This document shows positions 1 to 64,000 of a DNA stretch of 64,000 bases, in pieces. The notes under the pieces were generated by a model, which was given only the letters and a program-made list of their open reading frames with translations, had not been told where the DNA came from and ran no database searches. Numbering within the stretch: position 1 is the first letter of the stretch; the number at the start of each line of letters is the position of its first letter. The DNA is from Nitrosococcus halophilus Nc 4. Its GTDB lineage: Bacteria > Pseudomonadota > Gammaproteobacteria > Nitrosococcales > Nitrosococcaceae. Both the position numbers and the translations under genes were made by a program. The stretch covers positions 2,776,001 through 2,840,000 of the forward strand of contig NC_013960.1 in the NCBI RefSeq assembly GCF_000024725.1, given 5' to 3'.

Positions 1-387
1 GTAGATCTATTGTCTATCAGCGCTTCTTTGTTAGGTATTCTTCTGCTCGGTATCGCCGCAGCCCTTCCGGAACTTACTATTGCATTCCTTTCGATTTTCA
101 AAGGGCATCAAGAAATTTCTGCAGGTGTCCTTATTGGTAGCAATATTACTAACTTTTTGCTGGGAATAGGCTTGGGGGCGTTAGTTTCCCGTTATACAGT
201 GCCTGATCCAATCATTTACTATGATTTGCCTGTAAAAGTTGCTACGGCAATACTTTTATACTTCTTTTTATTGCATAATGAGGTCCTTAGTCGAAGAAAA
301 GCAGCTATTCTCATTTTGCTCTTTATCGGTTATTTATTGGGCCGTAGTACCCACTTTCCAGAAGATTTTCCCCAATTAGTGGTTTAG
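1..387 (+). CDS. Sodium/calcium exchanger-like membrane protein, 3' part
   Basis: The reading frame is open at the left window edge, so only the C-terminal part is seen. It is almost entirely hydrophobic, with about four membrane segments. Near its start it carries a PELT motif followed by a KGHQEISAGVLIGSN stretch. This matches the alpha-repeat of the CaCA cation/Ca2+ exchanger superfamily, in which a (L)PE-(L)-x-(T/S) motif and a GSN motif line the ion path. That places it in the cytoplasmic membrane as a probable Na+ (or K+)/Ca2+ antiporter. The family assignment rests on these short motifs only; the exchanged ions are inferred. It ends 63 bp before the convergent symporter gene. Confidence 0.6.
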   Translation, partial: VDLLSISASLLGILLLGIAAALPELTIAFLSIFKGHQEISAGVLIGSNITNFLLGIGLGALVSRYTVPDPIIYYDLPVKVATAILLYFFLLHNEVLSRRKAAILILLFIGYLLGRSTHFPEDFPQLVV

Positions 388-450
388 GCATAATGGCAGG
401 TAGCTTCTTCAGCGCGATTATGGAGTGAGAAATGAAATCTTCCGAATTCT

Positions 451-1971
451 CTATTTAATATATTTCTTGGAGCCAATGACTTGCACCGAAGGGGTAGCTG
501 AACTTCCAACAATGGCCTTAAATTCCCTTTCAACTTCGGGTTCAGGGGCTGCGTTCAACAAGCTTATCCCGACAATGGCGAAAGCCGATGTAATAAAGCC
601 GGGGACCAGTTCGTAGAGATCAAAAATCCCCCCTTCCAACTGTTTCCATAGCAACACGGTGACCCCGCCAGCGATAATTCCTGCCAGCGCCCCTTGTCGA
701 GTCATTCGTTTCCAGTAAAGCGCCATCAGGAGGGTGGGTCCAAAGGCGGCACCAAAACCGGCCCAGGCATAGGCCACCAGTTCCAAAACCTGACTCTCTG
801 GATCGAGGGCGAGCCATAATGCCAGGGAAGCGATGACAGCCACTGTGGCACGGCCCACATAAACCAATTCCCGGACGCTGGCATTGCGGCGTATGAGGGC
901 TTTATAAAAATCATCGGTAAGTACCGCCGAGCAGACCAACAGTTGGGAATCAGCGGTGCTCATGATGGCCGCTAGGATCGCGGCCAGCAGTATTCCGGCA
1001 GGTAGGGGATGGAAGAGGGCGCTGACCATCTCAATGAATACTTTCTCGCTGTCTATTTCGGAGAGGGGTGGATTTAAGAAGGGAACCCCGGTAATTCCTA
1101 CCAATAGGGCCCCGCTTAAGGTTAGGGTCACCCAGCCAATAGCGATCCGCCGGGCCTGGGGCACGGCGTTGATGGAGTGAATGGCCATGAAACGGGCTTG
1201 AATGTGGGGTTGGCCAAAATACCCTAAACCCCATCCTAGCAGGGAGAGGATAGCAATAACCCCTAGGGGTTCCCCCGTGGCTGCTACGAAGAGGTGAAGC
1301 AGCTCAGGGTCAATGCTGGCCACGGTTGCATTCCAACCCCCCAAATGAATTACAGCGACGATAGGTACGATAAGAAGGGCAAACAGCATCAACAGGCCCT
1401 GCACCAGGTCGGTCCAGGACACGGCAAGAAACCCACCGACGAAGGTGTAGCTCATAATAGCCAGGGCACCGGCGGCCACGGCCCACGTGTAAGGCAAGCC
1501 GAAGACGGCGTTAAATAGCTTGCCCCCCGCCACCAAGCCCGCACTGGTATAAAGCAAGAAAAAAATCAGGATAAAAATCGCAGCGACGGTACGTAGCAGG
1601 TGATGGCGATCATGAAAGCGTTGGGCCAAAAACTCTGGCAAGGTCAAGGAATCCCCGGCGGCCAGGGAATAGGCCCGTAAACGGGAAGCAATCAAGCGCC
1701 AGTTACCATAGGTTCCAAGCCATAATCCCAGGGCAATCCACAGGGCTTCCAAGCCGTGAAGGTAAGCATAGCCAGGCAGTCCTAAAAGCAGCCAACCGCT
1801 CATGTCAGAGGCGCCTGCACTTAGGGCGGTGGTCCAACTTCCGAGTTTCCGGCCACCAAGGATATAGTCGGATAAATCCCGGGTCCGGACGTAGGCCAGC
1901 AGGCCAAGCAATAGCATAGCGAGCAGGTAAACCACAAAGGTTGCTGTGAGGGTATTTTGAGCAGAAGACAT
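451..1971 (-). CDS. putP: Sodium/proline symporter (PutP-like, SSS family)
   Basis: A protein of about 506 residues with many hydrophobic helices, typical of the sodium/solute symporter (SSS) family. The N-terminal run YILGGRKLG..SAGASDMSGWLLLG and the later MSTADSQLLV motif are characteristic of PutP, which imports proline with Na+. The ATG at 1971 gives the canonical PutP N terminus (MSSAQNTL). An upstream TTG at 2013 would overlap the stop of the preceding permease by four bases and add a 14-residue extension, so translational coupling is possible. No convincing Shine-Dalgarno precedes either start. It lies last on the strand of the efflux operon but is functionally unrelated to it. Confidence 0.88.
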   Translation of the reverse strand: MSSAQNTLTATFVVYLLAMLLLGLLAYVRTRDLSDYILGGRKLGSWTTALSAGASDMSGWLLLGLPGYAYLHGLEALWIALGLWLGTYGNWRLIASRLRAYSLAAGDSLTLPEFLAQRFHDRHHLLRTVAAIFILIFFLLYTSAGLVAGGKLFNAVFGLPYTWAVAAGALAIMSYTFVGGFLAVSWTDLVQGLLMLFALLIVPIVAVIHLGGWNATVASIDPELLHLFVAATGEPLGVIAILSLLGWGLGYFGQPHIQARFMAIHSINAVPQARRIAIGWVTLTLSGALLVGITGVPFLNPPLSEIDSEKVFIEMVSALFHPLPAGILLAAILAAIMSTADSQLLVCSAVLTDDFYKALIRRNASVRELVYVGRATVAVIASLALWLALDPESQVLELVAYAWAGFGAAFGPTLLMALYWKRMTRQGALAGIIAGGVTVLLWKQLEGGIFDLYELVPGFITSAFAIVGISLLNAAPEPEVEREFKAIVGSSATPSVQVIGSKKYIK

Positions 1972-2009
1972 ATGAATGAAAAACGATAAAGTTGGAGTTA
2001 TGATTTTTT

Positions 2010-3107
2010 TCAATAAAGCCGACGACGAAATAGCCAGGCAGCAAGAAACAAAGCGGCGAGGGCGATGAGAGCCATCGGCCAGATTTGAGCAAAAACAAAT
2101 TCAGCCGGGGCATCCTTGAGGAAAATACCTCGGGAAATTGCTAGAAAGTAACGCATGGGGTTGAGATAAGTTAAAGCCTGAATCCATTCAGGCATGTTGG
2201 CAATGGGGGTAGCAAAGCCTGAAAGGATCACGGTGGGGACAATGAAAAAAAAAGCCCCCAGTAAAGCTTGCTGTTGAGTTCTTGCAAGGGAGGAGATCAT
2301 CAATCCGGTCCCAATACTGGAAAGCAGAAAGAAAAAAAGGCCCAGGTACAGCAGTAGCAAATTTCCAATGAGGGGGACCCCATACCAATAGACCGACACC
2401 AGAAGAATAATCACGCTTTCTGCCAGGCCGATAACCAGAGCGGGCACGGTTTTGCCAATCACGATCTCGAGGGGATGCAAGGGGGTCACCAGGAGCTGTT
2501 GGAAAGTTCCCACTTCTTTTTCCCGAGCTACGGCGAAACCGGTAATGGAGAGGGTGGCCACCAAGGTGATAATAGCGAGAAAACCCGGCAGCACAGACCA
2601 AAGGCTTAAAAGGTTCGGGTTGAACCAAGCCCGTTCCACCAGATGGGACGGTAAAGGTTGGGTAGCCAGTTCCCGATTAAAATCAGCAATAATTTGACCA
2701 GCGTAATCCAGGAGAATTAAAGCTGTGTTGGAGTTGCGCCCATCCACAATCAACTGCACCGGGGCAGCGCGACTTTGTTTCAAATCCTGGGAAAAGTTTT
2801 CGCCAATATGAAGGACAAAATCCACATCACCGGTATTAATGAACTGAGTGATTTCGGCATCATGGGTTAAAGTCGCCACCAGCTTAAAACCCCGTCCTGC
2901 AGTAAAGCGTGCTGCCAGATCCCGTCCCAAAGTGCCACTATCTTTATTCAAGACAGCCAGCCGGATATAGGTCACGTCCAGAGTGGTGGCATAAGGGAAA
3001 ACCATCAACTGGAAAAAGGGCAAAGCCATGATCACCGCACGACTTCTTTTATCCTTTAGAGTCGACAAAAACTCTTTCACAATCAGTGCCTTGATTCGTC
3101 CCCACAT
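2010..3107 (-). CDS. ABC-2 type transporter permease (second of pair)
   Basis: A 365-residue permease of the YbhR/YhhJ type. One N-terminal membrane helix is followed by a large extracytoplasmic region and then five helices in the C-terminal half, with the family signature FAVAREKEVGTFQQLLVTPL. It starts seven bases after the preceding permease stop, so the two are certainly cotranscribed. With that permease, the double ATPase and the membrane-fusion protein upstream it would form a tripartite efflux pump working with an outer-membrane channel such as TolC. The substrate cannot be read from sequence; relatives export drugs or cationic compounds. Confidence 0.9.
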   Translation of the reverse strand: MWGRIKALIVKEFLSTLKDKRSRAVIMALPFFQLMVFPYATTLDVTYIRLAVLNKDSGTLGRDLAARFTAGRGFKLVATLTHDAEITQFINTGDVDFVLHIGENFSQDLKQSRAAPVQLIVDGRNSNTALILLDYAGQIIADFNRELATQPLPSHLVERAWFNPNLLSLWSVLPGFLAIITLVATLSITGFAVAREKEVGTFQQLLVTPLHPLEIVIGKTVPALVIGLAESVIILLVSVYWYGVPLIGNLLLLYLGLFFFLLSSIGTGLMISSLARTQQQALLGAFFFIVPTVILSGFATPIANMPEWIQALTYLNPMRYFLAISRGIFLKDAPAEFVFAQIWPMALIALAALFLAAWLFRRRLY

Positions 3108-3114
3108 GGCGGCG

Positions 3115-4272
3115 CTACTCCAAACGCTTATGGGTGAGTATCCGGCTGAGGGTAAGCAAAACGCTGGCCATTAAAAAGAGGGCGGCCCCGTTAGGGAGAA
3201 TAATGTCCCAGACATTACCCACCAGAAACAAAGTCTTAAGAATCTCAATGAAATAACGGGCGGCGATGAGATAGGAAACCGCCTGAATCCATGCTGGTGT
3301 GCTAGCCAAATTGAAAATAAAGCCTGAGAGCAAGAAAGCCGGGAGAAAAGTGACCATGATCGCAATCTGACCGGCCACGAACTGGTCCTTGGCCAAGGTC
3401 GAGATGAGTAATCCCATCCCTAGGGTCGCGAACATAAAAAGGGCGGCCGTGAAGAAAAGCACCCACAGGGAACCGCGAAAGGGGACCTCGAACAATCCTA
3501 CCCCCATGGCCAGGGAAAGGGCCATGCCTCCCATCCCTAGGAAAAAGGTGGGAATCAGCTTACCCAGGAGCAGCTCGTCGGCAGTCGCCGGGGTCACCAT
3601 GAGGGCTTCAATAGTGCCCCGATCGTATTCTCGGGCCACTAACAAGGAAGTGAGCAGGGCTCCCGTGAGGGTCATGATGATAGCAATTAAGCCGGGAACC
3701 AAAAAGTTCTGACTGCGGACCTCCGGATTGAACCAGATTCGGAACTCCTGGTTAACGGGTTGCTGGAAAGTGAGACCTTGGTTGCGAGCATGGAGCTCTA
3801 ACCAGTCGCGCCAGACTCGGCGCACATAACCGAGGATTTGGCGGCCAGTATTGGCATCGGTGCCATCCACAATGACCTGGATCGGCGCCCCTTCCTTTTT
3901 ATGGATTTGTTCTGCAAAGTTTTCACGAAGTACCACCATCCCTTGCACTTTTCCTGCGAGTAGGGCCTTCTCGGCAGTCTGGCGCTGAGGCAGGAGAAGC
4001 GGCTCGAAGTACTCTGAGCCCATAAAAGAAGCGGTAAAGCTGGTGGTTGCCTCAGTGGTCTGTTCTACCACCAGGGCGACCTGGACATGCTTGGCATCCA
4101 GGGAGACGCCATAGCCAAAGAGAAATAACAGGATTGTGGGGAGGACAAAGGCAATGCCAATGCTACTGGGATCGCGCAGAATTTGCCGGGTTTCCTTGAT
4201 AACAAGCCCTTGCAGCCGTTTTAAACTGAGATAGGGAGAAGGTCTCGAAGGAAGGGAGGATTGTTTGGGCAT
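3115..4272 (-). CDS. ABC-2 type transporter permease (first of pair)
   Basis: A 385-residue permease of the YbhS family, paralogous to the protein encoded just downstream. After a cytoplasmic N terminus it has one membrane helix, a long periplasmic domain, and a C-terminal block of helices containing VAREYDRGTIEALMVTP, the conserved cytoplasmic loop of ABC-2 permeases. The two permeases likely form a heterodimer driven by the fused ATPase encoded upstream. Unlike its tightly packed neighbours, this gene is separated from the ATPase gene by 183 bp, almost all of which is a mobile repeat, so its expression may differ from that of the first two genes. Confidence 0.9.
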   Translation of the reverse strand: MPKQSSLPSRPSPYLSLKRLQGLVIKETRQILRDPSSIGIAFVLPTILLFLFGYGVSLDAKHVQVALVVEQTTEATTSFTASFMGSEYFEPLLLPQRQTAEKALLAGKVQGMVVLRENFAEQIHKKEGAPIQVIVDGTDANTGRQILGYVRRVWRDWLELHARNQGLTFQQPVNQEFRIWFNPEVRSQNFLVPGLIAIIMTLTGALLTSLLVAREYDRGTIEALMVTPATADELLLGKLIPTFFLGMGGMALSLAMGVGLFEVPFRGSLWVLFFTAALFMFATLGMGLLISTLAKDQFVAGQIAIMVTFLPAFLLSGFIFNLASTPAWIQAVSYLIAARYFIEILKTLFLVGNVWDIILPNGAALFLMASVLLTLSRILTHKRLE

Positions 4273-4290
4273 GAGGTTAGCCCAGATAAC

Positions 4291-4450
4291 TCATGGGATC
4301 ACCACAAAGGCACAAAGAGTACAAAAGAATCAAAAAGTTAAATAGATTAAAAGAATTTGCTTCATTAGCAATGATCATCTTCATCAGTTTCTCCCCACTG
4401 ACTAAGATTCTTTCCCCCTTCGTGTTCTTTGTGTCTTGGTGGTAAAAAAT
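4291..4450 (-). repeat. 160-bp MITE-like repeat, copy 1
   Basis: This stretch, read on the minus strand, matches 47509-47669 over its whole length, at roughly three-quarters identity by eye. Both ends carry imperfect inverted repeats of the form ACCAC(C/A)AAG(A/G)CACAAAG. It encodes nothing convincing and lies exactly in the gap between the ATPase and permease genes of one operon. A small non-autonomous mobile element is the simplest reading. Confidence 0.75.
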
Positions 4451-4455
4451 CTAGG

Positions 4456-6207
4456 TTAGTCTTGTTGCCGTTCTTCAATCAAGTGGATAAAAGCCTCCTC
4501 AATGCTGGGTTCGGGGTGCTCTGGGGGTTTATATTCTTGCTTAAGTTCATCGGGGGAGCCCAGGGCGACCAATTGCCCTTCGTAGATAATAGCGAGCCGG
4601 TTACAGTATTCTGCTTCCTCCATGAAGTGAGTGGTGACCAGGATAGTGACTCCCCGCTCGGCCATTTCATTGATCCGAAGCCAGAACTCACGCCGGGTGA
4701 GGGGATCCACCCCGGAAGTGGGTTCATCTAAAAAGAGGATCTCCGGTTCATGCATGATGGCGCAGGCCAGAGAAAGCCGCTGTTTATAGCCCAGAGGCAG
4801 TGAACCGCTGGTCTGGTCGGCAAATGAGTCGAGGCCGAGTGTCTCGGAGAAAGCGTTTATTTGTTGCTGGCGTTGACGACCCTTAAGCCCATAGACCCCG
4901 CTAAAAAAGCGCAGATTTTGGTCTACGGTCAGGGCTGAATAGAGGGAAAAATGCTGGGCCATGTAACCGATGCGGCTGCGTGCCACTGCGGCGGCACGGC
5001 GCAAGTCAATGCCGGCCACTAGAGCCTCCCCATCAGTGGATGGTAAAAGGCCAGAGAGCATTTTAAAAATGGTAGATTTGCCAGCCCCATTGGGGCCAAG
5101 TAGGCCGAAGACCTCACCCCGCTGAACGGAAAAGCTTACCCTATCGACGGCGGTGAAGGAGCCAAAGCGGCGGGTGAGGGCCTTAGCCTGGATAGGAACT
5201 TGCTCAAATTTTTGGGCGGTATAGTGTGCGGCCAATTCAATTTTGCTTTCCATGAGGCCTTTTTTCCGTTGGGGTTGGAGAGCGGCCACATAAGCATCTT
5301 CCAGGCGTGGCTTGACGGCCTTAATCTTTGTTTTCTGGTTTTTCCCTTCTTTTCCAATAAGATCTTCCAAGCGGTTTTTTCCCCCCCCTTCCACCGTCAC
5401 CAGGCGTAATGTTTGACCGCGCAACACCGCATCAATAATGTGGCCTTGTGCTAGCGCCTGGCGCTGGAGATGGTGTAGATTATCCTGGGGGGCAGACAAG
5501 ATAAAACTTCGGCCCTCCATCGGTGTGATGAACTCCTGGGGCGTTCCTTCGTAGATTTTTCGGCCGTGGTCAAGGACTAAGATCCCATCACTGCGTTCTG
5601 CCTCATCCAAATAGGCGGTGCTCCATAGGACGGTCATGCCTTGCTCGACCAGAGTGCGGACAATGTCCCAGAGTTCCCGGCGTGAGAGAGGATCAACGCC
5701 TACACTGGGTTCATCGAGCAATAGTAGGCGGGGCGGACGGAGCAAAGTACTGGCAAGGCCCAATTTTTGTCTCATACCCCCGGAAAGTTTGCCGGCGGGT
5801 CGGGTTTGGAAGGGTTCTAGCCCCGTAAAGCGCAGTAGTTCCTTAAATCGTTGCCTCCGCTCGCTACCGCCTAGATCCTGTAAGTCAGCATAAAGGTTGA
5901 GATTTTCCTGCACCGTGAGTTCTTCGTAGAGACCAAAACTTTGGGGCATGTAGCCAATCTGTTGGCGAAGTTCGGCCATCGAGTGGGCGGTGTCTTGGCC
6001 TAGTACCTGCAGGGTTCCTTGGGAAGGCAGCAGTAGCCCCGCCATTAATCGCATAAGTGTGGTTTTGCCCGCCCCATCGGGTCCTACCAGACTGGTGATT
6101 TGAGCCTCTGAAATGGTCGCACTCAAATCGGCGATCGCCGTCGAGGGGCCGGTGGTCGTGGTGAAGGTCTTGGTGACCTCCTTGATTTCGACCACTGGGT
6201 TCGCCAT
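4456..6207 (-). CDS. ABC transporter ATPase with two fused nucleotide-binding domains (YbhF-like)
   Basis: 583 residues made of two tandem ABC ATPase domains. The first (about 1-235) has Walker A GPDGAGKTT, signature LSGGMRQ and Walker B LLLLDEPSVGVD. The second (about 340-575) has GPNGAGKST, a degenerate signature (GSLPLGYKQ) and ILFLDEPTSGVD. The double-domain layout with two separate ABC-2 permeases and an HlyD-like protein matches the YbhGFSR/YhiI-RbbA-YhhJ type of exporter. The degenerate second signature suggests unequal ATP sites. It follows the membrane-fusion gene by three bases, so the two are coupled. Confidence 0.92.
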   Translation of the reverse strand: MANPVVEIKEVTKTFTTTTGPSTAIADLSATISEAQITSLVGPDGAGKTTLMRLMAGLLLPSQGTLQVLGQDTAHSMAELRQQIGYMPQSFGLYEELTVQENLNLYADLQDLGGSERRQRFKELLRFTGLEPFQTRPAGKLSGGMRQKLGLASTLLRPPRLLLLDEPSVGVDPLSRRELWDIVRTLVEQGMTVLWSTAYLDEAERSDGILVLDHGRKIYEGTPQEFITPMEGRSFILSAPQDNLHHLQRQALAQGHIIDAVLRGQTLRLVTVEGGGKNRLEDLIGKEGKNQKTKIKAVKPRLEDAYVAALQPQRKKGLMESKIELAAHYTAQKFEQVPIQAKALTRRFGSFTAVDRVSFSVQRGEVFGLLGPNGAGKSTIFKMLSGLLPSTDGEALVAGIDLRRAAAVARSRIGYMAQHFSLYSALTVDQNLRFFSGVYGLKGRQRQQQINAFSETLGLDSFADQTSGSLPLGYKQRLSLACAIMHEPEILFLDEPTSGVDPLTRREFWLRINEMAERGVTILVTTHFMEEAEYCNRLAIIYEGQLVALGSPDELKQEYKPPEHPEPSIEEAFIHLIEERQQD

Positions 6208-6210
6208 TCC

Positions 6211-7230
6211 CTAGGGGTTGTCCTCTAGATGGTTTTGCAAAGGAATGATCAGGGTAACCGGCATCCCTTGGTGTAGCCCATAGTCCGGGTTGGCAATGAT
6301 GACCCGAATGCGATAGACAAGACTGGTCCGCACCTCTGGGGTCTGAACGGTTTTGGGGGTGAATTCGGCGGTGGGTGAAATAAAGCCAACTTGGCCCTGG
6401 TAGGGGTGCTTAGGGCGGCTATCGGTGAAAACTTCCACCGGCATGCCGGGGTAAATGCGTCCCAAATCAGGCTCTGAGACATAAGCCCGTACCCATACAG
6501 GGTTTTTAAGAGCAAGGGTATAGACCGGTTCACCAGCAGCCACGATGGCCCCCGGCTCTAGGATCCGAACCCGGATGGTTCCCGCCGCAGGCGCATAAAT
6601 TTCGGTGTCCTTCAGGTCTTCTTGGGCCAAGGCCAGTTCTGCCTCAAGGGCTTGTGCCTCCGCCCGGGCGGCCTCGATATCTTCTTGGCGCGGCCCTTCA
6701 ATAGCCAATTGGAATACCTGGCGGGCGGCTTCGAGATTAGCCGCGGCCCGGTCCCGGACCTCACGGGCATCATCGACGGTTTCCTCGGAAACGGCCTCGG
6801 TATGGACCAAAGTTAAACGGCGTTCATAGATTCTCTGGGCATTTCTAAGCGCTACCTCGGCAGCTTCTTGTTCGGCTCGGGCCTTTTTGATTTCTTCTGG
6901 TCGGCTTCCTGTTTCCAGTTCTTTAACCACCGCCCGTTGCCTTTCAAGCTTGGCACGGGCCGCGGCTACCCTATTGATGAAGCGATCCCGTTCAAGGACG
7001 GCAAGCCTTTGTCCTGGGGCGACTTCATCCCCTTCTTCCATTAACATGTACTCAACTCGGCCAAAGACGTTAAAGCCCAAGTTGACTTCCCGGATATCGA
7101 CATTGCCGTAGAGCACTAATCGATCTTGGGGTTGTCGCTCCTGTTGCCATAGGTAATAGCCTCCAGCGCCCAGGGCGATCAACACTCCCATTAGGCTGAG
7201 AGCGAGTCTGAGCGTGTTTACTCTCGCCAT
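6211..7230 (-). CDS. HlyD-family periplasmic membrane-fusion protein (YbhG/YhiI-like)
   Basis: 339 residues with an N-terminal membrane anchor (about 9-28), a first half of the biotinyl-lipoyl domain (GRVEYMLMEEGDEVAPGQ), a long alpha-helical hairpin rich in Ala, Glu and Arg (about 85-200), and the second lipoyl half with APAAGTIRVRILEPG. It would bridge the inner-membrane ABC exporter to an outer-membrane channel. It is first in the four-gene efflux operon that continues with the double ATPase and two permeases. Upstream lie only 78 bp before a truncated PEP-CTERM gene on the same strand, so the promoter must be short or supplied from there. Confidence 0.9.
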   Translation of the reverse strand: MARVNTLRLALSLMGVLIALGAGGYYLWQQERQPQDRLVLYGNVDIREVNLGFNVFGRVEYMLMEEGDEVAPGQRLAVLERDRFINRVAAARAKLERQRAVVKELETGSRPEEIKKARAEQEAAEVALRNAQRIYERRLTLVHTEAVSEETVDDAREVRDRAAANLEAARQVFQLAIEGPRQEDIEAARAEAQALEAELALAQEDLKDTEIYAPAAGTIRVRILEPGAIVAAGEPVYTLALKNPVWVRAYVSEPDLGRIYPGMPVEVFTDSRPKHPYQGQVGFISPTAEFTPKTVQTPEVRTSLVYRIRVIIANPDYGLHQGMPVTLIIPLQNHLEDNP

Positions 7231-7308
7231 TTATTAGTATCAATTATTCTTATTCGACATAGCAGGTATATCTCTAACTCTATATTATGGCCAATAATTA
7301 TTAAAACT

Positions 7309-7689
7309 TCAGACCCGAATCCTGCGCCGCTTTACAACTCCAAGTCCCGCGAGGCCGATCCCCAGGAGGGTAAGGGTGGTGGGTTCAGGAACCTGCGAGA
7401 ACCGCTGAGTAAACCCATCAAGGCTCACCATATCGCCTGGATCATCACCGCTGATAAGGATGGTCTTCTCAACGGATATCAACGATTGCGGCCCAAAGGT
7501 GGACGAGCCAGAGAGATCAAAGAACACTGGCGGCAGATTGTCGGCCACGACGGATTTCGTTCCGATTAGATTACCGCTCCCATCAAAAATATCCTCGAAA
7601 ATATTGATGAAGCCGCCAACATTGTTCTCGCCAAAGAAAAATTGGTTAATCTCAAGCGAGTTATTCCTGATTTTTTGGTAGTCCTGCAT
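7309..7689 (-). pseudogene. PEP-CTERM protein, 5'-truncated by an IS1 end
   Basis: The C terminus is a textbook PEP-CTERM sorting signal: VPEPTTLTLLGIGLAGLG, then a KRRRIRV basic tail. Such proteins are exported and processed by an exosortase. The preceding 95 residues look like a secreted beta-rich fragment, but no signal peptide is present. The first codons (MQDY) are read from the terminal inverted repeat of the IS1 fragment that begins at 7677, so the element cut away the true 5' end and happens to supply an ATG. Probably non-functional. Confidence 0.75.
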
Positions 7690-7928
7690 TGTGAGTGATA
7701 ATCAGGATCGGGTTGTTGGGCAAAGGGTCGCATTATAATGGAGGACAAAATACCAAATAGCGCCGACATGGTTTTCTAATTTCTTAGAGAAAGAGAGTGC
7801 TTTTCTGACTAAACGCGACACACGCTGTCTGAGCGTACAATTAAAGCGTTCAATGTGGCTTGTTTGTCCCGTTTCTTTGCCCACGCTGCGATGGCGTGGC
7901 CCTGGGAAGATAGCCTCATAGGCTTCCA
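7677..7928 (-). mobile_element. IS1-family element, 3' fragment
   Basis: Nearly identical to the right 250 bp of the complete IS1-family element at 23520-24336, in reverse orientation. It includes the terminal repeat GGTAGTCCTGCAT at 7677 and the C-terminal part of the InsB transposase (SHIERFNCTLRQR and onward). Similarity stops near 7928, so the left part of the element is gone. The junction lies between a truncated PEP-CTERM gene and a truncated HlyD gene, consistent with an IS-mediated deletion. Confidence 0.85.
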
Positions 7929-7970
7929 AAATGGGGGTGTACAAATAACTGTGTAACTGGTGATCTGTAA

Positions 7971-9119
7971 TTAACAACAAGGAGAAAGCACCTGGAAGGG
8001 GGGATCGTCAAGGAACTTTTGGTGCGTGATGGGGATCCTGTTCGGGCTGGCGACATTCTCATCCGCCTCGATGAGACTCGCCCGCGGGCTAATCTTGCCA
8101 TCCTCCAGGCCGAGTATGACGCGGCGCGGGCCATAGGGGCGCGGCTGCTAGCAGAGCGGCATGATCGGCCCCAGATTGCCTTTGCGGATGACCTGCTGGC
8201 TAGAAACATGGAGGCTAAGGTGGCTGAGATCCTGAGCGGGCAGGAGGCCCTCTTCGAGGCCAGGCGAAGCTTGCTGCAAGGCGAGATCTCTATCCTTAAA
8301 AATCGCATTGTCCAACTTAAAGACAACATTACTGGTATCCAGGCCCAGCAGAAGGCTAAGGAGCGCCAGATCGCATTGATCAAGGAAGAAATCCATGGAT
8401 TGAGGAATCTTTTAAAAAAGGGCTATACCGAACGTACTCGGCTGCTGGCCCTCGAACGGGAGGCGTCGAGCCTGGAAGGTGAACGCGGCGAGCATATCTC
8501 CGAGATTGCCCAGGCCAAGACAGCGATTGGCGAGACCAAGCTGCAGATCATCCAGCTACAGTGGGATTTTCGGGAAAAGGTGGTCGACGAATTGCGCTCG
8601 ATCCAGACCCAGATCGCCGACCTTGAGGAGCGGCTTGGCGCCGCCCGGCACGTGCTCGATCACATTGAGGTTAGGGCACCCGAAAGCGGCGTGGTGGTAG
8701 GTATGGAGGTCCATACCGTAGGTGGCGTCATCCGGGCAGGAGACACAATTCTAGAGCTTGTCCCGACTGACGACCGGCTAATCATCGAGGCGCAGGTGCA
8801 ACCGGCGGACATCGACAATATCGCACTCGGACAGGATGCCGCTATCCGTTTAACTGCCTTCAAACATTGGACGACGCCGACCATCTCCGGGGAGGTGATC
8901 TATATTTCCGCAGACCGGATCGTTGATCCGCGTTCCGGACAACCCTACTATTTGGCGCGCATCATGGTCACTGACGAGGAAGTGGCGCGACTCGGTGAAC
9001 GACAGCTCTATCCTGGCATGCCGGCAGAGGTGATGATTAAAACCGGCGAGCGGACGGCGATGCAGTATCTGGTTCAGCCATTGCTTGACAATATGGAGTT
9101 GGCCTGGCGTGAGGAGTGA
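7971..9119 (+). pseudogene. HlyD/PrtE-type membrane-fusion protein of type I secretion, N-terminal truncated
   Basis: The open frame runs from 7971 without a start codon in the expected place. The first recognisable residues HLEGGIVKELLVRDGDPV are the conserved first lipoyl half of type I secretion adaptors, which is normally preceded by about 60 residues including a membrane anchor. A long coiled-coil hairpin (about 60-230) and the second lipoyl half (APESGVVVGMEVHTVGGV) follow, and the C-terminal domain is complete. No partner ABC ATPase or outer-membrane channel lies nearby. The missing anchor and the adjoining IS1 fragment make this a remnant; an internal TTG at 8019 could give a soluble fragment at best. 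Confidence 0.8.
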
Positions 9120-9209
9120 GCATAAATTAAATGCCTAAGACAGTTTGGTCTCTGGCAAGGGATTCAAAAAAACCAGAAAGCCGGCGGATTCGAAAGGTGT
9201 GCAGCGAAG

Positions 9210-10448
9210 TTAATCGCGAAAACGTCCTAATACCAGGCAGGCATTGGTGCCGCCGAAGCCAAAGCTGTTGGACATTACGGTCTCAGGTTGCACCCTATCA
9301 ATGCGCTCTCTGGCAATGGGGAATTCCCCTGCGCCTGGATCAATCTCATCAAGATTGGCCGAGGCGGCAATAAAGCCATGCTCCATCATCAGTAGCGAAT
9401 AGATGACCTCATTGACTCCGGCAGCGCCGAGGGCGTGTCCGGTTAAGGATTTGGTCGAGCTGATGGTGGGGATACCCCCTTCCCGATCCGCAAAAACTTC
9501 TTGGATAGCTTCTAGCTCTTTAATATCGCCTGCGGGAGTGCTGGTTCCATGGGCATTGATGTAATCCACAGGGCCATCAATGGTGGCTAGCGCCTGCTCC
9601 ATACAGCGCACCGCTCCTTCACCAGAGGGGGCGACCATGTCGTAACCATCAGAGGTGGCACCATAGCCCACTACTTCAGCGTAAATTTTCGCCCCCCGGG
9701 CTTGGGCGTGCTCCAAGTCTTCAAGCACGACCACACCGCCGCCGCCGGCAATGACGAAACCGTCACGGTGTCTATCATAGGGGCGAGAGGCTTGGTGAGG
9801 GGTCTCGTTGAATTTTGAAGACAAGGCCCCCATGGCGTCAAACAACATGGTCAGGGTCCAGTGGAGTTCCTCGCCGCCGCCGGCAAAAATAATGTCCTGT
9901 TTGCCAAGTTGAATCTGTTCCACCCCGTTGCCGATGCAGTGGGCGCTGGTAGAGCAAGCGGAACTGATGGAATAATTGATGCCTTTGATTTTGAAGGGGG
10001 TTGCCAGACAAGCGGAGTTGGTGCTGCACATGGTTCTCGGGACCATATAAGGTCCCACTCGGCGAATGCCTTTTTCCCGCAGGGTATCCGCCGCCAACAC
10101 CAGATTCTTGGTGGACGGACCGCCCGAGCCCATGATGAGACCCGTACGGGGATGAGACACCCGATTTGAGGCGAGTTCGGCGTCAGCGATAGCCTGCTCC
10201 ATGGCAAGATAATTATAGGCCGCGCCGTCTCCCATGAAGCGGCGAATTTTGCGGTCGATGAGGGCTTCAATATCGATGTCCACCGAGCCATGAATCTGGC
10301 TGCGTAGCCCCAGATCCGCATACTCTTGGTGGAACTCGATCCCTGAACGGCCGGTTTTTAAGGATTTAACGACTTCTGCTTTGTTGTTGCCAATGCTGGA
10401 GACAATACCCAGTCCAGTAATAACAACGCGTCTAAGCTCTCTTCCCAT
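9210..10448 (-). CDS. fabB: 3-oxoacyl-[acyl-carrier-protein] synthase I
   Basis: 412 residues from the ATG at 10448, which is preceded by AGGA seven bases upstream and gives the usual [18 protein letters not shown] terminus. The thiolase-fold catalytic triad is visible: Cys in [10 protein letters not shown], His in [11 protein letters not shown], and His in TGHALGAAG. FabB elongates acyl-ACP and is needed for unsaturated fatty acids in the FabA/FabB pathway. The length fits the family (about 404). fabA, its frequent partner, is not adjacent. An upstream in-frame ATG at 10475 would add nine atypical residues. Confidence 0.93.
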
Positions 10449-10614
10449 TTTATTCCTAAATCTTTCTGCGCCCATTCATTTAAAGCATGTGTAAAAGGCA
10501 CGTTCTTTCAAAAATCATCAAGAGGGCTTTAAAAATGGCCTAAGCAATACGAATTAAGGATACCAGGCTCAGTGAAAATTGAATAGATGTTTGAGGCATT
10601 GTAGGGTTTGCGCC

Positions 10615-11400
10615 CTAGGATTTCCGGGTACCGAGCAGGATATGGCGGGTCCGTAATCCTGTTAGGGTTTGCTGTCCTCCCCCAATGATTTGCTCCAAGT
10701 TTGGGTGTTGCAGTTCGTGGGCAATCTGCACTAGGGTTTCCCGCCCGGAATTGACTTCTTCCTTGGAGATTAGCTCCAGGAGACGCGCCGTGACGGGGTT
10801 GAGTTCCATGAAGGCCACTTGGTCGTGGGGGTCCCGATAGACCACCAGGAAAGTAGGCTGAGCCTCGGGTTCGATAGGTTGGTAATCGCGGCTAATCCGG
10901 TGGACGGGAAAGCGATAGCGCAAGGGCCAGGCCAGGGGCGAGATGACGGGCAAACCCTCCAATAGATCCCCTTCCGGATCGATATCCCCGGAGGGTTCTA
11001 GGTCAGAGAGGGAAAGGGCTAGTTCTATCCACTCATAATGGGCCAATTCCCCCAGGAAAGGGGGATCGCCAGACGTTGTTCTCTCGGTCTCCAAGTAGAG
11101 TAAAAATTCCCTTGAAATCTCGTGGAAAAGCGGGGTTTGGGCGCGATGGCGGGCATAAAAGTCTCGCACTAAGTAATGCCATGCTTGGTCCTCTAGGAGG
11201 GAGCGGAGCACCGGGAAGTTGTTGGCAAGAAACCCCTCCAGATTGTTAAAGAATAACTCCCGGTAGACTGCCATCCGCCGGTCTGTTACGTCCTCTGGAG
11301 GCGGGTTTTTCTCCGGATCGCGAATATGGGCGGCAAATGCATATTGCCGGCGCATGAATTCCGGCATTTCAGGCGATTTGGCGGGGGGCATCGGAAACAT
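10615..11400 (-). CDS. HvfC/BufC-like protein (DUF2063, N-terminal DNA-binding-like domain)
   Basis: About 260 residues. The N-terminal half contains [29 protein letters not shown], the hallmark of the DUF2063 family, with EIS(R)EFLLYLE and [13 protein letters not shown] further on. These proteins are partners of DUF692 enzymes in RiPP (bufferin-type) clusters, where they help recognise or deliver the precursor. The gene overlaps the 3' end of the upstream DUF692 gene by about 30 bp, showing translational coupling. The start may be ATG 11400 or ATG 11391; a GGAG lies just upstream of both. No third cluster gene follows. Confidence 0.85.
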
Positions 11401-12220
11401 CGCTCCATTTTTGTTGAATTTCTCGGATAAGGGCGATTTCTTGGAATAAGTCCTCAAGAGGAGGAAGATTGAAGTCCCGTTCCAGGAGGGTGGGGAAGAC
11501 TCCAAAATGCATGCAGGCCTGGTTGAGCAATTCCCATACCGGATGGATGACCTGAGCCCCATGGGTGTCAATGAGAAGGTCCGTAGCTTCTTGGTAGTGG
11601 CCCGCCACGTGAATATAGGCAATCCGATCGGAAGGGAGGGCATGGAGGAATTCCTCCGGGTCGTAGCCATGATTGACGCTATTCACATAGATGTTGTTCA
11701 CATCCAGCAGCAAACCGCAGTCGGCTTCTTCCAGCACCGCGTTGATAAAGTCGATCTCCCTCAGCTCCTGGCCTGGAGCCGCATAATAAGAGACGTTTTC
11801 AATCACCAAACGCCGCTCTAGGATCTCCTGAACCCGACGAATTCGACCCGCCACATAGCGTACCGCTTCTTCCGTAAAGGGAATCGGCATCAAGTCGTAA
11901 AGGTGACCCTCATCGGAGCAGTAACTTAAGTGTTCGCTATAGAGGTGAATGTGGTGCTGGTTGAGGAATTGTTTGAGACGCCAAAGAAAGTTTTCGTCCA
12001 ATGGAGCTGGGCTGCCGATGGAAAGGGAGAGCCCATGGCAGATGAAAGGGTAGCGCTCGGTCAGTGCCCGAAACTTACGGCCCAGGGGACCGCCGACGCC
12101 AATCCAGTTCTCCGGGGCTATCTCCAGAAAGTCCACCGGCGCCTCAGGCAAAGCGGCAAATTCATCCAAGAAACTGCGGCGCAGACCCAAGCCGGTACCA
12201 GAAATAGAAGAACTTGTCAT
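11369..12220 (-). CDS. DUF692 / MbnB-HvfB-like multinuclear iron enzyme
   Basis: 283 residues covering the whole DUF692 (UPF0276) TIM-barrel family. Visible motifs are GLGLR at the start, [10 protein letters not shown], the metal-ligand segments YSEHLSY and [21 protein letters not shown], and the final LERD. Family members such as MbnB and the bufferin HvfB/BufB enzymes bind two or three iron ions and turn cysteine residues of a precursor peptide into oxazolone- or thiooxazole-type groups. It is followed, with overlap, by its usual partner HvfC. The usual short precursor gene is not seen directly upstream. Confidence 0.88.
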
Positions 12221-12415
12221 AGGCTTTCATCCTCTTTTTTTTGGAGCTAGACAGGCACGGCATTTATCGAGAATTCCTATTATGGACCATCGGACTCCTC
12301 ATTTGTGACATAGGATGATAATGGGTGCTTATCCCGCTTAGTTAACGCCCTAATCGGAATACCTCATTTGATAGCGGGTGTTTCTGCCACCGCCGGGCAG
12401 TTTCTCGATACAGCT

Positions 12416-12657
12416 TTAGCCATCGGCCTGGGCCAGTGCCCGATCCGTCAGGGCGCGGGTAATGCGACCATTGCCGTCATCAAAGGGGTGCAGGGTGAGC
12501 AACCAGAAATGATAGAGAGCGGCGCGCAGCAAAGGGTCAAGGGTGGCATCTTCGCGGCTTTGGTTGAACCAGTCGATGAAGGCGTTTAGCTCAGTTACCA
12601 GCACCCCTCGGGGGGGGCGCTTCAAAGTGCACGGTAGGTCGGTCGATACGCCCAGAG
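12416..12657 (-). pseudogene. Fic-domain protein fragment with frameshift
   Basis: Read on the minus strand, the sequence gives VVSGRIDRPTVHFEAPPP in one frame. After a run of eight C residues near 12604-12611 the other frame continues with RGVLVTELNAF.DWFN and the Fic catalytic motif LHPFDDGNGRITRAL. A stop follows soon after. Fic enzymes AMPylate target proteins using the His of HPFxxGNGR. The N-terminal domain and the C-terminal part are both missing, so this is a fragment broken by a C-run frameshift and truncation. Confidence 0.8.
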
Positions 12658-12710
12658 ACTACTGGACACGCTTGGAAATTGATGGCGTCTTCCAATATGT
12701 CTCTCTTTCC

Positions 12711-13037
12711 ATGGCTGCAGGGCACCTGCACGGTAAGCTCAAGGAATGGGGCTTTGATAAAATTCAGGAGCTTATCCCCTACGAATATGTTGGCGGCCCG
12801 GAACACGGCAAAAAAGAAGGCCAGGGTCGGATCTGGGACCTGCGGGTGGATGCAGGGGGCAGGGAGGCGCAACTGGAAGAATTACAAGGCCGTTATGACC
12901 GCTATATGGCTGTGCGGCAGGAGGCCCTTTCTCAGGAATTTGATGAAAAGGCGCCAAAGCATACGCTGTACACTGACCTCTATGGCAACGGGACCGTCAA
13001 AGCGGCGGGGCAACACCTGCGGGCTCATAGCCCTTAG
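12711..13037 (+). CDS. Hypothetical protein or gene fragment
   Basis: The frame is open from within the Fic remnant and looks protein-like from about 12657 to 13037; the first plausible ATG is at 12711, giving 108 residues. The product is soluble, charged and rich in Glu, Lys and Gly, with no membrane segment or recognised motif. Its apparent N-terminal continuation runs antisense into the Fic remnant, so it is likely the 3' part of a gene brought next to Fic debris by rearrangement. I do not recognise the family. Confidence 0.3.
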   Translation: MAAGHLHGKLKEWGFDKIQELIPYEYVGGPEHGKKEGQGRIWDLRVDAGGREAQLEELQGRYDRYMAVRQEALSQEFDEKAPKHTLYTDLYGNGTVKAAGQHLRAHSP

Positions 13038-13101
13038 AATCCGAGGTAAGCATGCCAGCACGAATTGACAGGCCACTGAGGGGTTTCAAATGCCCCGACC
13101 C

Positions 13102-13731
13102 TCACTGCCACCCCATCATGGCGATGATCCCATTGAGCACTAGCGACAGCACGGTGGCGGCCAGGCCTAGGGGCACCAGGGCGATGAAGGCCATCAGGAG
13201 CTTGCGCCCATCCCCCCAGGCCGTGCGTCGCGCGATGAGTATCCAGGCTAGGGGGGCCAATAGCATCAACACGAACCAACCCACGAAGTTGAGCAAGGGG
13301 ATTCCGTAATAGATTTCCCCCGGCACGAGCCACACCCAATAGCCGGCGGCCACAGCGATGGGATCGATGAACAAATCCAGCCCAACCGCAATCACGCCGG
13401 TAACCAAGGGCGCCTGCCACCTCAATCGGGGCGCACTCAGCAAGTCTTCATTGGCGCGGGCCAGTATCCCTTCGGCGAGGAGCAGGCAGATCCCGCACAC
13501 CGCCATCCAGCCGAAGAAGATGTAGGTGAACACCCACAACCGGGATTGGCCAGGGTATTCATAGTTGTGGGCCGCGAACGAGGACAGAAAGTCCATCACC
13601 GCCGGGAACAAGCCCGCCACGATCACAAACACCCCCATATTGGCCCTTCCAAACCGCCAGGCCAGGAAACCCAGCACCAGGAGGCTGAAGATAATGCCGG
13701 AGACCAGCAGGGCGGTGAAATCGGGGTTCAT
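13102..13731 (-). CDS. Carotenoid biosynthesis protein (CruF/DUF422-like)
   Basis: 209 residues from the ATG at 13731, with six or seven hydrophobic helices. The conserved core DLFIDPIAVAAGYWVW, then YYGIPLLNFVGW, matches the PF04240 family. This includes CruF (gamma-carotene 1',2'-hydratase) and related membrane enzymes that hydrate carotenoid ends. Its ATG overlaps the stop of a small upstream gene (ATGA), so the two are coupled. No other carotenoid gene is adjacent, but a CrtX-like glycosyltransferase lies 11 kb away. The exact reaction is inferred from family only. Confidence 0.75.
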   Translation of the reverse strand: MNPDFTALLVSGIIFSLLVLGFLAWRFGRANMGVFVIVAGLFPAVMDFLSSFAAHNYEYPGQSRLWVFTYIFFGWMAVCGICLLLAEGILARANEDLLSAPRLRWQAPLVTGVIAVGLDLFIDPIAVAAGYWVWLVPGEIYYGIPLLNFVGWFVLMLLAPLAWILIARRTAWGDGRKLLMAFIALVPLGLAATVLSLVLNGIIAMMGWQ

Positions 13732-13910
13732 GAGGACCTTGGGCGGGTGCGCCACAGGTAGAGCCCCAGCGCGGGCAGGGTCCAGAACACCAGCCACAGT
13801 TCGGCTCCGGCCCGCATCCCTTCAATGAACCAGGACAGGACGGTCAGGAGATAGAAGACCACCGGTGTCCAGCGGCCCAGGGGAGTTATGCGGCGGTGGA
13901 TGGAGTTCAT
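13728..13910 (-). CDS. Small membrane protein coupled to the CruF-like gene
   Basis: 60 residues from the ATG at 13910. A basic N terminus (NSIHRR) precedes two hydrophobic stretches, roughly residues 15-32 and 37-53, and an RTRPRSS tail. It has no recognised family. Its stop overlaps the start of the carotenoid gene by the ATGA arrangement, which argues for a real, cotranslated gene rather than chance. It might be an accessory subunit or a shortened remnant of a membrane enzyme. Confidence 0.5.
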   Translation of the reverse strand: MNSIHRRITPLGRWTPVVFYLLTVLSWFIEGMRAGAELWLVFWTLPALGLYLWRTRPRSS

Positions 13911-13978
13911 GGGGCTCCTGAATTGGGTTTTGTCATCACCCCACACCTGGCGCCACAAGACAGGGGTGTCGATCCCGA

Positions 13979-14218
13979 TTACGCGGTGCGGTGTTTACGT
14001 GTTCTCGGGTGTGGGTATTCCAAAGTGTCTTGCAGGGCTTTCTCATCGGTCACCGAGGCATCGCCTTTTAGATATTTTAACACCCCCACGCTCGTACCTC
14101 GCTCCTTTTTAATCACGGTGATTCGGTCTTCATACTCGAAATTTTCCACCCTATCGCCGGGTTGAATACCGGCTTTGGCACACAGGTCTTTAAGGCATCG
14201 ACTTCGCCGGAAGGCTAC
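13979..14218 (-). pseudogene. AbrB/MazE-like antitoxin remnant
   Basis: Minus-strand translation gives LCAKAGIQPGDRVENFEYED followed by RITVIKKERGTSVGVLKYL, which resembles a SpoVT-AbrB swapped-hairpin domain with its GDRVE turn, then an acidic antitoxin-like tail ending at a TAA at 13979. There is no start codon in the right place and the first beta-strand is disturbed, so the gene appears decayed. It lies 190 bp from an intact mazEF pair on the opposite strand. Confidence 0.45.
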
Positions 14219-14406
14219 CCTGATTCGATCAGGCGAACAGTCTGATTTTCCGGACTGTGCCCTAGGGCGAGTATAGCATCATGATGGGCGTTGCCAGCGG
14301 TGATAGGTGATAAAAGTTGCCGAATTGATACCCACGTAATAACATTGTGATTACATACTGAAGGGCATACGCGTGCCATTACACATTATGGTAAATAGTA
14401 AATCAC

Positions 14407-14655
14407 ATGAGAACGGTAATTCGGAAAATGGGTAACTCCCAAGGCGTGATCATCCCCAAGCCCCTGTTAGCGCAGCTCGGCCTTGAAGGTGAGATCGAAA
14501 TGGTGGTCGAAGGCGACGCCCTCGTGCTCCGCAAGCCAGCCAAGAAGTCCCGCGAGGGCTGGGCGGAAGCCAGTCAAAAGCTGGCTGACGTCGGAGACGA
14601 TGGCTTGGTTTGGCCCGAGTTCGCCAATGAAGACGATGAACCTCTGGTGTGGTGA
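14407..14655 (+). CDS. mazE: MazE/PemI-family antitoxin
   Basis: 82 residues. The N terminus RTVIRKMGNSQGVIIPKPLL is the classic MazE SpoVT-AbrB DNA-binding strand-loop, followed by an acidic C-terminal tail (DDGLVWPEFANEDDEPLVW) of the kind that wraps around and inhibits MazF. It overlaps the toxin start by seven bases, so translation is coupled. MazE normally represses its own promoter with the toxin bound. It looks complete. Confidence 0.9.
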   Translation: MRTVIRKMGNSQGVIIPKPLLAQLGLEGEIEMVVEGDALVLRKPAKKSREGWAEASQKLADVGDDGLVWPEFANEDDEPLVW

Positions 14656-14969
14656 TCCGCGGTGAGATCTGGTTGGCCGCACTCGATCCGACGGTGGGCA
14701 GCGAGATCCAGAAGACGCGCCCGTGCGTCGTGGTTTCGCCTGCTGAGATGCACGACTATTTGCGAACAGTGATTGTCGCACCGATGACGACCGGCAGCCG
14801 ACCGGCGCCGTTTCGGGTACCGGTCACGTTTGGAGGCAAGCAGGGGCTGATCCTGCTGGATCAGATCCGGACTCTTGACCAGCGTCGGCTGGTCAAACGG
14901 CTGGGCATGGTAAGCCACAAGACGTTGACTGAAACGCTGAGCGTGTTGCAGGAACTCTTCGCAGAGTAA
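14649..14969 (+). CDS. mazF: MazF/PemK-family mRNA interferase toxin
   Basis: 106 residues from a GTG at 14649 (a second GTG follows directly). The motif RGEIWLAALDPTVGSEIQKTRP contains the conserved (G)EIW..LDP..G.E..K.RP of MazF/PemK sequence-specific endoribonucleases, and APMTTGSR is the active-site loop. Length and both catalytic regions (Arg near 24, Thr near 47) are intact, so the toxin is probably functional and held by the upstream antitoxin. Such modules stabilise accessory DNA, which fits the IS-rich setting. Confidence 0.9.
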   Translation: MVIRGEIWLAALDPTVGSEIQKTRPCVVVSPAEMHDYLRTVIVAPMTTGSRPAPFRVPVTFGGKQGLILLDQIRTLDQRRLVKRLGMVSHKTLTETLSVLQELFAE

Positions 14970-15742
14970 CCTCGAGTGGGTTGCCTATAATTGAGTATCA
15001 CTTTCTGAAAAGCGAGCTCAGGGTCACCTCTTCCATGAACGCCTTAACCACGTCCGAGAATAGGGCTTCTTTGCCAAAAGTGGCCCTCTTATTGGGATGG
15101 TTGTTTGGAGTTTGCATCGCTGCCCCGACCCACGCAGAGCGCCTCATCGCCTTCACCGGGGGCACGGTGATGGATGGCACGGGCGCCCCGCCTATCCCTG
15201 ATGGCACGGTGCTGGTAGCGGGGGAACGCATTACTGCCGTTGGCCCAAGCAGTGAAATCGACCTCCCCAAGGACACCCAAGTGATTGATGCCCGTGGCAA
15301 GTGGATCATCCCGGGGCTTATTGATGCCCATGTCCACTTCTTTCAATCAGGGGGGCTCTACACCCGGCCGGACATCATCGATTTACGGGCTGAACGTCCC
15401 TATTCCCAGGAGATGGCTTGGATTCGGGAGCGGCTTCCCCAAACCTTAGCCCGTTACTTGGCCAGCGGGGTGACCTCGGTGGTGGATATGGGGGGGCCGC
15501 TGTGGACCTTCGAGGTTCGCCAATGGGCCCAAGAAAGTCTTCTGGCCCCGCGGGTAGCCGTGGCCGGGCCGCTTCTCTCCGGCTATAAACCGGCAGTCTT
15601 TGACCTGGACGATCCTCCCCTCATCAAAGTGCACTCGCCGCAACAGGCCCGGGCGGCAGTCCGTCGACTCCTCCCTCACCAGCCGGATCTCATCAAACTG
15701 TGGCTGGTCCAGCGCCCGAGCCAGTCCCTCATGGCCAAGGAG

Positions 15743-17051
15743 CTGAGGTATAGACGGATAAAAGGGAATTGTTTAATTAAGAAACAAGCGGTTGCAAGAA
15801 TAGAAGGAGTAGACAGGCACGGAGACATCTGATCTCATACGGGTCACGATTAAAAACCGAAGAGAGGTTGTTCCCGTGCCTGTGAAGAAGATTTTACACC
15901 GGATGTTGTCGGAGATCATGCATTTAAAACGCTTGTGGACGTTGGTGTTGTTGGTGGAGACGGTCTTGGAGACGAAGCGGTTATCGGTAACCCAGCTGGG
16001 TCGGTCATTGAAGTTACCGATTCAAGAGCGCAGTGGGATACGGCGGTCGGACCGATTTATGGGGAATAAGTACGTCCAAGCCCAAAGCAAAGCGGTGTAT
16101 GAGGCGTTAGTCAAGCAGCTGGTGGGAAACAAACGGCGGCCGTGGATACTGGTAGATTGGAGTCATCTACCGAACACAGACTTGTATGTATTGCGGGCAG
16201 CATTAGTGGCGCCGGGACGGGCGTTGACCCTGTATGAGACGGTCCATGCGCAATCGCAGCAGGGGAATGAGCGCGTGCAGCGAGCTTTTTTAAAGACGCT
16301 CAAGGCGTTGTTACCGGCGGCGAGTCGGCCCGTGATTATCACGGACGCCGGATTTCATAATCCCTGGTTTAAGCAAATTGTGAGTTATGGCTGGGATTAC
16401 GTAGGCCGGATCCGGGGGCGAAAATCCTACCGACCGGTGGGGGAGCGGGAATGGCGGCCCTGCCGAGAATTATGGGCGCAAGCCAGTGGCCGAGCGAAGG
16501 CACTCGGAGCGGTAGAGATGTGTCGTAAGAACCCGTTAAAGAGTAGGTTCTATTTGTTCAAAGGAAAAGCCCGGGGTCGGCATGGCAAGTCGATAGCCGA
16601 ATACCGTCTGGCGGCGAAGGAGCCGTGGTTGTTGGCCAGCTCCTTGTGCGGTCGTCAATCGGCCAAGCGCGTGGTGAAACTCTATCGTACGCGGATGCAG
16701 ATTGAAGAAGGGTTCCGGGATTTGAAAAGTCCAGCCTATGGCTTCAGTTTTAATCTGGCCTATAGTCGTGACCCGCACCGCATTGAGGTGTTGCTGTTGA
16801 TTGCGGCTTTGGCAGGCATGGTGGCCTGGGCCGTGGGTTGGCTGACAGAGCGGCAACAATTACATTATCAGTTTCAGGCCAATTCGATAAAACATCGGCG
16901 CGTGCTCTCTCTATTCTATCTAGGCTGCCAAGTGATTCGACGAAAAGTAAGGGTAATCGTAAGTGAACAAAGTATCCGTGAGGTTTTCGATGCTATCGAA
17001 AATGAAGGATGCCCCCCATGAAACAGGGCAATTTATGCGTCTATCCTACAG
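15743..17051 (+). mobile_element. Complete IS4-family (IS10-like) insertion sequence
   Basis: 1309 bp bounded by imperfect inverted repeats beginning CTGAGGTATAGACGGATAAA at 15743 and, on the other strand, CTGTAGGATAGACGCATAAA at 17051. Both sides carry the duplicated target GCCAAGGAG (15734-15742 and 17052-17060). A 9-bp duplication and this length fit IS10-type members of the IS4 family. The intact duplication and open transposase gene point to a fairly recent insertion. Confidence 0.92.
15876..17021 (+). CDS. IS4-family (IS10-like) transposase
   Basis: 381 residues from the GTG at 15876, preceded by GAGAGG. The DDE catalytic triad is visible: Asp in WILVDWSHLPN (about 95), Asp in VIITDAGFHNPW (about 155), and Glu in the YREK-type motif YRTRMQIEEGFRDLK (about 275-290). 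Length and motif spacing match IS10 transposases, which cut and paste with 9-bp duplications. No frameshift or stop is seen, so the enzyme may be active. Confidence 0.92.
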   Translation: MPVKKILHRMLSEIMHLKRLWTLVLLVETVLETKRLSVTQLGRSLKLPIQERSGIRRSDRFMGNKYVQAQSKAVYEALVKQLVGNKRRPWILVDWSHLPNTDLYVLRAALVAPGRALTLYETVHAQSQQGNERVQRAFLKTLKALLPAASRPVIITDAGFHNPWFKQIVSYGWDYVGRIRGRKSYRPVGEREWRPCRELWAQASGRAKALGAVEMCRKNPLKSRFYLFKGKARGRHGKSIAEYRLAAKEPWLLASSLCGRQSAKRVVKLYRTRMQIEEGFRDLKSPAYGFSFNLAYSRDPHRIEVLLLIAALAGMVAWAVGWLTERQQLHYQFQANSIKHRRVLSLFYLGCQVIRRKVRVIVSEQSIREVFDAIENEGCPP

Positions 17052-17824
17052 GCCAAGGAGGCCTGGGTCCAGGCCGCCATCGAGGAAAGCCATGCCCAGG
17101 GAAAACGGGTGGCCGTGCATGCCACTCAGCGGGAAATGGCCCGGGCGGCGGTGGAGGTGGGTGCGGATATTCTGGTCCATAGCATTGAGGATAAGGCGGT
17201 CGATCCCGCGCTGATTCAACGCCTAAAGGCGCGCGGGGTCTCCTACATTACCACGTTCATGGTTCAAGAAGGCTACCGGGAAGTTTTGGGACAGGACATT
17301 GAGCTTTCCCCCATCGAGCAACGTATGGGCGACCCCCAAGTGATCGCCACTTTCAATGATCTGGCCAAACTTCAGCCCTGGCGAGGCTGGCTGGGTGCCT
17401 TGTCCTCCTTTTCCCTTCCCCCGCTGATGGGCCACAACCTCAAGCACCTTCAGGAACAGGGGGTGACCATTGCCGCCGGCACGGATGCGGGCAATATCGG
17501 CACCCTCCATGGACCGGCACTGCACCGAGAACTGGAACTCATGGCCCAGGCCAAGTTATCCCCATTGGAAATCCTGGTTGCGGCCACCCAAGGCGGGGCC
17601 CAAGTGATGGGGCGGGAGTCCGAACTGGGGACGATCGAGACCGGCAAACTCGCGGATCTCCTCCTCCTAGAGGCCGATCCCCTGGAGGACATTCGCCACA
17701 CCCGCCAAATCTACCGGATAGTCAAAGGCGGCACGGTCCTGGATCCGGAACAGATCCTGAAGCATTTGGAAAATCCATGGGAATAAGATGGGCTATCTCC
17801 GAACCCCCGAGGGCGCATACTGAA

Positions 17825-18435
17825 ATGGCTTTCAGAGCGAGACTGCTCATACTGTATGGAGTGATAACTTTCTCCTCCTCCACTTTCGCTCAAAGTGATA
17901 CCAATTTAATCAAAGAATGCAATTTATTAAGGCCTCAAGTGGTTGTTTAGGCTGCATCTATACAATGCAAAATCACATAAAATTGGTATGACACCCCTGG
18001 TGCAACGGCGATACCTCAAAAATCGCCATCGGCTTTGTCGCTCACCGAAATCGTCAAAGGTGCGGTCGGCCCCTTTCCATCTCATTCCGATGGATACGGC
18101 AATCCTGGTGCCAGTGGCTTGGGGTACATTTCTGTGGTGACCCTCCAGACGGGGCAAACGCTCAAAGAATTAGCCCTACCGGGACAACAGGGGGCAGGCT
18201 TGGATGGAACAGTCGCCTTCGACCGTGCGGAAGCGACCGGCACCTATATAGGACAAATCAATCTTATCGTCGCCTCCTCTTTTAGCGGCCTTTGTGCCTT
18301 ACATCGTGCTTGCAAAGGAGGCTGTGCCGCCCGGAGGGCCTGAAAAGCTTTTTGGAAATGAAGATCTCTGATTGGGAGAAAGCGCTGCAACAGAGGAAAA
18401 AACGCAAGGCCTATTCCGTTACCCATCCGCAATGA
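17825..18435 (+). pseudogene. Secreted pyruvoyl-dependent histidine decarboxylase-like gene, broken
   Basis: A signal peptide (MAFRARLLILYGVITFSSSTFAQ) is followed by MITE copy A, which brings stops. After the MITE, in the same frame, the sequence continues with SDGYGNPGASGLGYISV and FDRAEATGTYIGQINL, then ASSFSGL. These match the pyruvoyl-dependent histidine decarboxylase proenzyme, whose Ser-Ser bond is self-cleaved to form the pyruvoyl group. Downstream, in shifted frames, VPYIVLAKEAVPPGG and ISDWEKALQQRKKRKAY resemble the C-terminal end, so the middle has been deleted. Excising the MITE with one TGA copy restores the frame across the signal-peptide junction. Family assignment is from motif memory; export of such an enzyme would be unusual. 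Confidence 0.65.
17899..17988 (-). repeat. 90-bp MITE, copy A
   Basis: Bounded by TACCAATTT and AAATTGGTA, flanked on both sides by TGA (17896-17898 and 17989-17991). It is the reverse orientation of copies B (22992-23081) and C (25963-26052) and has the same length. It is inserted in the signal-peptide region of the pyruvoyl decarboxylase-like gene. Confidence 0.9.
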
Positions 18436-18620
18436 GTGTTCTCACATACCGAGGAAGGGGAAGAACGCTCGGATGGTTTGCTGGTTTGACAGTAAACCCT
18501 CACCGTAGGGGCCTCCGCCGGCAAGCGGCCGCCCCAACGCTCGAAATGGCGAATCGCCGAGCGGTAGGCCCGCCGGGTATTCTCCGCCGTAGCCGCTTCG
18601 ATATAGCGCTGGTGCTGGAG
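18411..18620 (-). pseudogene. Tyrosine recombinase, N-terminal core-binding fragment
   Basis: Minus-strand translation gives QRYIEAATAENTRRAYRSAI then RHFERWGGRLPAEAPTV, which matches the N-terminal SAM-like core-binding domain of XerC/phage-type integrases. The catalytic C-terminal domain with the R-H-R-Y residues is absent. On the upstream side the gene abuts the 75-bp GGCGCGCC repeat. It is a leftover of an integrated element. Confidence 0.65.
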
Positions 18621-18621
18621 T

Positions 18622-18695
18622 GTTGATGCGCGCCCTCCCTGGCGCGCCCCCTGAGGGCATCCTTCGGATGTCCCGATTCGCTCCCGACGAATCGG
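18622..18695. repeat. 75-bp hairpin-rich repeat, copy 1
   Basis: Closely matches 62464-62538. Two GGCGCGCC octamers separated by a few bases (18629-18648) form one stem, and GATTCG...CGAATC (near 18674-18692) forms a second. The same layout after pnp suggests a REP-like palindromic repeat family. Confidence 0.75.
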
Positions 18696-19154
18696 TAAGG
18701 CGCCGTCGGACTCTTCAGAAGCGGCAGCTTCCCGGACGAGTAGAGGAAGGGTTAAAGCTCGACTCATTTTCTTTTCTCGCACCCGCGAAACAATTCAAGA
18801 TAAGGAGGTGAAAAGTACCGTATTTAGCAGGAGGGTTCCAAACAGAGATTCTGCGCTACAATCTTGAATAGCCTAACATGGCCATTGCTTGTTTGGCTAA
18901 ACGGTTCGTTGAAGCGGAACCCATGATGTGTGCCCTGGGGTTCTCCACTTCAGAATTCGAACCCTTTGTGGAACAGGATATGCCACAAAGCCGTAGCAGA
19001 GGGTTGGTTCTATGAATTTTTCATAAATTGCTGATGGGTAGAAGGATGGGGACCCGCTTGTATCCCCCCAACTTCGCACCCATTTAGGCGGTTTGATTCC
19101 CGCCGAATCTTGCAATTTTTCCTCCGAAAAATCATATTCACCGAGGAGGTTGAT
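18696..19154. other. Intergenic stretch without recognisable gene
   Basis: No frame here shows a recognisable protein on either strand. A Shine-Dalgarno-like GAGGAGG near 19142-19148 belongs to the peptidase gene that follows. Confidence 0.5.
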
Positions 19155-20156
19155 ATGTCGCCAGGAAAGGGCCTCGTCGTGGTGGCCGTGATCCTCGCCC
19201 TGGTTGTACTGCTCGGGGGCATCTACATGGTCGTGTTCCACATGCCGGGCCAATCTTACCGTGGCATGCCGCCGCCGTTGGCGAGCGAAGAGAAGGCGTT
19301 ACGTGACCGCCTCCGGGAGCATGTCAGGGTTCTGTCCCACCAGATTGGCGAGCGGCACTACTGGGAACCCCATAACACGCTGAACGCGGCGGTCTACATC
19401 GAACAGACGTTTCGGAACATTGGCTACGAACCGGTCAGGCACGCCGTTCAGACCCGTGAGAGACTATTCGACAATATCGAGGTAACGCTGCGGGGAGACC
19501 GCCTGCAGGACGAATCACTGGTCATCGGCGCCCACTACGACACGGTCCGCGGCAGCCCCGGCGCGGACGACAATGCCTCCGGGGTTGCCGTCCTGCTGGA
19601 GCTGGCGCGGCTGCTGCATGGCGCGAAGCCCGACCGGACCATTCACCTGGTCGCCTTCGCCAACGAAGAGGCCCCCTTCTTCGGCACCCAAGCCATGGGC
19701 AGCCTGAATTACGCCCGACAGACCCGCGCGGACGGCGAGAACATCGTGGGCATGATCTCCCTGGAGATGCTGGGCTACTACACCGGGGAACGCGACAGCC
19801 AGCACTACCCGCCGCCCCTCGGCTACCTCTACCCGGACACGGGGAATTTCGTGGCATTCGTGGGCAACACGGCTTCCCGGCAACTGGTGCGGGACGCCAT
19901 TGAGGCCTTTCGCGAACACGCCACGGTCCCCTCGGAAGGCCTGGCCGCGCCGGAACTGCTGGAAGCCATCCGGCGCTCGGACCACTGGGCCTTCTGGGAG
20001 ATGGGCTACCCGGCCCTGATGCTCACGGACACGGCCAATTTCCGCAACCCCCACTACCACGGCCCGAGCGACACATACCCAACACTGGACTACGAGACCA
20101 TGACGCGGCTGACCGCCGCCCTGGCACAAGCCGTGGCAGACATGGCCCGGCAGTGA
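19155..20156 (+). CDS. M28-family zinc aminopeptidase-like protein, membrane-anchored
   Basis: 333 residues from the ATG at 19155, chosen because AGGAGG lies seven bases upstream. An N-terminal membrane helix (about 6-30) would anchor the enzyme with its catalytic domain outside the cytoplasm. The two-zinc M28 peptidase pattern is visible: His-Asp in GAHYDTVRGSPGADDNASG, Glu-Glu in ANEEAPFF, an Asp/Glu in MISLEMLGYY, and the final His in HYHGPSDTYPTLDY. It is a single unit with no operon partner. The region looks more GC-rich than its neighbours, which would fit acquisition by transfer; the substrate is unknown. Confidence 0.88.
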   Translation: MSPGKGLVVVAVILALVVLLGGIYMVVFHMPGQSYRGMPPPLASEEKALRDRLREHVRVLSHQIGERHYWEPHNTLNAAVYIEQTFRNIGYEPVRHAVQTRERLFDNIEVTLRGDRLQDESLVIGAHYDTVRGSPGADDNASGVAVLLELARLLHGAKPDRTIHLVAFANEEAPFFGTQAMGSLNYARQTRADGENIVGMISLEMLGYYTGERDSQHYPPPLGYLYPDTGNFVAFVGNTASRQLVRDAIEAFREHATVPSEGLAAPELLEAIRRSDHWAFWEMGYPALMLTDTANFRNPHYHGPSDTYPTLDYETMTRLTAALAQAVADMARQ

Positions 20157-20429
20157 AGTGACCCGAGCGTGGCATTGAGCAGATCGCCTGTCCCTATGAC
20201 GGTGTTGTGCATTGCCTCAATGCCCAGGATCTGTCGCAGTGGCGAGCCAGGCTGAATGCAGGAGGAATGAACCTCCAATACCTCGATCTCGACGCCCAAT
20301 CTAACCAGGCCATTGACGATATTCAGCCCGGAGCGTACCCCCAGACCCATAGTCATAGCGGCGATGTGCCAACTAGAGGGTCGGCAACGATTCGTGCGAT
20401 AAACAGCCACAGGGGGCAGCTAAGGGATG
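20157..20429. other. Intergenic stretch, no recognised gene
   Basis: Both strands have short open frames, but none has a recognisable family or a good ribosome-binding site. It may contain degraded coding sequence of unknown origin. Confidence 0.4.
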
Positions 20430-20467
20430 TTGGAAAACATTGTTTTCCAATGCAAAAATACTATACT
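20430..20467 (+). promoter_or_regulatory. Perfect 9-3-9 palindrome with adjacent -10 box
   Basis: TTGGAAAAC-ATT-GTTTTCCAA occupies 20430-20450. TATACT follows at 20462-20467, placed like a -10 element. The palindrome would overlap the -35 region, a typical operator position, about 150 bp before the HTH/coiled-coil gene. It lacks a trailing T-run, so it is not a terminator. Confidence 0.45.
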
Positions 20468-20616
20468 GGTTACTAGTGACGCCTTTCTTTGATTCACTGA
20501 TTGGAGATAAGGCTCTTTATCACGTAGGAGCGCATGAGGCTGGCTTATCTGGCCTTAGGCACAAACCGTTTGGCGGTTGAAGAAAAATGGAACCCGCACG
20601 GAGGGGTCAAAAGGCC

Positions 20617-21183
20617 ATGTATCTTACCCTGGAGCAAGCCGCTAAAGAAACCGGGAAAAGTAAAGACGCCATTGCCAAGGCCATCCAAGCTGAGCAGTTG
20701 CCCGTCCAGAAAGGCGAACAGGGTCAATGGCAAATCGACTCGGCGGATCTGTTTCAGGTGTTCCCTCAGGAGGGTGAGCCGGTGACTTCTTCTTATTCTG
20801 AGCCTTCACCAGACGCGTCTCCACGCTCAGCGGAGGCCTCGCCGGAAAACCCCCTGGAACCGCTAGCGCAGGAAATCCAACAGCTTCGGCAGCAACTTCA
20901 GCACCAGGCCGCGCAAGCCCAAGAACGCTATCAAGAATGGAAACACCTGATGGAACAGGAGGCTAACGAACGACAGCGGTTGATAGAGGCGCTTGCTGCG
21001 CCGTTGGAAGAGGAAAACCAGCAACTTCGCCAAGCCTTAGAGCAGGCGCAGAAAAAGAACCGGGATCTGAAACACCGGCTTGCGGAGGAAGCGAAAGAGC
21101 GGCGGCAACTCACCGAGAAGCTTACGGAGTCTCAATCACCGCCGCAGCCCGCCTGGGCCCGGTGGCTCAACCGGGGGAAATAA
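20617..21183 (+). CDS. HTH-plus-coiled-coil protein (entry-exclusion-1-like)
   Basis: 188 residues from ATG 20617. The first 50 residues (LTLEQAAKETGKSKDAIAKAIQ, then a QWQIDSADLFQVFP wing) look like a MerR/excisionase-type helix-turn-helix that reads DNA. A Pro/Ser/Glu-rich linker follows, then a long Gln/Glu/Arg-rich coiled coil (about 90-180) and a short WARWLNRGK tail. Similar small proteins on plasmids and integrative elements are often called entry exclusion 1 proteins, though their role is poorly established. It stands alone, and the palindromic site upstream could be its operator. An upstream ATG at 20587 would add ten residues. Confidence 0.55.
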   Translation: MYLTLEQAAKETGKSKDAIAKAIQAEQLPVQKGEQGQWQIDSADLFQVFPQEGEPVTSSYSEPSPDASPRSAEASPENPLEPLAQEIQQLRQQLQHQAAQAQERYQEWKHLMEQEANERQRLIEALAAPLEEENQQLRQALEQAQKKNRDLKHRLAEEAKERRQLTEKLTESQSPPQPAWARWLNRGK

Positions 21184-21270
21184 CCCGATGTACTCTACGG
21201 CGAGTATAGGCTTGACCGGAAAAGAATCTTGGGGACCCTACAGCTGCAGCTTGATCTCAACGTTGATGCT

Positions 21271-21382
21271 TAGTGTGTATTCTTACCCAATAGCGCGTAA
21301 AGCATCGCCCAATCGGGCGGTGATATAAGCGCAAGCCGCGAAGCGGCTTTACAGGATTCTCTGATTTTTGTAAAATACAAAT
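21271..21382 (+). other. Left-end hairpins of the tnpB element
   Basis: Two stems precede tnpB: ATCGCCC..GGGCGGTGAT near 21302-21323 and AAGCCGC-GAA-GCGGCTT near 21334-21350. Subterminal hairpins of this kind mark IS200/IS605 left ends recognised by the Y1 transposase, although no tnpA is present here. Confidence 0.4.
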
Positions 21383-22525
21383 ATGACGAAGAGGGCGTAC
21401 CAGGAACGATTCTATCCCACAGCTGAACAAGCCGAACTGCTGGCGCGTTCGTTCGGCTGTGCGCGTTTTGTTTGGAACAGCACGCTCAAGCATCGTACCG
21501 ATGCGTTCTATCAGAACGGCGAAGTCATTCCCCATTCGGCGCTGGAAAAAAGGCTTGTCCAACTCAAGCAGGACTTTTCTTGGCTGAATGAGGTTTCCAG
21601 CGTTATTTTCCAGCAGTTGCTGCGCGATCAGCAGCAGGCTTTCAAGCCCTTCTGGGAGAAGCGAGCGGGGTATCCGCGTTTCAAATCCAAGCATCGGGGC
21701 CAGTCAATCCGACTGACCAAAGCCGCGTTCCGGTTCAAGGACGGCCACCTGTTCATCGCCAAGTCGAGCGAACCGTTGAATATCCACTGGAGCTTCAAGG
21801 ACGGTCTGCCGTCAGAGCCCTCCGCTATCACGATTTCTAAGGACGCAGCGGGACGCTATTTTGTGTCCATGCTGTGTGAATTCGAGTCCGAACCGATGCC
21901 GGTGGTCAACAAGACGGTCGGCATCGATCTGGGTCTGAAAGACTTGTTCGTCACTAGCGACGGATTCAAATCCGGCAATCCCAAGTACACCGAGCAGTAC
22001 GAAGCGAAGCTGGCCTATCTGCAGCGTAAGCTGGCGAAGAAGCGCAAAGGTTCCCGTAACCGCAACAAACTGCGGCTGAAGGTGGCCCGTGTGCACACCA
22101 AAATAGCTGACTGCCGTAGGGACGCCACCCACAAGGCGACCCGCACACTGATCAACGAAAACCAAGTCGTGTGCGTTGAATCTCTGGCGGTGAAGAACAT
22201 GATCAAACACCCCCGGCTTGCCAAGCACATAGCCGATGCCCATTGGGGTGAGTTTGTCCGTCAACTGAAGTACAAGGCGCAGTGGGTAGGGCGAACCGTA
22301 GTCGAGATCGACCGCGGGTTTCCCAGCTCCAAGCGTTGCCCCACCCCAGGGTGCGGACATATCAACGAAACGCTGCCGCTGGAGGTGCGTGAATGGCGCT
22401 GTCCCTCGTGCGGGACTGTCCATGACCGCGACATCGCAGCGGCGATCAATATCAAAACCGCCGGGCTGGCGGGGTTAGCCTCTGGAGCCACTGGAACGGG
22501 GGCGACAACAGGCGTTGTCGCCTAG
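21383..22525 (+). CDS. tnpB: TnpB, RNA-guided nuclease of an IS200/IS605-type element (no tnpA)
   Basis: 380 residues with the full TnpB layout: an N-terminal helical region (RFYPTAEQAELLARSFGCARFVWN), a RuvC-like domain with Asp in VGIDLGLKDLF (about 185), Glu in VVCVESLAVKNM (about 270), and Asp in VHDRDIAAAINI (about 350), and a zinc ribbon CPTPGCGH...CPSCG. All three catalytic residues are intact. TnpB proteins use an omega-RNA from the element's 3' end to cut matching DNA. No Y1 transposase gene accompanies it, so movement would need a TnpA elsewhere, such as the one at 37.6 kb if the ends are compatible. Confidence 0.93.
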   Translation: MTKRAYQERFYPTAEQAELLARSFGCARFVWNSTLKHRTDAFYQNGEVIPHSALEKRLVQLKQDFSWLNEVSSVIFQQLLRDQQQAFKPFWEKRAGYPRFKSKHRGQSIRLTKAAFRFKDGHLFIAKSSEPLNIHWSFKDGLPSEPSAITISKDAAGRYFVSMLCEFESEPMPVVNKTVGIDLGLKDLFVTSDGFKSGNPKYTEQYEAKLAYLQRKLAKKRKGSRNRNKLRLKVARVHTKIADCRRDATHKATRTLINENQVVCVESLAVKNMIKHPRLAKHIADAHWGEFVRQLKYKAQWVGRTVVEIDRGFPSSKRCPTPGCGHINETLPLEVREWRCPSCGTVHDRDIAAAINIKTAGLAGLASGATGTGATTGVVA

Positions 22526-22710
22526 GGAAGGCGTGTTGAACGAGGAAAGTTCTTGGAGTGATCCAACAACCCTCGCCCGACAGGGCCGGGAGAAGTCAGA
22601 GCAATCTGGGTGCGACCCTCCTTCCGGTCCTACAGCTGCTGTATCTACTCTGCGTCAAACACGGCGACGGGGGGTACCTCCTAGGTGCGTCGTCGGGTTG
22701 TCCTCATAGG
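22526..22710 (+). ncRNA. Candidate omega-RNA / right end of the tnpB element
   Basis: The 185 bp after tnpB encode no plausible protein but show several short complementary blocks. In this family the guide RNA scaffold overlaps the 3' end of tnpB and extends to the element's right end, so its presence here is expected from the family. The exact 3' boundary, and hence the guide, cannot be fixed by eye. Confidence 0.4.
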
Positions 22711-22720
22711 CAGAGTCGCT

Positions 22721-22987
22721 TTATGGTACCCCTGTAAATCCGATACCAACTGATATGTTAGCCAGATTCTTGGCCTGTCTCCCCGGTGGTTCGCAGCCCG
22801 GTGTATTGTAGCAGGCCTGGAGCCAGCTATTCGTATTGTGTGATATCAGCAACAAATCCTTGTCGTTGGGGTTGTAGGGGCCGTCCGGCACCTTCGGGCC
22901 GTCGGAATTGGGACCCTTTCCACGTACATTACTCCGTGCCTGTGCATCCAGTTCGATGACTAGGTCTCTGATGGCGATTTTTGACAT
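22721..22987 (-). CDS. Small protein resembling a RiPP precursor with leader
   Basis: 88 residues. The N terminus MSKIAIRDL..ELDAQARSNVRGKG resembles leaders of proteobacterial ribosomal peptides, which often run M-x-KI-x-IxDL...ELDxxA..xVxGG. The rest is rich in Gly, Pro, Asn and Asp with two Cys in NTPGCEP/QACYNTPGC context, as in a modified core. No modifying enzyme or exporter is adjacent; the nearest RiPP-type genes are the hvfBC pair 10 kb away, with no proof of a link. A MITE lies immediately upstream of the start codon and has removed its Shine-Dalgarno, so expression is doubtful. Function is inference. Confidence 0.5.
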   Translation of the reverse strand: MSKIAIRDLVIELDAQARSNVRGKGPNSDGPKVPDGPYNPNDKDLLLISHNTNSWLQACYNTPGCEPPGRQAKNLANISVGIGFTGVP

Positions 22988-22991
22988 TTCA

Positions 22992-23081
22992 TACCAATTT
23001 CATGTAATTTTGCATTCTATAGATTCAGTCTAAACAACCACTTGAAGCCTCAATAAATTGCATTCTTTAACTAAATTGGTA
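22992..23081 (+). repeat. 90-bp MITE, copy B
   Basis: TACCAATTT...AAATTGGTA flanked by TCA on both sides (22989-22991 and 23082-23084). It lies four bases upstream of the start codon of the small leader-bearing gene. Deleting the element and one TCA places GGAGG seven bases before the ATG. Confidence 0.92.
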
Positions 23082-23084
23082 TCA

Positions 23085-23519
23085 ATTCCTCCAATACTGC
23101 AGTTGATGCGATTTGTGGGACCCAATAGCAGTCCCCGAGATGGATCACGTCGCCAGCGGGTGACTGTGACACCGCCTTTAGTTCTTTTGGCAATATCCAT
23201 ACCCAATTGGGAACCCGCCTCCAGAGACCGGATAACCAGTTGAAGTCAAAAAATAATAGAGGAATCTTCGGGTGAGGGCCGGGCTGGATAAACGGGATAC
23301 TGATGCACTTCTACAGACAATAGGGGTGCAGAGTGTTGGCGCGGGTCCGACATCCGCACAGCGATATTGAATTTGGAGCTGCAACGGTGCAGTCACGCTG
23401 CACTTGGCCCAGTTACAACGAAGCTGTCATTATTGTAAGCGCTACTCACCAACCCGAATTCAGCGGCAGCCGTTAATATTAATTCGCCTTGGAGAGGGGT
23501 CTGCTTGTATCTTTTTGAA
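23085..23519. other. Intergenic debris between MITE B and IS1
   Basis: 435 bp with short open frames only and no recognised protein. It probably contains the former promoter region of the small leader-bearing gene. Confidence 0.4.
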
Positions 23520-23592
23520 GGTAGTGCTGCATATTGAGTGATTATGCGCTATATTTATATTATGTATGTATAGATTTCTCAAGGAGATAGCC

Positions 23593-23889
23593 ATGAACTG
23601 TCCCCGATGCGGTGGTACTCATATTGTCAAAAATGGGAGTAATGGGGTCGGGACACCCAAATTTTTATGCAAAGTCTGCGGTCGGCAATTCGTGGAGGAC
23701 CCCAAGAATTGCTCCATTACTCAAGAGACGAAAGAGCTGATTGATAAATTGCTCTTAGAGAGAATTCCGCTGGCAGGGATTGTCCGAGTCACGGGCGTTT
23801 CAGAGCGCTGGTTGCAATATTATGTGAACGATAAATATGCGCATACACCGCGGCGAGTGGAGATAAAAAAAAGTCCAGAGCTCGTTTAA
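23593..23889 (+). CDS. insA: IS1 InsA
   Basis: 98 residues from ATG 23593, preceded by AAGGAG. It has the zinc-finger motif CPRCGGTHIVKNG...CKVCGRQF and a helix-turn-helix, as in InsA proteins that bind IS1 ends and repress the element. Its 3' part contains eight consecutive A residues (23865-23872), the slippery site for frameshifting into insB. Confidence 0.9.
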   Translation: MNCPRCGGTHIVKNGSNGVGTPKFLCKVCGRQFVEDPKNCSITQETKELIDKLLLERIPLAGIVRVTGVSERWLQYYVNDKYAHTPRRVEIKKSPELV

Positions 23890-24311
23890 CCCTTGAGTGC
23901 GATGAGCTTTGGTCGTTTGTCGCCAGAAAGGGCAATAAACAATGGGTGTGGTTAGCGTTCGATAGGGACACCCAAGAAGTTGTGGGGGTTTATATCGGCG
24001 ATCGGAGTCAAACAGGGGCACAAGGATTATGGCAGTCCTTACCCGCCGTTTATCGGCAGCGGGCCGTAAGTTACACCGATTTTTGGGAAGCCTATGAGGC
24101 TATCTTCCCAGGGCCACGCCATCGCAGCGTGGGCAAAGAAACGGGACAAACAAGCCACATTGAACGCTTTAATTGTACGCTCAGACAGCGTGTTTCGCGT
24201 TTAGTCAGAAAAGCACTCTCTTTCTCCAAGAAATTAGAAAACCATGTCGGCGCTATTTGGTATTTTGTCCACCATTATAATGCGACCCTTTGCCCAACAA
24301 CCCGATCCTGA
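23593..24311 (+). CDS. insB: IS1 InsAB' transposase by programmed -1 frameshift
   Basis: The insB frame lies -1 relative to insA and reads through the A-run at 23865-23872, giving KKKSRARLTLECDELWSFV. It carries the IS1 DDE residues: Asp of DELWSFV, Asp in SYTDFWEAY, and Glu in HIERFNCTLRQRV. The fused product is the active transposase. Both frames are otherwise intact, so the element may still move. Confidence 0.85.
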
Positions 24312-24518
24312 TTATCACTCATAATGCAGGACTACCTTTTTGAATAGTGCAAGGCGGCTCGAGCTGGCCCTTTTCGGCCCCAGAGCATTCAACCACAGTC
24401 AGTTTGGCTGCGTTTTTGACAATGCGCTACTATTTTCACGCAGGGGTAATCGCATGAATAAATTTCAAACTATCCCCCTTCCTTCCCTTTTCTACGCTGA
24501 CTTTTAAAGGATTTCCCG

Positions 24519-25817
24519 ATGACGCATTTTGGTCTGCTTTGCCCCGCTTTGACGGGCCATCTCAATACGCTGCTCCCTCTGGGGCAAGCGCTGCAAAAGC
24601 GCGGCCATCGCGTGACCCTGGTGGGCCTACTTGATGCCGAGCCCCCCACGCGTGCGGCAGGCTTGGAATTTCGGCCTATTGGCGAAACGGAAAGACCCGC
24701 GGGGGCCATAGCTGAGCTCACCGCTCAAGCGAGCACTTTAAGTGGGCGGGCGGCGCTTCGCTATGCGGTTGCGGTCTTTCAACAAGATGCTGCCCTGCTC
24801 TTGCGGGAAGCCCCGGCAGTGATTAAAGCCGCAGGGATAGACGCGCTGCTGGTTGACCAATTCTCGCGAGGAGGGGGCACGGTCGCGGATTTTTTAAACC
24901 TTCCCTTTATTACCCTCTGCAGTGGTGTGGTGCTCAATCGAGAGCCGAGCATTCCGCCTTTTAATACCTCCTGGAACTATCATCCGGCGTGGTGGGCTCA
25001 GCTACGCAACCGACTAGGCTATGGGCTGCTCAGTCGCGTGACCCAACCCCTCACTGAAGTCGTGGCTGAATATCGCCGCACCTGGAATTTACCCCCCCTT
25101 TCCCATCCCAATGAGGCCTATTCTCAACTGGCGCAAATCAGTCAACAACCGGCTGAATTGGAATTTCCCCGGCAGCAATTGCCCCCCTGGTTCCATTTCA
25201 CAGGACCCTATCACTCTTCAGGAAGCCGGGAGCCGGTACCTTTCCCATGGGAGAAACTGACGGGACAACCGCTGATTTACGCTTCCATGGGCACGGTGCT
25301 CGGCCGCTTTAAGGGGGTTTTTCAGCAAATTGCCGCCGCCTGTGAGGGTCTCGATGCCCAATTGGTGATTTCTCTCGGCGGTTCAGTCCCTCCTGAAGCC
25401 TTGCCGGCCCTACCGGGTTCGCCGCTGGTGGTCGGCTATGCGCCCCAATTAGAACTGCTCCAACGGGCCGCGCTGACGATCACCCATGCCGGTATGAACA
25501 CCACCTTAGAATCCTTAAGCAATGGGGTGCCGCTGGTCGCCATTCCCATTGCCAACGATCAGCCTGGCGTGGCGGCACGGGTAGCGTGGACCGGCGCGGG
25601 GGTCAGGGTCCCCCTGAAACGCCTGCGTGTCCCCCGGCTGCGTCAGGCCATTGCCCAGGTGCTGACCCACGATTCTTACCGAAAGCATGCCCTTAGGTTC
25701 CAAGCGGCCATTCAGCGCGCAGGAGGGGTGGATCAGGCCGTGGAGATTATCCTGCAGGCGGTCTCTACCGGAAAGCCTGTTTTAAGAGAAACAAACGCCC
25801 CAGGCATGGGCGGTTAG
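24519..25817 (+). CDS. GT1-family glycosyltransferase (CrtX/MGT-like)
   Basis: 432 residues of the GT-B fold. The N-terminal domain starts THFGLLCPALTGHLNTLLPLGQAL, with the His of GHxN used as catalytic base in this family. The C-terminal sugar-nucleotide domain shows PLIYASMGTVLG and the donor motif HAGMNTTLESLSNGVPLVAIP.ANDQPGVAARV. Close family members glucosylate carotenoids (zeaxanthin glucosyltransferase CrtX) or macrolides. The presence of a CruF-like carotenoid gene at 13.1-13.7 kb makes a carotenoid acceptor attractive, but that is inference. It is monocistronic, between an IS1 element and a broken sulfotransferase. Confidence 0.85.
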   Translation: MTHFGLLCPALTGHLNTLLPLGQALQKRGHRVTLVGLLDAEPPTRAAGLEFRPIGETERPAGAIAELTAQASTLSGRAALRYAVAVFQQDAALLLREAPAVIKAAGIDALLVDQFSRGGGTVADFLNLPFITLCSGVVLNREPSIPPFNTSWNYHPAWWAQLRNRLGYGLLSRVTQPLTEVVAEYRRTWNLPPLSHPNEAYSQLAQISQQPAELEFPRQQLPPWFHFTGPYHSSGSREPVPFPWEKLTGQPLIYASMGTVLGRFKGVFQQIAAACEGLDAQLVISLGGSVPPEALPALPGSPLVVGYAPQLELLQRAALTITHAGMNTTLESLSNGVPLVAIPIANDQPGVAARVAWTGAGVRVPLKRLRVPRLRQAIAQVLTHDSYRKHALRFQAAIQRAGGVDQAVEIILQAVSTGKPVLRETNAPGMGG

Positions 25818-25922
25818 CAAGGGAAAGAGGGGTCATTATAGATAGGACCTTTCCCCCACCCTTAATGCAGCGGACGACTTTCGCCGTCACCCTGCGAGGG
25901 TATTCACGTGGATTTTAATTCT

Positions 25923-26451
25923 TTAAGTGCGAAGCCAGCGACTCCATTCACAGCCAGCGTAATACCAATTTCATGTAATTTTGCATTGTATAGATGCAGT
26001 CTAAACAAGCACTTGAAGCCTTAATAAATTGCATTCTTTGATTAAATTGGTATTACGCAACGGGAATCGGTAGCGATGCAAGAAAGCCTCCCGGTTCGCC
26101 TCGCTGCGCGCGACCTCAAGGGGGTTGCGCATCAGGCGCAACGAGCTGCATCTGGGGAAAGAACTCCGGCGCCAGGTCCCAGTAGGACTTCAGGAAGGCA
26201 TGACTCGTTTCGATGTAGACGTGCGGCGCGTACCGGCGAATGCGCTGTTGCTTCCTCAATAACTGCTTTCTTACCGCTTCCACATCGCCGATACAGCGGT
26301 CATAGATTGGCCGGCCGAACATCGTCGGATTACCCCAGTCAAAGAAAGGCTCGTGGAATACGACGCATTGGCGGGTGTTCCGCCGCAGGAGCCCACAAAG
26401 AAAACCCGTTCCTGAGCGCCCGCTCGTGAGGGTGAAGATGGTCCGGGTCAC
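25923..26451 (-). pseudogene. Sulfotransferase-family gene, frameshifted and MITE-interrupted
   Basis: Starts at GTG 26451 with FTLTSGRSGTGFLCGLLRR, the PAPS-binding P-loop-like start of sulfotransferases, then ETSHAFLKSYWDL. An extra base near 26140 shifts the frame; read past it, the next segment is RLMRNPLEVARSEANREAF, the conserved 3'-phosphate-binding region. MITE copy C then interrupts the gene, and a stop follows soon after on the far side. The C-terminal half is missing. The original enzyme would have moved sulfate from PAPS to an unknown acceptor. Confidence 0.75.
25963..26052 (+). repeat. 90-bp MITE, copy C
   Basis: TACCAATTT...AAATTGGTA, flanked by TAA (25960-25962) and TTA (26053-26055). 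Because of the flanks, the inverted repeat extends to about 15 bases here. Same orientation and length as copy B, inside the sulfotransferase remnant. Confidence 0.9.
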
Positions 26452-26554
26452 CGCCCATTCCTGTCCGGCAGGATTACTTTAAAAACGGCTGTTTCACCGG
26501 GCCGGATTTTGACAACGCCATTGCCTCCATCGAATAGTTTCAATTCTGTGTTCT

Positions 26555-26836
26555 TTGGAGTTTCGCCATGACTGATTTCAATTTTGTTCCTACAAAACTT
26601 CATCAATCTGGAGAATTCGCGGTTCCTCGCGGTCCTCGACGAAGGGGTGACCTTGGTCTTGGGGTCTTTACCGCTCCTCGCGCTTTCACTTCGGGTGCTC
26701 CCCACCCTAGGCTCCGAGAGCAAAAAAATCATAGCGCCAATTCATGGCAAAACGCAACTCATGTGGCCCTCGCGCTCGGCGCGCCGTTTCACTTCGCAAC
26801 CTTGCTAGGGGGCGCCTAACATCCATGTGAGGCTCC
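26555..26836 (-). repeat. 280-bp dispersed repeat, copy 1
   Basis: Read on the minus strand, it is nearly identical to 43090-43372 and clearly related to 53308-53585. Each copy contains two modules of the form GGAGCCT...CGAAGTGAAA about 110 bp apart. A frame through copies 1 and 2 can be translated (FLLSEPRVGSTRSESARSGK) but is broken in copy 3, so it is probably not protein-coding. Confidence 0.85.
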
Positions 26837-26994
26837 AAGGCAGTATTCAGGATACGTGAACAAACACAGCTGGATCAATGCCCGTAAGCTGTATGACCAG
26901 AGGAACGTCTGCAGCAGGAAACGGTTAAGCCGTAGCTGACAGCAGGAGTACAGGTTCAGGAAATCCTTATCAACATCAGGGCTTTTTATAGCGG
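26837..26994. other. Short intergenic stretch
   Basis: No gene seen. It contains short complementary blocks near 26905-26950 but nothing I can name. Confidence 0.3.
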
Positions 26995-27270
26995 ATGACA
27001 CGTAAGCATTTAGCGGCTTACGACGATCCGGATGTGTGCGCGCTGGCCGCTGCCTATGCGGCTGGGATCGTCCGGAGCCCTCCCTTTGTGGACGGTAATA
27101 AGCACACGGCCTTCATGGCGGCTTATCTCTTTCTGGCGCGCAACGGCCTGCGTCTTACGGCCCCGGAAGACAAAGCCACGTATACGATGAGGGCGCTTGC
27201 CGCGGGCGATATAGATGAAGCCACCTTCGCTGCTTGGCTGCGTGACCACACGCGAGAGATCGACGCATGA
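26995..27270 (+). pseudogene. Doc-like toxin (Fic/DOC fold), N-terminal truncated
   Basis: 91 residues with CALAAAYAAGIVRSPPFVDGNKHTAF, the Doc form of the Fic motif (HPFxDGNKRTA) in which the motif His is replaced by Pro here and the following Arg by His. Doc proteins are about 125 residues and phosphorylate EF-Tu; the first 35 or so are missing. With the leading motif His also lost, activity is unlikely. No Phd antitoxin gene precedes it. Confidence 0.7.
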
Positions 27271-27430
27271 GTGCGGAAAGCAGGCGGATGGAATACCCAT
27301 TGATGCTTTCCCTCCCTAAGGATGATCGTCTGTTCATCGTAGGTCCGCTCTTCAGGGAGACGGGCTCACCGAATATTTACGGTTCTGGTAAGGGAACAGG
27401 CATGGTCGTCACTCTAAGCTATTGAGCCCA

Positions 27431-27856
27431 TTACAGCAAACGCCGCAAGCAGTTCAAATAGGCCTCTTCCGAGGGGGGGGTCCCGCTATCCTGGGCATCC
27501 CAGAGGGTCTGAGCTAGGCACTCCATCATCCGATGTTCCGCCTGATGGAGATCGGGGAGGCGGGAGGCTAAAGTTTGGTAGATGCCCCGAATGCCGGGGG
27601 GACGATCCACGTTGATTTGTTCCTGGAGCGAGATATGTAACGCCATGTGCAGAAAAGGATTTTCTTGTCCATTTTGACCGGAAAACTCTTGTTCCAAGGA
27701 TTCCTTGCGGTCTAGCAAGGGATGATACTCAGGGTGCTGGTCGATGACTTGCCCAATGATGGCTTCCATGGGGGAGAGGGGTTCTCTCGCCTGCTGCTTT
27801 TCCCGCACTACGAGGAAGATTTGCCGCATCTGTTGCCGATCTTGACTGTACATCAT
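27431..27856 (-). CDS. DUF1841 family protein
   Basis: 141 residues with the DUF1841 pattern: MYSQDRQQMRQIFLVVREK, then PLEA/GQVI.QHPEYHPLL, and NPFLHMALHISLQEQINVDRPPGI near the middle. The protein is soluble and conserved in beta- and gammaproteobacteria; its function is unknown. It starts immediately after the nth stop and is the last gene of the metG-rnf-nth run, so it is likely cotranscribed with endonuclease III. Confidence 0.85.
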   Translation of the reverse strand: MMYSQDRQQMRQIFLVVREKQQAREPLSPMEAIIGQVIDQHPEYHPLLDRKESLEQEFSGQNGQENPFLHMALHISLQEQINVDRPPGIRGIYQTLASRLPDLHQAEHRMMECLAQTLWDAQDSGTPPSEEAYLNCLRRLL

Positions 27857-28528
27857 TTAGCTCGCTGTTTTCTTCAATCCAGGGGATTCCGCCTTGACTA
27901 TCTTTTGATAATAGTCGCAAAGGTCGTTGATTAAACAGTCTTGGCAGCGAGGATTGCGGGCGGTGCACACATAGCGGCCATGGAGAATGAGCCAGTGGTG
28001 GGCATCGTGCTTAAATTCATCGGGGATCACCCGGGTCAGTATGTCCTCCACCTGGCGCGGCGTTTTACCCGGGGCCAGGCCGATGCGGTTGGCCACCCGG
28101 AAAATGTGGGTATCGACGGCAATGACCGGTTGGCCGAAAGCGGTGTTGAGCATGACATTAGCGGTCTTTCGTCCTACCCCGGGCAGGGCTTCTAAAGCGG
28201 CCCGATCATTAGGCACTCGGCCATCATGCCATTCTAACAGAAGATGGCAGGTCTGGAGGATATTCTTCGCTTTGCTGTTGAATAGGCCGATGGTCTTGAT
28301 GTAACCCTTTAAGCCTTCTTCTCCCAGATCCAGGATGGCCTGGGGGGTATTGGCCACCGGAAAAAGCTTGGCGGTGGCTTTATTGACCCCTTTATCCGTG
28401 GCTTGGGCGGACAAGATGACGGCAACGAGAAGTTCAAAGGGAGTATGGTGCTTCAGCTCCGTGGTGGGTTTAGGGTTGGCCGCTTGGAAGCGGGAGAATA
28501 TTTCATGAATTTCTGCGCTATTTTTCAT
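27857..28528 (-). CDS. nth: Endonuclease III
   Basis: 223 residues. The helix-hairpin-helix LPGVGRKTANVM, with catalytic Lys, and the aspartate in VDTHIFRVANR identify the DNA glycosylase/AP lyase that removes oxidised pyrimidines. The C-terminal CTARNPRCQDCLINDLC carries the [4Fe-4S] cluster cysteines with the C-x6-C-x2-C-x5-C spacing. It follows rnfE by 15 bp, the same rnf-nth order known in Escherichia coli. Confidence 0.95.
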   Translation of the reverse strand: MKNSAEIHEIFSRFQAANPKPTTELKHHTPFELLVAVILSAQATDKGVNKATAKLFPVANTPQAILDLGEEGLKGYIKTIGLFNSKAKNILQTCHLLLEWHDGRVPNDRAALEALPGVGRKTANVMLNTAFGQPVIAVDTHIFRVANRIGLAPGKTPRQVEDILTRVIPDEFKHDAHHWLILHGRYVCTARNPRCQDCLINDLCDYYQKIVKAESPGLKKTAS

Positions 28529-28543
28529 GGCAGGAATGGTTTT

Positions 28544-29251
28544 TTAAATGCGCTCGGGCAAGATACCTGCAGGTTGGGCGGCGCGGCTTTTTCGGGTTGC
28601 AGCCCGTTGTGCAAGCCGGTGGTCGATGGCATTTTTCAGGGCGATCAAAAGCCCGAGGCCAATAAAAGCACCCGGTGGCAGCACGGCCATGAGAAAGCCC
28701 CGATAGTCTTCCATGAGGGTCAATTTCAAATCGCGGGCGGCTTCACCGAACATGAGATGGGCCTGGTCCAGCAAGGTTCCCTGGCCTAGGGCTTCCCGCA
28801 AGCCACCCAAAAGCACCAGCACCAGGGTAAAGCCCAGGCCCATCATGAGGCCATCGGCAAAAGCCCGACCCACCTTTTGCCGAGAGGCGAAGGCTTCGGC
28901 GCGGCCAATGATGGCGCAATTGGTGACGATCAGCGGAATAAAAATACCCAGAACTTTATATAAATCATAGAAATAGGCATTCATCAACAATTCGATGGTG
29001 GTCACGATGGAGGCGATGATCAGCACGAACACCGGCAGGCGCACTTCCGTGGGGACCCAATGACGAATAAGGGCCACCAGGCTGTTGGAGGCCACCAAGG
29101 TCAGCAGAGTGGCCAGCCCCAGACCCAGGCCGTTGATTACCGTTCCGGTGACCGCCAGTAGGGGACAGAGTCCCAGTAACTGCACCAACGCGACATTATT
29201 GTTCCATAGTCCTTCTTGGCTGATTTGACCATAGCTAACGGGGGCTGCCAT
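28544..29251 (-). CDS. rnfE: Rnf electron transport complex subunit E
   Basis: 235 residues from ATG 29251, which has GAGGAGG about ten bases upstream; an upstream start at 29275 is less likely. Six membrane helices and the pattern [22 protein letters not shown] match RnfE/RsxE, homologous to NqrD and RnfA. It forms part of the membrane channel that couples ferredoxin:NAD electron flow to ion movement and holds a cysteine for the shared [2Fe-2S] site (GLCP and NCAIIGRAE). It overlaps rnfG by 17 bases. Confidence 0.94.
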
Positions 29252-29879
29252 GGAAGCGTTCCTCCTCTTGGGCAAAGAGTTTATCTCGGTGATTCTCGAA
29301 ATACTTCAGGGTGTTGCGGACTGCTTTGACGATGGCCCGGGGAGTGATGGTGGCCCCGGTGAACTGATCGAAGGCGCCACCGTCTCGCTTGACTTGCCAC
29401 TTCGATTCAGGGGGATTGCCGAGGGAGCGGTTCCTAAAACCCAAGATCCACTCAGACTTTCCTTCCTCGATCTCATCCCCCAGCCCAGGGGTTTCCTTAT
29501 GGGAGAGGACCCTTACCCCCGCCAGGCTGCCGTCGTAGTGGATTCCCACCAGCAGCTTAATCGCCCCATTATAACCCTCCGGTGCCACGGGTGTGAGGAT
29601 CACCGCCACCGGTTGACTATCCCGACGGGCTCGGTAAGCCAGTATGGGCTTCTCCGTTCCCAGCAGGGGGTCGCTCACTTGGAACGTGTCTTCTAGAATA
29701 GGGTTATTGTAGGCCGTACTAGGCAGGACTGCTGCAATGGCCTGCCGTAAGGCCGCCCGTTCATTGGCCGCAATCTGCTCCCGGGTCAGGGCTTCGGTGA
29801 TAGCCACGATGCCGGTCCCCGCTACCGCAAAGAGGCCGAGCAGCAAGCCGACTCGGAGCATTGGGCGATTCCCTATCAC
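29235..29879 (-). CDS. rnfG: Rnf electron transport complex subunit G
   Basis: 214 residues with one N-terminal membrane helix and a periplasmic FMN-binding domain. The motif [17 protein letters not shown] holds the threonine that covalently carries FMN through a phosphoester bond in RnfG/NqrC. ATG 29879 overlaps the rnfD stop (ATGA), showing coupled translation. Confidence 0.94.
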
Positions 29880-30913
29880 GGGCGCCGGTTTTGGCCAAAG
29901 ACCCGCGGCGGGGTGTAATAATCAATGAGGGGAACCGCCATATTCATGAGCAGGACGGCAAAGGCCACCCCATCCGGGTAACCTCCCCAAGTGCGAATGA
30001 TATAGGTCAGACAACCGATGCCGGCCCCATAAAGCAAACGGCCCCGGGGGGTGGCCGCGGCAGTGACCGGATCGGTGGCAATGAAAAAGACCCCCAGCAG
30101 GGTGCCGCCACTGACAAGGTGGAACAGGGCAGAAGGGTGGGTGGCAGGTTCCAGCCATTGGAAGAGCAGGGCCAGGGTCAGCAAGCTACCCACCATGGCA
30201 AAGGGAATATGCCAGCTAATTACCCGCTTATAGAGGAGCCATAGGCCCCCCAGGAGAAACCCCATATTGATCCACTCCCAACCCTTGCCTCCCAGCATGC
30301 CAAACAGGGGGTGGGTGCGGATTTCCGCCATGGGTTGACCGAGCCCCAATTGAGTTTTGGTGTAGTCCAGGGGGGTTGCCCCTGAGAGGGCATCGATTGT
30401 TGTTCCTTGAGCAGGGGTACCGGTGAATACCCAGGTTAGACTCTCTTTCAGACTTAAAGGTTGGGCAGCTAACTCCTGTACGGGTAGCCAGGTGGTCATT
30501 TCCTTGGGAAAGGAAATCAGCAATAGTACATAGCCGACCATGGCGGGATTGAAGGGGTTGTAGCCCAGGCCCCCATAGAGATGCTTGGCAAAGATAAGGG
30601 CAAACGCAGTGCCGATGACGGGCACCCACCAGGGACTCAGGGGGGGGAGGCAAAGAGCGAGCAGAACGGCCGTCACCACCGCGCTGCCATCGGTCAAAAA
30701 GGGGGTGAGGGGTTGCTGCCGGGCTACCAACATGAGCGTTTCGGTAGCCAAAGCAGCGGTGACGGCAAGGGCGATATTGATGAGGACTCCGTAACCGAAA
30801 TATCCCACATAGAGGGCGATGGCCGGCACCAGGGCATAAATCACTTGGAACATGAGCTGGGAAATGCCTTTTCCCTGATGTAGGTGGGGCGAGCTGAAAA
30901 ATTGAAACGGCAT
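29876..30913 (-). CDS. rnfD: Rnf electron transport complex subunit D
   Basis: 345 residues with about nine membrane helices. The motif DALSGATPLD carries the threonine for the second covalent FMN, as in RnfD/NqrB. Together with RnfA and RnfE it forms the membrane core through which sodium or protons move. It sits 34 bp after rnfC and overlaps rnfG. Confidence 0.94.
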   Translation of the reverse strand: MPFQFFSSPHLHQGKGISQLMFQVIYALVPAIALYVGYFGYGVLINIALAVTAALATETLMLVARQQPLTPFLTDGSAVVTAVLLALCLPPLSPWWVPVIGTAFALIFAKHLYGGLGYNPFNPAMVGYVLLLISFPKEMTTWLPVQELAAQPLSLKESLTWVFTGTPAQGTTIDALSGATPLDYTKTQLGLGQPMAEIRTHPLFGMLGGKGWEWINMGFLLGGLWLLYKRVISWHIPFAMVGSLLTLALLFQWLEPATHPSALFHLVSGGTLLGVFFIATDPVTAAATPRGRLLYGAGIGCLTYIIRTWGGYPDGVAFAVLLMNMAVPLIDYYTPPRVFGQNRRP

Positions 30914-30947
30914 GGGTGAATGTTGGTATTCTGGGATATCAGTGGCC

Positions 30948-32495
30948 CTATTGAGAGGGCGGCGTTTCGTCCACAGCCTTGTTCTGGGCGGTCCGTTTGG
31001 CCCGGGCCCGTTCTACTGCGGCTTGAATGGCCGCCTGCTTGTCCGTCTTGCTGGCCGAGGGGGCCACAGCGGCTTTTTTGGCTTGCTGCCGGGCTGCCCT
31101 TTCTTGTTGTTCCCGTTCCCGCCGTTGGCGCCTAAATTCATGCCGCTGGCGGGCCAAATCCGCTTTCTCCCGCTCCTGTTCTTGGGCCCAGATTTCACTT
31201 TTGGCGTAACGATAATAATGAACTAAGGGAATGTGGCTAGGGCAAACATAGTCACAACAACCACATTCAATACAATCAAAAAGATGGTAATCCTGTAGTT
31301 TATCCAATTCTTTGGCCCGAGCATGCCAGTAGAGCTGTTGGGGCAGGAGCTGCACTGGGCAAACCTCCCCACAAGCGCCACAACGAATGCAGGGCATCAC
31401 CGGGGGCTGCCGGACTCTTTCCTGAAGGCCCGCTAGCAGGCAGTTGGTGGTTTTGATAACCGGCGCTGCGTCATGGTGGAGGGTGAAGCCCATCATGGGG
31501 CCCCCCATGATCAGGCGGTCGATGCGGTCAATATCTGTATCACACTGGGTTAACAGATGGCGGATGGGGGTTCCCAACAGGACTTCCAGGTTGCGGGGGC
31601 GAGCCACGGCGCTGCCGGTGACAGTCACGATTCGGGAGATTAGGGGTTCCCCTACATTTATGGCTCGATGGACGGCGACCGCAGTGCCCACATTGTGACA
31701 GACAACCCCGACATCAATGGGGAGACCGTTGCTTGGGACCTCCTGGCCGGTTAAGACCTTAATGAGCTGTTTCTCGCCTCCCGTAGGGTAGCGGGTTGGA
31801 ATTGATACCACTTCGATTCCCTCAGTCGCTGCGGCCGCCAAAGCGCGGTAGGCTTCAGACTTGTTGTCTTCAATGCCGATGAGGCAATGATGGACGTGGA
31901 GGGCATGGCCCATGATTCTAATCCCTTGGATGATCTCCTCGGCCCGCTCCCGCATGAGCAGATCATCGCAGGTAATATAGGGTTCACACTCAGCGCCGTT
32001 GAGAATCAGGGTCTCAACCCGGGGTTCGGGACCGGGATTGAGTTTGATAAAGGTGGGGAAACCCGCTCCCCCTAGTCCCACGATCCCCGCTTGGCGGATC
32101 AAGTTGCGCAGCTGGCTAGGATCGAGTTGCTGATAATTTTCCACCCGCTGGCGTTCGCTCCAGGCGTCCTCGCCATCGGTCTCGATGACGATGCAAGGGG
32201 CGTTCAGACCAGAAGGGTGGGGAATCGGCAGGTTGTCAATGGCCACCACTTGGCCGGAACTTGAGGCATGCACGGGGGCACTGAGGTAGCCCTGGGCGGT
32301 GGCAATGACTTGGCCCTTAAGCACCCGCTCACCGAGGTTAACCACTGGCTCCGCCGGCTCGCCAATGTGCTGTTGCAAAGGCAACACCAGTTGTTTTGGC
32401 AGCGCTGCTGGGGCAATCGGCGCTTGGGTAGAGGGGCTTTTGTGGTCGGGTAGTTTCAGGCCGCCAGGGAATGACCAAAGCCGACGTTTTTTCAT
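30948..32495 (-). CDS. rnfC: Rnf electron transport complex subunit C
   Basis: 515 residues. A glycine-rich NADH/FMN-binding domain ([31 protein letters not shown]) is followed by two [4Fe-4S] motifs, [12 protein letters not shown] and [12 protein letters not shown], and then an Ala/Arg/Lys-rich, coiled-coil-like tail of about 90 residues that varies in length among species. RnfC is the peripheral NADH-side subunit. The gene overlaps rnfB by four bases. Confidence 0.95.
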
Positions 32496-33121
32496 GAAGC
32501 CTCTTCTCCCTGAAAGTCGCTAACTTCAGGCAAAAGAGGTTTATTCGCCTTTGCCTTTTGCTGTTGGAGGGCAATGGGTAACGGCGGTTCTATGACTTCC
32601 GGGAATGGCCACTTCCAGCTGCCTAGATCAGGGGTGAGGGGAACCATCTCAATACAGTCCACTGGGCAGGGGGCGACGCACAGCTCACAGCCCGTGCATT
32701 CAGCCGCGATCACGGTATGGAGTTGCTTGGCCGCACCCAGGATGGCATCCACCGGGCAAGCCTGGATACAGAGGGTGCAGCCGATGCAGCGATTTTCATC
32801 AATTACCGCCAGCGCCTTGGGTTTTTCTTCCTGCTCCGAGTCCAGGGGTTTGGGATCGCGCCCTAGTAAATCCGCTAGGGCGATGATGGTCGCCTCTCCT
32901 CCTGGAGGACAACGGTTGATATCCGCTTCCTCAGCAGCAATGGCTTGAGCATAGGGGCGACAGCCGGGATAGCTGCACTGACCGCATTGGGTCTGGGGCA
33001 GGAGGGCGTCGATCTGATCCACTACCGGATCGCCATCTACTTTAAAGCGCAGGTTGGCATACCCTAAAAGGAGGCCAAATAGTGCCGCCAGCGCGGACAA
33101 CGCCAAAATTGCAACTAGCAT
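32492..33121 (-). CDS. rnfB: Rnf electron transport complex subunit B
   Basis: 209 residues with an N-terminal membrane anchor, a first Fe-S domain with [16 protein letters not shown]...RCPPGG, and a pair of ferredoxin clusters, [16 protein letters not shown] and [16 protein letters not shown]. It receives electrons from ferredoxin and passes them into the complex. It starts five bases after rnfA and overlaps rnfC. Confidence 0.95.
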
Positions 33122-33125
33122 AGGA

Positions 33126-33707
33126 TTATCCTTTGACCAATCCGGAAAAGCCCATAAAGGCCATGGACATCAGCCCGGCGGTAATCAGCCCAATGGCTGG
33201 TCCCTGAAAAGGGCGGGGCACTTCCGCTGCCGCAATTCGTTCCCGCAGGGCCGCAAATAAGACCAATACCAGGGAAAAGCCCAGGGCAGCCCCAAAGCCG
33301 TAGAGGGCCGAGGGTAAGAATCCCTGTTGGTGCTGGATGTTCAGCAAAGCCACTCCCAGCACTGCGCAGTTGGTGGTAATCAGAGGGAGAAAAATCCCTA
33401 ATACTTGATATAAGAGCGGGCTGGTTTTATGGACCACCATTTCCGTAAACTGTACGACAAAGGCGATGGTCAGGATAAAGGCGATGGTACGCAGATATTC
33501 AATCCCTAAGGGCGCCAATAGATATTGGTTGAGCAAATAGCTGCATACCGAAGAGAGGGTGAGCACGAAAGTCGTGGCTAGCCCCATCCCTATTGCGGTT
33601 TCCAGTTTCCGGGAGACGCCCATAAAGGGGCAGAGACCTAAAAATTTCACCAGCACAAAATTATTGACCAGCACTGTGCTGACTAGAATCAGAGCATACT
33701 CGGTCAT
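33126..33707 (-). CDS. rnfA: Rnf electron transport complex subunit A
   Basis: 193 residues with six membrane helices. It shows [19 protein letters not shown] and [14 protein letters not shown], whose cysteines bind the intramembrane [2Fe-2S] shared with RnfE. It is the first gene of rnfABCDGE and lies 15 bp after metG, so the complex may be transcribed from the metG promoter. Confidence 0.95.
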
Positions 33708-33722
33708 GGGAAGGCTTTGAGG

Positions 33723-35747
33723 CTATTTGACCCGCATTCCGGGTTGTGCGCCTTCATCCGGATTGAGCAGATAAATTTCTTTACCCCCCGGGCCGGCTGC
33801 TAGGACCATGCCTTCGGAGATCCCAAAGCGCATTTTTCGCGGAGCCAAATTGGCCACCATGATTGTGAGACGGCCGACCAAGTTTTCCGGTGCGTAAGCG
33901 GCCTTGATCCCGGCAAAGACCTGGCGAGTTTCACCCCCCAAATCCAGCTCTAGGCGTAGGAGTTTATCGGCTCCTTCCACCTGTTCTGCCTTGAGGATTC
34001 GGGCCACCCGCAAATCAAGTTTGGCAAAATCCTCAAACTGAATGATTTCAGCAATGGGATTCTCAGCCAAGGGGCCATTTGCTTGAGCAGGGTTTGCCTT
34101 CTTTTCCAGATGTTCTTTGGAGTCCTCGATCATGGCCTCTATCCTGGTTTTTTCCACACGGGTCATCAGGGGTTGAAAACGGTTAAGGGTATGGTTGAGC
34201 AAGGGCGTACCGGCATCGGACCAAACCAGTGGGCGGCAATTGAGAAACTCTTCGGCTTTTTCCGCCATCATCGGCAAGACCGGTTTGAGGTAGACCATTA
34301 ACTGTCGGAAGAGGTTGAGGCCGAGGGTGCAAACCTCTTGGACTTCCTGTTCTCGCCCCGGCTCTTTGATGGCCACCCAGGGCTGACGGTCGTCAATATA
34401 GCGGTTGGCCTGGTCGGCAAGCGCCATGATTTCTCGCATGGCGTGGCCAAATTCCCGATTTTCGTAGTATTGGGCCAAGCGGTCAGCGGCTGCTGCAAAC
34501 TCCTGAAATAGCGCTTCCTTGGTTAAGTGGTTTGCAAGGCGGCTGTGAAAGTGTTTATTAATAAAGCCCGCGCAACGACTGGCAATATTCACCACCTTAC
34601 CGACCAGATCGGCATTGACCCGAGCGGTGAAATCTTCGAAATTAAGGTCTAAATCCTCAATCCCGCTGCCTAGTTTGGCGGCAAAGTAATAACGCAGGTA
34701 CTCTGGGTTCAAATGGTTGAGATAAGTGTGCGCCTTGATAAAGGTTCCCCGGGATTTAGACATTTTCTGGCCATTGACCGTCAAAAAGCCATGGGCAAAG
34801 ATGGCCGTGGGCAAGCGAAAGTCAGCTCCATGAAGCATGGCGGGCCAGAACAGAGCATGGAAATAGAGGATATCCTTGCCAATGAAATGGTAAAGCTCGG
34901 TGGTACTGTCCGGGGCCATAAAGGCGTCAAAATCAAGCCCATTGCGGTCGCACAGGTACTTGAAGCTGGCCAGATAGCCGATCGGCGCATCGAGCCAAAC
35001 ATAGAAATATTTGTCGGTGGCATCAGGGATCGGGAAGCCAAAGTAGGGGGCATCGCGGGAGATATCCCAGTCCTGCAGTCCGGCCTCAAACCATTCATTT
35101 AACTTGTTGGCCATTTCATGCTGAAGGTGGCCCCCCTGGGTCCAGGCCTTCAGCAAAGGTTCGAAGTCTTTAAGCTTGAAGAAATAATGCTCCGATTCCC
35201 GCTCTACGGGGGGCGTTCCCGAGAGCACCGAGATAGCATCTTTCAATTCAGTGGGGGTATAGGTCGCCCCGCAGGCCTCACAACTATCGCCGTATTGATC
35301 GGGAGCCCCGCAGCGGGGACAGGTGCCGCGAATAAACCGATCCGGCAGAAACATCCCCTTGATGGGATCATAGGCCTGTCGAACGGTGCGGGTGGTGATA
35401 TGTCCCTTGTCCCGGTTACGAAGATAAATCGTTTCCGAGAGGGCGCGGTTTTCTGGCGAATGGGTACTGTAGTAGTTATCGAAGCTGACGGCAAAGTCGG
35501 CAAAGTCGGCACGATGTTCCCGGCCGCATTGTTCAATCAAGGCTTCGGGAGTGATTCCCTCTTGTTGGGCCCGCAGCATAATAGGCGTGCCATGAGCATC
35601 ATCAGCGCAGACGTAATAACATTCATGGCTACGTATTCGTTGGAAACGCACCCAGATGTCAGTTTGGATGTACTCCACTAAGTGGCCAAGGTGGAGTGGG
35701 CCGTTGGCGTAAGGAAGGGCACTGGTAACGAGTATCCTGCGCGGCAT
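33723..35747 (-). CDS. metG: Methionyl-tRNA synthetase
   Basis: 674 residues of a class I synthetase. Visible are the HIGH-type site in [14 protein letters not shown], the zinc knuckle [21 protein letters not shown], the KMSKS loop (KMSKSRGTF), the anticodon-binding helical domain, and a C-terminal EMAP/Trbp111-like tRNA-binding domain ([22 protein letters not shown]) used for dimerisation. It is complete. It is divergent from mrp and precedes the rnf genes on the same strand. Confidence 0.97.
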
Positions 35748-35935
35748 AAATAAATTCTAAAATGGGGGGTTAAAAAACTTTATAAGGTACCAGTTTTGCT
35801 AAGTCTACGCTATCACCCTGTGGATATGACGTCCAAGGAGTACTATAGTAAAATACTCAAGAATTAATCCATCCCTATCCATTTTGTCAATCAGGGATCG
35901 GCTATAAAAGCTAAAAGTGCTTTGGAGAATATATT
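35748..35935. promoter_or_regulatory. Divergent metG / mrp promoter region
   Basis: 188 AT-rich bases between two divergent housekeeping genes, so promoters for both must lie here. mrp has GGAG about eight bases before its ATG. No specific operator is evident. Confidence 0.4.
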
Positions 35936-37021
35936 ATGGTCACTCAAGCCCAGGTCGAAGAGACCCTAAAGAGCTACCACGACCCCTACCTGGAACAGGA
36001 CCTGGTCTCTGCGAAAGCAGTGGATTCCATTGCTATTGAGGGTGATAGGATCGATTTGAAGATTAAGCTCGGATTTCCCGCCAAGGGTTATATTCCGGAA
36101 CTGGTGGCGGCTATTCAAAAAGCAACGGCTTCTTTAGACGGTGTGACCCATACCCAGGTGGACGTCAGTTGGGAAGTGGCTGCCCATAAAGTCCAACAGG
36201 GAGTGAAGCCCTATCCGACCATCAAGAATGTGATTGCGGTGGCTTCTGGCAAGGGAGGGGTGGGCAAATCCACGACGGCCGTCAATTTGGCTTTGGCCTT
36301 GGCGGCGGAAGGTGCCTCGGTGGGGGTGTTAGATGCCGATATTTATGGCCCCAGCCAGCCCCGGATGCTGGGTGTTCAGCGCCGCCCCGAATCCCGGGAT
36401 GGCAAGTCTATTGAGCCCTTGATGAACTATGGGATTCAGGCCATGTCCATCGGGTTTCTCATCGACGAGGAAGAACCCATGATTTGGCGGGGTCCCATGG
36501 TGACTTCAGCCCTGCAACAGATGCTGCAGGACACTAACTGGCGGGATTTGGACTATTTGGTGGTGGACTTGCCGCCAGGGACGGGGGATACCCAACTTAC
36601 TTTGGCTCAGCGGGTGCCTGTCAGCGGTGCGGTGATTGTCACTACGCCCCAAGATATCGCACTTTTGGATGCCCGTAAGGGCCTCAAGATGTTTGAGAAG
36701 GTCAATGTGCCCGTGTTGGGAATCGTGGAAAACATGAGCATCCATATCTGTAGCCAGTGTGGGCATGAAGAGCCCATCTTCGGTGAAGGGGGGGGAGAGC
36801 GTATGGCAGCCCAGTACGGGGTCACTCTTTTGGGACAGCTCCCCCTGGATAAGCGTATCCGTGAAGACGCCGACAATGGCCATCCCAGCGTCGTCACCGA
36901 TCCGGAGGGACGTATCGCTCAGATCTATCGGGATATTGCTCGCCGAGTCGCGGCTAAGCTCTCGTTGCAAGGTAAAGACTATAGCACCAAGTTCCCAAAT
37001 ATTGTGGTGGAAAATAGTTAA
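35936..37021 (+). CDS. mrp: Iron-sulfur cluster carrier protein Mrp/ApbC
   Basis: 361 residues. The N-terminal 90 residues form a MIP18/FeoB-associated (DUF59) domain. The P-loop ATPase follows with GKGGVGKSTTAVNLA (deviant Walker A with signature Lys), DADIYGPSQPRMLG and VVDLPPGTGDTQL. The CSQCGH motif near residue 275 supplies the CxxC that holds a bridging [4Fe-4S] cluster between two monomers. It delivers clusters to apoproteins, which suits a cell rich in Rnf and other Fe-S proteins. Divergent from metG. Confidence 0.95.
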   Translation: MVTQAQVEETLKSYHDPYLEQDLVSAKAVDSIAIEGDRIDLKIKLGFPAKGYIPELVAAIQKATASLDGVTHTQVDVSWEVAAHKVQQGVKPYPTIKNVIAVASGKGGVGKSTTAVNLALALAAEGASVGVLDADIYGPSQPRMLGVQRRPESRDGKSIEPLMNYGIQAMSIGFLIDEEEPMIWRGPMVTSALQQMLQDTNWRDLDYLVVDLPPGTGDTQLTLAQRVPVSGAVIVTTPQDIALLDARKGLKMFEKVNVPVLGIVENMSIHICSQCGHEEPIFGEGGGERMAAQYGVTLLGQLPLDKRIREDADNGHPSVVTDPEGRIAQIYRDIARRVAAKLSLQGKDYSTKFPNIVVENS

Positions 37022-37107
37022 TAGGTCATGGTCTCTTGCTTTTTCGGGTCCCGCCTTCTAGATAGTCATTATTATAAGCTGGCGCAGTTAACTTTAGGAG
37101 AATAGTA

Positions 37108-37467
37108 GTGGCGACATTTATTATCTCTGGTAGCCGAGGTACCGATGACCCGACGATGGCCACTTTGCCGTTTATGGCCGCTAAGGTGGCAAAGGAAGAA
37201 GGTCATGAGGTAATTCTCTGGTTATGGAATGAAGCGGTTACCTTGGCTCGAAAAGGGACGGCCGATCATATCACCGGGGTAAATCTAACCCCGCTTAAGG
37301 AATTGCTCGTGACGATTCAATCTCTGGATGTTCCGATTTGGGTCTGCGGTGCTTGTGCAGTAGCCCGTCAGATTGCCGAAGAGGACCTAGTCAAAGGCGC
37401 CACGATTAAAGGGATGCCAGATTACATTAAGGCAGTCGCCGAACGGGATCGCAGCGTTGTGTTTTGA
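37108..37467 (+). CDS. DsrE/DsrF-like family protein
   Basis: 119 residues from a GTG preceded by AGGAG. The DsrE fold pattern is clear: start TFIISGSRGTDDPTMATLPFMAA, middle VILWLWNEAV, and VPIWVCGACAVARQI carrying Cys-x-x-Cys like the reactive cysteine region of TusD/DsrE proteins. Such small proteins transfer sulfur as persulfide or act in sulfur-linked redox. Its partner is unknown; mrp lies 86 bp upstream on the same strand. An IS200/IS605 element begins about 20 bp after its stop. Confidence 0.75.
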   Translation: MATFIISGSRGTDDPTMATLPFMAAKVAKEEGHEVILWLWNEAVTLARKGTADHITGVNLTPLKELLVTIQSLDVPIWVCGACAVARQIAEEDLVKGATIKGMPDYIKAVAERDRSVVF

Positions 37468-37585
37468 GACCGTCAACTTCCATAAATTACACCGCGCGGG
37501 GAGTGCCGACTTTAGGTGGCAGAGGAAGCGCGGCCCTCCGTTTGGTTGTTGCTAGTATATGTCTGCCGGGCGTATAATTAATGGC

Positions 37586-37981
37586 ATGTCTCGTTACGCC
37601 AAGAATTCTGGGGCGGTTTTCGCTCTCAAATATCACTTGGTCTGGTGCCCCAAATACCGTCGCAGCGTGTTGGTTGATGGCGTCGCTAAACGTCTTGATC
37701 AGTTGATACGCGAAGTCGCAAACGAATTTGAAATGACAGTGCATGCGATGGAGATCATGCCGGACCACGTACACCTGTTCGTCGAATCCGACCCTCGCTG
37801 GTGCGTTGCCGAGATAGTCAATCGCTTTAAAGGTCGAAGCAGTCGTATCTTGCGTTCCGAATTTCCAGTTTTGCGTAGCCGTTTGCCGACCCTCTGGAGT
37901 CGCAGTTACTACGCTGGCACGGTGGGCCACGTATCCGAAGAGAGCGTTCGCCGCTACATTGAAAACCAAACGGGAAAGTAG
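37586..37981 (+). CDS. tnpA: IS200-type Y1 transposase TnpA
   Basis: About 131 residues from ATG 37586; an upstream start at 37559 would add nine. The HUH metal-binding motif (MPDHVHLFVE) and the nucleophilic Tyr in RRYIENQTGK are present, with the typical beginning KYHLVWCPKYRR. It cuts and rejoins single-stranded element ends during replication. Its stop is directly followed by the tnpB start. Confidence 0.93.
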   Translation: MSRYAKNSGAVFALKYHLVWCPKYRRSVLVDGVAKRLDQLIREVANEFEMTVHAMEIMPDHVHLFVESDPRWCVAEIVNRFKGRSSRILRSEFPVLRSRLPTLWSRSYYAGTVGHVSEESVRRYIENQTGK

Positions 37982-39103
37982 TTGATTAAAGCATTCAAAT
38001 ACCGACTGTATCCGAACACCGCCCAGGTGCGTGAGCTTGAGATCATGCTTGAAACGCACCGACGCCTGTATAACGAGTGTCTTGCTCAACGAAAAGAGCG
38101 CTACGAAACAGCTCAAGAAAGCGTGAAGTACACGCAGCAATCGGCTTGGTTTAAATCCGCCCGCGGCGCGAACGACTGGTACGCTAGGCTCAATTTCTCC
38201 TCTGCCCAGGCAACGATGCGGCGCCTCGACAAGGCGTTTCAGGCATTTTTTCGGCGCATTAAGACAGGCGATAAACCCGGTTATCCGCGCTTCAAGGCGC
38301 GTGGTCGCTTCGATAGCTGGACATACCCGGCGCACGGCGACGGCGCGCGGTTGCTCGATGGCAAACTGCGCCTTCAGCACATTGGCGTGGTTAGGGTACG
38401 CCAACATCGCCCTGCGCAAGGCACGATCAAAACCGTACAGATCAAGATTGAAGCCGGAAAGTGGTTCGTCATCGCCAGTTGCGAAATCGGTGATGCGCCA
38501 CCGCCTCGGACTGAAGATACGGCTGTCGGTATTGATGTTGGATTGGAGCATTTCCTGTCCACCGATCAAGGCGAGCAGGTCGATAATCCGCGCTACCAAA
38601 AAGAAGCATTGCGCCGGCTGCGCGTTGTTGGGCGCGCTGTTTCGCGTAAGAAAAAAGGCAGCCGAAACCGAGGTAAAGCGGTTTCCAAGCTGCGCTCGAT
38701 ACACGCCCGAGTGTCCAACAAAAGACGGGACCACCACCACAAGGTGGCCCGCGATTTCGTGAGTCGATACGCTTTCATCGCGGCGGAAAGCCTGACCGTA
38801 AAAAACATGGTCAGGAACCGCCGATTGAGTCGGTCGATTTCGGATGCTGGCTGGAGCCAGTTTCTGAACATACTCCGTGCCAAGGCTGAAAGCGCCGGGT
38901 CGGTGTTTGTCGAAGTTCCTCCGCAAGGCACATCGCAAGCGTGCTCCGGCTGCGGAGCAGTCGTGCGAAAGGCGCTCTCCGTGCGCCAGCACAGATGCCC
39001 CGAATGCGGTTTGTCTCTGCAAAGAGATGTCAACGCGGCCAGAAATATCTTGGCGCGTGGCCAGGCTCGGATGGAGCCTGTGTGGCTTAACGTGGCGCAT
39101 TAG
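37982..39103 (+). CDS. tnpB: TnpB, RNA-guided nuclease of IS200/IS605 element
   Basis: 373 residues from a TTG immediately after the tnpA stop. RuvC residues are intact: Asp in VGIDVGLEHFLS (about 182), Glu in FIAAESLTVKNMV (about 265), Asp in LQRDVNAARNILA (about 350), with the zinc ribbon CSGCGAVV...CPECG. It differs strongly from the solitary TnpB at 21.4 kb, so the two elements entered separately. A long antisense open frame across the element is a composition effect. Confidence 0.93.
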   Translation: MIKAFKYRLYPNTAQVRELEIMLETHRRLYNECLAQRKERYETAQESVKYTQQSAWFKSARGANDWYARLNFSSAQATMRRLDKAFQAFFRRIKTGDKPGYPRFKARGRFDSWTYPAHGDGARLLDGKLRLQHIGVVRVRQHRPAQGTIKTVQIKIEAGKWFVIASCEIGDAPPPRTEDTAVGIDVGLEHFLSTDQGEQVDNPRYQKEALRRLRVVGRAVSRKKKGSRNRGKAVSKLRSIHARVSNKRRDHHHKVARDFVSRYAFIAAESLTVKNMVRNRRLSRSISDAGWSQFLNILRAKAESAGSVFVEVPPQGTSQACSGCGAVVRKALSVRQHRCPECGLSLQRDVNAARNILARGQARMEPVWLNVAH

Positions 39104-39150
39104 CGCGAGCGTGCCGCAAGAAGCCGTCTGCTTTTGCTGACGGTTCATCA

Positions 39151-39371
39151 CTGATTATAGAAGCTTTCTTTACTACCTTTATTATAAAAGGGGGTAGGCC
39201 CTGGAATTAGGGACCCAGCCAAGTGGGTATCTGTTATCCTGTTTAATTACAGAAGTGGCTACAAGCTAATCCCTTATAATCCTTGCTGCCCGCAGTCCTG
39301 AAGCTAGCGGTTAAATAAACGCCTAAGGTGCCCTGCTCGTTGACAGGCCCAAAGGGAAGGGGGGACTTAAG
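39151..39371. other. Intergenic region after IS200/IS605
   Basis: 220 bp without a gene. GGGGGG about ten bases before the next ATG (near 39359) could act as the ribosome-binding site for the following lipoprotein gene. Confidence 0.35.
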
Positions 39372-39794
39372 ATGTTACGCAGGCGCATTTTGTATGCAGT
39401 ACTCCTCCTCTGTATACCTCTTTCAGGGCTCATTTTATCCTGCGGGGTTGATTTTGAGAGTGGTCGCTCGGAATATACCATTCGTTACAGCCGCATTGGC
39501 CCCCTTGCCAAGTTTAATATTCCCTCTTCTGCAAGAGCTTATGGTAGCGATGGTTATTTGCTTGCTGAAGCTAAAGCGGTGGACGAAATGGAGATTTCAG
39601 AAGAGGGAATACCCAGCCAAATTGTGCTCTTAGAAACCCAGTATGCAGGCGGTCGTGCAGGCAAGAAGGTGGTTTACGAGGGAAAATTAATCTTTGATGC
39701 CCAAACCGGTCAACTACTCAGGGAACAACCCCTGCAAGGGAAGAAACGATTCGAGAATGTTTTTTCCGATTGGCCATTTATCACCCAGCCCTAG
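39372..39794 (+). CDS. Hypothetical lipoprotein
   Basis: 140 residues. The N terminus MLRRRILYAVLLLCIPLSG, then LILSC, is a lipoprotein signal peptide with the acylated Cys at position 24. The mature part is a small, mostly beta-type domain with GKKVVYEGKLIFDAQTGQLL. I do not recognise the family. It converges on and overlaps by 14 bases the 3' end of the AsmA-like gene on the other strand. Confidence 0.6.
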   Translation: MLRRRILYAVLLLCIPLSGLILSCGVDFESGRSEYTIRYSRIGPLAKFNIPSSARAYGSDGYLLAEAKAVDEMEISEEGIPSQIVLLETQYAGGRAGKKVVYEGKLIFDAQTGQLLREQPLQGKKRFENVFSDWPFITQP

Positions 39795-40527
39795 TTTTAC
39801 TTTTTTGACCTGTTATTTTCCCAATTTCCTTAAAAGCATTGCTTAGATATTCTTCTGTTTTTGCCCGGAGTCCAGAAGCTGCTGAATCGATTGGGTTGAT
39901 AATCACTGCCATGACCTTTTCCGCCATTTCTCTGGGGGAGAGACCACCGGCTTTATCACCAATGTCTCTTAATTCAAACTGTGGCAATTTCCCCCCCAAT
40001 TGAGGTCCTTTTAGGCCAGTAATCCTTGCCTGAATTTGGCCATCTTCCACGATTAACCGTCGAATCACTAATTTGATCTCTTTTTTACCGGTTTGTTTCA
40101 ATTTTGGTGGGGTAAACTGACTCCTGGTCACGATATTTTTTCTCAAGACGCTAATATTGGATTTACCAGGCGGATTAATTTCAAAAAGTACTTGTGGTGA
40201 GTGGATAACAACCTCGCTCAGGATGATGGGATTTTGAGTGAGGGTGGCGGTGTCAATTTTGATACTGATGGTATCTAAGGTAATGGCGTTAGCACCAGAA
40301 AATCCCGGCGGATTGCTAATGGTGAAATGGGATATGGAACCTCCGCCGGCAGTAGGCGCAATTTTAACCCTAGAGACTTGTATCTTGGTTTGGGTAACCT
40401 GGGAACCATATCTTTCAATGGCGGCTTTTATAAGTCCATTAAGGGAAAACCAGGCATAAATTAGCACGATTGCCACAATAACAATAAAAATTAGGGTACC
40501 AATCAGAAGCATTTCGCCCATTTCCAT
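39781..40527 (-). CDS. AsmA/DUF748-like membrane-anchored protein
   Basis: 248 residues: one N-terminal membrane helix (about 7-26), then a beta-rich domain with IERYGSQVTQTKIQVSRVKI, SISHFTISNPPGFSGANAI and DTISIKIDTATL, the pattern of AsmA-like or DUF748 proteins with chorein-like lipid-handling folds. It would sit in the periplasm facing outward from the inner membrane. It is shorter than typical AsmA proteins. Function not established. Confidence 0.6.
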   Translation of the reverse strand: MEMGEMLLIGTLIFIVIVAIVLIYAWFSLNGLIKAAIERYGSQVTQTKIQVSRVKIAPTAGGGSISHFTISNPPGFSGANAITLDTISIKIDTATLTQNPIILSEVVIHSPQVLFEINPPGKSNISVLRKNIVTRSQFTPPKLKQTGKKEIKLVIRRLIVEDGQIQARITGLKGPQLGGKLPQFELRDIGDKAGGLSPREMAEKVMAVIINPIDSAASGLRAKTEEYLSNAFKEIGKITGQKSKTRAG

Positions 40528-40563
40528 AATATTTTCCCGGCGTAATTTTTCGGTATAGAATGG

Positions 40564-42468
40564 TCAGGAGATAGTAGTGAGTAACTGATATGCTGCGCGG
40601 ACTAGATCCTGCTCGGTGACGATCCCTAACAATTGAGTACGATTCACGACCAATAGAGAACCGGTATCGGAGGCAAGCATAAGTTGCATTGCTTCTAGGA
40701 TGGGCATATCAGGAGGGATAGTAATCGGTTCTGGATTCATCATTTCAGCCACAGGAATGGGGCGGGGGGAGTCCTGTGTAGACAGGATATCATGGGCATG
40801 TAATAGCTCGTGAATGGTGAGAAGTCCAACCAATTTACCCTTTTCCGTTTCCACCGGGATATGCCGCACATGCTTCCAGTCCATGATGCGACTCGCAAGA
40901 TCAATGACATCATCAGGGCGAACGGTAAAAAGGTTTTGAACCATGATATCGCTAACCGTGTGGGGAAGGCGGGCCGCTTCAGTCCGGCCTGCCACTACTA
41001 AAGGCGCCCATCGATGCACCGGCACGCCCTGTTGCTGATAGTGGAGCATTGCCAAAACGGCATGGTGCAATAGGGTTGTTGGGTCTTGATGAGGGTTCTG
41101 TGCCAGCCCATTCAGCAACCAACGGGCCCCTGTCTGGCCTTTGCGAACGCGGGCATTAAGCGTGCCTAAGTATCTTTCAAGATCCTCAGAAGGCACGCCC
41201 ACCTGAGTAAGCCCCCGTCGGGCTTTGGGGATAAGTTCCTCCAACAGCAAGCTGCGCGCCCGGATGACCCGGCCGTCAAGCCAGGTCAAGCGGGCATCAA
41301 GACCTTGTTGGGCGGCCGCCAAGAAGTTTGCTCTCGCTTCATGGAAGGGTAATCGGGAGGTAAAGTCCTGGTATTCCTCCGCGAGCCCTAGCATTAGTCC
41401 ATAGAAAAGGGCGGCGTTGGCCACTTCATCCAAGAGAGTGGGGCCTGCCGGCAATACCCGGTTTTCAATGCGCAGATGGGGTTTGCCTTCAAGGATTCCA
41501 TAGCAGGGCCGGTTCCAACGCCAGACTGTGCCGCTGTGAAGGGTCAAGGCGGATAATTTAGGGATGATTCCCTGTTCGAGCAACTTAAGGGGATTAGGGT
41601 CTGGTTTGCGGGTCATGATAATAGGATACCGGGCGGCGTTATCTTGGAAGATTTCCAGGATCGACTCTTGGACCCAGGCGCTTCCAAAGCTGATCCGGGA
41701 GGGCATCCCGCGAGTGAGTTGCGGGCCGCTTCGGGTATCCAAGGCCCGTTCGAAAAGGGCTATTCGGGTTTCCTGCCAAAGCCGGTGGCCAAAGAGTACT
41801 GGCGAGTTAACCGCAGCCGCAAGCAAGGGAGCGCTGATAAGCTGTGCTAGATTGTAGCAGTAGGCTGCGTTTTCAGGTTCCACTTGCCAATGCAGTTGCA
41901 AACTGATGTTCGCCCCTTCTAAGGCCACACTGTCATGGGTTCCCTCGTACTGGTCCGGTCCATCAATGAACACGGGTACCGGTTGTGGATGGGTCTGAAA
42001 AACTGAATCATCGATCCGTTGGTAGCGGGCGTCGGGAGTAAGCATGTCTGGCCCGATATCTTCATGGCGCAAGGTCGGTAGTATCCCCGTGAGTAGGATC
42101 TGGGTATTGACAGTGGCGGCCGCTTCCTCGGCTTTATGGAGGCCTGCCGTTAATTCTTCCTCGAGCTGGTGCAGGAACCCTCCGCTGAGGGGCTGGGGAT
42201 CTAGGTTGAATTCCAAATTAAAGCGGGCCAATTCCGTCTTAAAGCGGGGATCGGAAAGATGGGTGAGTAATTCGGCCGCAGTGGGCGCGGCATGAGTTTC
42301 CCCATCAATGAGAAACATTTCCTGCTCCGCCCCGATGCGGGTGATGCCCCCTTCGAACAGATGGCCCTCAACCATGACTTCAAGGGCGCGAAGATCACTC
42401 AGGATGGCCTGCATGAAGGCGCGTAATTGCTGCTTGCTGGCGTTTTTGTGAACCTCGTGCTCTCCCAT
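40564..42468 (-). CDS. Glutamate-cysteine-ligase-like (GCS2) protein fused to two CBS domains
   Basis: 634 residues. Residues about 30-490 match the GCS2/YbdK carboxylate-amine ligase family: IGAEQEMFLID, ELARFNLEFNLDPQPL, RLWQETRIALFERA and the ATP/metal-site LHSGTVWRWNRP. Residues about 505-630 form a CBS pair (DIMVQNLFTVRPDDVIDLA...; MMNPEPITIPPDMPILEAM...GIVTEQDL), a module that senses adenine nucleotides. The N-terminal part would ligate an amine to a glutamate-like carboxylate; the CBS pair suggests control by cell energy. Substrate unknown. Confidence 0.85.
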   Translation of the reverse strand: MGEHEVHKNASKQQLRAFMQAILSDLRALEVMVEGHLFEGGITRIGAEQEMFLIDGETHAAPTAAELLTHLSDPRFKTELARFNLEFNLDPQPLSGGFLHQLEEELTAGLHKAEEAAATVNTQILLTGILPTLRHEDIGPDMLTPDARYQRIDDSVFQTHPQPVPVFIDGPDQYEGTHDSVALEGANISLQLHWQVEPENAAYCYNLAQLISAPLLAAAVNSPVLFGHRLWQETRIALFERALDTRSGPQLTRGMPSRISFGSAWVQESILEIFQDNAARYPIIMTRKPDPNPLKLLEQGIIPKLSALTLHSGTVWRWNRPCYGILEGKPHLRIENRVLPAGPTLLDEVANAALFYGLMLGLAEEYQDFTSRLPFHEARANFLAAAQQGLDARLTWLDGRVIRARSLLLEELIPKARRGLTQVGVPSEDLERYLGTLNARVRKGQTGARWLLNGLAQNPHQDPTTLLHHAVLAMLHYQQQGVPVHRWAPLVVAGRTEAARLPHTVSDIMVQNLFTVRPDDVIDLASRIMDWKHVRHIPVETEKGKLVGLLTIHELLHAHDILSTQDSPRPIPVAEMMNPEPITIPPDMPILEAMQLMLASDTGSLLVVNRTQLLGIVTEQDLVRAAYQLLTTIS

Positions 42469-42482
42469 GGCCTTAACCTGGG

Positions 42483-43010
42483 CTATTGTGATTCTACAGC
42501 TGACTGTAGGACTTCCCGGATGCGGAGTTTGTGGCGTATTTCCTCAATTCGACTTCGATTAACCCCAAAATCGTAGTATCCCAGACGGGCGGCTGAACGA
42601 ACAGCGATAATCCGTTGCTGGGGGCGCAGCTGAAACTCCAGGTCATCGACAAAACGGAAAATGCGGCTTCTGGCTTCTGTGTGCAGATAATGGCTAGAAA
42701 CTGAAATAATCCTTGTCCGGGGTAATGAGCTGATCACTTCTTTCAGTGCCTCCCATCCTTGGTGGGGTTCAACTTTGAGTCGATAGGGCTCGATGTAATG
42801 TTTTTCATCGTGTGAATCGCTGCACACACAATTGGGGTTGCTCGGGCAGGGGGACAATTTATTATTGTGGATGCCTAGCATTTCAGATCGCTCCAGGGTA
42901 CAGGACATAAGTAAGAATGCGGCCAGAAGTATATTCATCATAGCTATTAGCTGCCGGCCGTTGGGCTGATTCTTAAGTTTGGACGAGGATGGCAGTGAAG
43001 GTCTATTCAT
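42483..43010 (-). CDS. DUF1499 family lipoprotein
   Basis: Up to 175 residues. The DUF1499 core is present: LSPCPSNPNCVCSD, then YIEPYRL and the RIFRFVDDLEFQLRP / IAVRSAARLGYYDFGVNRSRIEEIR block. A hydrophobic stretch LLAAFLLMSC ends in a lipobox Cys, so the real start may be ATG 42941, which would give a normal lipoprotein signal peptide; neither start has a clear Shine-Dalgarno. It is 14 bp upstream of the GCS2-CBS gene and probably cotranscribed with it. Function unknown. Confidence 0.8.
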   Translation of the reverse strand: MNRPSLPSSSKLKNQPNGRQLIAMMNILLAAFLLMSCTLERSEMLGIHNNKLSPCPSNPNCVCSDSHDEKHYIEPYRLKVEPHQGWEALKEVISSLPRTRIISVSSHYLHTEARSRIFRFVDDLEFQLRPQQRIIAVRSAARLGYYDFGVNRSRIEEIRHKLRIREVLQSAVESQ

Positions 43011-43089
43011 GGCCGAAAAAAACTTGGATAATTAACTTAAATTCTATATCACGCCGGTTCAACCCCAAAGGGTAAGCACCATCGACTTT

Positions 43090-43372
43090 GGAGCCTCACA
43101 TGGATATTAGGCGACCCGCCAGCGAGGTCGCGAAGTGAAACGGTGGGTCGAGCGCGAGGGTCACATGAGTTGCGTTTTACCATGAATTGGCGCTATGATT
43201 TTTTTGCTCTCGGAGCCTAGGGTGGGGAGCACCCGAAGTGAAAGCGCGAGGAGCGGTAAAGACCCCAAGACCAAGGTCACCCCTTCGTCGAGGACCGCGA
43301 GGAACCGCGAATTCTCCAGATTGATGAAATTTTGTAGGAACAAAATTGAAATCAGTCATGGCGAAACTCCAA
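43090..43372 (+). repeat. 280-bp dispersed repeat, copy 2
   Basis: Nearly identical, in opposite orientation, to 26555-26836. It contains the paired GGAGCCT / CGAAGTGAAA modules and ends in GCGAAACTCCAA like copy 1. It lies between the DUF1499 gene and a TnpB remnant. Confidence 0.85.
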
Positions 43373-43640
43373 TCGGTAGACTCGACTCCAGGCTAGGGTG
43401 TGGCCTCCATAAGGAGGCCTTATGGTTGTTATCAGAAGACCGGCCATAATGTAAAACCCGACCGGCACATCCATTTTGGCTACCGTGGTGGGCACGGAAA
43501 GTAAGGCCTGTGGAGGGGCACAGCCTCCTGACGATACCAGGGACAGCCTGGGACAATAGGAACTCCGATGAAGCAGGAAACGCGCAGGGCGCAACCGGGC
43601 AGGAGCCCGGTCGGCGAAAGCAGATAAGCCGATAATTGCG
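43373..43640 (+). pseudogene. Probable TnpB 3' remnant with structured tail
   Basis: In shifted frames this region reads GTESKACGGAQPPD and then MKQETRRAQPG, which resemble the variable C-terminal ends of IS1341-type TnpB proteins. GC-rich complementary blocks (for example CCGGGC..GCCCGG near 43599-43613) fit an omega-RNA-type tail. Only this end is left; no RuvC part is seen. The assignment is tentative. Confidence 0.35.
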
Positions 43641-43685
43641 ACCCGTAAGCAGCGAACTCAAAGAGTCTGATTGGGTTCAAAGGTT

Positions 43686-44591
43686 ATGTCCACCACACTG
43701 GGCGACAAACTCGTCATTGCTATCTCTTCACGGGCCTTGTTCGATCTGGATGAAAGTCATCGGGTCTTTGAGGAACAGGGGACCGATTCGTACTGTCAGT
43801 ATCAGATTGAGCGGGAAGAGGTGCTTTTGGAGCCGGGGGTGGCTTTCCCCTTGGTACGGAAGCTGTTGGCCCTTAACCAAGGGCGCCCCGACCAACCACG
43901 AGTGGAGGTCATCTTGCTGTCGCGAAACAATGCAGATACGGGTCTTCGGGTGTTTAATTCCATTCAACACCATAAGCTTGAGGTGACCCGGGCAGCCTTT
44001 ACCTCAGGGGAAAGCCCCTATCGTTATGTTTCCGCATTCGGTGCCCATTTGTTTCTTTCTGCCGATCCTGATGATGTCAAAAAAGCTCTGGAGGCAGGGG
44101 TAGCGGCGGCCACTATTGTGCGCTCCAAGGCTAGTCTCAATGTCTATTCAGAACAACTGCGGATTGCCTTTGACGGCGATGCTGTCCTATTTTCCGATGA
44201 TGCCGAGCGGATTTTCAAGGAACAAGGTTTGGCTGCTTTTCAAACCAGTGAGCAAGCCTCAGCCCGGCAGCCTCTTTCAGGAGGGCCATTCCGTAATTTT
44301 TTGGCAGCGCTACAGCGAATTCAACGGGAATACCCCCCAGAGAAATCACCTATCCGGACGGCCCTTGTCACGGCACGGGGGGCGCCGGCCCACGAGCGGG
44401 TGATCCGCACTTTACGGGCCTGGGATATTCGCATTGACGAGGCTTTATTCCTTGGTGGACTGGAGAAGGGAGACTTCCTGAAGGCCTTTGGCGCCGATAT
44501 TTTTTTTGATGACCAGCAGGGCCATTGTGAATCCGCCAGCCGTCACGTGACCACGGGTCATGTTCCCCACGGAGTCTCTAATCAGGGTTAG
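43686..44591 (+). CDS. 5'-nucleotidase (cytosolic IA-like, PF06189)
   Basis: 301 residues from ATG 43686, with AAAGG just upstream. The family pattern is visible: KLVIAISSRALFDLDESHRVF at the start, VEVILLSRNNADTGLRVFNS, IAFDGDAVLFSDDAERIF with the HAD-type acidic cluster, and LFLGGLEKGDFLKAFGADIFFDDQ at the end. It would dephosphorylate nucleoside monophosphates in the cytoplasm. It is a single gene next to repeat debris. Confidence 0.88.
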   Translation: MSTTLGDKLVIAISSRALFDLDESHRVFEEQGTDSYCQYQIEREEVLLEPGVAFPLVRKLLALNQGRPDQPRVEVILLSRNNADTGLRVFNSIQHHKLEVTRAAFTSGESPYRYVSAFGAHLFLSADPDDVKKALEAGVAAATIVRSKASLNVYSEQLRIAFDGDAVLFSDDAERIFKEQGLAAFQTSEQASARQPLSGGPFRNFLAALQRIQREYPPEKSPIRTALVTARGAPAHERVIRTLRAWDIRIDEALFLGGLEKGDFLKAFGADIFFDDQQGHCESASRHVTTGHVPHGVSNQG

Positions 44592-44670
44592 CTGCAAAAG
44601 GTAGGCCGGAATAAGACCTTAGGGCCGTTTCCGGCGTGGTCTTGGCTACTGAAGGCCAAGGCTCGGGCCG

Positions 44671-46161
44671 TCAGAATCTGTCCAGTTCGGGGAAGGGGAG
44701 CTTGCCCTGGTGAACATGCATGGCGCCAAATTCGGCACAGCGCTGTAAAGTGGGAATGGCTTTCCCGGGATTGAGCAGGCCTTTGGGGTCAAAGGCTACT
44801 TTGAGGGCATGAAATTGTTGCAGTTCGGTAGTACCAAATTGGACGCACATTTGATTGATCTTTTCTATCCCTACTCCGTGCTCACCCGTAATTGTGCCAC
44901 CCACGGCAACGCAAAGTTCTAGGATTTGGGCACCAAGCTGCTCGGCTCGCTCCAGCTCGCCGGGCTGATTGGCATCGTAGAGAATGAGAGGGTGCAAGTT
45001 CCCGTCACCGGCATGGAAGACGTTAGCCACGGGTAGGTTAAACTCTTGAGAGAGTTCGGTGATGCGTCCTAAGACTTGGGGTAAGCGTTTGCGGGGAATG
45101 GTGCCGTCCATGCAATAATAATCGGGTGCCAGGCGGCCGACTGCTGGGAAAGCGGCCTTACGCCCCTTCCATAGTTTTGCCCGTTCCTGCTTATCCTGGG
45201 CAGTCCGGATTTTTACGGCGCCATAGTCCAGTAATAATTTGCGGACCTGATAGATCTGTTGGGAAACCTCCGCATTGGTGCCGTCCAACTCACAAAGTAG
45301 AATGGCGGCCGCATCCCGAGGATAGCCTGCATGGACAAAGTCCTCGGCAGCCCGGATAGCCAGGTGATCCATCATTTCCAGCCCTGCGGGGATAATTCCC
45401 GCGCTAATAATCCCCCCTACGGCGGCGCTCGCCTTGGCTACCTCGTCAAAGGTCGCCAGAACCACCTGAGCGCGCTCGGGAAGGGGCAAAAGCTTTACCG
45501 TGACCTCGACAATGACTCCGAGCAACCCTTCTGACCCTGTCATCAGGGCCAGCAGATCATAGCCTGGGGAGTCCAGGGTTTCTCCACCCAGTGAAATCTG
45601 TTCTCCATCCATGGTCAGGATTTTTAGGGCCAATATATTATGGACAGTAAGCCCATATTTGAGGCAGTGGACGCCGCCGGAATTTTCCGCCACGTTGCCC
45701 CCAATGGTGCAGGCAATTTGGGAGGAAGGATCAGGGGCATAATAGAGACCATCGGGCTCAGCGGCTTCAGAAATGGCAAGGTTCCGCACCCCCGGTTGCA
45801 CGCGGGCCGTGCGGTTGATAGGGTCGATGGCAAGGATCTTGTTAAATTTAGCAAGGCTTAGCAGAACACCGTTTTGTAAGGGTAAGGCACCACCGGAAAG
45901 GCCGGTACCCGCACCTCGTGCCACCACGGGAATATCCCAAGCATGGCAAATCTGGAGGATTTTTTGGGCCTGTTCAACGGTTTCCGGTAGTACTGCCAGC
46001 CAGGGAAGGGCGCGATAGGCAGACAGTCCATCGCATTCATAGGGGGACAAATCCTCCTCCTCAGAGAGGATAGCTTCTGGAGGGAGAAAAGTGCCGAATT
46101 CTTTGATGAGATCTCCCTTGGGGATGCCAGGGGCAAGAGTTTCTTGAGTTGATGATGGCAA
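44671..46161 (-). CDS. glcD: Glycolate oxidase subunit GlcD (FAD-binding)
   Basis: 496 residues of the FAD-linked oxidase family. The FAD-binding part has PVVARGAGTGLSGGALP, PDPSSQIACTIGGNVAENSGG and MTGSEGLLGVIVEVTVKL; the C-terminal domain has NVFHAGDGNLHPLILYD and TGEHGVGIEK. GlcD oxidises glycolate to glyoxylate, the second step of phosphoglycolate salvage. It diverges from the glycerate kinase gene; glcE and glcF are not in the window. Confidence 0.93.
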   Translation of the reverse strand: MPSSTQETLAPGIPKGDLIKEFGTFLPPEAILSEEEDLSPYECDGLSAYRALPWLAVLPETVEQAQKILQICHAWDIPVVARGAGTGLSGGALPLQNGVLLSLAKFNKILAIDPINRTARVQPGVRNLAISEAAEPDGLYYAPDPSSQIACTIGGNVAENSGGVHCLKYGLTVHNILALKILTMDGEQISLGGETLDSPGYDLLALMTGSEGLLGVIVEVTVKLLPLPERAQVVLATFDEVAKASAAVGGIISAGIIPAGLEMMDHLAIRAAEDFVHAGYPRDAAAILLCELDGTNAEVSQQIYQVRKLLLDYGAVKIRTAQDKQERAKLWKGRKAAFPAVGRLAPDYYCMDGTIPRKRLPQVLGRITELSQEFNLPVANVFHAGDGNLHPLILYDANQPGELERAEQLGAQILELCVAVGGTITGEHGVGIEKINQMCVQFGTTELQQFHALKVAFDPKGLLNPGKAIPTLQRCAEFGAMHVHQGKLPFPELDRF

Positions 46162-46231
46162 ACTTTAGGTTCCTGTATGACAATCCACTTCCAAGCCTAA
46201 ATCATAGCATCTTACTATAGCTGGACTAAGT

Positions 46232-47344
46232 ATGTCTGAGCAGATGAGCATGGATTATTCGATCTCTAGCATTCTTCGCCTGGTGGGGAAAGGCAAAAGG
46301 ATGGGGACTCTTGATGCCCGCGCCCGCCATGTCCTCGAGCAGTTGGAAATCTGTACGGACCGGTTTTGGGGCGTATCCGAATCTTCCTATACCCAGAGGT
46401 TGGAGACCAAGTGCCAGCTATTACCGTTAGTTTATTCGGCTTTTGAGGCCAGATGTCAGCAGTTGCAGTTGGCGCCGCCGCTAGAACTGCTATGGCGGGT
46501 TTATCTCCCCTTGGCTCAATGGGTGGTGGCGCAAGGGGAAAGAATTTCAAAGGAAGTATTCGTACTGGGGGTAAATGGGGCTCAGGGGTCCGGGAAGTCC
46601 ACCCTGTGCAGTTTACTTCAGGTTATTCTTGAGGCCGGTTTTAGTCAGCGGGTGGCGATTTTGTCCATTGATGATTTTTATCTTAGCCGGGCCGAGCGCC
46701 AACATTTGGCGGACCAAGTCCACCCCCTATTGATTACCCGAGGAGTGCCTGGCACTCACGATGTACCCTTGGCCATTGAAATTTTAAAGTTCCTGCAAGG
46801 GGCGAACCAAGAGGCTTCGACGCCATTACCGGTTTTTGATAAGGGGTTGGATGATCCCCTGCCGCGGGAAGAGTGGCCCACCTTTCAGGGAAAGCCGGAT
46901 GTTATTTTATTCGAGGGATGGTGTGTAGGAGCTAAGCCTGAGCCTGAGCAGCGTTTAGCAAGGCCAGTGAATGCTCTGGAGGCGGAGGAGGACCTTAAGA
47001 AAGTGTGGCGGGGTTATGTCAACCAGGTATTGGGGAACCAGTATAGCAGATTGTTCGGTTTGCTAGATGGGTTACTCTTTCTTAAGATACCCGAGTTTAA
47101 GGTAGTTTATACTCAGCGATTGGAGCAAGAACAGCAACTTGCGCAGGCACTTCGGCAGGGGTGGGTAGGTAGAGCGGGTCGGCGTGCGATGAGTATGCCG
47201 GAACTTCGACGCTTTATTATGCATTTTCAACGGTTGACGGAGTACCTGCTGGAGGAGATGCCGGGGCGGGCCGATCTCGTGCTTGAAATTGACGAACATC
47301 GTCAATTTCAAGGGGTTACACAAAAGGATTCCTTTCCGTCCTAA
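46232..47344 (+). CDS. D-glycerate 3-kinase (plant/yeast GLYK type)
   Basis: 370 residues with Walker A GVNGAQGSGKST (about 115) and a phosphoribulokinase/uridine kinase-like core: SIDDFYLSRAERQHLA, RGVPGTHDVPLAIEIL, PVFDKGLDDPLP and ILFEGWCVGAKPEP. This is the GLYK family that phosphorylates D-glycerate to 3-phosphoglycerate, closing the photorespiratory salvage route. It diverges from glcD across 70 bp, and sgaA follows on the same strand after a mobile repeat. Confidence 0.9.
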   Translation: MSEQMSMDYSISSILRLVGKGKRMGTLDARARHVLEQLEICTDRFWGVSESSYTQRLETKCQLLPLVYSAFEARCQQLQLAPPLELLWRVYLPLAQWVVAQGERISKEVFVLGVNGAQGSGKSTLCSLLQVILEAGFSQRVAILSIDDFYLSRAERQHLADQVHPLLITRGVPGTHDVPLAIEILKFLQGANQEASTPLPVFDKGLDDPLPREEWPTFQGKPDVILFEGWCVGAKPEPEQRLARPVNALEAEEDLKKVWRGYVNQVLGNQYSRLFGLLDGLLFLKIPEFKVVYTQRLEQEQQLAQALRQGWVGRAGRRAMSMPELRRFIMHFQRLTEYLLEEMPGRADLVLEIDEHRQFQGVTQKDSFPS

Positions 47345-47508
47345 AAGAAATAGGGGGTGACGGCAGGGCCGACTTGGTATTTATAGCCATCATCGGTAGA
47401 CTATCGTGCCCATTATGCATGAGGAGTAGGGTAATTTTTTTGAGGTAGGGGACTCATTGGCTTTGCCACCGCTGCTGTTTTCCAGTATCGAGGATCGGCC
47501 AGCCTGGA
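47345..47508. other. Intergenic region before the mobile repeat
   Basis: 164 bp with no gene or recognised regulatory structure. Confidence 0.35.
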
Positions 47509-47669
47509 TTTTTTACCACACAGACACAAAGGACACGAAGGTGAAGGAATCTCACTCGGTTGGGAGAAACTGATGGAGATGCTCGTTGCTCATGAAGCCA
47601 ACTATTTTATCTATATACTTAAGCTTTTGATTTTTTTGTGCTCTTTGTGTCTTTGTGGTGATCTCATGA
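47509..47669 (+). repeat. 160-bp MITE-like repeat, copy 2
   Basis: Matches 4291-4450 in opposite orientation, with end repeats ACCACACAGACACAAAGGACAC and its imperfect complement. It ends 94 bp before the sgaA start, so it may shape or separate the sgaA promoter. Confidence 0.75.
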
Positions 47670-47762
47670 ATTATTCAGGTTAGAGGCTGATTATTGCTGG
47701 TCCCCGAGGATACCGCTGACTTAACCCAATCCGTAGTGACTATTATTTCTAGAGGAGAGTCC

Positions 47763-48938
47763 ATGTCCATCACTTCCTTTCATCCCCCTGTCCGTATCCT
47801 CATGGGGCCGGGGCCCTCGGATGTGAATCCACGCATTCTTGAAGCCATGTCCCGGCCCACTATCGGCCATTTGGATCCCATTTTTATTGCCATGATGGAT
47901 GAGATGAAGGGCCTATTACAATATGCCTTTCAAACCAAAAACGAATTGACTTTCTCTGTTTCTGCGCCGGGCAGTGCAGGAATGGAAACCTGCTTTGTGA
48001 ATTTGCTAGAGCCTGGCGATAAGGTAATTATCTGCCAAAATGGCGTATTTGGTGGGCGGATGAAGGAAAATGCCGAGCGTTGCGGCGCTGTCCCTATCCT
48101 GGTCCAGGATCCCTGGGGAGCGGCAGTGGACCCCCATAAGCTTGAGGAGACCCTTAAATCCCATCCAGACGCCAAGGTAGTGGCTTTTGTCCATGCGGAA
48201 ACTTCCACCGGTGCCTGTTCTGATGTAAAAACGCTGGTGGAAATCGCCCACCGTAATGATTGTTTGACCATAGTGGACACGGTGACCTCTCTGGGAGGTA
48301 GCCCCCTGAAAGTGGATGAGTGGGGTATTGATGCGGTTTACTCTGGGAGTCAAAAATGCCTTTCCTGTACGCCGGGGTTGTCGCCGGTAAGCTTTAGTGA
48401 GCGTGCTGCTGAGCGGATCCGGACTCGGCAGACTAAAGTACAAAGCTGGTTTCTTGATTTGAATCTGGTGATGGGCTACTGGGGAGGGGGCGGCAAACGG
48501 GCTTATCACCACACTGCGCCGATAAATGCCCTCTATGGACTGCATGAGGCTTTGGTGCTGTTGCAAGAAGAAGGATTGGAAAAAGCCTGGGAGCGGCATC
48601 AGCGCAACCATCAAGCGCTGGGCGCGGGTATTGAAGCGATGGGATTACGGTTCGTCGTTAAGGAAGAGGAGCGCCTCCCTCAGCTTAACGCAATTGCGAT
48701 TCCTGAAGGCATTGACGATACTACAGTGCGGACTCGGCTGCTGCAAGAATATGGGCTGGAAATTGGTGCGGGATTAGGTGAAATGGCGGGAAAAATTTGG
48801 CGTGTCGGGCTGATGGGTTATGGCTCTAATCCACGCAATGTCCTGGTTTTCCTGGGTGCCCTGGAAGCTGTGCTCCATGACCTGGGAGCCGATATTGAGC
48901 CAGGGGTCGCTATCAGAGCGGCCCGGGCAGTTTGGTAA
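47763..48938 (+). CDS. sgaA: Serine-glyoxylate aminotransferase
   Basis: 391 residues from ATG 47763, preceded by GAGGAG; an upstream in-frame TTG at 47694 lacks family support. It is a class V PLP aminotransferase with MGPGPSDVNPRILEAM, VSAPGSAGMETCFVNLL and the PLP-lysine region AVYSGSQKCLSCTPGLSPV. It transfers the amino group of serine (or alanine) to glyoxylate, giving glycine and hydroxypyruvate. With GlcD and glycerate kinase next door it completes an almost local C2 salvage cassette; the glycine cleavage and hydroxypyruvate reductase steps must be elsewhere. Confidence 0.92.
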   Translation: MSITSFHPPVRILMGPGPSDVNPRILEAMSRPTIGHLDPIFIAMMDEMKGLLQYAFQTKNELTFSVSAPGSAGMETCFVNLLEPGDKVIICQNGVFGGRMKENAERCGAVPILVQDPWGAAVDPHKLEETLKSHPDAKVVAFVHAETSTGACSDVKTLVEIAHRNDCLTIVDTVTSLGGSPLKVDEWGIDAVYSGSQKCLSCTPGLSPVSFSERAAERIRTRQTKVQSWFLDLNLVMGYWGGGGKRAYHHTAPINALYGLHEALVLLQEEGLEKAWERHQRNHQALGAGIEAMGLRFVVKEEERLPQLNAIAIPEGIDDTTVRTRLLQEYGLEIGAGLGEMAGKIWRVGLMGYGSNPRNVLVFLGALEAVLHDLGADIEPGVAIRAARAVW

Positions 48939-48968
48939 TCTGTCTAGTATTTGCCCTTCCAAGCCATA

Positions 48969-50015
48969 ATGGGAAACAGTTGCCAGCAGCGGGTTTCCGG
49001 TTTGCACGCCTCTCCGTTCCAGGTGAGCTACGAAAATACGGCGTGTCTCCCAACCCTGCTAAAGGAAGAAGGTCTCTTGGCGCTCATTTCCTTTGGCCAA
49101 GAGATCGAAGGAAGGGATCCGCGTCTAGTGGCCGTGGAACTGCCGGAACTGGGTGGGGGGTCCACCCTAGAAGTTTGGCGTGCCCCCTGTGCACCGGAGA
49201 CGGGCTATGAAGGGGAGATCCGGTACAGCCGGACGGATGCGGTGTTGTTTGGTTGTTTACCCTTCGAAGAGGGACGTGTTCCAGGGATGGAGCAGGCCAC
49301 TTATCATGCCTACCGCTCAATTCTGGCTTGTCAGCAGCGTCTCGGCTATCCTTATTTGCTACGGACATGGAATTATCTGCCGGATATTCACCGGGAAGAG
49401 GAGGGGTTGGAACGCTATCGGGCCTTTTGCTTAGGGCGTCACCGAATCCTGGAAACGACCCCGAACTTTGAGCACCACCTGGTGGCGGCTACTGCCATGG
49501 GAACCCGTACTTCCCAGGGGCTGATTTATTTTTTGGCCGCGCTTGAACCCGGTGTTCGGATAGAAAATCCGCGTCAGGTCAGTGCCTTCCATTATCCCCC
49601 TCGTTATGCCCCTCGCAGCCCTTCCTTCTCCCGGGCCACCTTAAAATCTTGGGGGAGCAAGGCCCATCTCTATATTTCCGGGACGGCCAGTATTGTGGGA
49701 CACGAAACCCGGCATGTGGGGAATCCTTCGGCCCAGCTTGATGAGATCCTCAATAACTTGCAAGCACTGGCGGAAAACGCCCGCTGCTTACATGGATTAA
49801 AAATTCAAGCCCTCAACGAGCTTAGCTTATTGAAGGTTTATTTGCGGCAGGGCGTGGACAGGGCGTCCATCGCCCAACGCCTGCAACAACGCCTCGGTGG
49901 TGGTGTGCCCACCTTGTTTCTCCAGGGGGATATCTGCAGGAACGATCTATTGTTGGAAATTGAAGCCTTCCATGAGGGAGCAATAGAATCTCCTGATGAG
50001 ACGCTCAGGGAATAA
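48969..50015 (+). CDS. Chorismatase-like protein (FkbO/Hyg5/XanB2 family)
   Basis: 348 residues from ATG 48969. The family signature is present: HAYRSILACQQRLGYPYLLRTWNYLPDIH, then ERYRAFCLGRHRIL, ATAMGT(R), and a C-terminal segment HLYISGTASIVGHETRHVGN. These enzymes split chorismate to 3-hydroxybenzoate, 4-hydroxybenzoate or a dihydrodiol, depending on subtype. The XanB2-type double product feeds pigment and ubiquinone synthesis in Xanthomonas. Here it follows sgaA by 30 bp. A role in supplying 4-hydroxybenzoate for ubiquinone, in place of UbiC, is an inference. Confidence 0.8.
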   Translation: MGNSCQQRVSGLHASPFQVSYENTACLPTLLKEEGLLALISFGQEIEGRDPRLVAVELPELGGGSTLEVWRAPCAPETGYEGEIRYSRTDAVLFGCLPFEEGRVPGMEQATYHAYRSILACQQRLGYPYLLRTWNYLPDIHREEEGLERYRAFCLGRHRILETTPNFEHHLVAATAMGTRTSQGLIYFLAALEPGVRIENPRQVSAFHYPPRYAPRSPSFSRATLKSWGSKAHLYISGTASIVGHETRHVGNPSAQLDEILNNLQALAENARCLHGLKIQALNELSLLKVYLRQGVDRASIAQRLQQRLGGGVPTLFLQGDICRNDLLLEIEAFHEGAIESPDETLRE

Positions 50016-50024
50016 TCTTAGGGA

Positions 50025-51990
<1,966 letters not shown>

Positions 51991-52012
51991 GAGCTACTCC
52001 ATTATTAATCAT

Positions 52013-53212
52013 TTAAATCGCATTGATAAAATTTCTGATCCGCCACGCGGCTTCAACGCATTCATCAAGGGGGGCGACGAGGGCCAAACGGATTCGTTGC
52101 TCTCCTGGATTAGCCCCGTTGGCTTCTCGGGCTAGGAAGCGCCCAGGCAATACCAGGACATTTTCCTGCTGGTATAGTCTGCGGGCAAAATCAGTGTCAG
52201 GAATCGGGGTTTCCGGCCAGAGATAAAATCCTGCCATGGGAGGAGAGAGAGGCAGGGCAGAACCTAGAACATCAAGGACGGCAGCAAATTTTTCCCGGTA
52301 GCGGTGGCGGTTTTCTACCACATGGTGCTCGTCATTCCAAGCAGCGATACTGGCCGCTTGGGTTGGGGGGGGCATGGCGCAACCATGATAGGTGCGGTAG
52401 CGCAAGAATTGCCCGATGAGCTGGCTATCACCGGCCACAAAACCTGAACGCAGCCCAGGCGCGTTGGAGCGTTTGGAGAGACTATGAAAGACCAGGCAGC
52501 GATGGAAATCATTCAAGCCACTTTGGGCCGCTGCCTGCAATAGACCTGGTGGAAGGGCGTTCTCGTCAAAGTAGATTTCAGAATAGCATTCATCCGCAGC
52601 GATAATAAAATCAAAACGCTGAGCCAGTTCAATAAGCTCGGTCAACGTTTCTAAGTCTAAGATTGCCCCGGTGGGGTTACCCGGTGAGCAGAGATAGAGG
52701 AGTTGACAGCGTTGCCACACCTGTTGGGGTACGGCACGATAATCGGGGATAAAATGATTTTCGGCGGTACAGTTAACATAATAGGGTTGAGCACCGGCGA
52801 GCAATGCCGCCCCTTCGTAGATTTGGTAAAAGGGGTTAGGCATGACCACCAAAGGGGCCTTGCTGGGATCGATCGTGCACTGGGCAATGGCGAACAGGGC
52901 TTCTCGGGTTCCATTAACCGGGAGGATATGGCGTTCAGGGTCGACCGCCCCGGCAGGCAAATGAAACCGCCCAGTGAGCCAGGCAGCGATGGTTTCTCGA
53001 AAGGCTGCCGTCCCTCGGGTGGTGGGATAAGTCGCTAAGCCATGGAGGTGACTGATGACTGCTTCAACGATCAAGCCGGGTGTGGCGTGCTTAGGCTCGC
53101 CGATGGAAAGGGCCAGGGGGGATTTCGAAGATGGTGGCGCGGTCCCCTTGAACAGTTGGGCTAAGCGCTCGAAGGGATAAGGTTGGAGTTGGTTGAGATC
53201 CGGATTTATCAT
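52013..53212 (-). CDS. dapC: Succinyldiaminopimelate transaminase
   Basis: 399 residues from ATG 53212. A fold type I PLP aminotransferase: LALSIGEPKHATPGLIVEAV, PVNGTREALFAIAQ, CSPGNPTGAILDLETL, the aspartate in AADECYSEIYFD and the PLP-lysine in HSLSKRSNAPGLRSGFV. This matches the DapC type that aminates N-succinyl-2-amino-6-ketopimelate. Position before dapD and dapE supports the assignment over other class I/II aminotransferases. An upstream TTG at 53233 is possible but has no Shine-Dalgarno. Confidence 0.92.
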   Translation of the reverse strand: MINPDLNQLQPYPFERLAQLFKGTAPPSSKSPLALSIGEPKHATPGLIVEAVISHLHGLATYPTTRGTAAFRETIAAWLTGRFHLPAGAVDPERHILPVNGTREALFAIAQCTIDPSKAPLVVMPNPFYQIYEGAALLAGAQPYYVNCTAENHFIPDYRAVPQQVWQRCQLLYLCSPGNPTGAILDLETLTELIELAQRFDFIIAADECYSEIYFDENALPPGLLQAAAQSGLNDFHRCLVFHSLSKRSNAPGLRSGFVAGDSQLIGQFLRYRTYHGCAMPPPTQAASIAAWNDEHHVVENRHRYREKFAAVLDVLGSALPLSPPMAGFYLWPETPIPDTDFARRLYQQENVLVLPGRFLAREANGANPGEQRIRLALVAPLDECVEAAWRIRNFINAI

Positions 53213-53307
53213 TTTTAGTTTGGATATACCCAAAAATATTATGTTACCATTTAGCCAAGGATAACGGAGTAACGCTATTTAAAAATTCCTCGGTTAGAAG
53301 GTGTCTT

Positions 53308-53585
53308 GGAGTCTTCCAGGGATGGTAAACGCCTCCCTAGCGAGGTCGCGAAGTGAAACGGCGCGCCGAGCGCGAGGGTGGAAATCAAAACTTGTTTCAG
53401 CCTCAAATTCGCGCTACGATTTGTCTGCTCGCGGAGCCTAGGGTCGGGAGGGCCGGAGTCAAAGCGCGTGGAGTGGTAAAGGCCCCGAGGCCAAGCTTCC
53501 TCTTCGCCAAGGACTGCTGAGAAACGCGAATTTGTCGGACTGATGAAATGTTGAATGGATAAAATCAGTCACGATGAAACTCCAA
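53308..53585 (+). repeat. 280-bp dispersed repeat, copy 3 (diverged)
   Basis: Related along its length to 43090-43372, sharing GGTCGCGAAGTGAAACGG, GGAGCCTAGGGT and the GAAACTCCAATC end, but with many substitutions and with the open frame of copies 1 and 2 broken. It ends 16 bp before the metY promoter. Confidence 0.8.
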
Positions 53586-53600
53586 TCAGAGCAGCTTAGC

Positions 53601-53629
53601 TTGAAAGCGTTCTATCTATTAGATATCAT
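53601..53629 (+). promoter_or_regulatory. Sigma-70-type promoter for metY and the nusA operon
   Basis: TTGAAA at 53601-53606 and TATCAT at 53624-53629 are 17 bp apart, the ideal spacing. Transcription would start about 16 bases before the tRNA. Confidence 0.7.
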
Positions 53630-53651
53630 AAAGGGATATCGAGGTTGCAGA

Positions 53652-53728
53652 TGCGGGGTGGAGCAGTCTGGCAGCTCGTCGGGCTCATAACCCGAAGGTC
53701 GCAGGTTCAAATCCTGCCCCCGCTACCA
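53652..53728 (+). tRNA. metY: Initiator tRNA-fMet (CAT)
   Basis: 77 bases that fold as a tRNA with anticodon CAT at 53686-53688, three G-C pairs in the anticodon stem (GGGCTCATAACCC) and encoded CCA. The 1-72 position is mispaired (T against T), and both the mismatch and the GGG/CCC stem are initiator traits. Its position ahead of rimP-nusA-infB is the metY location known in gammaproteobacteria. Confidence 0.97.
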
Positions 53729-53739
53729 AATTTAAATAG

Positions 53740-53763
53740 CAAAACCCCGAAATCGGGGTTTTG
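53740..53763 (+). terminator. Intrinsic terminator after metY
   Basis: CAAAACCCCGA-AA-TCGGGGTTTTG forms an 11-bp stem whose 3' arm provides the T-run. It lies 11 bases after the tRNA and would end much of the metY transcript. Confidence 0.85.
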
Positions 53764-53808
53764 TCGTATATGGCGCTCGCAATCTGAGAGGTACCTATTT
53801 ATTAAACT

Positions 53809-53828
53809 GGGCCATTGGCCCTTTTTTT
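53809..53828 (+). terminator. Second terminator, just before rimP
   Basis: GGGCC-ATT-GGCCC followed by seven T residues, ending 12 bases before the rimP ATG. With the first terminator it makes a double block between the tRNA and the operon. Confidence 0.8.
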
Positions 53829-53840
53829 GTTTCTGTCAGT

Positions 53841-54293
53841 ATGTGGGGCGACGAGCGAATTAGCAAATTAGTGGAGCCGGTTGTGACCGCCCTTGGCTAT
53901 GAGTTGGTAGGCGTGGAGCGCCTATCGATAGGTAAAGGGGTCCTTTTGCGGATATACATTGATACTCCTTTAGGGGTGACGGTGGACGACTGCGAGCGAG
54001 TGAGTCATCAAGTTAGTGCTCTACTCGATGTAGAGGAGCCCATGGCGTCACCCTATACACTAGAAATTTCTTCCCCCGGACTGGACCGGCCGTTGTTTAC
54101 GGAAGAGCACTTCAAGCGCTTTGCCGGCGCAGAGGTCTCTATCACATTAAGTGAGCCGCTAAACGGGCGCCGCAGGTTTAAAGGTCTACTTAGAGGAATG
54201 CGTGGCAATTGTGTGGTGATTTTAGCGGAAGGCGAAGAATTTGAGTTGCCATTAGAGGGTATTAGAAAAGCTCGATTAATACCGGAACTCTAA
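53841..54293 (+). CDS. rimP: Ribosome maturation factor RimP
   Basis: 150 residues: [17 protein letters not shown] at the start, [17 protein letters not shown] and [18 protein letters not shown] in the middle, a C-terminal SH3-like domain with KARLIPEL at the end. RimP binds the 30S subunit during assembly. There is no clear Shine-Dalgarno before the ATG, only the terminator T-run, so initiation may be weak or regulated. It is first protein gene of the rimP-nusA-infB-rbfA-truB-rpsO-pnp cluster. Confidence 0.95.
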
Positions 54294-54337
54294 ACTCTGA
54301 GGGATGTGTTGGGGATGGATCTAGCTTGAGGGCGGCA

Positions 54338-55858
54338 ATGAATAAAGAAATCCTGATGGTAGTAGACGCTGTTTCTAATGAAAAAGGCGTAGGTAAGGAA
54401 GTCATTTTCCAGGCCATAGAAGCGGCCTTGGCAATGGCGACTCGCAAGCGTTACCAAGAGGATATTGCGGTGCGGGTTGCCATTGACCGGGCAACGGGGG
54501 ACTACCAATCTTTTCGGACTTGGGAGGTTGTGGAGGATGAAGCGGAACTAGAAGCACCTCAGCGCCAGATATGCTTAGGCGAAGCACTCAAGCGTGATCC
54601 CAATATTGAAGTGGGCGGCTTTATAGAGGAGCCCATGGAATCGATCGCTTTTGGGCGTATCGCTGCTCAAACCGCTAAACAGGTGATCGTGCAAAAGGTG
54701 CGGGAGGCGGAGCGGGCTAAGGTTGTGGCCGCCTACAAGGACCGGGTTGGAGAAATGGTCATGGGTGTGGTCAAACGCACCGACCGTGGTAACGTGATTT
54801 TGGACCTGGGAGATAATGCCGAGGGGATTATTCCCCAGGAGGAAATGATACCTCGCGAGGCAATCAGACCGGGAGATCGACTACGAGGCTATCTTAAGGA
54901 AGTACGAACTGAAGGGCGAGGTCCTCAGCTAGTGCTTAGCCGGACTGCTCCGGAGCTTTTGATCGAATTGTTTAAGTTAGAAGTTCCTGAAATTAACGAG
55001 AATCGCATTGAGATTAAGGGCGCCGCCCGGGATCCCGGACTTCGGGCTAAGATTGCCGTGAAGACCAATGAAGCACGTATTGACCCTGTAGGTGCCTGTG
55101 TGGGCATGCGGGGTTCTAGGGTCCAGGCTGTGTCAAATGAACTTGCTGGCGAGCGGGTAGATATTGTGCTTTGGGACGAAGACCCTGCTCATTTTGTAAT
55201 TAATGCTATGGCACCGGCGGAGGTTGCCTCCATCGTGGTGGATGAGGAAAGCCATAGCATGGATGTGGCCGTAGCTGAGGGAAATCTATCTCAGGCTATT
55301 GGTCGTGGAGGGCAAAATATACGTTTGGCCAGCCAGTTGACTGGTTGGGAACTCAACGTCATGACTGAAGAAGAAGCGGGCGAGAAGGGTGAGGCCGAAG
55401 CAAAAGCACTTCAGCAAATGTTTATGGAACAGTTGGATGTAGATGAGGAGGTGGCGGCTATTCTGGTGCACGAAGGTTTTTCCAGCATTGAGGAAGTGGC
55501 CTATGTGCCGGAACAGGAGATCCTTGCGGTTGAAGAGTTTGACTCCCAAATTGTTCAGGAGCTGCGCAATCGAGCCCGTGATGTTCTGCTCACACGAGCG
55601 ATTGCTAATGAAGAAACTATTGAAACCATGCAGCCGGACCAGGAATTGTTGGACATGGAAGAAATTGACTATGAATTGGCCGGCATATTGGCTAGCAAAG
55701 GCATTGTAACCAAAGACGACTTGGCTGAGCAGTCGGTGGACGACCTAATGGAAATTGAAGGAATGGATAAGGAGAAGGCTGCTCGCCTCATCATGGCGGC
55801 ACGGGAGTCCTGGTTTGCTAGCGAGCAGGAGGGTGAAGGAACGGAGGAACGGCAATGA
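54338..55858 (+). CDS. nusA: Transcription termination/antitermination factor NusA
   Basis: 506 residues from ATG 54338 (GAGGG upstream); the in-frame TTG at 54326 is less likely. Domains in order: N-terminal RNA-polymerase-binding domain, S1 ([24 protein letters not shown]), two KH domains ([39 protein letters not shown]), and two C-terminal acidic repeats with helix-hairpin-helix folds (about 360-490). Its stop overlaps the infB start (ATGA). NusA acts at the same kind of hairpins that stand before rimP, so feedback on its own operon is plausible. Confidence 0.97.
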
Positions 55859-58494
55859 GTGATGTAACCGTACGACAACTTGCCCATGTAGTCGGCACCC
55901 CTGTCGGCCGCTTGCTTGAGCAGCTACGTGAAGCGGGTATTGGTGTTGACTGCGAGGATGCGGCGATCACAGAGGCGCAAAAATTGCAGTTGCTAAGGTA
56001 TTTGAGACATAGTCACGGTGCCAGTGTGGATGCTGCAACACCTAAAAAGATTACCTTAAAGCGCCGGAGTCATAGTGAGATTCAGGTTAATGCCGGTGGT
56101 GGCCGCTCCAAGACAGTTAATGTTGAGGTACGTAAAAAGCGCACTTATATTAAGCGCAGCGTGATATTGGAGCAGGAGCAAAAGCGTCTAGCTGAGGTTC
56201 AGGCGGAGCGTCGTCGACAAGAAGAGGAGCAGGCGCTTCAAGAGCAAGCATCCCTTCGTGCTCAGCAAGAACGAGAAGCACGGCTTATCGCTGAAGAAGA
56301 AGCCAAGCGCCATGCGGAGGAAGAAGCCAAGCGTCGTGCTGAGGAAGAGGCTAAGCGCCATGCGGAGGAAGAGGCCAAGCGCCATGCCGAGGAAGAGGCT
56401 AAGCGTCGCGCTGAGGAAGAAGCCAAGCGCCATGCTGAGGAAGAGGCTAAGCGTCGCGCTGAGGAAGAAGCCAAGCGCCATGCGGAGGAAGAGCGAAAGT
56501 CAAAGCCTACTGTTGAGCCTGAAAAAGCTAGGGCCGAAAAACCCGCTGGACGGAAAGCGAAACCCCGTTCCCGCTCCCGCTCTGGAGATCGGGAACTTGA
56601 GCAAGAGCAGCGGAGAACCAAGTTTGGCCGCAAGGAATTGCACATCACTCCGGGTAAGCCTAGTAAGCGTAAAAAGCTCCGCTCCCAAAAGACGGCGGCA
56701 CCTACACCTAAGCATGGTTTTGAAAAACCCACGGCTCCTATTGTGCGCGAAGTATCGATACCCGAGACCATTACCGTTGCCGAGTTAGCCCAAAAGATGT
56801 CTGTGAAGGCAGCCGAGGTCATTAAGGTCCTCATGAAACTGGGTATTATGGCGACGATTAATCAAGCCTTGGATCAGGATACAGCCACGATTGTCGTGGA
56901 GGAGATGGGGCATAAACCTAAACTCTTGCAAGAAAATGCGCTTGAATTAGAGTTGACCCAAGCTGAACAGGAAGTCAGTAAGCAAGTGTCACGGGCCGCT
57001 GTGGTTACGATTATGGGCCATGTGGATCACGGTAAAACTTCGCTACTCGACTATATCCGGCGAGCCAAGGTTGCCTCGGGTGAAGCAGGGGGGATTACCC
57101 AGCATATTGGTGCTTATAAGGTCCATTCGGATAAAGGTGAAATTACTTTTATCGATACTCCAGGTCACGCGGCTTTTACTGCCATGCGCGCCCGTGGAGC
57201 TAAAGTGACCGATGTGGTGATTCTAGTGGTTGCTGCGGACGATGGCGTTATGCCACAGACCGTAGAAGCGATTCAACATGCGGGTGCAGCAGGAGCGCCG
57301 TTGGTGGTAGCGGTCAATAAGATCGATCGCCCTGATGCTGATCCCGATCGAGTTAAACAAGAGCTGACTAATCACGATGTGATCCCTGAGGAATGGGGAG
57401 GGGAAACTCAGTTCGTCAATGTTTCCGCTAAGACAGGGGAAGGGATTGATGAACTGATTGAGGCCATTTTGCTTCAGGCGGAAATCATGGAACTGAAGGC
57501 CTCCCCTGAGGGAGCCGCCCGCGGGGTTGTGATCGAATCCCGGTTGGATAAAGGGCGGGGTCCGGTAGCTACCATTTTGGTACAAAGCGGTACCCTGTAT
57601 AAGGGGGATATCCTTCTTAGCGGAGTAGAGACGGGCCGAGTTCGTGCCATGCTTACTGAAACGGGTCAGGAAATAGCCGAGGCAGGACCTTCGACGCCGG
57701 TAGAAATCCTCGGTTTGTCAGGAACACCCAACGCCGGTGATGAAGCAATAGTCGTGTCGGATGAGCGTAAAGCCCGGGAGATTGCAGGGCTTCGCCAAGC
57801 TAAAGAGCGTGAAGCTAAGCTAGCGCGACAGCAGTCGGCTAAGCTAGAGAATATGTTCAGTGAAATGGAAGAGGGCGAGGTTAGAACTCTTAATCTGGTG
57901 ATTAAAGCTGATGTGCAAGGATCGGCTGAGGCCCTTTCTGAATCTCTGATTAAGCTGTCTACTGACAAGGCAAAAGTTAAAGTGGTCGCTGCTGGCGTAG
58001 GGGGTATTAACGAGACAGATGTTAATCTGGCAGTCGCCTCTAATGCCATCCTTATCGGCTTTAACGTCCGGGCTGATGCAACAGCTCGTCGTTCAATTGC
58101 GGAGAAAGGGGTTGATCTGCATTATTATAGTGTGATCTATAACGCCATCGATGAAGTCAGAGGGGCTTTAACCGGTATGCTGGAGCCCGAATATCGGGAG
58201 GAAATTATCGGTTTGGCTCGGGTGGATGATGTGTTCCGCTCACCCAAGTTTGGCGCCATTGCAGGTTGTTTGGTGGTTGAAGGTGTGGTGCGTCGCCATA
58301 ATCCTATCCGTGTATTGCGTGATAATGTCGTTATCTTCGAGGGCCAACTAGAATCCTTGCGTCGCTTTAAAGAAGATGTCCAAGAGGTTCGATCGGGCAC
58401 CGAGTGTGGTATTGGCGTCAAGGATTATAGAGATGTCAAAGTGGGTGATCACATTGAGGTCTATGAAAGAATCAAAATAGAGCCTACTTTATAG
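55855..58494 (+). CDS. infB: Translation initiation factor IF-2
   Basis: 879 residues. An N-terminal IF2-N helical domain (about 1-55) is followed by a long charged linker containing an octapeptide array, a second IF2-N domain (about 300-350), and the GTPase core with [24 protein letters not shown] and NKIDRPDAD, then domains II, III and the fMet-tRNA-binding domain IV. It delivers the initiator tRNA, whose gene heads this operon. ATGA overlap with nusA couples translation. Confidence 0.97.
56290..56505 (+). repeat. 24-bp tandem repeat inside infB (AEEEAKRH/R x9)
   Basis: Nine consecutive 24-bp units each encode A-E-E-E-A-K-R-(H or R), the last unit being altered. Units differ at a few third positions, so the array has aged somewhat. 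The encoded segment is a highly charged helix in the linker of IF-2. Confidence 0.92.
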
Positions 58495-58503
58495 CGAGTT
58501 GGC

Positions 58504-58887
58504 ATGAGTCAGGAATTTTCTCGTACCCGTCGCATCGGCGAATTGTTGCAACGAGAATTAGCTCAACTGATTCAAGAGGAGTTAAAGGATCCTCGAGTCA
58601 AGTTGGTTACTGTCTCTCATGTGGGGGTGTCGCCAGATCTTAGGCAGGCCAAGGTCTACGTCACTTTCCTCGGGGGAGAAAAAAATATTCAGCAGCAGTT
58701 AGCGGTTCTCAATAAAGCCGCTGGATTTCTCCAACATGGTTTAAGCCAGCGGGTAGAGTTGCGAGCTATACCTCGCCTGCGGTTTGTTTATGATGATTCC
58801 ATTGAGCGCGGTAGGCACCTAAGCGCGCTTATTGATGAAGCGGTTCGAAAACAATCAGGTGGCAGATCAGGAAACTCGAGTGAATAA
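58504..58887 (+). CDS. rbfA: Ribosome-binding factor A
   Basis: 127 residues with SRTRRIGELLQRELAQLIQEELKDPR, VTVSHVGVSPDLRQAKVYVTF and IPRLRFVYDDSIERG, covering the KH-type RbfA fold. It matures the 16S rRNA 5' end and helps in cold adaptation. It begins nine bases after infB. Confidence 0.96.
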   Translation: MSQEFSRTRRIGELLQRELAQLIQEELKDPRVKLVTVSHVGVSPDLRQAKVYVTFLGGEKNIQQQLAVLNKAAGFLQHGLSQRVELRAIPRLRFVYDDSIERGRHLSALIDEAVRKQSGGRSGNSSE

Positions 58888-58923
58888 TGCCCCTAAGTTA
58901 ATGGGCAGGAATATACACTGGAT

Positions 58924-59850
58924 ATGAGGAAGCGACGCCGATTTCAAGGGCAAAATGTCCATGGCCTGTTCCTGCTGGATAAGCCAGTGGGTATTACCTC
59001 CAATAGTGCTTTGCAACGAGTCAAGCGAATCTATCAAGCCCGTAAGGCAGGGCATACCGGTAGCCTAGATCCCCTTGCAAGTGGGTTATTGCCGATTTGT
59101 TTGGGGGAAGCGACGAAGCTATCGGGATTTTTACTAGAAGCTGATAAACGTTATCAGGTGACATGTCGCCTAGGGGTAGTAACGACCACCGGGGATGCGG
59201 ACGGTGAGATTATAGAAACTCATCCAGTCAAGGAGCTAGATACGAAAGAGGCGGCAAAAGTTTTAGCCAGTTTTGCTGGTCCCCAGGAGCAGGTGCCTCC
59301 CATGTATTCGGCAATTAAACGCCAGGGTCAGCCACTTTATAAGCTTGCTCGCCAAGGCATTGAGGTAGAGCGTGAACCCCGCCGGATAACTATCCACGCC
59401 ATTGAATTGACAGCATTGGCCAACGAGCAACTCAGTTTTGAGGTTTTTTGTTCTAAGGGGACTTATATCCGCACCTTAGCTGAGGATATTGGCCGAGCAC
59501 TTGGATGCGGTGCCCATGTTACGGCGTTGCGCCGTACCCAAGTGGGTTGTTTCAATGCCCCAGGAATGACCTCCCTGGAGCATCTAGAAATGCTGGCCAA
59601 GACAGATGCTGAGCAGCTCAGCGCACTGTTGCTGCCTCTGGAACAAGTCCTCTCTGATTGGCCTGCGGTAGACTTAATTGCTGATTTGGCTTATTACCTG
59701 CGGCAAGGACAATCAGTACGGGTTCCAAAGGCCCCCCATAAAGGTTGGGTTCGCCTGATAGAGCGCGACAAGGGGTTTTTTGGAGTCGGGCAGATTATGG
59801 AAGATGGTCGTATTGCTCCACGCCGCCTAGTGTTCACCCAGAGCGGCTGA
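58924..59850 (+). CDS. truB: tRNA pseudouridine-55 synthase
   Basis: 308 residues. The catalytic Asp lies in HTGSLDPLASGLLPICLGEATK (about 45), with later YQVTCRLGVVTTTGDADGEI and CSKGTYIRTLAEDIGRALG. A C-terminal PUA-like domain (about 245-305) contacts RNA. It forms the universal pseudouridine in the T-loop of tRNAs. Part of the nusA-infB cluster, 36 bp after rbfA. Confidence 0.96.
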   Translation: MRKRRRFQGQNVHGLFLLDKPVGITSNSALQRVKRIYQARKAGHTGSLDPLASGLLPICLGEATKLSGFLLEADKRYQVTCRLGVVTTTGDADGEIIETHPVKELDTKEAAKVLASFAGPQEQVPPMYSAIKRQGQPLYKLARQGIEVEREPRRITIHAIELTALANEQLSFEVFCSKGTYIRTLAEDIGRALGCGAHVTALRRTQVGCFNAPGMTSLEHLEMLAKTDAEQLSALLLPLEQVLSDWPAVDLIADLAYYLRQGQSVRVPKAPHKGWVRLIERDKGFFGVGQIMEDGRIAPRRLVFTQSG

Positions 59851-59978
59851 TCCCCCATGATCAGAGGCTTATTACAGACGACTTATTATTGTTGGGAGAT
59901 CTCTTTTATTAGTAAAATTTAAAGTTGATTAGCCAAACAGTTGGCATTAGCTAAAAGCCGAAATCGAGGAATGAAAAT

Positions 59979-60248
59979 ATGCCCTTAAGCAGTGAAAAAA
60001 AATCGCAAGTTATTAGGGAGTATCAGTGCTCCGTTAACGATACCGGTTCGCCGGAGGTGCAGGTGGCCTTGTTATCCCAGCGCATCGATCAACTCTCTGG
60101 TCATTTCAAACAGCACACCCATGACCACCACTCACGCCAAGGGTTGTTGCGGGCGGTGGGCCAACGCCGTAAGCTGTTGGACTATCTGAAGAAAAAAGAT
60201 CTAGATCGTTATCGTGAACTGATTAGCAGACTTGGGCTACGTCGCTAG
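59979..60248 (+). CDS. rpsO: 30S ribosomal protein S15
   Basis: 89 residues, the standard length. The pattern [22 protein letters not shown] and [27 protein letters not shown] is diagnostic. It binds the central domain of 16S rRNA. A 128-bp gap from truB contains a CTGATC...GATCAG hairpin near 59846-59863, and in relatives rpsO has its own promoter and an autoregulatory leader. Confidence 0.97.
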
Positions 60249-60374
60249 CTGTCGTAGTTTTCACGCTATCAGAACCGAAATATCGCCGCCGCAGTTGCGC
60301 CACTGCTCTGTAGATGAGGCCACTCGGTGGTTGGCTGTCCCCCTTCCCTAGCTATCCAGTGTAAGGAAATAAAT

Positions 60375-62462
60375 GTGACCCCCATTAGAAAGGTAATCGA
60401 ATACGGTGATCGCTCCTTAGTTCTTGAGACCGGTTGTATTGCGCGGCAGGCCACAGGGGCTGTTGTAGTCCATTATGGTGAAACAGCTGTACTGGTGACG
60501 GCAGTAGGAGTGAAAGAAGCGATCGAGGGTCGTGATTTCTTTCCGCTGACGGTTAATTACCAGGAAAGGACCTATGCTGCCGGCAAAATTCCGGGAGGGT
60601 TTTTTAAGCGTGAGGGAAGGCCTACCGAGAAGGAAACGCTAACTTCTCGACTGATTGACCGCCCGCTGCGGCCCTTATTTCCGAAGGGCTTCACCAATGA
60701 GGTTCAAGTCATTGCGACTGTCATTTCCTCAGATGGTGAGAACGATCCAGACATTCCTTCTCTCATTGGTGCTTCTGCTGCCTTAGCACTCTCTGGAATT
60801 CCCTTTACCACGCCGATTGCAGCAGCTCGAGTGGGGTATATCGATGGTCGATATGTACTCAATCCAACCTTGAGCCAAATGGAAAAATCCGCTCTTGATT
60901 TGGTGGTCGCAGGAACGGAAAAGGCGGTGTTGATGGTCGAGTCGGAGGCTCGAGAGCTGCCCGAGGAAATTATGCTGGGATCCGTCATCTTTGGTCACCA
61001 AGAAATGCAAGCGGTGATCCAGGCCATTCGAGAATTAGCGGAGGAAGCTGGAAAAGCTCCCTGGGATTGGTCGACTCCGGTGGAAGATGAAGACTTGATG
61101 TCAGCTGTCTGGGATTGTGGAGAGGCCCGCTTGCAAGAGGCTTACCAAGTGCGCTCGAAACAAGATCGCCAAGCCTCCTTGGCCGAGGCGCGTAGTTTTA
61201 TCGTCGAGCGCTTGGTGCCGGAAGAAGATCCCCAATGGAGCAAAGAGCAGGTATTGGAGGCCGTCAGTGCCTTAGAAAAGCGTTTAGTGCGGGAGCAAAT
61301 TCTGGCTGGAGGGGAGCGTATCGACGGTCGCGATACCAAGTCAGTCCGGCCTATTAATATTATGACAGGATTGCTACCTCGAGCCCATGGTTCAGCTCTG
61401 TTTACCCGGGGTGAGACCCAGTCTTTAGTGGCGACGACCTTGGGGACTGAACGTGATGCCCAAGTGATTGATGCCATAGAGGGGGAACGTCGCGAGCGTT
61501 TTATGCTGCATTATAATTTCCCTCCCTATTGTGTTGGCGAAACAGGTTTTGTGGGAGCCCCTAAGCGTCGTGAAATCGGCCATGGACGCTTAGCTAAGCG
61601 TAGTTTAAATGCGGTGGTGCCCGATGAAGAAAGTTTTCCTTATGTTATTCGAGTGGTTTCTGAGATTACGGAATCCAATGGTTCTAGTTCCATGGCGACG
61701 GTGTGTGGTACCAGCCTCTCCCTAATGGATGCAGGGGTTCCCATTACTGAGCCAGTTGCAGGCATCGCTATGGGACTTATCAAAGAAAGGGATCAGTTTG
61801 CTGTCTTGAGTGATATTCTCGGCGATGAAGATCATCTAGGGGATATGGATTTTAAGGTGGCCGGTACCGGGAAAGGAGTCACCGCCTTGCAAATGGATAT
61901 CAAAATTGACGGCATTACCGAGGAAATCATGCGCACCGCCTTGTCTCAGGCCCGTGAAGGCCGTCTCCATATTCTTCAGAAAATGAATGAGGTCATCTCT
62001 GCGCCACGTCAGGAGATGTCCGAATATGCTCCGCGCATGATTGTATTCAAAATTAATCCAGAAAAGATCCGTGATGTGATCGGTAAGGGGGGAGCGACTA
62101 TCCGGGCACTTACCGAGGAAACCGGTACCACCATTGACATTACGGACGATGGAACGGTGAAAATTTTCTCCTCTGATAAGGCCGATGGCCAAGAGGCCCG
62201 GCGTCGAGTGGAGGAGATTGTCTCCGATGTGGAAGTAGGCAAGATCTATGAGGGCCGAGTTTCTCGACTGATGGATTTTGGAGCCTTTGTCACTATTCTG
62301 CCTGGCAAAGACGGTTTGCTCCATATTTCCCAGATTTCGGACGAGCGAGTGAAAAACGTGAGCGATAAATTGTCTGAAGGGGACATTATTCGTGTTAAGG
62401 TCTTAGAAGTCGATAAGCAAGGCCGGGTTCGTTTGAGCATCAAAGCAATTGGAAACGAATAG
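60375..62462 (+). CDS. pnp: Polyribonucleotide nucleotidyltransferase
   Basis: 695 residues from the GTG at 60375, chosen because AAGGA lies upstream and the product then begins [14 protein letters not shown] as usual; in-frame TTG 60327 would add 16 odd residues. Two RNase PH domains ([38 protein letters not shown]) are linked by a helical domain, then KH ([17 protein letters not shown]) and S1 ([22 protein letters not shown]). It degrades RNA with phosphate. The 126-bp rpsO-pnp leader is where relatives carry the RNase III autoregulation stem. Confidence 0.97.
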
Positions 62463-62463
62463 C

Positions 62464-62538
62464 CTTGAGGCGCGCCCTCCTTGGCGCGCCCCCTGTGGGC
62501 ATCCTCCGAATATCCCGATTTGCTTCCGGCAAATCAGT
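62464..62538. repeat. 75-bp hairpin-rich repeat, copy 2
   Basis: Matches 18622-18695. Two GGCGCGCC octamers and GATTTGC-TTCCG-GCAAATC form stems directly after the pnp stop, so it may end or protect the operon transcript. Confidence 0.75.
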
Positions 62539-62594
62539 GAATATACTTCTTTTCCAGTAATGTCTAAGCACCTATGAATAAAATATGGGGATGT

Positions 62595-62699
62595 TTAGGA
62601 GCGAGGGGGTAGTGCTTTGCAAACCCGTTTTTCCTCCCTGAAAAAAGGGTTTGTGGGGACATCCCTGTCCCCTGGCTCCACACCACCCCCTCGCTCTAA
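62595..62699. repeat. 105-bp inverted-repeat element with two internal hairpins
   Basis: Outer arms TTAGGAGCGAGGGGGTAGTG and the near-perfect complement CACCACCCCCTCGCTCTAA enclose two further stems: CAAACCC...GGGTTTG (62619-62653) and GGGGACA-TCCC-TGTCCCC (62655-62672). It lies between pnp and glgP and encodes no convincing protein. Confidence 0.75.
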
Positions 62700-62843
62700 T
62701 ACCTCAAAGCTTTTGTCGAGGAACTTATATTGCGGGTTGGTGGCCAAACTCTTTAGTTGTTGGATGCCTGGTTTTTAGACAACAGAAAGGGGAGCGGCTG
62801 CCGGAGTTAATTTTCTCTTTTAGTATCATGAGGGCAATACGCC

Positions 62844-64000
62844 ATGCCAACTCGGTACGTATGCAACATAATACCCCCATCCAAGCTTACAGAATTACCC
62901 CCACTCAGCATGGATAGGGAAGGTTTAGCCAATGATTACAAGGGCTATTTTGGCCGCTTTCTGGGACGTGACGAAAGCTGCGTATCGAAACACTACCTGT
63001 ATTTTGCTCTAGCGCTCACAATCCGCGACCGATTGATGGAGCGCTGGAAAAGCACTAATCGTGCCTATGATGAGAGCAACTGTTCCCGCACCTACTATCT
63101 TTCCATGGAGTACCTGTTAGGGCGTTGCTTAGGTAATGCCATGCTTAATTTAGGTCTTGAGGATGAGATGAATGGGGCCTTGGAAAAGTATGGCCTAAAT
63201 TTAGAGGAATTGGCAGAGTTAGAGCATGATGCTGGCCTCGGCAATGGGGGGTTGGGACGCCTGGCGGCTTGCTTCTTGGATAGCTGTGCTACTTTGCAGC
63301 TTCCCGTCATAGGCTATGGTTTGCGCTATGAGTACGGGATGTTCCGTCAGGAATTTAACAATGGCTATCAAGTAGAAGAACCCGACCATTGGCTCCGGGA
63401 TGGCAACCCCTGGGAATTAGAAAGACCGGAATACACCCAAAGAATCAAATTTGGTGGGCGCACTGAACACGTGGATGACGGCCATGGAGGCTGGCGTGTG
63501 CGTTGGGTTGACAGCCATGATGTTCTGGCTGTGCCCTATGATATTCCTATTCCAGGTTATCACAATGGCACGGTCAATACTTTGCGGTTGTGGAAAGCTG
63601 AAGCTACGGATGTGTTTGATCTAGGCGAATTCAACGCGGGGAGATATCCAGAATCTGTCGCGGCAAAGAATGCTGCCGAAAATATCACCATGGTGCTTTA
63701 TCCTAACGATGCGATGGAACTGGGTAAGGAAACACGCCTGCGCCAGCAATATTTCCTGACTTCAGCAAGTCTGCAAGATATTCTTCGCGATTGGGTGCGG
63801 CGTTATGGCGAGGATTTTAGCCAGTTTGCCGAGAAAAATCGTTTTCAACTTAACGATACCCATCCTACTAGCGTGGTGCCGGAGTTGATGCGCTTGCTGA
63901 TGGATGAGCATGGATTAGGCTGGGACAAGGCTTGGGAAATTACCAGTCACACCGTGGCCTATACTAATCATACCCTATTGCCGGAAGCTTTGGAGAAATG
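62844..64000 (+). CDS. glgP: Glycogen/starch phosphorylase, N-terminal part
   Basis: The frame runs off the right edge after 385 residues. ATG 62844 has GAGGG nine bases upstream and gives the LPPLSMDREGL stretch often found at the start of this family; ATG 62910 is the alternative. Diagnostic blocks include YYLSMEYLLGRCLGNAMLNLG, HDAGLGNGGLGRLAACFLDS, GYGLRYEYGMFRQ and QLNDTHPTSVVPELMRLL. The enzyme releases glucose-1-phosphate from glycogen with a PLP cofactor, whose lysine would lie beyond the window. Confidence 0.93.
   Translation, partial: MPTRYVCNIIPPSKLTELPPLSMDREGLANDYKGYFGRFLGRDESCVSKHYLYFALALTIRDRLMERWKSTNRAYDESNCSRTYYLSMEYLLGRCLGNAMLNLGLEDEMNGALEKYGLNLEELAELEHDAGLGNGGLGRLAACFLDSCATLQLPVIGYGLRYEYGMFRQEFNNGYQVEEPDHWLRDGNPWELERPEYTQRIKFGGRTEHVDDGHGGWRVRWVDSHDVLAVPYDIPIPGYHNGTVNTLRLWKAEATDVFDLGEFNAGRYPESVAAKNAAENITMVLYPNDAMELGKETRLRQQYFLTSASLQDILRDWVRRYGEDFSQFAEKNRFQLNDTHPTSVVPELMRLLMDEHGLGWDKAWEITSHTVAYTNHTLLPEALEK

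Follow-up and report, generated by a model that had tools for sequence, protein, structure and literature searches.

The window analysed here is a stretch of 64,000 nucleotides (64 kb) from the halophilic ammonia oxidiser Nitrosococcus halophilus Nc 4 (positions 2776001–2840000 of a contig of 4,079,427 bases), and all positions below refer to it. It contains three copies of a 90-bp miniature inverted-repeat element (MITE). The copy considered in this study, copy B, occupies positions 22992–23081 and ends in TACCAATTT and AAATTGGTA. Its left neighbour is an IS200/IS605-type element with TnpB at 21383–22525 (plus strand) and a repeated end reaching to about 22605; its right neighbour is a part of an IS1-family transposase (23566–23889, plus strand), whose repeated end begins at about 23519. 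The target-site duplication of copy B is TCA, with one copy at 22989–22991 and the other at 23082–23084. On the minus strand the element is followed by an orphan reading frame of 88 codons, hereafter P0001 (22721–22987), and the four bases 22991–22988 separate it from the start codon, ATG 22987. At the other side of the element a GGAGG is located (23088–23092, minus strand), which may be read either as a Shine-Dalgarno-like (SD) motif or as the in-frame Gly codons GGA GGA of a continuous frame. A frame of 54 codons is open upstream of the MITE (23084–23245, minus strand; possible starts TTG 23206 and ATG 23200), and it is in phase with P0001 after 93 bp are discounted. In the present-day sequence the upstream frame (23030–23206, minus strand) runs into the MITE and ends at a TAG within it.

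Copy B is thus a 90-bp TNA-targeting MITE that entered a stretch flanked by an IS200/IS605-type element on one side and an IS1-family element on the other; a GGAGG and an ATG now stand on either side of it. The first-pass annotation had proposed that copy B parts GGAGG from ATG 22987, and the coordinates agree with this: the linear spacer is 100 nt with copy B in place and 7 nt (AATTGAA) after subtraction of the 90 bp and one TCA. It had also stated that no such SD motif precedes the ATG when the MITE is present. This is correct as well, given that neither GGAGG/AGGAG nor GGAG/GAGG/AGGA/AAGG is found 4–10 nt before ATG 22987 with the element present.

A search of the N. halophilus genome with the element yielded 71 first-look candidates, 40 of which scored as matches, six being identical to copy B. 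When up to three mismatches were allowed, the terminal pattern occurred at 63 ends in the genome vs none for the reversed-pattern control. For further comparison 55 copies with distinct flanks were retained. We left out unpaired ends (no partner at a distance of 90 bp), elements whose identity to copy B was below 60%, copies with a flank shorter than 200 bases, and copies whose 30-base flanks duplicated those of another copy. Matching 3-bp duplications surround 49 of the 55 copies, with six having no match, and all 49 are of the form TNA (TAA 21, TGA 12, TCA 9, TTA 7). Since the 49 copies carry identical TNA duplications, the boundaries of copy B are firm. We also considered a TA duplication (IS630-like), for which the empty-site spacer would equal 12 nt. 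It was excluded, as the same 49 copies repeat the full TNA outside TACC/GGTA; the full repeat was already present in 35 of the first 40 copies checked. An identical sequence is shared by six of the 55 compared copies, including copy B. Across the 27 distinct variants, 97.9% of the cells of the 9-bp inverted repeats pair, and the pairs are invariant in four of nine positions.

The element has inverted-repeat ends, generates a target-site duplication, is 90 bp long and multi-copy, and carries no transposase of its own, which are the features that define a MITE. As a MITE it is certainly more than a product of chance, and copy B is an ordinary, well-bounded insertion of it. The 3-bp TNA duplication is a mark of the IS1031-type group of the IS5 family, and the element may be of the IS5-family IS1031 type, or Tourist-like. 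It is similar to bacterial TNA-duplicating MITEs in being short, in having inverted-repeat ends and many copies, and in the lack of a transposase. In contrast to them, no parent insertion sequence bearing a transposase and sharing these ends was found among the 18 PF01609 loci examined in the genome, a survey in which the IS1031 group was not singled out and whose domain may not cover the transposases of that group; we therefore assign the element to no family. At two of the 18 loci the 90-bp MITE is located nearby. Among the congeners, G003 contains at least 15 element matches, the own genome having as many listed in the same scan, G002 contains one partial match, and G001 none. Scanning of the named genomes with the MITE-end pattern and of the viral contigs with the empty-site pattern gave no matches.

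The duplications match in two of the three copies within the window. The exception is copy C (25963–26052), which is bordered by TAA and TTA and thus has no direct repeat; its flanks are GCGTAA/TTACGC, so that the outer bases extend a palindrome. In five of the 55 copies (L002, L005, L009, L011 and L029) a gene called by a crude gene caller terminates 11–16 nt into the element, and the stop codon comes from the element.

We estimated how often an SD motif and a start may become separated by such insertions. A split was counted if GGAGG or AGGAG occurred 4–10 nt before a start across the joined junction, in both orientations of a copy. It was seen in one of the 110 copy orientations (55 copies). 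At the TNA sites of the window, real gene starts included, a split occurs in 35 cases out of 6802, that is, 0.57 are expected per 110. For frames of at least 80 codons the count is 9 out of 6802, or 0.15 expected per 110. With dozens of copies in the genome, one SD–start split is unsurprising. A different figure is obtained if a single ATG is considered. A strong SD is located 4–10 nt before 23 of the 1891 ATGs of the window, and at some start within the first 15% of the length in five of the 31 long open reading frames (ORFs). On this comparison, GGAGG at 7 nt would favour a real start at most about 13-fold; this is an upper limit, because a long ORF was counted whichever of its starts in the first 15% carried the SD. 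The copy-number expectation and the single-ATG enrichment concern separate questions, and neither of them is decisive.

The next issue is whether P0001 is a gene. It has no matches in Pfam, NCBIfam and PHROGs (E up to 1), nor in plasmids, phages and viral contigs, nor in the named-genome scan, which is sensitive to close relatives only. No RNA families were found at the locus (E up to 1). Besides P0001 itself, a set of 192 relatives gave one match with stops, and a set of 398 genomes from the phylum gave another, the own genome being counted in both sets. These two candidates (G167 with four internal stops and G379 with one) were rejected as homologues, as they look like short Pro/Gly-rich chance alignments. 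A coding model was trained on the 38 long ORFs of the window, with true chunks scored in the left-one-out mode. The score of P0001 is lower than that of 98.7% of the 153 true coding chunks and higher than that of 87.5% of the 765 wrong-frame chunks (12.5% exceed it). The N-terminal half of P0001 is mildly coding-like (likelihood ratio 4.5), whereas the 3' half is very unlike coding sequence (0.04). When the 825-nt region was shuffled base by base, 808 of 2000 shuffles contained an ORF (ATG, GTG or TTG start) of 88 codons or more. A consensus scan of the region 22500–23700, which is weak evidence, found nothing resembling a promoter on the minus strand. Orphan genes do exist, and they score poorly.

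These data bear on the suggestion that a genuine small gene began at ATG 22987, with GGAGG 7 nt ahead of it, and that its translation was cut or lowered by the insertion. It is in agreement with the exact geometry, with the absence of a substitute SD, and with the higher frequency of a strong SD among the long ORFs (5/31) than among the ATGs of the window (23/1891). However, the frame is an orphan with a poor coding signal, the copy number makes one split unsurprising, and the RNA hairpin described below may restore the spacing. Moreover, an SD-like 4-mer is absent from every start within the first 15% in 12 of the 31 long ORFs of the window (a rough count, since the true starts are unmapped), and a start lacking an SD is therefore not necessarily silent. 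We consider a real gene start at this ATG rather unlikely. The first-pass proposal that the insertion silenced a small gene, or put it under new control, stands in part: the GGAGG and the ATG are indeed separated, but the silencing finds no support in the orphan status and weak coding score of the frame.

Another explanation is provided by the frame upstream of the MITE. The element might have cut a longer frame of about 130 codons, running from TTG 23206 or ATG 23200 through the junction to 22721. In that case GGAGG would encode Gly-Gly, ATG 22987 would be an internal Met codon, and the MITE would have added 31 codons with in-frame stops. Indeed, the insertion equals 93 bp, that is, 31 codons, and therefore the P0001 frame stays open upstream when the element is removed. 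The distance from 23206 to 22987 minus 93 bp is 126 nt, which is divisible by three, and the 54 upstream codons are open. Within this frame both the upstream piece (likelihood ratio 2.9) and the N-terminal half of P0001 (4.5) are mildly coding-like.

A parallel is found at copy A (17899–17988, duplication TGA), located within a frame at 17825–18340 on the plus strand. This frame starts with ATG 17825, and its start resembles a signal peptide by eye; past copy A it leads into a PF02329 domain (histidine decarboxylase PI chain; E 6.4e-17). Copy A cuts the frame in the same phase as copy B. Within the element this frame is closed by an in-frame TAG at the position that also stops the copy B frame; it reads ...DTNLIKECNLLRPQVVV-stop, with ...DTNLVKECNLLRLQVVV-stop as its counterpart in copy B. 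Since copy A cuts a frame at the same element position, copy B may have cut a coding sequence too. Thus, the statement that the coding sequence was left untouched by the insertion may not hold: the frame without the 93 bp is open for 54 codons upstream, and the element may cut it.

On the other hand, 54 open upstream codons are not rare, as the local composition predicts them with a frequency of about 0.10 and they are observed for 451 of the 1891 ATGs of the window. The upstream piece has matches in 10 of the 192 genomes besides the own one with E of 0.02–0.09, and no clear homologue. Five of these ten were inspected and rejected as short or weak: four contain stops, and the remaining one, L100, is an alignment of 33 residues with 39% identity within a frame of 385 aa. 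Of the five outside this inspection, three are stop-free (G007, G082 and G043). None of the 55 copies is located inside a called gene, although the crude caller is blind to frames that the element breaks, the one at copy A included. Taken together, these observations leave us with limited belief in a longer frame cut by copy B. As a separate observation, the 15-mer TCAAAAATCGCCATC occurs in the window only at 18016–18030 (plus strand) and 22984–22970 (minus strand), both near MITE copies. It belongs to the flank of copy A and to the start of P0001, respectively, and is in different reading frames.

If transcription of the locus runs leftward, the element would fold into a stem-loop whose closing stem consists of the 9–10-bp inverted repeats; initiation at the ATG need not be lost as a result. 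For the 156-nt context, a 10-bp stem of the element ends is present in both the minimum-energy and the centroid structures, and the pair probabilities of the inverted repeats are 0.71–1.0 in three flank lengths. Outside the stem, AAUUG and GAA lie between GGAGG and AUG, and some of these bases may pair further. In the predicted fold the paired repeats could leave GGAGG about 8 nt from AUG in the mRNA. The mean unpaired probability of GGAGG is 0.38–0.45 with the element and 0.35–0.38 without it; for AUG the respective values are 0.77–0.81 and 0.93–0.98. It might be supposed that the element is a tolerated or even useful looped-out spacer and that the gene is still translated, perhaps being tuned by folding or RNase III.

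A precedent for a hairpin bringing a distant SD into range is known from phage T4. According to the review PMC3014915, a hairpin cuts the SD–AUG distance from 22 to 5 nt in gene 38 and from 27 to 11 nt in gene 25. The T4 genes described there share with copy B a linearly distant SD and AUG that an intervening hairpin could approximate. The same review has the T4 split sites backed by mutations and reporters, while the copy B site comes from a fold prediction; further, the insert here is far longer than in T4, a mobile element supplies the hairpin of copy B, and the frame behind it may be no gene at all. The fold itself is unexceptional, as 187 of 200 shuffles of the 156-nt context (z +1.30) and 63 of 100 shuffles of the 511-nt context fold at least as well, although the element alone folds slightly better than its shuffles (z −1.85). 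The pair changes in the 27 variants do not exceed those in shuffles in the RNA covariation analysis, which would be expected of ends maintained for transposition. A functional looped-out spacer at copy B thus seems to us highly improbable. Equally improbable for this locus is the general scheme it would exemplify, in which a transposon hairpin could enter a translation start, loop out and keep translation, so that a T4-like split start would arise by transposition.

The orthologous locus was not found in three other Nitrosococcus genomes (G001, G002 and G003). Both flanks gave no match in these congeners except where they include the repeated termini of the adjacent insertion sequences, namely, the first 80 bases of the left flank (TnpB element end) and the last 47 bases of the right flank (IS1-family element end). 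G001 and G002 retain the glycosyltransferase gene to the right of the locus, and G003 retains the M28 peptidase stretch to the left of it. The rest of the region 16001–30000 had no match in the stretches fetched around those retained genes. Compared with the three congeners, the host stretch of copy B is found only in this genome.

The insertion of copy B was probably recent, since six copies are identical. On balance, and with modest confidence, we favour the reading in which a recent MITE insertion has separated a coincidental GGAGG–ATG pair rather than the functional start of a small gene. We prefer it because P0001 is an orphan with a weak coding score, frames of this length are common in shuffled sequence, one split was observed vs 0.57 or 0.15 expected, the flanks are absent from the three congeners, and no promoter-like site was seen on the minus strand. 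Against it are GGAGG at exactly 7 nt, the coding-like score of the N-terminal half and the 0.15 expectation for a long frame. The pair would then most likely be a coincidence in non-coding or decayed sequence, and no translation would have been switched off. Silencing does not follow from the insertion as such, and its proposed functional effect is more probably a coincidence than a real one.

Effects of MITEs on adjacent genes have been described. PMC10969869 describes MITEs inserted beside genes, transcripts that form stem-loops, and their cleavage by RNase III at the inverted repeats, and copy B would be similar in the insertion next to a possible gene and in the stem-loop transcript. The separation of an SD from a start is not among the expression effects listed in its section 4.1, and the words 'ribosome', 'Shine' and 'start codon' each occur zero times in its main text. 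Among the papers listed in searches of the open-licence literature, we found no report of a MITE between an SD and a start; Nitrosococcus together with 'miniature inverted-repeat' was not found in the open-licence literature either. If the frame is real, the locus would be a natural test of how a hairpin of ~90 nt between SD and AUG affects initiation, and of the tolerance of inverted-repeat elements at the SD–AUG spacer. As it stands, the locus is mainly a warning that, for an element present in dozens of copies, the joining of flanks can by chance produce what looks like a convincing ribosome-binding site.

Two further features of the genome were noted. The segments 7677–7941 and 24072–24336 form an inverted repeat of 265 nt with 97% complementarity. 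As the latter is located just downstream of the IS1-type ORF, they are probably two copies of a part of that element. In the second contig of the genome (65,833 bases), 31% of the first 15 kb matches a N. watsonii plasmid with 85.9% identity, and 21% matches a N. oceani plasmid with 84.5% identity.
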